Positions 1 to 38,275 of a stretch of 38,275 nt of DNA are shown here, piece by piece (within the stretch, counting starts at the first letter, position 1; the number at the start of each line of letters is the position of its first letter). This stretch comes from a virus. Both the position numbers and the translations under genes were made by a program. The stretch lies in the IMG/VR virus record IMGVR_UViG_3300032893_000165, positions 1 to 38,275 of that record; one strand, written 5' to 3'. The notes under the pieces are model-generated. The model saw only the letters and a list, made by a program, of their open reading frames with translations. It searched no databases and had not been told where the DNA came from.

Positions 1-115
1 GCAACCGCTCCACCTCATCGCGCAGGCTAGCGATGATGTCCTCCGGCTCGTGACCCACGTCCGAGTAGTCGCAGACGTGAGGAACGGACCGGTCACACAG
101 AACACACCGACTCAC
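1..115 (-). CDS. Small Cys-rich protein, 5' part (cut by window edge)
   Basis: A GTG start at 115 follows a strong AGGAGG at about 122-127. The 38 visible residues carry a Cys cluster (CVLC near the N-terminus, then HVC) and run into a helical segment ending DEVERL, which resembles the DALRAEVERL stretch of the gene at 177-611. The start overlaps the stop of the 22-codon gene upstream (GTGA), like every join in this operon. The reading frame leaves the window; the minus-strand fragment at 38071-38275 looks like its C-terminal half. Function is unknown. A zinc-binding role is only suggested by the cysteines. Confidence 0.65.
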   Translation of the reverse strand, partial: MSRCVLCDRSVPHVCDYSDVGHEPEDIIASLRDEVERL

Positions 116-180
116 GGCCCGCCTCCTGCCCACAGCACTAGCAATGTCGGGTTCGGTATCGGCCACAGGTAATTGCTCAC
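112..180 (-). CDS. 22-residue hydrophobic micropeptide
   Basis: This tiny frame starts GTG at 180, overlapping the stop of the gene at 177-611 (GTGA), and ends in a TGA overlapping the GTG start of the next gene at 115. A strong GGGAGG lies six to seven bases before the start. The peptide begins VSNYLWPIPNP and continues TLLVLWAGGGP, hydrophobic enough for one short membrane segment. Exact overlaps at both ends plus a good ribosome binding site argue that it is translated rather than being a spacer. No family is recognised. It could instead act only as a translational bridge between its neighbours. Confidence 0.5.
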   Translation of the reverse strand: MSNYLWPIPNPTLLVLWAGGGP

Positions 181-611
181 GCGCCACCTCCCTCGCGCAA
201 CGCTTCCTGCGCCCGGGCGAGTACGGCGCGCGCTCGCTTGACGTCGCCGTCGCCCATCAAGTCGGCCAGCGCCTCCGCCAACTCCCTCACCAGCGCGGTC
301 ATTTGCTCGGCGCGCGCGTGGTCCTCGTCGGCCCGGTTGTGCGCTGCGTTCAACTCTTCTAGGAATCGCTTGTGGCGCTCGGCTGATTCGCCTCGACAAT
401 TCGGGTAGGACGCGTCTTTCTCCGCGCGCAGCCGCTCCACCTCGGCGCGCAGGGCGTCGCGCTCGCCCAACAGCGTGCGGATTACGTCAGCCGCTTCTTT
501 GTGAATGGTGCAGGCGGGAGACGGCACGCACTCTGTGTCTAGACGTTCAACCAACCCCGGCGGAGGGCCAATAAACTCGTATTCGTCGCCCCATCCATTG
601 TCACCAATCAC
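177..611 (-). CDS. Coiled-coil hypothetical protein
   Basis: The GTG at 611 is chosen because GGGAGGTG precedes it and it overlaps the upstream stop (GTGA); an open frame continues further upstream but without such support. The 144-residue product has an N-terminal acidic and aromatic part (GDNGWGDEYEFIGPPPG), two cysteines, then a long heptad-like stretch rich in Glu, Arg, Ala and Leu. The segment ARAEQMTALVRELAEAL is nearly repeated in the fragment at the right end of the window (AEQLTALVRELADI). Function is unknown; a structural or adaptor coiled coil is the most that can be said. Confidence 0.75.
   Translation of the reverse strand: MIGDNGWGDEYEFIGPPPGLVERLDTECVPSPACTIHKEAADVIRTLLGERDALRAEVERLRAEKDASYPNCRGESAERHKRFLEELNAAHNRADEDHARAEQMTALVRELAEALADLMGDGDVKRARAVLARAQEALREGGGA
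274..315. repeat. 42-bp near-identical repeat, left copy
   Basis: This stretch matches 38204-38245 at 41 of 42 bases in the same orientation (one T/G difference at 302 versus 38232). In both places it lies in a minus-strand coiled-coil coding region and encodes a TALVRELA-type segment, so it reflects recent duplication or recombination between two paralogous genes. Confidence 0.9.
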
Positions 612-982
612 CGCCCACCTCCCTCGCGCTTGGCGGCGGGGCACGCGGGGTCGTGTCCCTGTGTTCCCGTGTGCCAGGAATCGACTCGACCGTAGGCGCA
701 CGTGCACCGGGGCGCGGGCGACTCGGGGGCGGCCTCTGAGTCCTGCCGCTTGTCAAAGTAGTCGCAACCATCCGCTACGCAGAACGTGTAGGGCCCGATG
801 TCACCACCCATGAGTCCATATCCCTGCCCCACCTCCCCTCCGCACTTTGGACAGCGCGGCGCGGGGCGGGGGTCGGCGCGCGCTTGCTCGTCTAGCGCCT
901 CACGCAGCGCCCTCAGGCCTTCCTCTGGAATTGTGGAGAGGACATCGCGAAGGATGCCCTTCCACGGACGCCGTCGGCTCAT
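608..982 (-). CDS. Cys-rich, zinc-ribbon-like hypothetical protein
   Basis: The ATG at 982 overlaps the upstream stop as ATGA, which is why it is preferred over an in-frame start at 1015. The 124-residue product starts MSRRRPWKG, has a short helical region (TIPEEGLRALREALDEQ), a linker RADPRPAP, then CPKCGG and a second pair (CVADGC), which together look like a zinc ribbon, and a further CTCAYG motif. The C-terminus has His and Cys in TQGHDPAC. The linker is shared with the upstream gene at the DNA level (26-bp repeat). Metal binding is likely; the function is unknown. Confidence 0.75.
   Translation of the reverse strand: MSRRRPWKGILRDVLSTIPEEGLRALREALDEQARADPRPAPRCPKCGGEVGQGYGLMGGDIGPYTFCVADGCDYFDKRQDSEAAPESPAPRCTCAYGRVDSWHTGTQGHDPACPAAKREGGGR
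857..882. repeat. 26-bp exact repeat, copy 1
   Basis: Identical to 1087-1112 in the same orientation. Both copies are read in the same frame on the minus strand and give RADPRPAP just before a Cys motif, in two adjacent genes. This suggests segment exchange or duplication of a linker between neighbouring zinc-motif proteins. Confidence 0.9.
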
Positions 983-1557
983 GGCTCTGGCTCCGGTGGG
1001 TCTCCGCCTTCCCATGTCATCCCCATCTCGACCAGCGGGCAGTCCACGCTATTGTGACCCTTGCCGCATGCGGCACAAGGACCAGCCGGCGCGGGGCGGG
1101 GGTCGGCGCGCGTGCCACACTCCGGGTAGTGCGGGCAGTGCTTGCCGCCGGGGCACGCCGGGGCGGAGTGGGCGGCGAGGAAGGCGCGCGTCTTGTCGAG
1201 CAGGTCGTACAGGCTCACGCCGGGATGGTCTGCTTGCCACTGCTCCAACAGCCCCCGCGCCTTATCCAGTTCTCGCACGAGACTCTCCACCTCTCCGTTG
1301 CCCTCGGCGATATCCGCGGCAAGCTGCTCCACTGAGCGCTCTGCATCAGTCAGCGCCGTCTCGGCCTTCTCGGCGCGCTCGTGCAACTCCCGCTGGCTGC
1401 GCTCGAAGTCCTTGTGGTTCGCCATCGCAGCCGCTTGCCACGCACGCAAATCGCGTACTGCGGCGGCGAGGTCGCGGATGGTCCTCTCCAGTACATACCG
1501 CTCATGTGGCGGAGTACGCAGAATCGTCTCGGCCCGCTCCAGCACGTCGTCGCTCAT
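979..1557 (-). CDS. Coiled-coil protein with C-terminal Cys/His motifs
   Basis: The ATG at 1557 has AGGAGG upstream and overlaps the stop of the 31-codon gene before it (ATGA). The 192-residue product is helical in its first two thirds: MSDDVLERAETIL, then a stretch of heptads through HERAEKAETALTDAERSVEQLAADI. The C-terminal part is rich in Cys and His: CPGGKHCPHYPECG, the RADPRPAP linker, then CAACGKGHNSVDCP, which resembles a zinc knuckle (C-x2-C-x4-H-x4-C). Zinc knuckles often bind nucleic acid, so this may be an RNA- or DNA-binding accessory protein, but the role is inferred. Confidence 0.8.
   Translation of the reverse strand: MSDDVLERAETILRTPPHERYVLERTIRDLAAAVRDLRAWQAAAMANHKDFERSQRELHERAEKAETALTDAERSVEQLAADIAEGNGEVESLVRELDKARGLLEQWQADHPGVSLYDLLDKTRAFLAAHSAPACPGGKHCPHYPECGTRADPRPAPAGPCAACGKGHNSVDCPLVEMGMTWEGGDPPEPEP
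1087..1112. repeat. 26-bp exact repeat, copy 2
   Basis: Second copy of the 857-882 sequence, again encoding RADPRPAP on the minus strand, here between two Cys-rich motifs of the coiled-coil protein. Confidence 0.9.
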
Positions 1558-1649
1558 TTCTGCCTCCTCAGCCACCGCCATCCCCAGACGAATGCCGCCA
1601 CCACCACGGCATACGTCAGACAGGCCACCGCGAAGAGGTCCCAGTTCAT
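1554..1649 (-). CDS. 31-residue single-span membrane peptide
   Basis: The frame starts ATG at 1649 and ends TGA at 1554-1556, overlapping both neighbours by four bases (ATGA at each end). The peptide begins MNWDLFAVACLTYAVVV, continues through a hydrophobic stretch AAFVWGW, and ends with basic residues RWLRRQK, the pattern of a small inner-membrane peptide with a cytoplasmic basic tail. No Shine-Dalgarno sequence is visible, so translation would depend on coupling to the upstream gene. The function is unknown; small phage membrane peptides of this kind can act in exclusion or membrane stress, but nothing specific is shown. Confidence 0.6.
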   Translation of the reverse strand: MNWDLFAVACLTYAVVVAAFVWGWRWLRRQK

Positions 1650-1909
1650 GGCGAGAGGAGAATAAGGCCCGTCTGCTCGCGGTGGCGCTGCTTGGACACC
1701 CGGCGGAGATGGACGTCATACATCCGGGCCCAGCGGGCCATGACGCGCTGGACGTGCTCGGGCCAGACAACCGGCATGGGCAGGGCGAGGCTACAGAGAA
1801 GGGGCGGGAGCCCGTGGGCATCCTGGGCGTCGAGCTGGTCAGCAAAGCGGACGGTGGAGGGCAGGGCCGCTCCGCGGCAGATGGCGGCCAGGTAGTCCCG
1901 GATGCTCAC
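1646..1909 (-). CDS. Hypothetical protein
   Basis: GTG start at 1909 with GGGAGG upstream, overlapping the preceding stop as GTGA. The 87-residue product begins MSIRDYLAAICRGAALPSTV and contains an aromatic and basic C-terminal half (VMARWARMYDVHLRRVSKQ). No domain is recognised and no membrane segment is evident. It belongs to the chain of coupled genes read leftward from 3023. Confidence 0.7.
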   Translation of the reverse strand: MSIRDYLAAICRGAALPSTVRFADQLDAQDAHGLPPLLCSLALPMPVVWPEHVQRVMARWARMYDVHLRRVSKQRHREQTGLILLSP

Positions 1910-2268
1910 GACTTGGCCTCCCCCAGCTTCTTGAGCTCTGCCGATGGCCGGGCGTCATACCCATCCGCGATGTCCTTCCGCCCCATGGCAATCAAGACTC
2001 CGCGGACATGGTGAATCCGCTGGATGAGCTGCTCCACGTCCCAGGACCGGTCAGCCCCCCAGGCCGCAGAGAGCGCCGAGGCGAGCCGTCCCAGGTGGTT
2101 CTGGACGCAGAACACCACCGTCTCCGCCTCCTCCTCCGAGAAGGTGGGGTGGGTCTCGTTCTCCGCGTACCGCATACAGCCGGGGTAATGACGCCAGTGC
2201 CCATCGCAGGTGGCGCAGCGCTCGGTTGTGCGGTCAAACTCACTTCCATTGGGTTCTCGGATTCTCAA
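1906..2268 (-). CDS. Hypothetical protein with N-terminal Cys motif
   Basis: A TTG start at 2268 is inferred because GGAGG lies just upstream and the codon overlaps the previous stop as TTGA; no in-frame ATG is better placed. The 120-residue product has CATCDGHWRHYPGC near the N-terminus, a plausible metal-binding cluster, followed by a helical region (EEEAETVVFCVQNHLGRLASALSAAWG) and a basic, charged end. No family is recognised. Confidence 0.7.
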   Translation of the reverse strand: MRIREPNGSEFDRTTERCATCDGHWRHYPGCMRYAENETHPTFSEEEAETVVFCVQNHLGRLASALSAAWGADRSWDVEQLIQRIHHVRGVLIAMGRKDIADGYDARPSAELKKLGEAKS

Positions 2269-2423
2269 GGCTTCCTCCGAAATGCTTTGTCAATGGCCGT
2301 GCCCCGAAAGGCCCGGTCGATGCTCTCGAAGAGCGTGGCAACAACCGAGACGACTGTCCAGAACAGAAACATGGCCACCCAGAGAATCAGGTAGGCCCAG
2401 AAGGCCCAGAGGAGGACGTGCAT
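2265..2423 (-). CDS. Small membrane protein
   Basis: ATG at 2423 overlaps the TGA of the upstream lipoprotein gene (TGATG); GGAGG lies about ten bases before it. The 52-residue product has a strongly hydrophobic aromatic stretch from about residue 3 to 31 (HVLLWAFWAYLILWVAMF and following LFWTVVSVVATLF), long enough for one long or two short membrane spans, and then a basic C-terminal tail ending AFRRKP. Together with the neighbouring lipoprotein it suggests an envelope-directed function early in infection, for example exclusion of other phages; this is inference. Confidence 0.7.
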   Translation of the reverse strand: MHVLLWAFWAYLILWVAMFLFWTVVSVVATLFESIDRAFRGTAIDKAFRRKP

Positions 2424-2569
2424 CACGGCGCTCCTCCGTCCGGGCAGGGGTGGCACACCTGGCCATCCCAGAAGCAACCCCGGTGCACACCCAACCCGTC
2501 CCAGATGGGGCAGGGTTCAGGCGTTCCTCCTCCGCAACCCAGGAGCAAGAGGAGGGGGAGGAGTCTCAC
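2423..2569 (-). CDS. Small Cys-rich lipoprotein
   Basis: GTG at 2569 overlaps the stop of the upstream gene (GTGA), with GGAG seven bases ahead. The 48-residue product starts VRLLPLLLLLGCGGG, a short signal peptide with a lipobox ending LLGC, so Cys11 would be lipidated after signal peptidase II cleavage. The predicted mature peptide is about 38 residues, Pro/Gly rich, with four further cysteines (EPCP, RGCF, QVCHPC). Its size recalls phage outer spanins or exclusion lipoproteins such as T5 Llp. Its place in the accessory operon, far from the lysis genes, favours an exclusion or envelope role over a spanin. Confidence 0.65.
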   Translation of the reverse strand: MRLLPLLLLLGCGGGTPEPCPIWDGLGVHRGCFWDGQVCHPCPDGGAP

Positions 2570-2844
2570 GCCTTGTCTCCGTCGATGCGGGCGAGGAGAT
2601 CGTGGGCGATGCCCACAATCGCGATGAGACCCTCGGCCACATCGGGCGAATAGGGCGCCAAGTCTATCAACGCCTTCGTCGTCATGCGCAGCGCACTCAG
2701 CATCTCCGGCGCGGCGGCGATGAGGCGGGCGTTGGCGGCCGTGGACTCCGGGCCACGCCAATTGATGCGCGCAACGCGCTGGGAATTGCGGTCCTCGATG
2801 CTCCGCGCCAAGGAGCGCCACGGCCCCGGGGTGTGTTTGCTCAT
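2566..2844 (-). CDS. HTPGPW-motif phage protein
   Basis: ATG at 2844 with GGGAGG upstream, overlapping the previous stop (ATGA). The 92-residue product begins MSKHTPGPW and has the usual later block ANARLIAAAPEML, the two signatures of a small protein family frequent in phages and prophages of proteobacteria. The middle carries basic and polar residues (RSIEDRNSQRVARINWRG), the C-terminus is helical. The biochemical function of the family is not established as far as is known here. The motif pair makes the identification firm, the role unknown. Confidence 0.85.
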   Translation of the reverse strand: MSKHTPGPWRSLARSIEDRNSQRVARINWRGPESTAANARLIAAAPEMLSALRMTTKALIDLAPYSPDVAEGLIAIVGIAHDLLARIDGDKA

Positions 2845-3023
2845 CTGGAGAACCTCCCAGCCAGCAGCTCGGGTCCCGGAGTCCACTGGAACGTATTGGC
2901 CTCGTGCTCACCCCGGACGCCCGCAGCAATCAGGATGCTCTGCAGATTCCGCTTGGCCTGGGATTCGGTCTTTCCGTCCGCCCCGTAGTGCTTTTTTCCG
3001 ATGGTGACTTCCGCTCGCCACAT
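2841..3023 (-). CDS. Hypothetical protein, first gene of leftward operon
   Basis: ATG at 3023 is preceded by GGAGG, about 26 bases after the predicted transcription start of the leftward promoter. The 60-residue product MWRAEVTIGKKHYGADGKT... is basic at the N-terminus, with alternating charged residues that suggest a small alpha/beta fold, and ends GPELLAGRFSR. Its stop overlaps the next start (ATGA). No family is recognised. Confidence 0.75.
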   Translation of the reverse strand: MWRAEVTIGKKHYGADGKTESQAKRNLQSILIAAGVRGEHEANTFQWTPGPELLAGRFSR

Positions 3024-3034
3024 GTGAAGCCTCC

Positions 3035-3063
3035 TTGACCTTGACTTCTGTACATAGTATACA
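3035..3063 (+). promoter_or_regulatory. Rightward sigma70-like promoter
   Basis: TTGACC at 3035-3040, a 17-base spacer and TATACA at 3058-3063 form a near-consensus promoter for the replication side. The expected start near 3070 leaves a leader of roughly 40 bases before the ATG at 3113, which has AAGGAG at 3099-3104. The -10 overlaps that of the leftward promoter. Confidence 0.65.
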
Positions 3064-3084
3064 TGCTCCCATCATGAATGTCAA
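3056..3084 (-). promoter_or_regulatory. Leftward sigma70-like promoter
   Basis: On the minus strand TTGACA (3084-3079), a 17-base spacer and TATACT (3061-3056) give an almost perfect consensus promoter for the accessory operon. The expected start is near 3049, some 26 bases before the ATG at 3023. Its -10 and the rightward -10 are read from the same palindrome GTATAC at 3057-3062, so polymerase cannot occupy both at once. Confidence 0.7.
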
Positions 3085-3112
3085 GCGAACCAGAAAACAA
3101 GGAGTTACCCGC

Positions 3113-3346
3113 ATGGAAGAGCCTACCGAAGCCCGCCCCCAGTGGCTCCGCGTCCCACCAGAAGTCCTGGCCGAGCTCGAGGACATCCAGGCCGGATGGA
3201 ACGAGCGTGTCCCCACCTCTCGCCTGATGCTCGCTGCCATCCGCGTGGGTCTCTCCGGACTCCGTCAGTTCAGCCCCCACGAGGTGTACGGCATCGCCAA
3301 ACTGGGAGCGGAGCGATTCGGTGTCCGTGTAACGCGACAGTCCTAG
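3113..3346 (+). CDS. Ribbon-helix-helix-like regulator
   Basis: ATG at 3113 is preferred because AAGGAG lies nine bases upstream; an in-frame ATG at 3074 falls almost at the predicted transcription start. The 77-residue product has the layout of a ribbon-helix-helix protein: a short strand (QWLRVPPEV), a first helix (LAELEDIQAGW) and a second helix after a turn (TSRLMLAAIRVGLSGL). It is the first rightward gene and lies beside the double promoter, so autoregulation and control of the early switch are plausible. The fold assignment comes from pattern only. Confidence 0.6.
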   Translation: MEEPTEARPQWLRVPPEVLAELEDIQAGWNERVPTSRLMLAAIRVGLSGLRQFSPHEVYGIAKLGAERFGVRVTRQS

Positions 3347-3368
3347 GTCGATTTGGTTCAAGTCTCCC

Positions 3369-3399
3369 TTGCACGTCTGTCACGTGTTGGACGTACACT
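3369..3399 (+). promoter_or_regulatory. Weak promoter candidate before replication gene
   Basis: TTGCAC at 3369-3374 and TACACT at 3394-3399 are separated by 19 bases, longer than the usual 17. The spacer holds a CACGTG palindrome. Support is weak and read-through from the promoter at 3035 would suffice. Confidence 0.2.
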
Positions 3400-3429
3400 G
3401 CCGACCCCCGTCGTAGCCCCGAGGTGCAC

Positions 3430-4239
3430 ATGAGCTGGTGCCGCTTGGAACCCGGTTACTTCAGGCACCCCAAGACGCTCCGGCTCATCGCGCTCCTCAA
3501 AGACTCCGACGCCGACAAGTACCTGCCCCGCATCTGGGCCTGGGCGGCCGGGAGCCTCGAGTCTGGCACTCTCCCCGAGCCACTGGCCCGGCGGGACTTC
3601 GAGGCAGCGGCTCTCTGGGATGGGCCCCGGGGCCAGCTCTTCGATGCCCTGGTTTCCGTGGGTTACGTGGACGTCACGGTGGGCATCGCAACACTGCACG
3701 ACTGGCACGTGTACAACGGCTACCAACAACGCGAATCCCGCAGACTACGTGAGCGTAAGGTCCCGAAACCTAAAGGCGCACGCGTGCAGGGCCGCGTCGA
3801 TGTGCACGCGGCACGTACGGACGGACGGACGTACAGACGTACGAACGGACACGACACGACAACTGCCCCGCCGGCAGAGCCGGCCAAACAGGCCCCCCTC
3901 GAGCTGGTCAGAACGCTTCCAGCACACGTGGCGCTGGTGGAGGCATTCGCGGAGGTCTACCGGGCCAAGGAGGGCAAGCCCTACCGGCACCAGCGGGCTG
4001 ACTTTGCGCAAGCTGCCCCTCTGGCTGCCCAGGGGGTGACGCCCGGGGAGGTGAAGGCGGCTGCCGAGCGAGCATGGAGGCCAGGCATCAGCCCCTGGCT
4101 TCAAGTCCGAAACTTCAAGCAGCTGGCCTCGAGGTTTGCCGAGGTGGCCGTTGCCAAGAGCAGCCAGGCCCAGCACAACGTGGCCACCACGGAAGAGCTG
4201 GAACTCCAGGAGAAGCGCCTAGGGGAGGTGCCACTGTGA
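3430..4239 (+). CDS. Replication initiator / DnaD-like protein
   Basis: ATG at 3430 follows GAGGTG closely. The 269-residue product starts MSWCRLEPGYFRHPKTLRL, a winged-helix type N-terminus common in phage replisome organisers, with the block LFDALVSVGYVDV and HDWHVYNGYQQRESRR. Residues about 127-145 are a low-complexity linker encoded by an ACGN repeat tract. The C-terminal half (from about 160) has helices ending NFKQLASRFAEV. The next gene is a DnaC/IstB-type ATPase whose GTG overlaps this stop, the usual initiator plus helicase-loader pair. A role like lambda O or DnaD is inferred. Confidence 0.65.
   Translation: MSWCRLEPGYFRHPKTLRLIALLKDSDADKYLPRIWAWAAGSLESGTLPEPLARRDFEAAALWDGPRGQLFDALVSVGYVDVTVGIATLHDWHVYNGYQQRESRRLRERKVPKPKGARVQGRVDVHAARTDGRTYRRTNGHDTTTAPPAEPAKQAPLELVRTLPAHVALVEAFAEVYRAKEGKPYRHQRADFAQAAPLAAQGVTPGEVKAAAERAWRPGISPWLQVRNFKQLASRFAEVAVAKSSQAQHNVATTEELELQEKRLGEVPL
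3813..3852 (+). repeat. ACGN tetranucleotide tract inside the replication gene
   Basis: About ten successive four-base units begin AC, mostly ACGT, ACGG or ACGA, in phase from 3813. The tract sits in the interdomain linker of the replication protein and is preceded by the perfect palindrome GCACGCGTGC at 3778-3787. Repeats inside an initiator gene recall the lambda origin within O. An alternative is a slippage-prone microsatellite. Confidence 0.6.
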
Positions 4240-5228
4240 CGACTGACATGTACACGGGCTGGCCGGAGTACGACTTGCGCGAGCGGGAGGACTGGGTCCG
4301 GGGTGTTCCCGCCAAGGGCGCGCCGGAGTACCTTCACCCCATCGAGGACATCCGGAAGTGGCAGGCGCAGTTTGCCGACCAGGTGAGGCTTCCCGAATAC
4401 GGGCCAGACGGGAAGGAAACCGTCCAGTCCCTCGCCTGGCGCGCGGCGGATGCCGTGAAGGCCGCTCGGCTGGCTGCGGGCTTCCGACTCCATGAGCGAG
4501 GAGAGCTCGAGTCCTACGCCTCCCTGCGCCGCCGCATGGGCTGGAGCTCGGCCAACCCTGAGGACATCCGCCGGACGGCCAGCCAGGCCATCGAGCGTTT
4601 CCATGAGCAGCTGCCCCGGGCCATGGCCTCCATGGGCGTGGGCGCCCGGTGCATCGAGGCCCTGGCGGACCTCGTGGAGACGGACCCGGTGAAGTGGGTC
4701 CGGGCCTGGCTGGACACGGGGCGACGGTGGGCGTTGATTCTCACGGGGGCTGGCGGCTCCGGGAAGTCCATTGCTCTGGCCGAGGCCTGCCGGCACTTCG
4801 CCCGGGAGACGGTCCGCTACGGGGACGGCTTCGAGGAGCTGCAATGGCGGACCCGCAAGGCCTGCTACACCCTGGCCTCGGACATGCTCGCTGGGCCCAT
4901 TTTCGGCGAGGAGGGCGAACGGCGCTTCCAGAAATTCAGCAGGGTGGACCTGCTCTGCCTGGATGACCTGGGCGCGGACGTCCCCTCGGAGCAGTCCAAG
5001 GACTTCCTCTGGAGAATTCTCGACGGCCGCTACCGGAACAAGCGGCGCACCCTCATCGCCACCAACCTCTCCAGCATGGAGCTGATTCTCAAGCTCGGGG
5101 AGAGGTTTGGCCGGCGACTCCGGACGGACACCGAGGATGGCGCCAGCATCCGGACGCTCAAGGAGCCTTTTCGACGTGGGCCCAGCGGTCCAGGTAGTCT
5201 GCCGCCCGCCGGTAGTCCGCCGCCTTGA
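4236..5228 (+). CDS. DnaC/IstB-like helicase loader ATPase
   Basis: GTG at 4236 overlaps the upstream stop (CTGTGA), with GGAGGTG ahead. In the 330-residue product, a helical N-terminal half is followed by Walker A GAGGSGKS at 171-178 (Lys177) and Walker B LLCLDDLGAD with Asp243-Asp244. A sensor-like Asn is in LIATNLSS, and an arginine-rich RFGRRLR follows. This is the order of DnaC/IstB AAA+ proteins, which load the replicative helicase with the initiator. The last 23 or so residues (KEPFRRGPSGPGSLPPAGSPPP) are low-complexity and are the antisense of the resolvase gene end at 5158, suggesting a C-terminus altered by insertion of that cassette. Confidence 0.85.
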   Translation: MTTDMYTGWPEYDLREREDWVRGVPAKGAPEYLHPIEDIRKWQAQFADQVRLPEYGPDGKETVQSLAWRAADAVKAARLAAGFRLHERGELESYASLRRRMGWSSANPEDIRRTASQAIERFHEQLPRAMASMGVGARCIEALADLVETDPVKWVRAWLDTGRRWALILTGAGGSGKSIALAEACRHFARETVRYGDGFEELQWRTRKACYTLASDMLAGPIFGEEGERRFQKFSRVDLLCLDDLGADVPSEQSKDFLWRILDGRYRNKRRTLIATNLSSMELILKLGERFGRRLRTDTEDGASIRTLKEPFRRGPSGPGSLPPAGSPPP

Positions 5229-5472
5229 AGCCGTAGCGGGTCGGCCCGAGAAGGAAACGGTTGTCCATGTTGCACAACACCCCTCGGACCAGCGCCCGCC
5301 GCTGCTCTGGCTTCAACTTCTTGAACCGGTAGTGGTGGAAGTGGTCAATGTTCAGCACCCGGGTGGTTCTCCCGCAGATGGCGCACCCTCCGCCCTGGGA
5401 CTCAAGAATGGCCCACCACTGGGCCTCCGTCAGGCCATACTTCTTGAGCGTCGCCTTGCTCGGGGCCTTCAT
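5158..5472 (-). CDS. Endonuclease VII-like Holliday-junction resolvase
   Basis: ATG at 5472 overlaps the stop of the upstream ribbon-helix-helix gene (ATGA). The 104-residue product has CAIC at 30-33, NIDHFHH with Asp43-His44, and RGVLCNMDNRFLLG at 63-76, followed by AADYLDRW: the order of the recombination endonuclease VII (His-Me finger) family, which cuts branched DNA before packaging. The second zinc pair is unusual: Cys67 is present, but residue 70, normally Cys in CxxCN, is Asp. The gene runs against its neighbours and overlaps the helicase-loader end by 71 bases. Confidence 0.8.
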   Translation of the reverse strand: MKAPSKATLKKYGLTEAQWWAILESQGGGCAICGRTTRVLNIDHFHHYRFKKLKPEQRRALVRGVLCNMDNRFLLGPTRYGFKAADYRRAADYLDRWAHVEKAP

Positions 5473-5669
5473 TCCCGGGGTTCCTCCGGCAAGGCCTCCA
5501 GAATCAGCTTTCGCACCCACCCAGCCATGGACTCCACGGACCCCCGGGCCTGCTCCTCGAGGATGTAGTGCCAGAGGCGGATGTAGAGCTTTTCGGGCAA
5601 GTAGACCTGGATGGGCCTTTGCTGGGAGGTGGGCATCCGGGGGCGTCTGGTTGCTTTTGTCAGGCTCAT
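5469..5669 (-). CDS. Ribbon-helix-helix-like protein
   Basis: ATG at 5669; no clear Shine-Dalgarno is visible. The 66-residue product has a basic N-terminus, a strand (RPIQVYLPEKL) and two helices (YIRLWHYILEEQ and MAGWVRKLILEAL), the pattern of a ribbon-helix-helix DNA-binding protein. It precedes and overlaps the endonuclease VII-like gene, so the two probably move and are expressed as a cassette, with this protein controlling it. Divergent from the ERF gene with a gap of only 37 bases. Confidence 0.65.
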   Translation of the reverse strand: MSLTKATRRPRMPTSQQRPIQVYLPEKLYIRLWHYILEEQARGSVESMAGWVRKLILEALPEEPRE

Positions 5670-5679
5670 GCGCTAGACA
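5651..5679 (+). promoter_or_regulatory. Candidate promoter of the ERF gene
   Basis: TTGCTT at 5651-5656, 17 bases, then TAGACA at 5674-5679. The element GCTAGACAGTAACA resembles GCTGTAGACTCAACA found at 7979-7993 before another gene with a strong ribosome binding site. Match to sigma70 consensus is partial. It overlaps the start of the opposite-strand gene at 5669. Confidence 0.3.
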
Positions 5680-5706
5680 GTAACACGGCATGAAGGGAGC
5701 GACAAC

Positions 5707-6321
5707 GTGAGCGACGAAAGCGCAGACCCGGAATTGAAGCGGCTGGAGGACGTCATGGCTCGCGTGGAGGCCCTGGCTAGCAAGGCGCCGCCCGCCCCGG
5801 CCGAGCCAGACAGGTCCGAGCAGCTGAACGAGCTCGCCGCAGCCCTCGCCAAGGCCCAGGGGAAAATGGACTCCGCCAGCAAGGACTCCAGCAACCCCCA
5901 CTTTCAGTCGAAGTACGCGAGTCTTGCCTCCTGCTGGGAGGCCTGCCGGGAGCCCCTGAGCGCCAACGGCCTGGCGGTGGTGCAGCGGGTGAAGCAGGCC
6001 ACGGGGCAGGTGGTGGTGGTGGAAACCCTCCTGCTCCATGCCTCGGGGCAGTGGCTCAAGCAGGACGTCCGGCTCCCGGTGGACAAGCCAACGGCCCAGT
6101 CCGTCGGCTCGGCCATCACCTATGCCCGGCGGTACGGGCTGACGGCCATGGTGGGGATTGCCCCGGATGACGACGACGATGGGAATGCGGCGTCGGGAAA
6201 GACGGCCGCCTCCGCCCCACCCAAGGGCGGCACCTACGTCAAGCCAGCTAGCAAGCCAGACCCCCGCTTGACGGCGGAGCAGAACAAGGACATGCAGACC
6301 CTTTTCAGACCGGGAGCGTAA
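5707..6321 (+). CDS. erf: ERF-family single-strand annealing protein
   Basis: GTG at 5707 with GGGAG eight bases upstream; 204 residues. The conserved ERF core is clear: NPHFQSKYASLAS near 65, LSANGLAVVQ, the strand TLLLHASGQWL, then QSVGSAITYARRYGLTAMVGI and an acidic DDDDDGN. ERF proteins anneal complementary single strands during phage recombination and genome circularisation, as in P22. The N-terminal 40 residues are charged and the C-terminus is Ala/Pro/Lys rich. A Cas4-like nuclease nearby (7137-7913) could supply the partner exonuclease activity. Confidence 0.9.
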   Translation: MSDESADPELKRLEDVMARVEALASKAPPAPAEPDRSEQLNELAAALAKAQGKMDSASKDSSNPHFQSKYASLASCWEACREPLSANGLAVVQRVKQATGQVVVVETLLLHASGQWLKQDVRLPVDKPTAQSVGSAITYARRYGLTAMVGIAPDDDDDGNAASGKTAASAPPKGGTYVKPASKPDPRLTAEQNKDMQTLFRPGA

Positions 6322-6322
6322 A

Positions 6323-6694
6323 GTGGACCTGAGCAAACTGACAGCAGCGGTGGCGGAGACGGAGAGGGAGTTCAATCGGCTGGTGCAGGAGAACACTGGC
6401 CTTCGGGACCGGCTTTCTGACATTCAGGCCGCAGTGGCCGGGGCCCCATTCGCGCGACTGGAGGCGCGGGACGATGTCAAACCGAAAGCCCCCGTCGTCT
6501 CCCCTCGAGTGGCAAAGGGCAAGCGAGGCCGCCCATCGAAGATTTCGGATGCCGATGCCCGCGACATTGCCTCTCTCCGGGCCAAGGGCCTCCACGTCGC
6601 CGACATCGCCAAGCGCTACAAGGCCACCCCTCCCACTATCTACGCCGCCCTCAAGCGGGCCTCGGCCAATGGCAACGGAGCCGGCAAGCACTGA
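6323..6694 (+). CDS. HTH DNA-binding protein
   Basis: GTG at 6323 one base after the ERF stop, with GGGAG upstream. The 123-residue product has an N-terminal coiled coil (VAETEREFNRLVQENTGLRDRLSDI), a basic hook-like KGKRGRPSKIS and a C-terminal helix-turn-helix of the resolvase type (DIASLRAKGLHVADIAKRYKATPPTIYAALKRA without the catalytic part). It probably binds DNA as a dimer. Role in regulation or recombination is unknown; its place just after erf suggests co-expression. Confidence 0.7.
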   Translation: MDLSKLTAAVAETEREFNRLVQENTGLRDRLSDIQAAVAGAPFARLEARDDVKPKAPVVSPRVAKGKRGRPSKISDADARDIASLRAKGLHVADIAKRYKATPPTIYAALKRASANGNGAGKH

Positions 6695-6699
6695 CGGCA

Positions 6700-7179
6700 A
6701 TGACGCCCGAGGAGATTCTGGAGCACTGCATCCCGGAGCCGATGAGCGGCTGCTTGCTCTACCTGGGAGCAACCTCGGGCGGCTATCCGAAGGCCTGGGT
6801 GAACGGGCTGGGGGACAGGCGCCTCCATCCCATTATCTGCGAGTACGCGCATGGACCGAAGCCGAGCCCCCGCCACTATGCCTGTCACCGTTGCGATGTA
6901 CGGTTGTGTCTCGAACCGAAGCATCTGGTTTGGGGGCTGCCGAAGGAAAATGTGGACGGGACGCATGGCCGAGGAGTGGCGGGAGAGCATCACCACTGGC
7001 GTCGGATTCCATTCCTGCTCCGCGGAGAGGGCAACGGCCACGCTCATTTAACGGACGAATTGGTCTTGGAGATTCGCTCGGCGCCCGGCAAGCAGCGGGA
7101 CATCGCAAAGGCCTATGGCGTGAGCCAGTTTTGTGTATGGGCAATCAAGAACCGACAGACGTGGAAGCATCTTCGCTGA
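6700..7179 (+). CDS. HNH endonuclease with C-terminal HTH (homing type)
   Basis: ATG at 6700. The 159-residue product has the HNH_3-like core: HYACHRCDVRLC (Cys62, Cys65, Cys70), EPKHLVWG with His75 and KENVDGTHGRG with Asn84. The C-terminal part GNGHAHLTDELVLEIR and QRDIAKAYGVSQFCVWAI is a DNA-binding helix-turn-helix ending TWKHLR. The gene at 29616-30044 has the same build and ending. Free-standing HNH genes of this kind spread as homing endonucleases. Its 3' end overlaps the next gene start by 43 bases. Confidence 0.85.
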   Translation: MTPEEILEHCIPEPMSGCLLYLGATSGGYPKAWVNGLGDRRLHPIICEYAHGPKPSPRHYACHRCDVRLCLEPKHLVWGLPKENVDGTHGRGVAGEHHHWRRIPFLLRGEGNGHAHLTDELVLEIRSAPGKQRDIAKAYGVSQFCVWAIKNRQTWKHLR

Positions 7180-7913
7180 GGCTCCCCAGGGCGCTGCCGA
7201 CGGCGTCCCAATTGGATGTAAGTTTTAACTGTCCGGGAAGCCGGGAACTGCCGCATGTTGAGCCCGTGGCCACCCCGGCCATGCTCGCGGGGACGGCCCT
7301 GCACCTCACCCTCCAGCGGTGGATTGAGTCCGGATGCCCGGAGGACATCCCCGCGAACCCGGCCGTGGCGAGACGGCTCGCCCCCAGGGACAAGATTCCC
7401 ACCCTCCACAAGCTTCCCGAGCTCCCGGCCATCGCCGAGGTGGCGGTGTGGGTGGACCCCGTCTTCGAGACGGCTGGCGTCATCTGCACGGGAAGGCGTC
7501 CGGAGAAGCACGAGTACCAGGTCGGCGAGCACATTTTCAGCGGCACCATCGACGCCGTGGGTCAGCTCGACACGGGTGAGGTGGTGGCCCTGGACTGGAA
7601 GGGCCGGACCCGGAGCGACTGGCAGGTCCGCTTCGCCGGGGTGGCTGTCGCCTTGCTCACCAAGGCCCCGGAGGTGACGGCACTGGAAATTTTCAACCCC
7701 TCGGGCTTATGGGACCGACGCCCCATGGACACCGAGGACGTGGCCGTCTGCCTCGAGCAGCTCCGGGAGCACGCCCGGGAGCTCCTGGCCCAGCGGTCGG
7801 GCTTTCCCCCCAGGTTTCAGACCGGCGAGCATTGCCGCTATTGCAGGGCCTACGAGGCCTGTCCTAAGCGCGAGGAGGCCCGGGCCTACCGGACCAAGGG
7901 GAACGGCAAATGA
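7137..7913 (+). CDS. Cas4-like PD-(D/E)XK nuclease with Fe-S cluster
   Basis: ATG at 7137 gives 258 residues but has no clear ribosome binding site; a GTG at 7164 is possible. The conserved region starts at TASQLDVSFNCPGS. Active-site features: the helix AGTALHLTLQRW, Asp139 in SGTIDAV and Asp153-Trp-Lys155 in VALDWKGR. Four cysteines match the iron-sulphur pattern of Cas4/AddB nucleases: Cys32, then Cys233-x2-Cys236-x5-Cys242 near the C-terminus. It probably degrades DNA ends and works with the ERF protein in recombination. No CRISPR array is present. The HNH gene overlapping its start may have replaced the original 5' end. Confidence 0.8.
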   Translation: MGNQEPTDVEASSLRLPRALPTASQLDVSFNCPGSRELPHVEPVATPAMLAGTALHLTLQRWIESGCPEDIPANPAVARRLAPRDKIPTLHKLPELPAIAEVAVWVDPVFETAGVICTGRRPEKHEYQVGEHIFSGTIDAVGQLDTGEVVALDWKGRTRSDWQVRFAGVAVALLTKAPEVTALEIFNPSGLWDRRPMDTEDVAVCLEQLREHARELLAQRSGFPPRFQTGEHCRYCRAYEACPKREEARAYRTKGNGK

Positions 7914-8015
7914 GCGCTCCTGGGCCCAGCCAGGGCCCTTCCCGAGCCATCGCCTGGTTGCTCCCTGACTCCGTGTCGCTGTAGACTCAACAGAACGCCC
8001 GTCCAGGAGGTCAGC
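7914..8015 (+). promoter_or_regulatory. Intergenic region with hairpin and candidate promoter
   Basis: GGGCCC at 7922-7927 and 7933-7938 can pair around a five-base loop, but no T-run follows, so a factor-independent terminator is not supported. TTGCTC at 7958-7963 and TAGACT at 7982-7987 (18-base spacer) resemble the element at 5651-5679. AGGAGG precedes the next ATG at 8016. Confidence 0.3.
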
Positions 8016-8498
8016 ATGGCCCCCAACGCCTGTCCATTCCGCAGAGACCATGAGTGGGACGAGGACGGGCTGTGTCGCCACTGCTACGCCCAGCGGCCGG
8101 AGAACGACGTGCCGTCCGAGGCCGTCACCCCTCCCCATGGAATCACTCTCCGGGACGCGCAGTACGAGGCCGAGGCCCAGATGATGAGGACGGTCGCCTC
8201 CCTGACGTCAGCCGTTGTCGCCAGTGGGACGGCCGCCCCGCTGGTGCCGGCCGTTGTCACCGGCGGCACTTGGCTCATCACTCCCCAGGCTGACGTACGC
8301 ATCGTGGACAACACACATACCCACGACTGGGTCGCCTACGTCAATGCGGACGCCGTCCACTGTCGGCATTGCCTCGAGAAAGTCTCAGGAATGCAGATGC
8401 TTCAGAGCAACGAGACCCTGCCGCCCCAGGGCCTCGAGTCCCCTGAGGGCCAGGCCTTCATCTCCCGCATCTTCAAGGCGTCTACGGACAAGAAGTGA
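8016..8498 (+). CDS. Hypothetical protein with paired Cys motifs
   Basis: ATG at 8016 after a strong AGGAGG; 160 residues. Two similar Cys/His clusters frame the protein: HEWDEDGLCRHC near residue 12-23 and HDWVAYVNADAVHCRHC in the last third, each reading H-[ED]-W ... C-x2-C, which suggests an internal duplication of a small zinc-binding unit. The middle is hydrophobic and Ala/Val rich (ASLTSAVVASGTAAPLVPAVV). No family is recognised. Confidence 0.75.
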   Translation: MAPNACPFRRDHEWDEDGLCRHCYAQRPENDVPSEAVTPPHGITLRDAQYEAEAQMMRTVASLTSAVVASGTAAPLVPAVVTGGTWLITPQADVRIVDNTHTHDWVAYVNADAVHCRHCLEKVSGMQMLQSNETLPPQGLESPEGQAFISRIFKASTDKK

Positions 8499-8704
8499 AA
8501 TCAAGTCCACAGGTAGTCCACAAAGGCAAGGGCATCCTGATGTTCACGGAGGTGGCCAGGGAGACGGAGCAGGCGGTGAAGCTCAAGCTCGAGACCGGCC
8601 GCTACGTCTGGGTGCCCAAGGACAAGGTCATCGGGGGATGGAGGGGCGGCATGGAGAAGGGCGGGGCCATTCAGCTGCCGGGGTGGCTGGCGGAGCGGCT
8701 GTGA
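8495..8704 (+). CDS. Small hypothetical protein
   Basis: GTG at 8495 overlaps the preceding stop (GTGA). The 69-residue product has alternating strands (KGILMFTEV, VKLKLETGRYVWVPKDKVIGG) typical of a small beta-barrel and ends LPGWLAERL. No catalytic motif is seen. It is coupled to the methyltransferase gene downstream (GTGA again), so a role beside modification is possible but unproven. Confidence 0.65.
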   Translation: MKSSPQVVHKGKGILMFTEVARETEQAVKLKLETGRYVWVPKDKVIGGWRGGMEKGGAIQLPGWLAERL

Positions 8705-9465
8705 GGCCCTACTTCCAGGCAAAGGGCGTGACGCTCTTCCATGGGGACTGCCGCGAGGTGCTGACGGCGCTGACGTGGGACGTCTGCCTCACGGATCCCC
8801 CCTACTCCAAGCGGGTGGTGGAGCGGACCCGGAAGCAGGGACAGCTGGCCCGAGAGTCATTCGACCCAGAGGGCGGCAAGCGGTGCGACGGGAAGGCCAC
8901 CTGCGTCCAGCCGTTCCAGTTCCAGTACGAGGGCGAGGACGACCTGGCGCACGCCGTGGGTCCGCTGCTCGGTCGGACCCGACGCTGGTGCGGCCTCTTC
9001 TCGGACGTGGAGTCCGCACACATCTGGCGCGAGGCACTCTGTGCGGGCGGGTTTCGCTACATCCGGACGTGCGCCTGGGTGAAGCCGGGGAGCGCGCCGC
9101 AGTTCACCGGGGACCGACCGGCGCAGGGATGGGAGCCGCTGACGCTCTGCCATGGGCCCGACGGGCGCATGCGGTGGAACGGCGGCGGCAATCCCGGCGT
9201 CTGGACTGAGCCTCCGCCCCAGGGCGACGAGCGCGGCTATGGTGGCCAGAAGCCCGAGACGCTCATGCGCCGGCTTGTCCGTCTCTTCTCGGACGAATGG
9301 GAAACCGTCCTTGATCCATTCGCGGGTTCCGGGACGACGCTCGTCGCCGCATTCCAACTCAACCGCAAGGCCATTGGCATCGAATCGAGAGAAGAATCCT
9401 GCGAGCTTATCGCCAAGCGGCTGGAACGGGAAATGGCCCAAGGCAATCTCTTTGAGGTCGCCTGA
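8701..9465 (+). CDS. DNA methyltransferase, DPPY type
   Basis: GTG at 8701 overlaps the preceding stop. The 254-residue product has the catalytic DPPY at 32-35 (TDPPYSKRV), near an N-terminal GDCREVL, and the S-adenosylmethionine loop FAGSGTT at 207-213, followed by AIGIE. Catalytic motif before cofactor motif is the beta order of N6-adenine or N4-cytosine methyltransferases. No partner restriction enzyme lies beside it, so an orphan enzyme protecting phage DNA from host restriction is likely. Target sequence cannot be read from the protein. Confidence 0.85.
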   Translation: MRPYFQAKGVTLFHGDCREVLTALTWDVCLTDPPYSKRVVERTRKQGQLARESFDPEGGKRCDGKATCVQPFQFQYEGEDDLAHAVGPLLGRTRRWCGLFSDVESAHIWREALCAGGFRYIRTCAWVKPGSAPQFTGDRPAQGWEPLTLCHGPDGRMRWNGGGNPGVWTEPPPQGDERGYGGQKPETLMRRLVRLFSDEWETVLDPFAGSGTTLVAAFQLNRKAIGIESREESCELIAKRLEREMAQGNLFEVA

Positions 9466-10094
9466 TGGGTGCCCAAGCCGCCAGGCAGCTGAGTTCAGGC
9501 CAGGAAACAGCACCCCCTGGCCGTCCCTTCCGGCCGGGCCAGTCGGGCAATCCGGGCGGAAGGCCCAAGCGTCTGGCGGAGTTACAGGCCCTCAGCCAGG
9601 TCAACTTCCCGGTCGCCGTGGAGCGGTTGGCCAAGTTGATTCAGTCCCAAGACGAAGAGCTGGCTTTCCGCGTCATCCAGTTCGTCTTCCTGTACGTGCT
9701 GGGCAAGCCCGCAGAGGCCACGTCCCTGGCCCACCTCGAGGCCATGCGTGCTCGGCTGACGGAGCTCGTCGTCCCTCCACTTCCCGAACCTGAACCCGCA
9801 GAACCTCCGGCACCGCTTCCCCCTGCCGTGCCGGAGCCGGCGCCTTGCCCGAGCCGCCCGGAGGCGCCCCCAGAGGCCGTGCGTGTGGACACAGCCCCAC
9901 CGCACGTGCCCCTGGGCTTTGAGCTGACGCCGGAGCGGGCGAAGTTGCTGGAGGAAATCAAGCCTCCGGAGCCAAAGCCCCAGGGCTTGCGCTGTCTCTT
10001 CCGGGGCAAGGACGGCCAGTGCCCAGACACCGCCCTGGACGGCAAGCAGTGGTGTGCAGGGCATCTGGCCAAGCTCTTCGAGGTGACCAAGTGA
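9465..10094 (+). CDS. DUF5681-like protein with C-terminal Cys motif
   Basis: ATG at 9465 overlaps the methyltransferase stop (TGATG). The N-terminus has FRPGQSGNPGGRPK, the signature of the DUF5681 type region found on phage proteins, often near terminase genes. A helical segment follows (VAVERLAKLIQSQDEELAFRVIQFVF), then a long Pro/Glu-rich linker (about residues 105-150) and a C-terminal Cys/His cluster (CLFRGKDGQCP ... WCAGH). It could be a DNA-packaging accessory or small-terminase-like protein. That is inference. Confidence 0.65.
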   Translation: MGAQAARQLSSGQETAPPGRPFRPGQSGNPGGRPKRLAELQALSQVNFPVAVERLAKLIQSQDEELAFRVIQFVFLYVLGKPAEATSLAHLEAMRARLTELVVPPLPEPEPAEPPAPLPPAVPEPAPCPSRPEAPPEAVRVDTAPPHVPLGFELTPERAKLLEEIKPPEPKPQGLRCLFRGKDGQCPDTALDGKQWCAGHLAKLFEVTK

Positions 10095-10336
10095 AGGCCG
10101 AGAAAATTCCCGAGGCAATCCCCGGAACGCATTATGAGCTTGTCATGGATGGCGAACATCATCACGAGATTCGACAGGCGTTAGCGCGACTACACAAAGC
10201 CGCCCTCGCCTTCTGGGTGGGGCATGGGGCGGTCTGCGAGGGCGGCAGGGTCTGCGATGAGATGTCGGCCGCTATGAACCACGCCGGTTTCGTCATGAAA
10301 GTGCCGAGCCACCCGCATCGTCGGGAGTGGTCATGA
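10091..10336 (+). CDS. Small hypothetical protein
   Basis: GTG at 10091 overlaps the previous stop (GTGA). The 81-residue product is His- and Cys-containing (DGEHHHEIRQALARLHKAAL, then AVCEGGRVCDEM) and ends with basic residues HPHRREWS. No family is recognised. It is part of a run of short coupled genes leading to the terminase. Confidence 0.65.
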   Translation: MKAEKIPEAIPGTHYELVMDGEHHHEIRQALARLHKAALAFWVGHGAVCEGGRVCDEMSAAMNHAGFVMKVPSHPHRREWS

Positions 10337-10629
10337 AGCTCGAAACCCCGCTGCTCGATGAGTTTTGCCGCTTCGTCCGAAACATCCCCGGCACGGAGAT
10401 GCTCGCCACCTTCCGGGCCCCGGACGGCAGCCAGCGCCAGTTCAACCTCGTGGCCCTGCTCGAGGAGGTCCACCAGGCCCTCCACTCCACCCACCACTTC
10501 ATCGACCCGACCGGGCCCAGGAATGATGCCTTTCGTCCTGAGCCTGTCTTCGTGAAGCCCGAGGACAACCCTACGGGCAGGGCAGCTGTGGGACATCCAC
10601 ACGGCCTCGACGGAATGGAAGGACTCTGA
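10333..10629 (+). CDS. Small hypothetical protein
   Basis: ATG at 10333 overlaps the previous stop as ATGA, with GGGAG upstream. The 98-residue product begins MKLETPLLDEFCRFVRNIPGT and has a helix (LVALLEEVHQALHSTHHF). Its C-terminal part is Pro/Gly rich with no recognisable motif. Function is unknown. Confidence 0.65.
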   Translation: MKLETPLLDEFCRFVRNIPGTEMLATFRAPDGSQRQFNLVALLEEVHQALHSTHHFIDPTGPRNDAFRPEPVFVKPEDNPTGRAAVGHPHGLDGMEGL

Positions 10630-10970
10630 TGGCCTACCAAGGGAAGTTCTGGAGAGGCAACATCGAGCGCCACAACGGGCGGGAGGACAGAATCCGCCCC
10701 AACCCGGAGGCCCCGCCCATGCACGAGGGCCCGGGTGACTTCGACAAGGGCATCCCCAAGGGCGCAGACGCTCCTCCCGAGGGCTCGAGCCAGCCCAAGG
10801 TGACGAAGAAGGGCGGAGATGAATTCCCTCTCAGGCATGCCCACACGCTGCCCAGGCGACGCCAGCTCCACCAAGTCCTGATGGCCCACGTGCTTCGCAA
10901 GGCAGACGACGGAACCACTATGGGCACGGCCATTGGAGGCGGTGCGGCAGGAGGAGGAGCAGGGACATGA
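10629..10970 (+). CDS. Hypothetical basic protein with Gly-rich tail
   Basis: ATG at 10629 in a TGATG overlap. The 113-residue product is polar and charged (GNIERHNGREDRIRPNPEAPP), probably disordered over the first 70 residues, with a helix RQLHQVLMAHVLRKAD and a glycine-rich end (GGGAAGGGAG). The segment AHVLRKAD loosely resembles the RAAVLR motif in three genes downstream. No function can be assigned. Confidence 0.6.
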   Translation: MAYQGKFWRGNIERHNGREDRIRPNPEAPPMHEGPGDFDKGIPKGADAPPEGSSQPKVTKKGGDEFPLRHAHTLPRRRQLHQVLMAHVLRKADDGTTMGTAIGGGAAGGGAGT

Positions 10971-11209
10971 CTGACCCAGCCATATATCGACGCTGGCGTC
11001 ATGGAACTGTAGCGCATGGGGTCCTGACCCCTGGACCGCTACACCAAAGCTTTGCTCCTGGAGTGCTTGGTCGGGCGAGGCATTGGGTCCTTGACGAGGC
11101 GGTGACTTACGGAAGCGAGCACAAGACGACCCTGGAGGACGCACTCGCCGCAGCCATTCAGCACGGCAAGCTTCGGCCGATGATGGGCTTCGGAAAGGAT
11201 GAAACATGA
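10967..11209 (+). CDS. Small hypothetical protein
   Basis: ATG at 10967 overlaps the previous stop (ATGA). The 80-residue product MTDPAIYRRWRHGTVAHGV... is basic at the N-terminus and helical in LEDALAAAIQHGKL. No family is recognised. Confidence 0.6.
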   Translation: MTDPAIYRRWRHGTVAHGVLTPGPLHQSFAPGVLGRARHWVLDEAVTYGSEHKTTLEDALAAAIQHGKLRPMMGFGKDET

Positions 11210-11406
11210 TGATGCCACCGGGCCAGATGCCACCCATGCCCATGCAGGGCAACCCGATGATGGGGAACCTCGCTCGAGCAGCCGTGCTCCGGGGTCGTCC
11301 GGGCATGCCGCCGCCCATGGCTCCCCAGCCCATGGGCTTCCCCAACACCCAGCCCCCTCCTCCCTCTGGAGGGCTGATGCCTCCCTCCACCGCAAGGGGT
11401 TACTGA
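11206..11406 (+). CDS. Met/Pro-rich small protein
   Basis: ATG at 11206 overlaps the previous stop (ATGA). The 66-residue product is unusual in composition: about one third Met or Pro (MMMPPGQMPPMPMQGNPMM at the start). The only charged segment is LARAAVLRGRPG in the middle, containing RAAVLR, a hexapeptide repeated in two of the next three genes. It is likely disordered. Function is unknown; an adaptor carrying a short binding motif is one idea. Confidence 0.6.
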   Translation: MMMPPGQMPPMPMQGNPMMGNLARAAVLRGRPGMPPPMAPQPMGFPNTQPPPPSGGLMPPSTARGY

Positions 11407-11407
11407 C

Positions 11408-11602
11408 ATGCCCAGGAGCCAAGAGAAGTCCGTCCCGGAGAACATCGAGCGCCTGGCGCACTCCCACCCCGAGTTTCCCCCCAAGCAGCGGGTGGCGGTG
11501 GCCTTCGCCGAGGCACGGCGTGCCGGAGGGCATCCGGGCAAGAGAAGTGCTGCCAGGGCCGCTGTGTTGCGCAAGAAGGCCTCGGACAACGGAGAGGGCT
11601 AG
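11408..11602 (+). CDS. Small basic protein, DUF6496-like
   Basis: ATG at 11408 one base after the previous stop. The 64-residue product contains FPPKQRVAVAFAEARRAGGHPGK, which resembles small phage proteins with the pattern KQ-x-AIA-x2-EAR-x-AG (DUF6496-like, from memory). RAAVLR follows at residues 49-54. Basic throughout, so nucleic-acid or virion DNA contact is possible. The family resemblance is a guess from pattern. Confidence 0.6.
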   Translation: MPRSQEKSVPENIERLAHSHPEFPPKQRVAVAFAEARRAGGHPGKRSAARAAVLRKKASDNGEG

Positions 11603-11755
11603 ATGGTCCGCAGCCTCAGTCAGCAGCTCTTGCGCATCGCCTCGGAACTAGAGGCCCTGGGCCACGTCCAGTCCGACCGGGAGCGCCTAGCGGCAGAGCT
11701 CCGTAAGCTGGTCCGCCTAATGGCCGGCGAATGCACCGAAAAGGAGGCGGCATGA
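11603..11755 (+). CDS. 50-residue helical protein
   Basis: ATG at 11603 directly follows the previous TAG, and the TGA at 11753-11755 overlaps the next ATG (ATGA). The product begins MVRSLSQQLLRIASELEALG and continues as amphipathic helix (DRERLAAELRKLVRLMAG), ending GECTEKEAA; a two-helix hairpin or coiled coil is likely. It fills the gap exactly between two genes, which supports it despite its size. Function is unknown. Confidence 0.6.
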   Translation: MVRSLSQQLLRIASELEALGHVQSDRERLAAELRKLVRLMAGECTEKEAA

Positions 11756-11970
11756 GCGAGAACCCAAATTGGAAGGTCCAGCACCACGTCATGCAGGTGG
11801 GGACGGACGACAACGGCCGAGCCAAGTGGGGCGTCATCAAGGGCTCCACGGACGTCAAGGACATGGTGTCCATACACAACAACCGCAGTTCCGCGCACCG
11901 GATGGCCAAGAAGCTAAACGGACCCCAGGCCTCCGCGATGCGAGCGGCCGTCCTTCGGGAGAACGAGTGA
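11752..11970 (+). CDS. Small hypothetical protein (DUF2188-like pattern)
   Basis: ATG at 11752 is chosen over an in-frame ATG at 11731 because AAGGAGG lies immediately upstream and the start overlaps the previous stop. The 72-residue product has WKVQHHVMQVGTDDNGRAKWGV and a C-terminal helix HRMAKKLNG, loosely like small proteins with a DUF2188-type strand-strand-helix layout. It ends with RAAVLRENE, the third occurrence of that hexapeptide. Function is unknown. Confidence 0.65.
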   Translation: MSENPNWKVQHHVMQVGTDDNGRAKWGVIKGSTDVKDMVSIHNNRSSAHRMAKKLNGPQASAMRAAVLRENE

Positions 11971-12062
11971 CCAACCATCCCCTCATTTACTATGTGGAGC
12001 TCTACATCGCCGGCGTTCTTCTCGGTCTGATTCTCTGGCGGCTGACGACGAGAAGGTGGTGA
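11967..12062 (+). CDS. 31-residue membrane peptide
   Basis: GTG at 11967 overlaps the previous stop (GTGA), and the TGA at 12060-12062 overlaps the next GTG (GTGA). The peptide VTNHPLIYYVELYIAGVLL, then GLILWRLTTRRW, has one hydrophobic span followed by a basic tail. Length, hydrophobic span and basic end are similar to the peptide at 1554-1649. It may be a small membrane peptide; function is unknown. Confidence 0.55.
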   Translation: MTNHPLIYYVELYIAGVLLGLILWRLTTRRW

Positions 12063-12274
12063 GTCTCCCGGACGAAAAAGGCCTGCTCGACTACGTCGCG
12101 GCCTTCGACGAAGTCTTCGACCGGCTTGGCGGGGCCGATGGCCTCTACGACTGGGCAGCCCAGTCCCCCGAGAACCTCCGGGAGTTCTACAAGCTCATTG
12201 CCAAGCGGCTGCCCAATGAAGTGACGGGCGAAGCAGGGGGCCCCGTTCGCATTGTTGTCCAATTCCCGCCATGA
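12059..12274 (+). CDS. Putative small terminase-like protein
   Basis: GTG at 12059 gives the GTGA overlap seen through this operon; a GTG one codon upstream is also possible. The 71-residue product contains GLYDWAAQSPENLREFYKLIAKRLPNEV followed by GGPVRIVVQFPP, a pattern often found just before large terminase genes (a helix with REFY, then a short strand). The TerL ATG overlaps its stop. No helix-turn-helix is visible, so it may be a domain of, or partner to, the small terminase rather than the full DNA-recognition subunit. Confidence 0.5.
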   Translation: MSLPDEKGLLDYVAAFDEVFDRLGGADGLYDWAAQSPENLREFYKLIAKRLPNEVTGEAGGPVRIVVQFPP

Positions 12275-13710
12275 CCGACGTCGTCATCCAAGTCCCTTCT
12301 CTGCAGCTGTACGGCTTCCAGAGGGAAATGCGGGACTACTTTCGCCATGGGGGCAATCGGGCCGTCCTGGTGGCCCCTCGAAGCGCTGGCAAAGACATCG
12401 GCTCTGGGGCTGTCGTGGGGGAGCAAGCCCTGACGCATCCGGCCACGTACTGGTGGGGCTTCCCCAAGTATAGCCAAGCCGAGGAGGCCATCTGGGAGGG
12501 GCTGCTGGAGGACGGGACCTCCATGCTGGACGCCCTCTTTCCGCCGCAGATTGTCGCCGACAAGGACGAAACCCACCTCCGGTTGACGTTTGAGACGGCC
12601 AAGGGCACCAGCCACGTCCGACTCATCGGCGCGGACAGCATCAACAACGTGGTGGGCGCTCGGCCCCGTGGCTTCGTGGCCTCAGAGCACGCGTTGATGG
12701 CTCCAACGGCCCACGAATTTGTCCGGCCGATGGTGGAGCAGCGCAATGGCTGGATGCTGTTTCAGTCCACACCTCGAGGCCGAAACCACTTCTGGAAGAT
12801 GCTGGAGACGGCCAAGCGGGAAAACTGGTTCTGGCGCCACCTGGACGTCTACCAGCTCCATCCCGACGGCCATCCGGACGACTGCTGGGTGTGCAAGGGC
12901 AAGGGCGCCCATGGCGTGGACGCCTTCCTGGCCCGGCAGGTGCGGGAGGGGATGCCTGATGCCCTTGTCCGCCAGGAGTACCTCTGCGACTTCTCGGCGG
13001 CCCTCGTGGGCTCTGTCTTCGGAGACTTGTTTGAGGCGCTCGAAAAGGACGGCAGGGCGGACGCGTTCCACCACCCAAACGAGGAAGTGTACACGGCCTG
13101 GGACCTCGGTCTGGCTGATGCTACGGCCATCTGGTTCTGGCGGGTACGTGGCGACGGTGTGGAATTCATCGACCACCTGGAGGACTCTGGCAAACCGCTC
13201 AGCTTCTTCATGGACGAACTCGAGCGAAAGCCATATCAGTACATCCGTCACTACCTCCCCCACGACGCCAAGGCCCGTACGCTGGTGTCCGGAGTAAGCG
13301 TCCAGGACGAGATGAACCGGCGCTTCGGGCACGCAAAAGTGGGCATCTGCCCGCTGCTCTCCAAGCCAGACCAGATTCAAGCGGGACGTCGGCTGCTGCA
13401 GTGCCCCAGGACGCGGTTCCACGTCCGGTGCAACCAGAAGTCCGACGCGGCCACCAAACCCTTTGAGGCCATGCACGCCTACCGGTATGCCTGGGACGAG
13501 GCTAACAAGGTGCTGGCCAAGAAGCCCTTCCACGACTGGTCCTCCCACACCGCAGACGCATTTCAAGTAGCGGCGGTCGTGGCCCAGATGACGATGATGC
13601 TGGACCGAAAGCCTCCGGAGCCAGAGAAGCCCATTGTCCCGAGTATGGACCGGGCCTTTCACCTGGAAGACTTATGGGAGCAGAGGGCGGCGGAAAGGCG
13701 GAACTACTAG
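12271..13710 (+). CDS. terL: Large terminase subunit (packaging ATPase/nuclease)
   Basis: ATG at 12271 overlaps the previous stop; 479 residues, normal for the family. The ATPase half has Walker A APRSAGKD (Lys41), a Walker B-like strand GFVASEHALM with the catalytic Glu, and the coupling motif STPRGRNHFW. The nuclease half has Asp278 in AWDLGLADA and Asp429 in HDWSSHTADAFQ, two of the metal ligands of the RNase H-like fold. A four-Cys/His insertion (CWVCKGKGAHG) lies between. The enzyme docks on the portal encoded downstream, pumps DNA and cuts the concatemer. Confidence 0.93.
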   Translation: MTDVVIQVPSLQLYGFQREMRDYFRHGGNRAVLVAPRSAGKDIGSGAVVGEQALTHPATYWWGFPKYSQAEEAIWEGLLEDGTSMLDALFPPQIVADKDETHLRLTFETAKGTSHVRLIGADSINNVVGARPRGFVASEHALMAPTAHEFVRPMVEQRNGWMLFQSTPRGRNHFWKMLETAKRENWFWRHLDVYQLHPDGHPDDCWVCKGKGAHGVDAFLARQVREGMPDALVRQEYLCDFSAALVGSVFGDLFEALEKDGRADAFHHPNEEVYTAWDLGLADATAIWFWRVRGDGVEFIDHLEDSGKPLSFFMDELERKPYQYIRHYLPHDAKARTLVSGVSVQDEMNRRFGHAKVGICPLLSKPDQIQAGRRLLQCPRTRFHVRCNQKSDAATKPFEAMHAYRYAWDEANKVLAKKPFHDWSSHTADAFQVAAVVAQMTMMLDRKPPEPEKPIVPSMDRAFHLEDLWEQRAAERRNY

Positions 13711-13887
13711 ATGCCCCCCAAGGGAATGGCAGATTGCCTGCCTCGATGGCTCCGGAAATTAGCCTGTTGGCTGGGCTGGCACTATTGGGCGCAAGTCACA
13801 CAGGCTCGCTCGCTCAAGGCGGAAGACGGCGTAATGATTCTAGGCGCGATATGCGTTTGGTGCAGTTGCAATTGGAGAGAGTCCTAG
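13711..13887 (+). CDS. 58-residue Trp/Cys-rich protein between terL and portal
   Basis: The frame starts ATG at 13711, directly after the terL TAG, and ends TAG at 13885-13887, directly before the portal ATG. The product has seven Trp and six Cys: PRWLRKLACWLGWHYWAQ in the first half and ICVWCSCNW near the end. Base composition is less GC-rich than its flanks. The lack of slack at either end suggests a real gene. It could be membrane-associated or metal-binding; neither is shown. Confidence 0.5.
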   Translation: MPPKGMADCLPRWLRKLACWLGWHYWAQVTQARSLKAEDGVMILGAICVWCSCNWRES

Positions 13888-16038
13888 ATGCCCCTGGACA
13901 ACCCACCCGATGGGATGGACACCTCGTCCACCATCGACTCCCAGAAGGACTTCAACAAGGACGCCCGGGGGCAGCAGAAGCGCTGGACGACGGAGCTGGA
14001 CGCGGCCGAGGCCGACATCAAGAAGTTCTGGCGGCGCAGTGACGAGATTGTCTCCAAGCTGGTGGACAAGCGGGCCGAGGACAGGCCCCAGCGCCGCGCC
14101 TACAAGCTTCCTCTCTTCGCCTCCAACATCCAGGTGCTTCGGGCCATGCTCTATGGCAACGAGCCCGAGGTGGTGGTGGACCGGCGCTTCCAGGACGCCA
14201 ACGACGACGAGGCCCGGGTGGCCGGAGAGATGCTGGAGCGGATTCTCAACTCCGACATGGCCTACGCCTCGGACCCCTATGCCGCCGCCATCGGCAAAGC
14301 CCTGGACGACAGGCTCACCATCGGCATGGGGAATTGCCGCCTCGTCTACGAGGCGGAGTATGAAACCGTCCCCGGCAAGCCGGCGCAGGTGGGCCCCCAC
14401 CCCGTGACGGGCGAAGAGGTGGAGCTCGCCCCGGCCGTTCCAGAGACGGAGCGGGTCAAGGAAGAGTCCTGCCGGGCCTACTACGTCTCCTGGAGAGACC
14501 AGCTCTGGAGTATTTCCAGGACCTGGGAGGAAGTCCGCTGGTGGGCCTTCCGTAGCTTTCTCACCCGAGACGAGATGGAGAAGCGCTTCGGGCCGGAAAT
14601 CGCCAAGCGTGTCACCTACTCCCGCTCCAAGAAGGACTCCAACGGCTGGGCCCAGGAAGACGCCCTCCAGAAGGACCCCTGGCAGCGGTGCGAGGTCTGG
14701 GAAATCTGGAGCAAGGAAGACAAGACGGTCTACTGGTGGACGCGGGGCTTCACCCAGATTCTCGACAAGCAGCCCGACCCGCTTGAGCTGGAGGACTTTT
14801 GGCCCTTTCCCCAGCCGATGTTCGCCAACCTCACCACCTCCCGGCTCATGCCGACGGCGGACTACTCGCTCGTCCAGGACCTGTACGACGAGTACGAAGT
14901 CCTCTCCACGCGCATCCGCCAGCTGGTCAAGGCCTGCAAGGTGGTGGGTCTCTACAACGCCGCGATGGGCAACGGCATCAAGCGGCTCTTCAATGAGACG
15001 TTTGACCAGGACCTGATTGCCGTCGAGGCCTGGGCCGTCATGGCGGAGAAGGGCGGCCTCCGGGGAAACATGGAGTTCCTCCCCCTCGAGGCCGTCGTCA
15101 TGACGCTGGAGAAGCTCTCCGAGCAGCGGGACAAGGTGAAGGCGCAAATTGACGAGATGACGGGCATGGGGGACGTCCAGCGTGGCGCCGCCATGTACGT
15201 CAACCAGAAGCCCATGACGGCGACGGAGTCCTCTGCGCGAAGCTACTATGCGGACCTCCGGACCAACGCACTCCTGGACGAGTTTGCCCGCTTCGCCTCG
15301 GAGCTCCAGGCCCTCAAGGGTGAAATCATCTGCAAGCATTACTCTCCGGACACCATCCTCAAGATGTCCAACATCCAGAGGAGCTTCAACAGCCCGGACG
15401 AGGTGCAGAAGGCCCTCGCCCTTCTCTCCAGCGACTACTTCAACTACCGTGTGGAGGTGAAGTCCGACAAGCTCGCCATGTCCGATTCCACCAAGATGAA
15501 GAATGAGCGGATTGGCTGGATGCAGGCCCTCGGCGGGCTCATTTCCGCCATGGGGCCGATGATGCAGCAGTCACCCCAGCTCGCCCCCTTCTTCCTCGAG
15601 GCCATCAAGTGGACCATGGCCAGCTTCGAGGGGAGCAAGGACATCCAGGGAGTGCTGGACCAGGCCGTGGCCCAGACGGAACGGCAGATTCAGCAGCAGA
15701 TGATGCAGGGGCCGCCGCCAGACCCGAAGCTCCTCGCCGCACAGGCCAAGGGCCAGGTGGACATGCAGAAGGCCCAGTTCGACGCCCAGGCCAAGGCCCA
15801 CCAGACACAGCTGGAGTCGGCAGCCCGGATGCAGGAGATTCAGGCAGAAGCCGAGGCGGACGTCGCCAAGCAGGCAGCCCAGGCGCACTACAACACCCAG
15901 GAAGAGATTGCCCGGCACCAACTCCAGGTCCAGGAGAATCGCCAACTCCTTCACCACGACCTGGTGAAAGAGGCCGTCAAGCCCAAGCCCGTCGTCTCCT
16001 ACAAGCCCCACCCCAACGGCAGTCCCCCGCGGAGGTAA
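13888..16038 (+). CDS. Portal protein (P22-like)
   Basis: ATG at 13888; 716 residues, close to the 725 of P22 gp1. The body has the wing and stem features of podovirus portals: RRAYKLPLFASNIQVLRAML near 72, WRDQLW, the block PFPQPMFANLTT and LYDEYEVLSTRIRQLVKACK. MTATESSARSY and ELQALKGEIICKHY follow. The C-terminal 150 residues are a Gln/Ala-rich coiled coil (QAKAHQTQLESAARMQEIQ), as expected for a long barrel. It forms the dodecameric DNA channel at the capsid vertex. Confidence 0.9.
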   Translation: MPLDNPPDGMDTSSTIDSQKDFNKDARGQQKRWTTELDAAEADIKKFWRRSDEIVSKLVDKRAEDRPQRRAYKLPLFASNIQVLRAMLYGNEPEVVVDRRFQDANDDEARVAGEMLERILNSDMAYASDPYAAAIGKALDDRLTIGMGNCRLVYEAEYETVPGKPAQVGPHPVTGEEVELAPAVPETERVKEESCRAYYVSWRDQLWSISRTWEEVRWWAFRSFLTRDEMEKRFGPEIAKRVTYSRSKKDSNGWAQEDALQKDPWQRCEVWEIWSKEDKTVYWWTRGFTQILDKQPDPLELEDFWPFPQPMFANLTTSRLMPTADYSLVQDLYDEYEVLSTRIRQLVKACKVVGLYNAAMGNGIKRLFNETFDQDLIAVEAWAVMAEKGGLRGNMEFLPLEAVVMTLEKLSEQRDKVKAQIDEMTGMGDVQRGAAMYVNQKPMTATESSARSYYADLRTNALLDEFARFASELQALKGEIICKHYSPDTILKMSNIQRSFNSPDEVQKALALLSSDYFNYRVEVKSDKLAMSDSTKMKNERIGWMQALGGLISAMGPMMQQSPQLAPFFLEAIKWTMASFEGSKDIQGVLDQAVAQTERQIQQQMMQGPPPDPKLLAAQAKGQVDMQKAQFDAQAKAHQTQLESAARMQEIQAEAEADVAKQAAQAHYNTQEEIARHQLQVQENRQLLHHDLVKEAVKPKPVVSYKPHPNGSPPRR

Positions 16039-16041
16039 GGC

Positions 16042-16905
16042 ATGGCCGAGGGCTACGCATTGATGACGCCGGACTCCGCGGGATGGCAGGTCCCGTCCAT
16101 CTCAGGCCAAGGGGGCAAGTTTTACTACACCAACGGCACCACCAAGTCCTGGGAGTACGTCTTCCCGGACCAGACGGGCCAATCCGGCATGGTGCTGGGG
16201 ACGAATGGCTCGGCCGTCGTCTGGGTCTCGCCGCAGTCCGGGCCACAGGGGCCCGCTGGGCCTCAGGGGCCACAGGGTCCAGCCGGCGCAGATGGGGCGA
16301 CCGGCCCTCAGGGGCCCAAAGGGGACACAGGAGACGCCGGTGCGACGGGTGCACAGGGGCCGCAAGGGCCAACCGGAGCCACCGGTAGCCAGGGGCCGCA
16401 AGGCCCCGCTGGCGCCGATGGAGCGCAAGGGCCGCAAGGGGCGACGGGCGCCCAGGGGCCCACCGGGCCTGCGGGAATGGCGGGGAGCACCACCAGCATC
16501 TCCTCCCCCGTCGCCAACTCCACCACCAGCTTTGCCGACGTCACCGGGCTTTCTTTTGCAGTCGTCTCCGGCAACCTCTACTGGTTCAAGTTCGTCATCC
16601 CGTACAACTCAGCTGCCACCACCACCGGCTCGGCCTGGGCCATCAACGGGCCCTCCCAGACCCTCCTCAACTACCGCTGCCAGTACACCCTGACAGCCAC
16701 CAGCGAGACGCAGCACTACCTCGGGGCCTACAACAGCGGCTCGGCCAATGCCTCGAGCCTCTCCACGGGCAACGTCTGCATCATGGAAGGTGTCATCAAG
16801 CCTTCGGCCAACGGCACCGTCATCGCCCGCTTTCTCTCCGAAGTCTCCTCCTCCGCCATCACCGCCCTGGCCGGAGCCTTCGTCTGGTACATGGTGATTC
16901 CATGA
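16042..16905 (+). CDS. Collagen-like fibre protein (head fibre candidate)
   Basis: ATG at 16042; 287 residues. The N-terminal domain has [16 protein letters not shown], a motif also found in the tail spike and related proteins. Residues 67 to about 148 are 27 Gly-X-Y triplets ([10 protein letters not shown] and so on), a collagen-like trimeric stalk. The C-terminal 130 residues are a beta-rich head ([19 protein letters not shown] ... [11 protein letters not shown]). Its place between portal and scaffold, inside the head genes, suggests a capsid-borne fibre for surface attachment rather than a tail fibre. Confidence 0.75.
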
Positions 16906-17198
16906 GGCGCACCTACCGATGGAACCCAGAAACCCAGAGCCTCGAGGAGATTTCCTCCCGGAAGGACGGAGTCGTCTACGGCAAGGAGCTGCTGGAGAAG
17001 TTTCGCCGGGAAGGCCTCTGCCCCGTGGATGACTTCAAGGACACCTGGGAGAAGGCCGAGACGGAGCGAAAGCGCCTCCGCGGAGAGCTCCCACCCACCC
17101 CGGCCATGCGCGAGGAGCGCCGCCGGCAGATTTCGGATGCAATCGACCGGGTGAGGGCCGGCTACAGGCCCACCCGGCTCCCCATGCTGGAGGACTAG
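16902..17198 (+). CDS. Small conserved head-region protein
   Basis: ATG at 16902 overlaps the previous stop (ATGA). The 98-residue product [18 protein letters not shown]... matches a small protein commonly placed between portal and scaffold genes in podoviruses, with a helical basic end ([22 protein letters not shown]). Its biochemical role is not known here. Confidence 0.7.
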
Positions 17199-18365
17199 AT
17201 GGCTCAGGCAGAACTCGACACCGAGGTGGACATCGAGCCGGCCGATGCGGCCCATGACGACCGGCGGGCAGACATCGCCGCGGCCTTCGAGAAGCTGTCC
17301 GGGGGGGCCGACGAGAAGGCCCCCGTGGAGGCCAAGGAGGCCCCCCAGGACGTTGAAACCCCCCAGGCCCGGACGGAGAGGCTCCGGGACGAGAAGGGCC
17401 GTTTCCAGCCCAAGGAGGCGGCTCAGGAGGCCACTCCGCCCAAGGGCAGGCAGCGCCAGACGGCTCCGGCGGAGCTCGAGCCTCCGGAGAAGAAGGCTGT
17501 AGCCCCGGTCAAGCCCGACCCGGTGGACCAGGTGCCCGCCTCGGTCAAGCCGGAGCATGCCGAGGACTGGAAGCAGACGCCCCGGAGCATCCGGGAGGAG
17601 TTCAAGCGCCGGGAGGCCGAGCAGTACGCCTTCATGGAGCAGACGAAGCACCAGCGGGCGGCCCTCCAGCAGATTCAGGAGGCCGTCCAGCCCTACCAAG
17701 CCCTCCTCCAGGCAGAAGGGGGCAGCGTCCCAACGGCGCTCCGGAACTACCTCCAGGCCGCCACCCTGATGCGTCAGGGCAGCCCCCTGGCCAAGGCCCA
17801 GTGGATTGCCAAGCTGACCCGGACATTCACCTCTCAGGAGCACCTGGGACTCCTCGACCAGGCGATTGCGGCCGAGTACGGGGTGAATGGCGCCCAGCCC
17901 CCGACTCAGGAGCCGGCCGCCTACAACGCACCCCGCCAGGAGTTTCGAGACCCCCGGGTGGATGAGCTCCTCGCCAACCAGCAGCGCCAGCAACAGATGG
18001 AGTGGCAGCAGGGTTATGAGTCCGCCCAGCAGGACTACCAGCAATGGACGGCCGAGAAGCAGCCGGAATTCCTGCCTTGGGTGCGGAACAAGATGGCGAC
18101 TCTCCTCGAGACGGCCGCCAGGGACAACGAGGAGCTGGGCTTCGAGGAGGCCTATGACGCGGCCTGCAGGACTCACCCGGAAGTCCGGAAAATCCTCCTC
18201 CAGCGCGAGGAGGCCGCCCGGGCCCAGCCATCGGCGCTTCAGCGCTCCAGAAGGGCCGCTGTGTCCCTGCGCCCACAGGGGGCAGTTGCGCCCGGCGCGG
18301 GAAATGGTGGAAACTCCACCCGGGCGGACATTGAGGACGCCTGGGACGCAGTGATGGGACGGTAG
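17199..18365 (+). CDS. Scaffolding protein
   Basis: ATG at 17199 follows the previous TAG directly. The 388-residue product is acidic at the start, Pro/Lys/Glu-rich and disordered to about 105, then helical and Gln-rich (FMEQTKHQRAALQQIQEAVQPYQALL, NQQRQQQMEWQQGYESAQQDY). It lies immediately before the coat gene, the usual place for the assembly scaffold of P22-like heads, and has the elongated, low-complexity character of scaffolds. The helical C-terminal end HPEVRKILLQREEAAR and basic QRSRRAAV could be the coat-binding part. Confidence 0.8.
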   Translation: MAQAELDTEVDIEPADAAHDDRRADIAAAFEKLSGGADEKAPVEAKEAPQDVETPQARTERLRDEKGRFQPKEAAQEATPPKGRQRQTAPAELEPPEKKAVAPVKPDPVDQVPASVKPEHAEDWKQTPRSIREEFKRREAEQYAFMEQTKHQRAALQQIQEAVQPYQALLQAEGGSVPTALRNYLQAATLMRQGSPLAKAQWIAKLTRTFTSQEHLGLLDQAIAAEYGVNGAQPPTQEPAAYNAPRQEFRDPRVDELLANQQRQQQMEWQQGYESAQQDYQQWTAEKQPEFLPWVRNKMATLLETAARDNEELGFEEAYDAACRTHPEVRKILLQREEAARAQPSALQRSRRAAVSLRPQGAVAPGAGNGGNSTRADIEDAWDAVMGR

Positions 18366-18503
18366 CAGCGCTTCGGCAGCGCCCAGCGACTGGCAGTCAA
18401 GACAGCCGATTGCATCTCCCCAGCCGGGGAGCCGAGCGAACCCCTCGAGGGTCCACGCGGGAAGAGGCGAGCAGTCCACCCTTTCTCCGTTTGAGGACCC
18501 CCC
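18366..18503 (+). other. Intergenic region before the coat gene
   Basis: One of the longest gaps among the virion genes (138 bases). It holds a possible UUCG-loop hairpin near 18368-18384 and a perfect CTCCCC-AGCC-GGGGAG hairpin at about 18413-18428. No good -10/-35 pair was found. GAGG precedes the coat ATG. The structures could stabilise or regulate the coat mRNA. Confidence 0.4.
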
Positions 18504-19490
18504 ATGTCGTTCCCAGGCAATCCAGCAATTTCAGACATCGTCGCCACCACCATCGAGTCCCGTACGGGCAAGCTGGCGGACAACGTCACCAAGAACAACG
18601 CGCTCCTGATGTCCCTGAAGAAGGGTGGAAACATCCAGACCTTCTCCGGCGGCACCATCATCACCCACGAGCTCAGCTTTGCTGCCAACGGCAACGCTGG
18701 GTTCTACAGCGGGTACGACTTGCTGCCAGTCGCCGGGCAGGACGTCATCAGCTGGGCCCAGTACGACATCAAGCAGGCCGCCTGCCCCGTCGTCATCAGC
18801 GGCCTGGAAATGCTCCAGAACGCGGGCAAGGAGCAGATTATCGACCTGATGGAGGGCCGGCTCCAGGTGGCCGAGGCCTCCATGGCGAACCTGATTTCCC
18901 AGGGCCTGTACTCGGATGGGACGGGTTCGGGCGGCAAAACCATCACCGGCCTGGACGCGGCCGTCCCGGCGGGCACCTCGAGCGGGCGCATCGCCACCGG
19001 CACCTACGGGGGCATCGACCGCTCCGTGTGGACGTTCTGGCGGCCCTACTACCAGAAGGACGCCACCTTCAGCTCCACCACCGTCCAGGGCTCGATGAAT
19101 GCCCTGTACAGCAACCTGGTCCGTGGTGCGGACCGGCCGAACCTCATCATCTGCGACAACGTGGGCTGGCAGGTGTACATGGCCTCGCTCCAGAACCAGC
19201 AGCGCTTCATGCAGGCGGAGACGGGTGACCTCGGCTTCCCCACCATCAAGTTCATGGGCACGGACGTGGTGCTGGACGGCGGCATCGGCGGCTTCGCCAC
19301 GGCGTCCACCTTCTACTTCCTCAACACCAAGTACCTGAAGTACCGGCCGCATGCCGACAGGAACTTCGTGCCGCTGTCGCCCAACAAGCGCTACGCCATC
19401 AACCAGGACGCGGAAGTGCAAATCATCGGCTGGGCCGGCAACCTCACCAGCGGCGGAGACCAATTTCAGGGCAGGCTCAGCACGACTTAG
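18504..19490 (+). CDS. Major capsid (coat) protein
   Basis: ATG at 18504; 328 residues. It matches the coat family of podoviruses with helices and loops such as KNNALLMSLKKGGNIQTFSGG, FYSGYDLLPVAGQDVISWAQ, ISGLEMLQNAGKEQIIDLMEGRL and NLISQGLYSDGTG. Likely HK97 fold, assembled around the scaffold encoded just upstream. The C-terminus (INQDAEVQIIGWAGNLTSGG) is the usual beta-rich closing part. A strong hairpin follows the gene, fitting high expression. Confidence 0.92.
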   Translation: MSFPGNPAISDIVATTIESRTGKLADNVTKNNALLMSLKKGGNIQTFSGGTIITHELSFAANGNAGFYSGYDLLPVAGQDVISWAQYDIKQAACPVVISGLEMLQNAGKEQIIDLMEGRLQVAEASMANLISQGLYSDGTGSGGKTITGLDAAVPAGTSSGRIATGTYGGIDRSVWTFWRPYYQKDATFSSTTVQGSMNALYSNLVRGADRPNLIICDNVGWQVYMASLQNQQRFMQAETGDLGFPTIKFMGTDVVLDGGIGGFATASTFYFLNTKYLKYRPHADRNFVPLSPNKRYAINQDAEVQIIGWAGNLTSGGDQFQGRLSTT

Positions 19491-19511
19491 TAACTGACGG
19501 CATCGCCCTGG

Positions 19512-19527
19512 GGGCGGGCAACCGCCC
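19512..19527 (+). terminator. GNRA hairpin downstream of the coat gene
   Basis: GGGCGG-GCAA-CCGCCC forms a six-base-pair GC stem with a GCAA tetraloop 22 bases after the coat stop. There is no T-run, so it is not a standard intrinsic terminator; it may act as an mRNA-stabilising 3' end or partial terminator that sets coat levels above downstream genes. Confidence 0.4.
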
Positions 19528-19554
19528 TTGGGGCAGCCACCAAGGACAAACCCC

Positions 19555-21060
19555 ATGGCGACCGCCACCAGCTACTACCACGGAATTTTCACTCCCCCCT
19601 CGAGCCCCGCCAACGTCATCAAGCAGGGCGTCCTCGCGGACGTGACAGGGGCCTCGGCCCCGGCCACTGCCGCGAGCGTCACCTATACCCCGATGAGCGG
19701 CACGGGGGTGGACACCCTCTTCATCGCGGGAGTCCCCGTCACCGTCACGTACAACACGAGCGCCACCCAGACGGTGACGGACACCAAGACGCTCCTCACC
19801 TCCACGGGTGGGGATGCCCTGGTGGGCACCGTCTCCAAGCTCTTCACCGTCTCCGGAACCACCACCCTCGTCCTCACGGCGAAGGCCCCCGGGACGGCAG
19901 GAGAGGGGATTCCGGTCTACAAAACCAACGTCTCCGGAGCCTCCGGGAGCCTCAACCGGAACTTCTCGGCCGGGGCGGACAGGTGGTTTGGCCAGGGCGC
20001 AGGCGCAGGCCCGGTGGATGGCGTGGCGGTGGGCGGCATTGGGGCCCTCTGCACGGGCATCGGCCGGGGCACGCAGATGACTCCCGTGGCGGCGCGGACG
20101 TCAGCCAACGTCGGCACCACGGCAGCCACGGCCACCTGGACGCCGCCCACGAGCTCGACGGCCACTCTCAGCGTCGCCGGGCAGAACTTCACCATCACCT
20201 TCAACACCAGCGCAGCGCAGACGGTGACGGACACCATCGCCGCCCTGCATGCCAACCCCCTCGTCCAGCGGCAGGTGGTGGCGACCAATGACGGCTCGGA
20301 CAACGTGCTGCTGACGGCCAACGCAGGCCTGGATGGCAACAACATCGCCATCTCGGCGGGCGGAGAGCACGGCTCGACCCTCGTCTCGGGCTTCACCGGA
20401 GGCGCCGGGCCGACCGTCACGGACGTCTCGAGCGCCCAGGTGGGCGCAGGGCTGGACGCCCAGCTGCCGGTGGCCTTCACCGCCCAGAGGCTGACGCCGA
20501 CGGGCACGGCCACCCAGGGCGACACCACGGCCGGAACGGTGCAGGCCGTCGGGGCCACGGACGCGGTGCTGGTGGCTGCCACGGCCACGTACACCCCGCC
20601 CACGAGCTCCACGGATACGCTCTACATCAACGGCTACCCGCTGACGGTGACGTTCAACACCTCGGCGACGCAGACGGTGACCGACACCAAGGCCCTGATT
20701 GCCGCCATCCCCTGGATGAACAACCTCCTGGACTGCACGGGCACCACCACCCTGGTGCTGACCCGGCGGACCCGGGATGCCTACAGCGCCCCGGGGACGC
20801 CCGTGGACGGGCTGGGGCCCTACGGCAACTCCGTCACCGTCTTCTCGGCGGGGCTGCACTCGGCGTCCATCAACCACACGGTCCTCACCGGCGGCGCCAC
20901 CAGCGGCAAGGGCGTCCGGCTGGTGAAGTCCACCGGCACGGTGGCGAATGGTGGGGCCGTCATCTCCGGCTGGCTCAACGAGTTCAACCCCGGCGCCTCC
21001 GGAAACCCCAACACCGGGAGCATCGCCACCGGCTTCGTGGTGGTGGGAAGGGCCTCGTAA
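19555..21060 (+). CDS. Decoration-type virion protein with three repeated modules
   Basis: ATG at 19555 with AAGGAC upstream; 501 residues. Three copies of a roughly 90-residue Thr-rich beta module occupy about residues 41-132, 190-284 and 341-447; each starts TYTP or TWTPPTS, has a short strand with a Gly turn (LYINGYPLTVTFNTS), TQTVTDTKAL and usually a closing GG. Between them are glycine-rich links. Position right after the coat gene suggests a capsid decoration or surface protein. The end (FNPGASGNPNTGSIATGFVVVGRAS) resembles the ends of phage head decoration proteins. Role is inferred from position. Confidence 0.7.
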   Translation: MATATSYYHGIFTPPSSPANVIKQGVLADVTGASAPATAASVTYTPMSGTGVDTLFIAGVPVTVTYNTSATQTVTDTKTLLTSTGGDALVGTVSKLFTVSGTTTLVLTAKAPGTAGEGIPVYKTNVSGASGSLNRNFSAGADRWFGQGAGAGPVDGVAVGGIGALCTGIGRGTQMTPVAARTSANVGTTAATATWTPPTSSTATLSVAGQNFTITFNTSAAQTVTDTIAALHANPLVQRQVVATNDGSDNVLLTANAGLDGNNIAISAGGEHGSTLVSGFTGGAGPTVTDVSSAQVGAGLDAQLPVAFTAQRLTPTGTATQGDTTAGTVQAVGATDAVLVAATATYTPPTSSTDTLYINGYPLTVTFNTSATQTVTDTKALIAAIPWMNNLLDCTGTTTLVLTRRTRDAYSAPGTPVDGLGPYGNSVTVFSAGLHSASINHTVLTGGATSGKGVRLVKSTGTVANGGAVISGWLNEFNPGASGNPNTGSIATGFVVVGRAS

Positions 21061-21681
21061 ATGGCTCTCAGCGACTCGGCAGGCGTCGGCAGTGCACTTC
21101 CCAGCCAAGTGGGTGTGACGTCTGGCTGGGCGCTGGTGACGAATGGCACAGTGGCATCCTGGGCCTCCGTGGGTGGTGGTTCTGGCGTGGATACTCTGGC
21201 GGCGGTGGGAAGCTCTCCCAATGCCAACGGGGGCACCATTGCCTCGACCACCCTCACGCTACAGCCGGCAGATGGAACCCATCCTGGCGTGGTAACGGCC
21301 CTGGCCCAGACGTTCGGGGGCCTCAAGACATTCACCAGCCAGCTGGCCTGCAGCGGGGACATCAGCGCCACGGGCCTTTCTGGAGACCAGGCAGTCCTGG
21401 GCACAACCTCCGGGACGGCAGCATTGGCATTCGTCCACTCCGGCACCCCCACTACCGTCTTCTGGACGGATGGTACGCACATTGTCCTGGGGACTCCTGG
21501 GGGTTCTGGTGATTTCTTCTTCCGTCAGGGCGGACAGTCCGGCACTACCCTCGCCCTCATCACCAGCACTCAGTTGGACTTGACTGGCCTCGGAGTCGGC
21601 GGGGCCATCAAACTCAAGTCCCCAGATGGAACTACCTACACAGCCACCATCGCCAACGGTGGTACCTGGAGCATCAGCTAG
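21061..21681 (+). CDS. Fibre-like virion protein
   Basis: ATG at 21061 directly after the previous TAA. The 206-residue product is Gly/Thr/Ser rich and beta-structured. It starts with SGWALVTNGTVASWASVGGG, a version of the LxTNGTxxSW motif present in the neighbouring spike, and carries ALAQTFGGLKTFTS, a common phage fibre element, and a short C-terminal domain ending IANGGTWSIS. It is likely a fibre or spike adaptor exposed on the virion. Confidence 0.65.
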   Translation: MALSDSAGVGSALPSQVGVTSGWALVTNGTVASWASVGGGSGVDTLAAVGSSPNANGGTIASTTLTLQPADGTHPGVVTALAQTFGGLKTFTSQLACSGDISATGLSGDQAVLGTTSGTAALAFVHSGTPTTVFWTDGTHIVLGTPGGSGDFFFRQGGQSGTTLALITSTQLDLTGLGVGGAIKLKSPDGTTYTATIANGGTWSIS

Positions 21682-21684
21682 GCC

Positions 21685-24600
21685 ATGCCGTATCCGCCCC
21701 CGCCGGGCCCACCCGGAGTGGGCGAGTTTCAGGCCATCGGGCTTCTCCAGGCACCGGCCATCCCCGATGTCACCGGGAATGCTGGAAAGTTTCTAGAGAC
21801 GGATGGAGTTGTCCCGCAGTGGGAGCCCGTCACTGGAGTTTTGCCTGACCAGACGGGACAGGCGGGCAACTTCCTCACCACGAATGGAACCAGCGCAAGC
21901 TGGGCTGCCATTCCAGCGGGCAGTACCTTCGACCTCCGCGACTACGGAGCGGTGGCAGACGACCCGACAAACGACGTCTCGGTGGCTTTCTACAACGCCG
22001 TGGCGGCGTTCAATCAGATGCTTGTCGGTCTGACTGAAATCTTCGGAACCAACGGGCCATTTGGAGCCATCGTCTTTCCGCAGGGCACGTTCTATACCAG
22101 CCGCCCGCTCTGTGTTCCGGCCAACTGTGAAATTTACGGTGCCGGTAAGACACTGACGATGGTGGTGCCGGGCACCGGAGACCACACCACCCCGTCGCTG
22201 GTGCAGGGCTATGCGGGCCCCATCTTTTTCGCCAGTCCGGCGTGGACCCCGGGGATGTTGCCCAACGTCTCCCAGCCCAGCCTCGGGACGTCATTGGCCA
22301 CCGGTTCTGGAAACTGCCTCAATCTCGCGCCCGGAACCGACGTGCTTCACGTCACAGCGAGTTACCCCCTCCACGATTCCTTCCCCTGGGGCACGTGGAT
22401 GGGGAACGACTACACGCTGACGGCGTGGAGCCTGGAGCTCTTCGTTCGCGTGGATAACCACCCCGGGACGGCGGCGGAAGAGGGAACGCTGGGCATCATC
22501 GGAAGCTATGGCCCTGGCGTCTGGGGCTCCAGGGACCAGAATTTCCCCTACGACTCGGCCTTCAGTCTCCGGGCAGTGGTGGATGGTAGCAACATCACCC
22601 TGGAAGCGCGCATCACCACCAACCCGGCCTACACCGGGCCGTTCAACACAGTGGCATCCGGCACCACGGTGTTGCTGTCTGGCACGGTGGCTCGGGCCAC
22701 GGTCCGGCATGTCGAGTTGGACTACACCGGCTCCAACTTCTACTTCTACATCAACGGGGTGCTGCAGGGCTCTACCGCGGCCACGGGTCCCATTATCAGG
22801 GCGCCCTGGGAGCAAACGCAGATTGGCGCCACGGGTAGCGAATGGAGTCACTCTGACAACACCGTCACCGGCGCCGTGGACGGCATCCGGATGTCGAAGG
22901 TGGCGCGGCACACCGGCTCCAACTTTACTCCGCCGACGAGCAAGCCAACGTGGGATTCCAACACGATGGCGCTCTACAACTTCGACCAGTCGGCACCCAC
23001 CATCCAGCCAAGGGATTCGGGCGGAGGTGATGTCGGGCCCCTGCTGACGCTGCCGATGTTCATCCCTGGAGTGCTTCGCTCCGGCATCAATGAAAGCACC
23101 TGGTTTTCCCCGGCCCTGGGCGACCAGGTTCCTCACTATGTGGACCTCTGGCCCATCGGCTTCGCGCAGAGCATCTACATCCACGACCTTGCCGTGACTG
23201 GCTGGTGGAGCTGCGTTGGCATCAAGGGCAAGCGCAGCCCCAGGCTGTGGGTCTATCGGACCGTCATCAATGAGATGGCCAATGCTGGCATCTGGGCGGC
23301 GGATGCCGAATCCTTCTTCGGCCAGCTCTCGGACAACTACCTCGGCAACGTGGCCGGTTCTGCCATCGTGCAGTTCGGTCGGGCAGACAGGAACGAAGCG
23401 CTCCAGTGCGGCATCGGCATCTACAATACCGCCGCTGGCGCGGTGACCTGGTTCAACAACCAGCCGACCTACAGCAGCTACGCCTGCATCGTCGGAGCTG
23501 GTGGCTCGCAGTTTTCTCAATACAACATCCAGAACGTCTCCAATGACACCGAGGGTTGGGCCTTCACCCGGATGATTGGGGCGGGAGTGCTGATTGGTCA
23601 GGCGGCATCCTGGTTCTCCTCTGGCAACCAGTGGGCCGCAGGCGGCACCTCATCCCCATTGAAGATTTTCGGGAATGCGACGCTGACCAACTTGCCGGAG
23701 GAGGCCGGGGCCTTTGCCAGCATCGGCGATGTCTTCCTTCCCCCTGTGACTGGCGCCAAATCCATCATTGATTTCGATTCGGCTAGCACCCCAATTGTCA
23801 GCATCACGCTGCAAAACGCCTATATCGCAGATTTCAATGAGCCAAGGCTTCCACTTTCTAACGTGGAAGGACTGGTTGCCATCCACGACTCTGCTGGCTT
23901 TAGCAATCTGCGGGGTCTCAGCATCTCAGACGTCAAGGCGGCCAACCTGGCTGGGTCTTTCACTTGCCAGGATGCATTCACCTGGGGCCAGGTGGTCTTT
24001 ACCAATCCAGAGCCTGACGCCAATTACCAGGTCGTCGTCACGCTACAGGCAACGGACGGCAGTCCTGCGGCCAATTCTAGAATTGTTGACCACATCGATT
24101 ACTTTGCCGACCGCTTTGTGGTGTCATTTGTGGCGGCCCCTGGTATGGGCGTCACAAACACCTGGGCCTGGCAGCTGGTTCGGGTCGAACCACCGGCACT
24201 CTATTACGATGCACATCCGTCGCTGCCGTCGTCCTTTTCCAATCCATTCGGTGGCGAGGTCAACAGGCCATTTGCTATTGCCATGACGTTGACGCCGAGC
24301 ACGGGCAATACGTTCTACTTTGGCAACTTTACCCAGCAGACCATTCTCTCCGCCGGGGCGACGATTGGGGCGGCCGATAGCTGGGAGGTCAACTGGGAAG
24401 CAACTCTCTTCTTTGCCAGTGAGTACTGCGGGACGAGCCACCTCGAGCTGGACCCATTTGTCCAGAATGGAAAGCTCTGCACCCATCGCAACCCCGGCTC
24501 ACACAACGTCGGCTTTTATTTCGACGGTTCCACGTACTACTACCTCATCGACGGACAGGCCAAGCTCATCCTTCCGGGGAGCAATCCCTTCGGTACGCAG

Positions 24601-25989
24601 CCGGCGACCGTCTACGTGGGCGAACGGTCGGACACCACCAACCCGCTGACTATCGCCAGCATCGCCAATCTCAAGATGGACCGCACGCCTGCGCGCGTCT
24701 ATTCCTTCGAGCAGACCATCGGCCCCGGTCTCCAGCTCCAGGCGGCGCTCTTTGGAGATGATTGGGTGACTGGCCAGGGTGCCTCCGCCTCGTCGCCATG
24801 GAGCGCGCAGGTCATCAACAACAAGTACGGCACGACGTACTACTGGATGCCCAACAAGCAGGCACAGTTGACGGGTCCATTCGGGCTTGGCACAACGCTT
24901 TGGCAGCCGTGGGCCGGCACGTCGAGCAGCCTCTCGCTCTCTGCCGTTGTCATCATGTGCGGCTGGTATGACTGCCTCAACAGCGTCCCGGCGGCGACCA
25001 CCTTTGCCGGACTCCAAGCCATCGTGGAGGGCGGCCCGGCGTCTGCCACCTGGAATCCCCCGACCTCCGGAACCACGCCGACGGACCAGCGGTCCTTTGC
25101 CATCGTTCAGGTCAACTCAAGCGGCACATCCGTGCTGACCATCGACGGACACAACATCAACATGGTGTGGCAGGGCAGCTTTGCTGCCACTACGGCCTTC
25201 GTCGTCAACGCCATCAATACCACTCCAGCCACCGACGCCATCGTCACTGCGACGGCCCAGGCGGCGGACCCGACCCAGAAGACGCTCATCATCAATACCA
25301 ACGTCATCGGCACCGCCGGCAATGGGATGGTCATCTCCACCGATGGCGTTGGCGGCAGCGGTGTCTATGGTGACCTCGGCACGGGCCCCGGCTTTGCGCT
25401 CTCCGCCAAGACGTTCGATGGAACGGACAACACCGTCACCATCTCCGGGCAGACCTTCGTCTGCAACTTCGATACGGACGTCACCACCACCATCAACAAC
25501 CTGGTGACGGCCATTACCGGCTCGTCCCTCAATGCAACCCTTGCGGCTGCCAATGCCGGAACAACGATGTCCCTGACGGCCAGGACCAATGGGACAGCCG
25601 GAAACACGGTGCGCCTCTCTGGCACCGGCTTCAATACTTCGGGCGCCGTGCCGGCATGGAGCAATCCCGTCACCGCCAATGCCGTACACATGGACGGCGG
25701 ATTCAACGGAGCCATTTCCCTTGGGGCTACCACCATCCTCGTCTGCAACGTGCCCCCGTTTGGAACCAACTCTAGCTATTCTGCCGGGAAGGACGCCATT
25801 CGCGTTACCCTCAATGGGCTGATTGGTGGCTACGCGGCCGCGGGCGTTACCATTGTTGACCTGGACCTCTTGGTGAGGGATGCCGGCGCACACCAGAACA
25901 TCAATCCCGCCTATGATGCAGGCAATGGCTATCCAAATGATGCCTGCCAGACCGCCATCTACGGACTCATCCAACCCCTACTGCCCTAG
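21685..25989 (+). CDS. Giant tail spike: beta-helix, LamG-like domains, SGNH-like pseudo-esterase
   Basis: ATG at 21685; 1434 residues. Order: Pro-rich start; two copies of the TG-x-AG-x-FL-x-T-x-G attachment motif (to 80); FDLRDYGAVADDPTND from 82, a pectate-lyase-type beta-helix start; an inserted concanavalin-like domain about 235-440; beta-helix turns to about 750; a second concanavalin-like region about 850-1015; and a C-terminal SGNH-like domain from 1022. There GDS is GDD (1024-1026), G-x-N-D is GWYD (1093-1096) and D-x-x-H is lost (Tyr1416). Two repeated modules (1117-1338) split it. Likely binds and perhaps cleaves host surface glycan through the helix. Confidence 0.8.
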   Translation: MPYPPPPGPPGVGEFQAIGLLQAPAIPDVTGNAGKFLETDGVVPQWEPVTGVLPDQTGQAGNFLTTNGTSASWAAIPAGSTFDLRDYGAVADDPTNDVSVAFYNAVAAFNQMLVGLTEIFGTNGPFGAIVFPQGTFYTSRPLCVPANCEIYGAGKTLTMVVPGTGDHTTPSLVQGYAGPIFFASPAWTPGMLPNVSQPSLGTSLATGSGNCLNLAPGTDVLHVTASYPLHDSFPWGTWMGNDYTLTAWSLELFVRVDNHPGTAAEEGTLGIIGSYGPGVWGSRDQNFPYDSAFSLRAVVDGSNITLEARITTNPAYTGPFNTVASGTTVLLSGTVARATVRHVELDYTGSNFYFYINGVLQGSTAATGPIIRAPWEQTQIGATGSEWSHSDNTVTGAVDGIRMSKVARHTGSNFTPPTSKPTWDSNTMALYNFDQSAPTIQPRDSGGGDVGPLLTLPMFIPGVLRSGINESTWFSPALGDQVPHYVDLWPIGFAQSIYIHDLAVTGWWSCVGIKGKRSPRLWVYRTVINEMANAGIWAADAESFFGQLSDNYLGNVAGSAIVQFGRADRNEALQCGIGIYNTAAGAVTWFNNQPTYSSYACIVGAGGSQFSQYNIQNVSNDTEGWAFTRMIGAGVLIGQAASWFSSGNQWAAGGTSSPLKIFGNATLTNLPEEAGAFASIGDVFLPPVTGAKSIIDFDSASTPIVSITLQNAYIADFNEPRLPLSNVEGLVAIHDSAGFSNLRGLSISDVKAANLAGSFTCQDAFTWGQVVFTNPEPDANYQVVVTLQATDGSPAANSRIVDHIDYFADRFVVSFVAAPGMGVTNTWAWQLVRVEPPALYYDAHPSLPSSFSNPFGGEVNRPFAIAMTLTPSTGNTFYFGNFTQQTILSAGATIGAADSWEVNWEATLFFASEYCGTSHLELDPFVQNGKLCTHRNPGSHNVGFYFDGSTYYYLIDGQAKLILPGSNPFGTQPATVYVGERSDTTNPLTIASIANLKMDRTPARVYSFEQTIGPGLQLQAALFGDDWVTGQGASASSPWSAQVINNKYGTTYYWMPNKQAQLTGPFGLGTTLWQPWAGTSSSLSLSAVVIMCGWYDCLNSVPAATTFAGLQAIVEGGPASATWNPPTSGTTPTDQRSFAIVQVNSSGTSVLTIDGHNINMVWQGSFAATTAFVVNAINTTPATDAIVTATAQAADPTQKTLIINTNVIGTAGNGMVISTDGVGGSGVYGDLGTGPGFALSAKTFDGTDNTVTISGQTFVCNFDTDVTTTINNLVTAITGSSLNATLAAANAGTTMSLTARTNGTAGNTVRLSGTGFNTSGAVPAWSNPVTANAVHMDGGFNGAISLGATTILVCNVPPFGTNSSYSAGKDAIRVTLNGLIGGYAAAGVTIVDLDLLVRDAGAHQNINPAYDAGNGYPNDACQTAIYGLIQPLLP

Positions 25990-25998
25990 GAGACGCAC

Positions 25999-26619
25999 AT
26001 GGAGACCGCCAGTCAGTTCCAGCAGGTGATGGCCGACAACCCCAACAACCCCTTTGCCGCGGACGACAAGCTGTGGGTTCGCTTCGAGATGGTGCCGGTG
26101 GAGGACCCGGAGAAGTCCAAGGACGAGGGCCGCACCATCTGCGTGGACGTTCCCCACATCGAAATCCGCACCCCGGGGGACCGGGACAACGTCCTCTTCC
26201 GTCCCATGACGGACCTGGACAAGCAGCGCTTCAAGAAGCGCTATGAGGAGTGGCTGAAGACGCAGAACGACGAGCCGACGGAAGGGACTCCGCTGTCGGA
26301 AGTCCCCATCTTCAAGCGCCGGGAAGTGGAGGAGTGCCGCTACCTCAACGTCTACACCCTGGAGCAGCTCGCCGCCCTGTCCGACTCCCACGTGAAGAAG
26401 GACCGCGGCCTCTACAACTACCGGGAACGGGCGAAGAATTACCTGGACGTGGCGCTCCGGGGCAAGGAGGCCTCACGGCTCCAGGCGGAGAAGGACGCCC
26501 TGGAAAACCGCTTCGCCTCGCAGACCCAGGCCATCGAGGACCAGAAGGCCCTGATTGCCGCCCTGCAGGCCCAGCTTCAGGCGATGGCCAAGTCCATGGC
26601 CGAAAAGAGCGAGAAGTAA
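25999..26619 (+). CDS. Conserved podovirus virion-region protein
   Basis: ATG at 25999 with AGGAG upstream; 206 residues. It has the pattern of a protein often found in podovirus structural clusters: EGRTICVDVPHIEIRTPGDRDN, RPMTDLDKQRFKKRYEEW, EGTPLSEVPIF and LNVYTLEQLAALSD. A C-terminal coiled coil follows (LQAEKDALENRF and on). The role is not established; a connector or assembly factor is possible. Confidence 0.7.
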   Translation: METASQFQQVMADNPNNPFAADDKLWVRFEMVPVEDPEKSKDEGRTICVDVPHIEIRTPGDRDNVLFRPMTDLDKQRFKKRYEEWLKTQNDEPTEGTPLSEVPIFKRREVEECRYLNVYTLEQLAALSDSHVKKDRGLYNYRERAKNYLDVALRGKEASRLQAEKDALENRFASQTQAIEDQKALIAALQAQLQAMAKSMAEKSEK

Positions 26620-26622
26620 GCG

Positions 26623-27417
26623 ATGGCCCAGGAGCCCACCCCTGCGTTGACGTGGCTGCAGGCGCAGTTTCCCACCATCTCGACGATGATTAACAACGTC
26701 GCGGTGGAGGTGGGCTTGACGGCCTCCGCGGCACCGCTCTCCAGCACGGACCCCAACTTCGTCCAGATGCTGGTGCTGGCGAACAAGCTCGGCAAGCAGC
26801 TGATGCGTCGGTGCGAGTGGCAGCTCCTCAACCGGACCTACACATTCACCACCAATAGCATGGGGCCGCCAACGCCGGAGGTGACGTTCTACCCCCTGCC
26901 CAACGACTTCAACCGGATGATTAACCAGACGGCTTGGAACCGCACCAGCCGTCTGCCGATGGCCGGGCCGCTGACGGCTCAGGGCTGGGAGTGGCTGGTG
27001 GGCCTGGTGTCGAACCAGTACACCATCTACCTGGGGTTCCGGCAGTGGGGTGGGACGTTTGCCGTCTACCCGAGCCCCAACCCCGCCAACCAAACCATCG
27101 CCTTTGAGTACCAGTCCAACGCCTGGGTGCAGCCCTCGGGCACGACGACGCTCGACCAGCGGGCGCAGACACTCCAGAACCCCGGAGACATCCCTCTCTT
27201 TGACGAGCTCCTCTTCCAGTGCGGACTCAAGGCGGCCTTCCTCGCCGCCAAGGGCTTTGACTCCACCTCGGCAGATGCCGAGTACCAGGCGGCCCTGGAC
27301 AACGCCATCGGCACGGACCAGGGCGCGCCCAAAATCAACATGTCCGACAACGGGTTCGGCATGAGATATTTAGACGCACTGAACAACGTGCCACCCTCTG
27401 GATTCGGCCAGCCCTAG
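26623..27417 (+). CDS. Head-tail adaptor / tubular-type protein
   Basis: ATG at 26623; 264 residues. Conserved pattern of podovirus adaptors (P22 gp4 or T7 gp11-like role): LANKLGKQLMRRCEWQLLNRTYTF, FYPLPNDFNRMINQTAWNRTSRLPMAGPL, a middle with FRQWGGTFAVYPSPNP and IAFEYQSNAWV, and DIPLFDELLFQCGLKAAFLAAKG. It would join the portal to the tail hub encoded next, which starts one base after its stop. Confidence 0.75.
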   Translation: MAQEPTPALTWLQAQFPTISTMINNVAVEVGLTASAAPLSSTDPNFVQMLVLANKLGKQLMRRCEWQLLNRTYTFTTNSMGPPTPEVTFYPLPNDFNRMINQTAWNRTSRLPMAGPLTAQGWEWLVGLVSNQYTIYLGFRQWGGTFAVYPSPNPANQTIAFEYQSNAWVQPSGTTTLDQRAQTLQNPGDIPLFDELLFQCGLKAAFLAAKGFDSTSADAEYQAALDNAIGTDQGAPKINMSDNGFGMRYLDALNNVPPSGFGQP

Positions 27418-29613
27418 ATGCTCTACGCCCGGAAACAGGCGCTGAAGACAGTCACCGGGGTCTCCCCCACGGGAGGCATCAACTCCGTTGCGGCCCTGTC
27501 CCAGATGCAGCCGGACGAATGCGTCCAGCTGGAGAACCTCTGGCCCGGGGCCTTCGGGGCCACCTCGAGACTCGGGAGCGCCGTCCACACCCAGGATGTC
27601 GGCTACTACCCGGCCATCTCCACATTCACCCCGCCGACGTCCGCGACCGCCACGTGCGTCATTTCCGGGCACAGCTTCACCGCGACGCACCACACCGACG
27701 CCGACACCACCGTCAACGACTTGATTGCCCTCATCCAGGCCAACCCCACGGTGTCGGCGCTGGTGACGGTGACGCTGGTGAGCCACAAGATGCAGGTGAC
27801 GGCCAAGGCCTTGGGTGCCTCGGGCAATGGCATCACCACCACCTCCAACAACGCCAACGGGGCGAGCTTCGACCACGCCTCAACGCAGGGGGGCATCTCC
27901 AGCACCTCCGGCAACTACACCCTGATTCCCTTCCATGGAGAGGACGGGACCCACGACAAGCTCTTCGTCGCCACCAACCAGGGCCTCTGGGACTGCTCCG
28001 TGACGGGCGCCGTGCCGACGCTGCTTCTTGCCTTCGCCGCCACGACGGGCCTCGCGGGCATCGGCTCGAGCACCAACTTCTCCTCCATCGGCGACCACTT
28101 CTGCGTCTACTGCGACGAGGTCAACGGCTACTACCTCTACACGGAGTCCACGCAGACCTGGCAGAGGGTAGGAACCGGGACGCCCAGCACCTCCGTCTAC
28201 ACCCCACCCACGGCAGCCACCGCGACGTGCGTCATCAACGGGACGACCTTCGTCGCCACCTTCGACACCGACGCCGGCACCACCATCGCCAACCTCATGG
28301 CGATTATCCGCTCGGATGACGCCATCACGGCGCTGGTCAAGCTGTCCTCCGACGGGAGCCTGATGACGGTGACGGCCGTGGAGCCGGGCACGGCGGGCAA
28401 CGGAATTACCACGACGACCGACGGGGCCAACGGCGCGGCCTTCTCTGCCGCGGCGACGACGGGCGGGACGGATGGCGTCTATGGGGTCAACCCCAACGAC
28501 TTCGTCTTCCCGTGCGTGTGGATGCGGCGACTCTGGTTCTGCGAGCGGGGGAGCTCCACCGGGTGGTTTCTCCCCTTCGACTCCGTCTTCGGGGAGGCCA
28601 AGCCCTTCAACTTCGGCGCGAGCCAGCCGGCGGGTGGCGCGCTGAAGTGCATGGCCAACTGGACGGTGGACTCCGGCAATGGCGTCGGCAACAACCTGAT
28701 TGTCATTTCGGAGGCCGGGAACGTCTCGGTCTACTCCGGCTCGGACCCGGAGGTGACGGGGGCCTTCCTCCTCACGGGCGTCTGGTTTGTGGGCGGCTTC
28801 CCGGTGGGAAGGAATATTTCCGCGGGGGACGGCGGGGACGTCATCATCATCACCAACCTGGGCGTCATGTCCCTGGCCCACTACCTCCAGGGCCTCTCCC
28901 TGGCGGACCGAACGCTCTACGCCACCAAAAACATCCAGACCCTCATTCAGGAGGAAGTCCAGGAGAACGGCAACTCTTACGGATGGCAGATTGTCATTAC
29001 GCCCGACGAGCAGGCCATCATCATCGTCGTCCCCCAGCCCAATGGCATGGCGCCCATCTGCTACGGGGCGCCCTACGCCACGCGCAACTGGTGCAAGCTG
29101 ACGGGCCGCTCGGCCTTCACCATGGGGGTCTGGCTCAACAAGCTCTACTTCGTGGAGGCGGGGACTGTCTCGGACCTCTACGAGGTGAACGGCTCTCTGG
29201 ACTTCGTCCAGCTGGATGGCTCGGGAGGCCAGCCCATCCCCTGGACCGTCTTCGGCAGCTTCCAGCCCTATGGGACGCCAGCTGTGAGGAAGCGGGTGCA
29301 GATGCTGCGCCCCTACTTCACCACCACCGGGAGCACGGTCAACTACTCGATTGCCGCCCGGTATGACTACGACTTGACCCCGCCCCCGCCCGCCACCACG
29401 CCGTCCACCCTCCCGGCCGGAAGCCTCTGGGACACGGCGGTGTGGGACGTGGCGCTCTGGAGCTCGGGGACGGCCTCGCTCTTCCCCTTTCAGCAGCTGA
29501 ACGGCGCGACTGGAGAGGGCCACGTCGTGGCCGTGGCGCTGACGGGCTACGCCATCGAGCCCACCACCCTGGTCCAGGTGGACGTCATGTACGAGGAAGG
29601 GAATTATTTTTAG
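27418..29613 (+). CDS. Tail hub (P22 gp10-like) with two inserted modules
   Basis: ATG at 27418 immediately after the previous stop; 731 residues against roughly 470-550 for simpler relatives. The start SPTGGINSVAALSQMQPDECVQLENLWPG is the typical hub or DNA-stabilisation protein start (N-terminal GIN ... LENLWP). LFVATNQGLWDCS and later blades (GNVSVYSGSDPEVTGAF, SAFTMGVWLNKLYF) suggest a beta-propeller. Two copies of the repeated module are inserted at residues 68-159 and 259-350, explaining the extra length. It would close the tail with the adaptor upstream. Confidence 0.75.
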   Translation: MLYARKQALKTVTGVSPTGGINSVAALSQMQPDECVQLENLWPGAFGATSRLGSAVHTQDVGYYPAISTFTPPTSATATCVISGHSFTATHHTDADTTVNDLIALIQANPTVSALVTVTLVSHKMQVTAKALGASGNGITTTSNNANGASFDHASTQGGISSTSGNYTLIPFHGEDGTHDKLFVATNQGLWDCSVTGAVPTLLLAFAATTGLAGIGSSTNFSSIGDHFCVYCDEVNGYYLYTESTQTWQRVGTGTPSTSVYTPPTAATATCVINGTTFVATFDTDAGTTIANLMAIIRSDDAITALVKLSSDGSLMTVTAVEPGTAGNGITTTTDGANGAAFSAAATTGGTDGVYGVNPNDFVFPCVWMRRLWFCERGSSTGWFLPFDSVFGEAKPFNFGASQPAGGALKCMANWTVDSGNGVGNNLIVISEAGNVSVYSGSDPEVTGAFLLTGVWFVGGFPVGRNISAGDGGDVIIITNLGVMSLAHYLQGLSLADRTLYATKNIQTLIQEEVQENGNSYGWQIVITPDEQAIIIVVPQPNGMAPICYGAPYATRNWCKLTGRSAFTMGVWLNKLYFVEAGTVSDLYEVNGSLDFVQLDGSGGQPIPWTVFGSFQPYGTPAVRKRVQMLRPYFTTTGSTVNYSIAARYDYDLTPPPPATTPSTLPAGSLWDTAVWDVALWSSGTASLFPFQQLNGATGEGHVVAVALTGYAIEPTTLVQVDVMYEEGNYF

Positions 29614-29615
29614 CC

Positions 29616-30044
29616 ATGAAGACTCTTGATAAGCCTTGCAAGCTGTGGCCAGGACGCCTGACGCGAGCCGGCTACGGAAAGTTGCGAATGGGCGCCAAGG
29701 ACTGGACCGCTCATCGACTGTCTTGGTGGCTGGTCTACGGTGAAATCCCGGAAGGCCTCTGCGTATGCCACCACTGCGATACCCCGGCCTGTGTTGAGCC
29801 GACGCATCTCTTCCTGGGGACTCACCAGGACAACCGTGACGACGCCGTCCGAAAGTCACGGCATGCTCGTGGCGAGAAGAGTGGCCACGCCAAGTTGACC
29901 GAACAAGACATCATCGACATCCGAGCGGCTATCGCTGCCGGGGAGACCAACCTCTCTATTGCCAAGCGTTACCCCGTCAATGATGCCAGCATCAGCAACA
30001 TCCGAATCGGCCACACCTGGAAGCATGTGAAGGGCGAGGCATGA
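29616..30044 (+). CDS. HNH endonuclease with C-terminal HTH (homing type)
   Basis: ATG at 29616; 142 residues; GGAAGG lies rather far upstream. Core: AHRLSWWLVYGEIPEG, CHHCDTPAC, EPTHLFLGTHQDN, the HNH_3-like pattern with Cys51, Cys54, Cys59, His64. The C-terminus GHAKLTEQDIIDIRAAIAAG, ASISNIRIGHTWKHV mirrors the enzyme at 6700. It interrupts the virion block between hub and GNAT-like genes and shares overlaps with the next gene (ATGA), as a recently inserted homing gene would. Confidence 0.85.
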   Translation: MKTLDKPCKLWPGRLTRAGYGKLRMGAKDWTAHRLSWWLVYGEIPEGLCVCHHCDTPACVEPTHLFLGTHQDNRDDAVRKSRHARGEKSGHAKLTEQDIIDIRAAIAAGETNLSIAKRYPVNDASISNIRIGHTWKHVKGEA

Positions 30045-30505
30045 GGCTCCACGCCGGCCAAAATGATGCCGTCCTGGACTGGGTGTCCCGGCGGGTGGAC
30101 TTCACCCTGTCCCCCCACACCCGGCTCATCTGGGTGACGAGCGACGTGGATGGGAGTCTCCTGGGGGCCATGGGCTTTGGGGGTCGGATGGGCCGGACGT
30201 GGGGCTCCATCGCCATCGCCCTGGCTCACCCTCGAGCGGCCGTGCTCCTGGTGCGCGCGGGGGCCTGCTGGCTCTTTGGCGCGCAGGCCGCCCAGGCCGG
30301 CTACGTCACCATCTCCAGCAAGCGAAAGCTGTGGATTTCCTCCCTGGTGGACGTCATCGGGTTCCGGGAGGTGGACCGGGTCAAGGGCGGCATCGGCCCA
30401 GGCGAGGACTTGGTCATTCTGAAGCTCACGCCTGGAACCTGTCGTCCCTGGCAGGCAGAATTGCGAAAGTTGCAGCGCCACGGGTTGCTGCAGGAGGCCA
30501 GCTAG
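30041..30505 (+). CDS. GNAT-like internal virion protein
   Basis: ATG at 30041 overlaps the HNH stop (ATGA). The 154-residue product has an acetyltransferase-like fold pattern: RLIWVTSDVDGSLLGAMGF, IAIALAHPRAAVLLVRAG, AAQAGYVTISSKRK and LVDVIGFREVDRVKGG followed by EDLVILKL. Proteins with this fold stand at the same place in podovirus virion clusters (T7 gp13 is an example from memory). Whether it is catalytic is not clear; a structural or ejection role is common for this position. Confidence 0.6.
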   Translation: MRLHAGQNDAVLDWVSRRVDFTLSPHTRLIWVTSDVDGSLLGAMGFGGRMGRTWGSIAIALAHPRAAVLLVRAGACWLFGAQAAQAGYVTISSKRKLWISSLVDVIGFREVDRVKGGIGPGEDLVILKLTPGTCRPWQAELRKLQRHGLLQEAS

Positions 30506-31669
30506 ATGCCTGGAATGTTCGGTGGCGGAGGGATGTCTCCTGCGGAACTGTCCGGGCTGGCCCAGGAGGAAGCCCAACTCAACCGGACCAACACCTGGAG
30601 CCCCATCTACGGCGGGACGACGTGGAGTTCTGGCGGAGGTGGCGGCGGGGGCGGGGGCAACATGCCCACCGTCCAGTCCGCCGGCATCAACCCCTGGGAC
30701 TCTCCCGACGTCGTGCAGCAGAAGATTCAGGCTGCCGGAGGAGGCCCTGGCGGCAACGGCACATGGACCCAGACGCAGACCCTCTCGCCCTTCGAGCAGC
30801 AGATTTTCAACACGGCCCAGGACTTGCCCGGACGCCTCGGGCAGGACTTGCAGCCCTTCGACGACTCGATTGTCGCCCCCAACTTCGACCCCAACTTTGA
30901 GCAGACCCAGCAGAACGAGGCCTACAAGTACGACACCTCCAAGCTGGACCCCCAGTGGAACATCCAGGAGCAGCAGCTCAAGGGCAGCCTGGCGTCCCAG
31001 GGACTCCACCCGGGAGACCCGGGCTACCAGCAGGCCATGCAGCAGTTCCAGACGTCGAAGAATGCAGCCTACGACCAGGCCCGGAGCGGCAGCTACCAGC
31101 AGGGAGTCCAGGCGGGGGCCACGCGAACGGCCACCCAGTCCGCGGCGATGCAGGCCGAAATCCAGCGCGCCCTGACGAAGTCCGGATGGACGACGGGGCA
31201 GATTCAGCAACTCCTCGGCATTCTCCCCGGTGGCCCCTCGGGGCAGGCCCAGCCCGTGTCCCTGGTGCAGCCGGCGCTGCAGAACCAGCTGGCCCAGCAG
31301 CAGATGCAGGCCCAGTTCTGGAACAACATCATCGGCGGCGGGGCCATGCTCGGCGCGGGAGCGCTGGCTGGCTCGGACATCGAGGCCAAGGAAGACTTTA
31401 GCGACCCTGGGCCTGCCATCGAGGAGTTCCTCCAGGCGGCGGAGCCCTCGGAGTACAGCTACAAACCAGAATTCAAGTCGTCGCCCATCCACGGAGACGG
31501 CCGCTACGTCTCCCCCATGGCCCAGGGGCTCGAGAAAACCGCCATCGGCAAGTCCATGGTCATCGACACCCCCGCCGGGAAGGTCGTGGACTATGGCAAG
31601 TCGTTCGGGGCCCTCCTCGGCTCCCTCTCCCACCTCAACAAGAAGCTCAACCAAGTGATGGGACTCTGA
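30506..31669 (+). CDS. Ejection-type protein with C-terminal S74-like chaperone domain
   Basis: ATG at 30506 directly follows the previous TAG; 387 residues. The N-terminal half is Gly/Gln rich (poly-Gly near 43-51), then helical (ASQGLHPGDPGYQQAMQQFQTS). After the hydrophobic GGGAMLGAGALAG comes an intramolecular-chaperone domain of S74 type: Ser290-Asp291-x3-Lys295 (SDIEAKEDF), AAEPSEYSYK, the block VSPMAQGLEKTAIGKSMVIDT and VDYGKSFGALLGSLSHLNKKL. In that family the Ser/Lys pair cleaves the chain after folding. It probably gives a DNA-ejection protein released from its chaperone. Confidence 0.75.
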   Translation: MPGMFGGGGMSPAELSGLAQEEAQLNRTNTWSPIYGGTTWSSGGGGGGGGGNMPTVQSAGINPWDSPDVVQQKIQAAGGGPGGNGTWTQTQTLSPFEQQIFNTAQDLPGRLGQDLQPFDDSIVAPNFDPNFEQTQQNEAYKYDTSKLDPQWNIQEQQLKGSLASQGLHPGDPGYQQAMQQFQTSKNAAYDQARSGSYQQGVQAGATRTATQSAAMQAEIQRALTKSGWTTGQIQQLLGILPGGPSGQAQPVSLVQPALQNQLAQQQMQAQFWNNIIGGGAMLGAGALAGSDIEAKEDFSDPGPAIEEFLQAAEPSEYSYKPEFKSSPIHGDGRYVSPMAQGLEKTAIGKSMVIDTPAGKVVDYGKSFGALLGSLSHLNKKLNQVMGL

Positions 31670-31670
31670 C

Positions 31671-32162
31671 ATGGCCCTCTCGTTTCCATTCGACCGTCTG
31701 GCTGGACCCGGCAACGAGGCGCTGCCCCCCGTGGCGCCTGTCCGGCCCATCGAGAGTCCCCTCAAGCCCATCTACGAGGCCCGCACGCTGGCGGCCATGG
31801 CCAAGCAGCGGGAGGCCGACACCAAGCTCAAGCAGGCCCTGCTCCGGGCGCAAGTCCTGCGCGAGCAGCCGCTCTATGCCCAAGGGGAGGGGCCGCTGGG
31901 CGTCACCATCGGCCAGGGCCCCGGGGGCTGGGCCCCCGCCATCGGCAGCATGGTGGCCGGCATCCTCGCCAAGAAGGCCCATGAGAAGGCCGGAGAGGCC
32001 TCAGCAGCGGCCCTGGGAGAGCTCGGGCCCTCCACCCAGTCCCTTGCCGAGAACTTCATCCAGGGAAGCCCTGGAGGCCTCTACGGCTCGGGCTATGGAT
32101 TCCCCCAGCCCGCGAGGCCCGTTCCCCAGGGCACCCCCCTCTCCCTCCCCCTGTCATTCTGA
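31671..32162 (+). CDS. Ejection-region hypothetical protein
   Basis: ATG at 31671, after the previous stop. The 163-residue product has a Pro-rich N-terminus (LPPVAPVRPIESPLKPIYEA), a helix (AAMAKQREADTKLKQALLRAQVLRE), a hydrophobic Gly-rich segment (PAIGSMVAGILAKKA) and a Pro/Leu-rich C-terminus. Its place between two ejection-type genes and its glycine-rich helix suggest it enters the virion; no family is recognised. Confidence 0.65.
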   Translation: MALSFPFDRLAGPGNEALPPVAPVRPIESPLKPIYEARTLAAMAKQREADTKLKQALLRAQVLREQPLYAQGEGPLGVTIGQGPGGWAPAIGSMVAGILAKKAHEKAGEASAAALGELGPSTQSLAENFIQGSPGGLYGSGYGFPQPARPVPQGTPLSLPLSF

Positions 32163-32165
32163 GCC

Positions 32166-32810
32166 ATGGCCAACCCCGCCGACCTGACCCAGCTGGACCT
32201 TCAGAACCTCACGCCGGAGCAGGCGGCGGAATTGGCACGCCAACAACAGGCGGCCCTGGCTGCCCAGCAGCACCACGCCCTCTTGGGAATGCTGTCGGCG
32301 GCCCCCGAGCTCCAGAAGGCCGGGGAAGCCGAATACGCCCAGGCAGGACGAGAGCGGGCCGGCGGCAAGGAAATCTCCGCCAACGTCCTGAAATACGCCC
32401 TGGAGAAAACGAGTCAGGAACGGCAGCTGGAAGCCCTGAAACTCCAGGGAGAGCAGATTCGTGGGCAACTCGGCATCGCCCAGAGTCAGCTCCAGCTGCA
32501 GGCCCTCGAGCCCTTCATCCGCTCGATACTGGAGGCCCAGACGGAAGAGGACAAAATCAAGGCCATCACCTCCCACCTTGGCCACCTGGGGGGAAAGCTG
32601 GGAGAACTCCTTTCCGGGCCAGCGAAAGCCAAGCGAGAGGCCGCAGAGAAAGTGCTCAACAAGGCCGAGAAGACTGTCGGCGGCAAGGGTTCTGCACTGC
32701 CCCAGTCCACCGGGAAGGCTAAGCCTGCTGCAGCCCCAGTAGCTCCGGCTGGCTCGGCCAGCGTCGTGGACCAACTGCGGCAGAAGTATCTGGGCACGGC
32801 GAGTAAGTAA
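32166..32810 (+). CDS. Ejection-region coiled-coil protein
   Basis: ATG at 32166; 214 residues, almost entirely helical and Gln/Ala/Leu rich (LTPEQAAELARQQQAALAAQ, EKTSQERQLEALKLQGEQIR), with a basic KAKREAAEKVLNKAEK and a Pro/Ala linker near the end. Such long amphipathic helices are typical of podovirus ejection proteins that insert into the envelope during infection. Function is inferred. Confidence 0.65.
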   Translation: MANPADLTQLDLQNLTPEQAAELARQQQAALAAQQHHALLGMLSAAPELQKAGEAEYAQAGRERAGGKEISANVLKYALEKTSQERQLEALKLQGEQIRGQLGIAQSQLQLQALEPFIRSILEAQTEEDKIKAITSHLGHLGGKLGELLSGPAKAKREAAEKVLNKAEKTVGGKGSALPQSTGKAKPAAAPVAPAGSASVVDQLRQKYLGTASK

Positions 32811-34682
32811 ATGGCCGGGGCAACGCCAGAGGAGCTACGGCAGATGCGAGAGATGGCGGCAGCCGCGCACAATGACGCGGATGTCGCGGCCATTGACGCA
32901 GAACTGGCCAAAGTCCAACCCCTGGACGACTACACCCCACTGCGCGAGGCCTACGCCGACAGGCAGCAGGCCATGGCCCACGGCGCTCCGCCGGACGTGC
33001 TCGCCGCCATCGACGCCCACATTCACGACTTCACCCAGCGAATGCAGCAGGCCGACGTTCGTCGGCAAGTGGAGGGCATGAGCGCTCCGGAGCGCTTTCT
33101 CGCTGGCGCCGGAGCGGGCCTCACCAACGTCTGGCAGCACGCCAAGGAACTGGGGCATGAGTTGGCCTCGGACGTCGGTCCCAACCCCAGCTATGACCCA
33201 CTGCGCATGCCCCAGCGGCTGGAAGGCCCACTGGGCCCGGACCTAGCGGCCCAGACAGCGGCCCTGGTGGCCCAGCGTCAGCAGACTCAGCAAGAAGCCG
33301 CGCCCTTGACGGGAACGCTGTCCGGGGAATTGGGCAACATCGCCGGGGAGGCGGCCGGGACGGCCCCCATCGCCATGGCCATCCCTGCCGGGACTGGCCC
33401 TGTTGTCGGAGGTACCATCGCCGGGGCGGGCACAGGGGCTCTCATGTCTGAGCCTGGGCAGCGTCTTGAGGGGGCCGGATTGGGCGGGGCGGCTGGCGGG
33501 CTCCTGGGGCTTGTTGGCAAAGTCGCAAATGCCGGCATTCAAGGCATCGTCAAGCCCACCGAGGCAGCCAAGACGCTCCAGAAGGCTGGTGTCGAAGGGA
33601 TGACGGCCGGCTTAGCGGCCCCGACAAGCACCATCGCCCATTGGGAGCAGGCAGCCGAATCTGGTCCGACGGGCGCCACCGTCAAGGCCGCTCGGAGCGT
33701 CCTCCCGTTCAGCCTGGAGTCGAAGTTTCTCGAAAAGGCCGCGCCGGAGGGCTTCACCGGAGACCTGTCCAAGTCCGTCTCCGTTTCCGACCGCCTCCAG
33801 GCCCTCCGCGACGCTATCGGGGCTGGCTACGACTCCATCCTCGACACTCTGCCCGTCCCCAAGAATGCCATCGCCAGGGATGTGGCCCGAAAGGCCTTGA
33901 ACCAAGGCGAGGCGCTTCTCACTCCAGCGGAACGCAACAGCACCTGGGAATGGCTCAAGCAGCAGCTGGGGAAGCTAGAGGGCGCCAACAGCCTGGAAAC
34001 GCTTCATCACATCCGCTCCGAGGTGCGCAACAAGGCCTTTGGCCTCCGGAATACCAGCCCTGAAATCGCCAGCCACTTAGGCGAAGTCGAAGACGTCCTG
34101 ACTGGGCACATCAACGATGCCCTCAAGGCGAACATGGACCCTGGCGCAGCGGCCAAACTGGCAGCCCTGGACACCAAGTACCACACGCTCCGGATGCTGG
34201 AGGACGCTGCGGCCTATGAGCCGGCGGAGGGCTCGGCCACCATCACCCCGGACCGCCTACTGCGAGAACTCAAGGGAAGCACCACCAAATCGGCCTATGC
34301 CCGGGGCGCTGGGGGTGAATTGCGGGAGCTCGCCAGCGCCGGCAAGAAAGTCCTCAGTCCCCCAAGGCCCGTGACGGGAGCATTGACGAACCTCGCTCAG
34401 TCCGTGCCGCTATTGCGTTCCTGGGCTCCGGGTGTTCTGGCCATGGCCTCCACACGCATGCCCAATGTCCTCCTGGGCCAGACGCTTCCCCAGCGAGTAT
34501 TACAGAAGACGCTCGGCCAGCCAGTGGTGAGTGGGGCCCTGGGACAAGCCGCTCGCGTGGGTGCCGAGGACGTCATTAACAACTGGCTCAACCATCCCAA
34601 CCCACCCGAGGAAGAGACGTCCGCCGAGCCTCCCGCCAAAGTCCTCACCCAGTCGATGAAAAAGAAGAAGAAGGCCCCCTGA
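32811..34682 (+). CDS. Large ejection (internal virion) protein
   Basis: ATG at 32811 directly after the previous TAA; 623 residues. Helical N-terminus, then a Gly/Ala-rich hydrophobic region about residues 175-250 (IAMAIPAGTGPVVGGTIAGA, GLGGAAGGLLGLVGKV) able to enter a membrane, a long helical part (LGKLEGANSLETLHHIRSEV ... IASHLGEVEDVLTGHIND) and a Lys-rich end (QSMKKKKKAP). This build fits proteins ejected with the DNA to form a channel. No lytic enzyme motif was found in it. Confidence 0.7.
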   Translation: MAGATPEELRQMREMAAAAHNDADVAAIDAELAKVQPLDDYTPLREAYADRQQAMAHGAPPDVLAAIDAHIHDFTQRMQQADVRRQVEGMSAPERFLAGAGAGLTNVWQHAKELGHELASDVGPNPSYDPLRMPQRLEGPLGPDLAAQTAALVAQRQQTQQEAAPLTGTLSGELGNIAGEAAGTAPIAMAIPAGTGPVVGGTIAGAGTGALMSEPGQRLEGAGLGGAAGGLLGLVGKVANAGIQGIVKPTEAAKTLQKAGVEGMTAGLAAPTSTIAHWEQAAESGPTGATVKAARSVLPFSLESKFLEKAAPEGFTGDLSKSVSVSDRLQALRDAIGAGYDSILDTLPVPKNAIARDVARKALNQGEALLTPAERNSTWEWLKQQLGKLEGANSLETLHHIRSEVRNKAFGLRNTSPEIASHLGEVEDVLTGHINDALKANMDPGAAAKLAALDTKYHTLRMLEDAAAYEPAEGSATITPDRLLRELKGSTTKSAYARGAGGELRELASAGKKVLSPPRPVTGALTNLAQSVPLLRSWAPGVLAMASTRMPNVLLGQTLPQRVLQKTLGQPVVSGALGQAARVGAEDVINNWLNHPNPPEEETSAEPPAKVLTQSMKKKKKAP

Positions 34683-35140
34683 TGCCGCTCCTGGACGAAG
34701 AGGCCTACCAGGCCAAGCTAGAGCAGCGACGCGCCATGCAACAGCGCGCCCTGGAGAAGAGACGTGCCAAGCTGAAGGCCCAGGCCCTCCGCCGAGTCCT
34801 CAAGAAGCAGCACAAGCAGAAGCTCCGCGTGCGCAAGGGGAGACTCGGGGCCACCGTCCTCGAGCCCTTCACCGAGGCGCAGTTGAGGACCCGGCTCCGC
34901 TCCCTGGGTCTGCGCTGTGTCTACTGCGGCGGACCCTTCGAGCACGTGGACCACCTCGTGCCCGTGGCCCTCGGAGGCCGGCATGCGCTCTGGAACCTTG
35001 CCCCATCGTGCCGCCCCTGTAACCTGAGCAAGAGAGACTCAAGCCCCCTGGACTGGGTCCAGCGAAAGGCCATCAACAAGACGGCGGTCCTGCTCGTGGA
35101 ACGGGCCCTCCGACGGCACAAGAGGAAAGAGAATGCCTAG
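34682..35140 (+). CDS. HNH endonuclease (McrA type)
   Basis: ATG at 34682 in a TGATG overlap. The 152-residue product has a very basic helical N-terminus (about residues 10-55), then a classic HNH zinc module: CVYC (Cys79, Cys82), VDHLVPVALGG (Asp90-His91), Asn105 in LWNLAP, and CRPCNLSKRD (Cys110, Cys113, Asn114). It is a different HNH lineage from the two homing-type genes. Located between ejection and fibre genes it may be a selfish nuclease; the basic region binds DNA. Confidence 0.85.
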   Translation: MPLLDEEAYQAKLEQRRAMQQRALEKRRAKLKAQALRRVLKKQHKQKLRVRKGRLGATVLEPFTEAQLRTRLRSLGLRCVYCGGPFEHVDHLVPVALGGRHALWNLAPSCRPCNLSKRDSSPLDWVQRKAINKTAVLLVERALRRHKRKENA

Positions 35141-36062
35141 GGACCCATCGGGCAACTTCACGCTGGTGGCTGGAAACCCCACAGTCACTGGCACCACCAT
35201 CACCACGACCTGGTGGAACAGCACCTCCACGGACATGGCCTCGGCGCTGACGGACTCCCTGTCCCGCTCAGGCCTCGGGGGGATGCTCGTCCCGTTCACC
35301 CTGGTGGACGGAAGCGTCAGCGCCCCGGCCTTCTCCTTCGTCAGTGAAAACAACACCGGCTTCTACCGGGCGGCCGCCGGGGACATGCGTGTCTCCGTCC
35401 TCGGAGGCGACGTCCTCAAGTGGACCTCCACGCAAGTCACCTCGCTGACCAGCGTGGTGGTGACGGGCGCCACCAACACCGTGGGCCTCGCGGCGACGGC
35501 CGGGGCGGGCAACGCGGATGGGGTGACGGGGACGGCCACCGGCACGGGCGCGGGCGTCCATGGGTTCTCGACTTCCACGGCTGGCAGCGCTGGTCTCGTG
35601 GGGACGGGAGCCGGTGGACAGCTCGGGCTCCTCGCCGCGAGCTCCGCCACCAACGTGGATGTGGCCCGCTTCGACGGCTACGTGGACCTGTCCCACGCCT
35701 CGAGCATCGCCGTGGGCACGGCCTTCACCAACCACCTCACCCAGAAGAACATCGCCAAGGCCTGGGTCATCTGCCGCACGGATGGGGCGGGAAACGTCAC
35801 GGCGTCCGAGGGCTTCAACATCACGAGCGTGAGCATCTCCATGGCGACGCTGACCGTGACGTTTGCCAGCAGCTTTGCCTCCACCAACTACTCCGTCGTC
35901 GCCAGCGCCGGGGCCGCGGCCGCCGGATATCCTGCCGTCATTCTCAACACCCGCGCCACTGGCTCCTGCACCGTCAAGCTGTGGGACCTCAGCACCGGCA
36001 GTCTCTACAACCTCGCACTTCAGGCCATGGACATCTCCGTCCAGGTCTATGGAGCCCAATGA
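35133..36062 (+). CDS. Tail fibre protein
   Basis: ATG at 35133 overlaps the HNH gene end by eight bases. The 309-residue product has a typical fibre N-terminus (GNFTLVAGNPTVTGTTITTTWWNSTSTDMASALTDSLSRSGLGGM), followed by Gly/Thr/Ala-rich beta repeats (GVTGTATGTGAGVHGFSTSTAGSAGL) and a C-terminal beta domain ending MDISVQVYGAQ. The N-terminal pattern is frequent in phage fibre and receptor-binding proteins with a short trimer. It may recognise a second receptor beside the big spike. Confidence 0.75.
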   Translation: MPRDPSGNFTLVAGNPTVTGTTITTTWWNSTSTDMASALTDSLSRSGLGGMLVPFTLVDGSVSAPAFSFVSENNTGFYRAAAGDMRVSVLGGDVLKWTSTQVTSLTSVVVTGATNTVGLAATAGAGNADGVTGTATGTGAGVHGFSTSTAGSAGLVGTGAGGQLGLLAASSATNVDVARFDGYVDLSHASSIAVGTAFTNHLTQKNIAKAWVICRTDGAGNVTASEGFNITSVSISMATLTVTFASSFASTNYSVVASAGAAAAGYPAVILNTRATGSCTVKLWDLSTGSLYNLALQAMDISVQVYGAQ

Positions 36063-36063
36063 C

Positions 36064-36297
36064 ATGGCAGATGACTTGAAATTCAGCGTCACCCTCACCG
36101 GCCTCCAGATGGACTTCGTCGGAAAGCTGGTGGTGGACACCCTCAACGCCGCCAGCGCCCAGGTGAAGATGGCCTCGGAGGTGTACCAGCTGCTCCGGGC
36201 CTCCGTGACTCCGCCCGCGCCCAAGGCCAATGGCCTCCAGGCCATCCCTCCGCCTGAGGTGGAGGTGGACGTCTCGCCTCGGAGCCCGATTCCCTGA
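36064..36297 (+). CDS. Small hypothetical protein
   Basis: ATG at 36064, just after the fibre stop; GGAG about ten bases upstream. The 77-residue product begins MADDLKFSVTLTGLQMDFVGKLVV, then a helix (LNAASAQVKMASEVYQLLRA) and a Pro-rich end. The next ATG overlaps its stop. No family is recognised; its place before the lysis genes suggests co-expression with them. Confidence 0.65.
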   Translation: MADDLKFSVTLTGLQMDFVGKLVVDTLNAASAQVKMASEVYQLLRASVTPPAPKANGLQAIPPPEVEVDVSPRSPIP

Positions 36298-36656
36298 TGG
36301 ACTTGAACGGCGTCGCCGCTGTCATCACCGCGACCGGCGGGGCGCTGGCGACCATTCTCACCCAGGTCCTCACCTGGCACTCCAACAAGCTGAAGCTCGA
36401 GGAGGCCCAGAAGGAGCTCAAGGCCCTGAAGGAGGACCACCAGCGCGTGGCCCAGGACCTGGGCCGGAAGACGCGCGACATCCAGGACCAGCTCGGGACG
36501 CTGGATGACAGGACGGGCAGCACCCAGCGGCTGATGGAGGGCGTGGCTCTGGCGCAGGGAAATACGCCCATTCCGCCCCTCCGGGCCCAGGCCCTTCCTC
36601 CGGCGCCCGCCGTCCAGCCCATTCCGACGGGCAGTCAGCCCGGGTACAAGCGGTGA
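36297..36656 (+). CDS. Membrane-anchored coiled coil (holin or inner-spanin candidate)
   Basis: ATG at 36297 in a TGATG overlap; 119 residues. One N-terminal hydrophobic segment (GVAAVITATGGALATILTQVL, residues 5-25) is followed by a charged coiled coil (KLKLEEAQKELKALKEDHQRVAQDLGRKTRDI) and a Pro-rich tail. The lysin gene overlaps its stop. This layout suits a single-span holin-like protein or an inner spanin that needs a lipoprotein partner. The choice between the two cannot be made from sequence. Confidence 0.55.
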   Translation: MDLNGVAAVITATGGALATILTQVLTWHSNKLKLEEAQKELKALKEDHQRVAQDLGRKTRDIQDQLGTLDDRTGSTQRLMEGVALAQGNTPIPPLRAQALPPAPAVQPIPTGSQPGYKR

Positions 36657-37141
36657 GCACCTGGCCCTACCGGCTCGAGCGGTGGCGGCAACTGATTGAG
36701 GACGCTGCCACGGCCTACAACCTCGCGCCGGAGCTCATTGCGGCCGTCATGGACCGGGAGTCCGGAGGCGGGGTGTACCTCACGCCCGTGGGCCCCGCCG
36801 GAACGGGGGACGAGGGCCACGGGAGGGGCCTCATGCAGATTGACGACAGGGCCCATCCAGACTGGTGCGCCCAGGTGGACGACAGCGGGACGCCGCTCTG
36901 GCAGCTCCCGGAACACAACATCGCCAAGGGCGCCGAGGAGCTCGCGCGCAACCTGATTCTCTTCGGGGACGTCCCCTCCGCCGTTGCGGCCTACAACGCC
37001 GGGGACGGCAAGGTACGGCGCCTCATTCTGATGGTGCCCAGGCCCTCCATCCACCAGCTGGACCAGCTCACCACCGGCCATGACTACGTCAGCGACGTTC
37101 TGGACCGGCTCCACAAGCTTCAGTTCGACGGAGCCTCCTGA
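36653..37141 (+). CDS. Lytic transglycosylase (endolysin, SLT fold)
   Basis: GTG at 36653 overlaps the previous stop (GTGA). The 162-residue product has the SLT pattern: catalytic Glu36 in VMDRESGGG, the block HGRGLMQID, then ELARNLILFGDVPSAVAAYNAGDGKV. It breaks peptidoglycan between N-acetylmuramic acid and N-acetylglucosamine. No signal peptide or membrane anchor, so release would depend on a holin, for which the preceding gene is the best candidate. It may instead help virion entry, but its position argues for lysis. Confidence 0.85.
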   Translation: MSTWPYRLERWRQLIEDAATAYNLAPELIAAVMDRESGGGVYLTPVGPAGTGDEGHGRGLMQIDDRAHPDWCAQVDDSGTPLWQLPEHNIAKGAEELARNLILFGDVPSAVAAYNAGDGKVRRLILMVPRPSIHQLDQLTTGHDYVSDVLDRLHKLQFDGAS

Positions 37142-37177
37142 AGTGCCCACCCCGCCGCAACCGTCGGACTGCCCTGA

Positions 37178-37750
37178 ATGAGCCTCGCCGGTGGCAAGCT
37201 CGCGCTGGCTCTAGTTGTGGCATCCCTGGTGGGGGTTGGGGTGGGCGCCTTTGTCAGGGGACGGGGCTCGAGTCAAGGACTGACGGTGGAGGCCAGCGCC
37301 GACGCCGGGGCGACTGTCACCCTGGATGCCGGGACAGCCTCCGACTCCCGCTGTGCCGCCACCATCGAGCACTGGAACACAATCCGTGTGCCTGGACCCA
37401 TTCGCTATGTCATGGTGGATGGGGGCCAGGTGGCCCAGCCGCCGGAGGTGGTGACGGTGCTGGTCCCGGATGTCTCGCTGAGGGCCTCAGGAAGGGCCTC
37501 CGCTGGCCTCCAGGGCGATGCAGAGGCCTCGGGGGCTGCCACGGCCTGGGTGACTGTTCCGGAACGTTCTGGCGGCCTCCTGCTGGGCGGGGGCATTGGC
37601 CTCCAGCACGACACCGACTTTCGTCCGACGCTGAACGTCCAGGCGGGCTACCGCTGGCCGTCCGGGCTGTCTGTTACGCTGGGGGGCGGTATGGACCCCC
37701 TGGCCACCTCGCATTGGAACGCCGCGTTACTCGTGGGGGCTTCACTGTGA
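37178..37750 (+). CDS. N-terminally anchored protein, spanin candidate
   Basis: ATG at 37178; 190 residues. A signal-anchor segment at residues 5-26 (GGKLALALVVASLVGVGVGAF) precedes RGRG and a long exported part with a Thr/Ala/Asp-rich stretch, a Val-rich strand (VVTVLVPDVSLRASG) and a beta-rich C-terminus ending LGGGMDPLATSHWNAALLVGASL, which resembles beta-barrel strands. No lipobox is present. Position after the lysin and topology suggest a role at the outer membrane during lysis, possibly a spanin; not shown. Confidence 0.5.
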   Translation: MSLAGGKLALALVVASLVGVGVGAFVRGRGSSQGLTVEASADAGATVTLDAGTASDSRCAATIEHWNTIRVPGPIRYVMVDGGQVAQPPEVVTVLVPDVSLRASGRASAGLQGDAEASGAATAWVTVPERSGGLLLGGGIGLQHDTDFRPTLNVQAGYRWPSGLSVTLGGGMDPLATSHWNAALLVGASL

Positions 37751-37757
37751 GGGCGGG

Positions 37758-38102
37758 ATGGGGAAGCCGCGGACCTCCTGGACGCTCGCCGAGCTGAAGG
37801 CGGAGTGGCGGGAGAGTACCCAGTGCCCCCGGTGGGGGAGTCGCTACCAGACGGGCCTGTCCTTCCTCTGTCCCCTCCACCAGAACCACCGGCTCAAGGT
37901 GCGTCTGGTCAACCCCGGGGACGGGGACCCGGAAGAATACTGGAGGGGCTCGGTCCGGGCCTGGCGGTGGAGCGAGATGGAGAACGGCGGCCACACCATC
38001 AGCGAGCTCACCTTGACCCGGCCTGATGGAGATTCCCCTCTGGACTTCGGGACCTGTGGGCAGCTGCGGATTATCGACGGGGTGGTGAGTCAGGTTCGCT
38101 AG
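37758..38102 (+). CDS. Hypothetical protein with Cys/His motif
   Basis: ATG at 37758 with GGGCGGG upstream. The 114-residue product has a helical start (WTLAELKAEWRESTQCP) and the block FLCPLHQNHRLKVRLVNPGDGDP, then WRWSEMENGGHTISELTL and a last segment ending GVVSQVR. The cysteines and histidines (CP-x-H) suggest a metal site, and the pattern is found in other phages as a small protein of unknown function. Its 3' end overlaps the convergent gene fragment at 38071 by 32 bases. Confidence 0.7.
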   Translation: MGKPRTSWTLAELKAEWRESTQCPRWGSRYQTGLSFLCPLHQNHRLKVRLVNPGDGDPEEYWRGSVRAWRWSEMENGGHTISELTLTRPDGDSPLDFGTCGQLRIIDGVVSQVR

Positions 38103-38275
38103 CCTCTCCCAGCACCTCCCTCACCCGGGCGAGTGTGGCGCGCATGTCGCAGCCGTCACAATCTCGGCCACCGTGCATCCAGACGTGGGCAGCATGGACG
38201 ATGTCCGCCAACTCCCTCACCAGCGCGGTCAGTTGCTCGGCGCGCCGTGTTGCCGCGACACGATGCGAACGCTCG
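38071..38275 (-). CDS. Small coiled-coil/Cys protein, 3' part (cut by window edge)
   Basis: An open frame enters at the right edge and ends TAA at 38071-38073. About 67 residues are visible: ERSHRVAATRRAEQLTALVRELADI, an aromatic HVWMHGGRDCDGCDM with a C-x2-C pair, and RATLARVREVLGEASEPDSPPRR. The AEQLTALVRELA stretch is nearly repeated in the gene at 177-611. The piece starting at 115 (minus strand, left edge) supplies a matching N-terminal half, but one or more bases must be missing at the join to keep frame. Function unknown. Confidence 0.6.
   Translation of the reverse strand, partial: ERSHRVAATRRAEQLTALVRELADIVHAAHVWMHGGRDCDGCDMRATLARVREVLGEASEPDSPPRR
38204..38245. repeat. 42-bp near-identical repeat, right copy
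   Basis: Partner of 274-315 (41 of 42 identical). Both ends of the window therefore carry almost the same 42 bases in the same orientation, within paralogous coding sequence. Confidence 0.9.

Follow-up and report, generated by a model that had tools for sequence, protein, structure and literature searches.

A phage tailspike ending in an SGNH domain with replaced catalytic residues and two inserted sheath/FliD-like modules

The window, i.e., the whole stretch of DNA analysed here, is a 38,275-base IMG/VR virus record with similarity to the phages Mx8 and Mx9 of Myxococcus and BUCT555 of Stenotrophomonas in its genes for capsid, portal and tail. The capsid proteins belong to the same family (60-69% identity) and the gene order around the tail proteins is similar, but Mx8 and BUCT555 have no comparable spike gene at the same place, and their tail protein lacks the modules described below. 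The spike of the window is composed of a conserved N-terminal tip, a presumably pectate-lyase-like body with a LamG insertion, a second beta region, and an apparent pseudo-SGNH domain at the C-terminus. A Pfam search with the whole protein revealed a LamG-like match in its N-terminal half, whereas the pectate-lyase-like label is taken from the orthologue L005, which matches the pectate-lyase profile PF12708 at 4.3e-9, the window spike itself being without a match. Because of these two matches the gene is best interpreted as encoding a tailspike. The SGNH/GDSL domain comprises the last about 417 residues of the 1434-residue protein (24736-25986) and is split by two repeated modules (Table 1). 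Close to the N-terminus of the spike (21760-21912) there are two copies of a short repeat, LPDQTGNAGKFLTTNGTxxSWA in type, with a related form in the preceding ORF (21061-21681); the repeat is also present in a tail-region protein of phage ct2KA10.

Table 1. Features of the tailspike gene and of the other module-bearing genes (positions in the window).
Feature	Position	Strand	Basis or remark
Tailspike gene	21685-25989	+	Intact ORF, 1434 aa
SGNH first half, residues 1018-1116 (strand 1, nucleophile elbow, strand 2, strand 3, helix 3)	24736-25032	+	Pfam, AF2, alignment
Asp1026 aligned with the catalytic Ser (block I, GDD instead of GDS)	24760-24762 (codon GAT)	+	Alignment, codon check
Tyr1095-Asp1096 aligned with the Asn-Asp of GxND (block III)	24967-24972 (Y1095 = TAT, 24967-24969)	+	Alignment, codon check
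Inserted module 1, residues 1138-1246, sheath/FliD-like	25096-25422	+	Profile, PHROG, AF2, Foldseek
Inserted module 2, residues 1247-1339, sheath/FliD-like	25423-25701	+	Profile, PHROG, Foldseek
SGNH second half, residues 1345-1434 (strand 4, helix 4, strand 5, C-terminal helix)	25717-25986	+	Pfam, PDB profile search, AF2, Foldseek
DAGxH, residues 1399-1403	25879-25893	+	D1399 and H1403 invariant in the three spikes
Gly1413-Asn1414-Gly1415-Tyr1416 at the place of Asp-x-x-His (block V)	25921-25932 (G1413 = GGC, 25921-25923; Y1416 = TAT, 25930-25932)	+	
Tail (nozzle-type) virion protein	27418-29613	+	Module copies at residues 67-159 and 258-350
Virion-region protein between major capsid protein and spike, 510 aa	19528-21060	+	Three diverged module copies

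The SGNH/GDSL fold that a first-pass annotation of this DNA had proposed for the C-terminal domain was confirmed by homology, i.e., by Pfam after excision of the insert, by the relatives L004 and L005, by a PDB match and by phylogeny, and it agrees with the predicted structure and its Foldseek matches. The uncut window spike yields no GDSL match in the Pfam search with the whole protein. After excision of the insert the domain matches Lipase_GDSL_2 with an E-value of 4.7e-6 over profile positions 2-157 of 178, at a score below the curated Pfam cut-off (27.6 vs 32.9 bits). The same profile is matched by the likewise excised domains of L005 (1.4e-4) and L004 (1.1e-10, 42.7 bits, above the curated cut-off), and L004 gives a GDSL match also when uncut (2.8e-7). 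A profile of the three spikes retrieved from the PDB the SGNH/GDSL hydrolase 9kr0, a polyvinyl alcohol (PVA) esterase (E 2.6e-4), and the hhalign comparison of the spike family with 49 phage SGNH domains from IMG/VR gave a probability of 98.9% and an E-value of 2.8e-16. These 49 domains and the spikes form an alignment of 52 rows; the comparison rows were picked so that the blocks align, and as controls with intact motifs they provide no base rate for dead SGNHs in phages. A set of 122 phage reading frames with D..HPND.G was selected independently of Ser and Asn, and G[DNE]S is found upstream in 102 and GxND or GxDD in 100 of them. An alternative alignment of 66 rows was discarded, because it put block III behind the insert.

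The AF2 model built on an alignment that included SGNH rows has a mean pLDDT of 67.5, with values of 80-96 over most of the core. Structure prediction had been proposed as a check of the fold, and the model exhibits the SGNH order of elements, b-a-b-a-b-a-[modules]-b-a-b-a, in which the modules follow helix 3 and precede strand 4. The split by two modules is as annotated before, while the start of the domain was shifted from residue 1022 to near 1018 and the module borders to those of Table 1. Foldseek searches with the model retrieved the PVA esterase, the acetyl-xylan esterase PbeAcXE, GDSL lipases, and the OSK domain. The matches to SGNH esterases (E 2e-4 to 1e-3) are local, cover about 80-100 residues and have low query TM-scores, since the SGNH fold is split by the insert. 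As the SGNH rows in the alignment partly impose the fold, the sequence evidence weighs more than the model. A model from the three spike rows alone was too poor for use (pLDDT 46 overall). Six other phage SGNH proteins of IMG/VR (L104, L119, L153, L156, L163, L208) apparently have another type of beta domain, located after block I and ahead of the later blocks, which is maybe a separate way of interrupting the SGNH fold.

In the 52-row alignment, the position of the catalytic Ser (block I) is occupied by Asp1026 in the window spike, by Asp in L005 and by Ser in L004. In the same order, Tyr1095, Trp and Thr are found at the position of the oxyanion Asn (block III), and Tyr1416, Thr and Tyr at that of the catalytic His (block V). 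The block-V Asp aligns in the window spike with G1413 if no gap is placed and with N1414 if one gap is allowed, so that its counterpart is not Asp in either case. The column of the block II oxyanion Gly (1061), a region where the alignment is weak and where L004 has a GGG nearby, contains Gln, Ala and Ala in the spikes versus Gly in 38 of the 49 controls. The loss of Ser, Asn and Asp/His had been claimed in the first-pass annotation; it is upheld by the alignment, and a codon-by-codon check verified the positions of D1026, Y1095, G1413 and Y1416. For the SGNH lipase SrL it has been described that Ala at Ser10, Asn82 or His216 singly abolishes activity (PMC10779480), and the counterparts in the window spike are Asp1026, Tyr1095 and Tyr1416. 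From these replacements we infer that the domain is probably devoid of esterase activity.

Homologues with intact Ser, Asn and His were found solely among ordinary phage SGNH domains without modules, while within the spike family L004 keeps the Ser and no member keeps the Asn or the canonical His. D1096 is invariant among the three spikes. The conservation comparison revealed no invariant Ser or Cys across them, which argues against a relocated classical nucleophile common to the family. H1403 is the sole invariant His, with D1399 four residues ahead. It is located 13 residues before the old His position, in a column that is mostly a gap in ordinary SGNHs and in which His is not among the commonest residues. 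A nearby Ser/His pair, which had been named as an observation that would speak against a dead domain, is by conservation represented by one invariant His and by no invariant Ser.

Seven copies of the inserted module are present in three virion-region genes of the window; the spike and the tail protein have two each, and the 510-residue protein has three. The module profile was built from 12 copies, stemming from two genes and three phages. An HMM of the tail-protein copies alone detected spike module 2 at 4.7e-10 and module 1 weakly at 0.037, and none of 200 shuffles matched this HMM at E = 10; the identity of module 1 is supported mainly by the orthologues and by the predicted fold. The repeated modules first noticed inside the SGNH domain were recovered, module 2 clearly and module 1 weakly, with an HMM from a different gene. 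The tail sheath family phrog_165 matches 8 of 15 module copies (best 1.1e-4), and Foldseek retrieved the sheaths of A-1(L) and Mu as well as FliD. Single-module Pfam matches (FTHFS and others) were judged not credible. FliD-like domains have been described in the XM1 sheath, where the domain is an insertion (PMC10457771), and in an auxiliary capsid protein of crAss001 (PMC10172136), and additional sheath domains have been proposed to be virion stabilisers (PMC9230969). By profile matches and predicted structure, the inserted module has a tail-sheath/FliD-like fold, akin to the additional domains of tail sheaths.

Both modules of the tail protein are stretches that are missing from Mx8 p52 and from the BUCT555 homologue, which align on either side. 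These clean insertions characterize the module as an add-on domain that has been placed in several virion-region proteins of the lineage, and the interruption of the SGNH domain is one case of these insertions. At the place of the 510-residue protein Mx8 has a protein of 162 residues, and the longer protein may be a decoration protein of the capsid that has grown by acquiring modules. The label "amidase" (PHROG 5107) for the tail protein gene is unsupported; its homologues are annotated as tubular tail B, head closure or stabilization protein, and the label looks like an old mis-annotation that has been passed on.

The spike family has three known members, all metagenomic. The two relatives of the window spike, L005 and L004, were reached through neighbouring tail and capsid genes. 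Direct searches of IMG/VR, GTDB genomes and GenBank phages with the C-terminus retrieved no relatives, nor did a search of IMG/VR with the whole spike. In GenBank phages the whole spike matched short stretches, either N-terminal or from LamG. In a tree of phage SGNHs the three spikes form one clade with a support of 100/99, within which the window spike and L005 are sisters (93/72). The ORF is open in all three, that of L004 being cut off at the contig start. The identity among the spikes is 36-48% in the SGNH halves versus 27-43% in the compared rest of the spike (short N-terminal tip left out). As the SGNH halves are at least as conserved as this rest, the domain seems to be maintained, as a kept pseudoenzyme rather than junk. 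The positions TYYW, W-W, EG, DAGxH and ND are invariant at an overall identity of 36-41%.

SGNH esterase domains are used by many phages to deacetylate surface polysaccharides. We regard it as probable that the spike tip is a pseudo-SGNH domain under constraint, which carries the modules as a putative platform for glycan binding or structure. The simplest course on the tree would be that the ancestor of the spike family had an SGNH esterase domain, that the common stem lost the oxyanion Asn as well as the catalytic His, which are missing in all three members, and that the nucleophile Ser was replaced by Asp later, in the branch of the window spike and L005, an order that is read from a moderately supported branch. 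The fold would have been retained under constraint, as shown by the conservation, and any depolymerase activity would more likely reside in the spike body. The tip may act as a non-hydrolytic glycan-binding or structural end-piece and would be a scaffold for the two modules between helix 3 and strand 4. Judged from the canonical topology, this junction would be on the side of the SGNH domain away from the active-site edge, so that the modules can project outwards with the core undisturbed. The projecting modules may represent extra contact or stabilising domains. A point against the glycan-binding role is that no motif for it was recognized in the tip.

The first-pass annotation had offered a platform or an unusual nucleophile as interpretations. 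Fold, residue loss and interruption have stood up to sequence, structure and phylogeny, and of the two roles the platform would be the more probable. The invariant H1403 together with an Asp at the Ser position of two members could mean that the chemistry is altered, not lost. Asp1026 would then be a nucleophile or a metal ligand and His1403 a new base, and the domain would still be an enzyme. It is in accord with such a role that two of the three members have Asp and no random residue at this position, that D1096 is invariant, and that an invariant Asp/His pair, D1399/H1403, lies in the loop preceding the C-terminal helix, which is the location of the Asp/His in SGNH enzymes. Asp in place of Ser occurs in haloalkane dehalogenases, which have the alpha/beta-hydrolase fold. 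However, L004 has Ser, so that the nucleophile would differ within the family, the oxyanion Asn is lost, and an invariant Ser or Cys is missing; altered catalysis is thus unlikely. Its specific form, a re-wired SGNH enzyme in which Asp takes the serine site and works with the family-specific His1403, appears quite unlikely. We know of no SGNH enzyme with an Asp nucleophile, and such an enzyme, if true, would be the first case of this chemistry on an SGNH fold known to us.

It is also unlikely that the end-piece is purely structural, the dead SGNH domain and the modules aiding trimerisation, packing or tip stability without glycan binding. The addition of the module to two further virion-region proteins and the stabilising role proposed for additional sheath domains (PMC9230969) fit this reading, but host-surface contact is favoured by the location at the extreme C-terminus of a tailspike, which is normally receptor-facing, and by the origin of the fold in polysaccharide processing. 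A decaying relic that is carried along without function would explain why the catalytic residues were lost differently in each member; the open ORFs (L004 up to the contig start), a core identity as high as that of the rest of the spike, and the invariant positions listed above make it very improbable. Even more remote is the idea that the domain is no SGNH at all and that the likeness consists of short motifs chosen by eye. The whole window protein has no Pfam GDSL match and the good AF2 model was built on an alignment with SGNH rows, but L004 matches GDSL uncut and passes the curated cut-off once excised, and the PDB sequence match is independent.

Adsorption proteins with an SGNH domain are likewise found in the E. 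coli phage G7C (gp63.1), in Klebsiella prophages (RBPs), and in the Acinetobacter phage Aristophanes (gp41) (PMC13123978, PMC11058221). These are active esterases, in contrast to the window spike with its replaced Ser, Asn and His and two modules after helix 3. The phage SGNH receptor-binding proteins tested so far are active esterases or deacetylases (PMC13123978), and a literature search, which covered few subscription journals, retrieved no paper about a catalytically dead phage SGNH tail domain. By sequence as well as by structure, the C-terminal half is most similar to the PVA esterase 9kqz/9kr0, with the motif NPIYDSGDALHPND versus NPAYDAGN-GYPND; the esterase has the canonical D-x-x-H, whereas the window spike has G/N and Y. 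The OSK domain of insect Oskar has an SGNH-like fold that resembles a catalytically inactive SGNH hydrolase (PMC12247748), and likeness to it was seen in a weak Pfam match of L004 (E 0.034) and in the Foldseek match 5a4a (E 0.063). OSK is a domain of a eukaryotic germ-plasm protein that co-elutes with mRNA, and is a precedent solely for the reuse of a dead SGNH fold. The inserted module shares its fold with the InD of the XM1 sheath, the FD domain of crAss001 gp36, and the sheaths of Mu and A-1(L) (Foldseek, PHROG), but differs from these systems in being repeated, with copies in three virion-region proteins of an Mx8-related phage and also inside an SGNH domain.

Phage SGNH domains annotated by profile are commonly taken as esterases, and several have been proven to be so. 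In the spike family the fold has been kept while residues that are individually essential in SrL were lost, and therefore profile annotation alone would misname it; the L004 domain passes the Pfam cut-off although it has neither the Asn nor the His. The three spikes represent a small natural series, with Ser kept and then Asp, of how a receptor-processing enzyme may turn non-enzymatic. The sheath/FliD-like fold of the module and its seven occurrences in three virion genes of the window phage are new findings of this analysis. One such module has spread over three virion-region proteins, even into the middle of an enzyme fold, which is a parallel to the better-known Ig-like domains.
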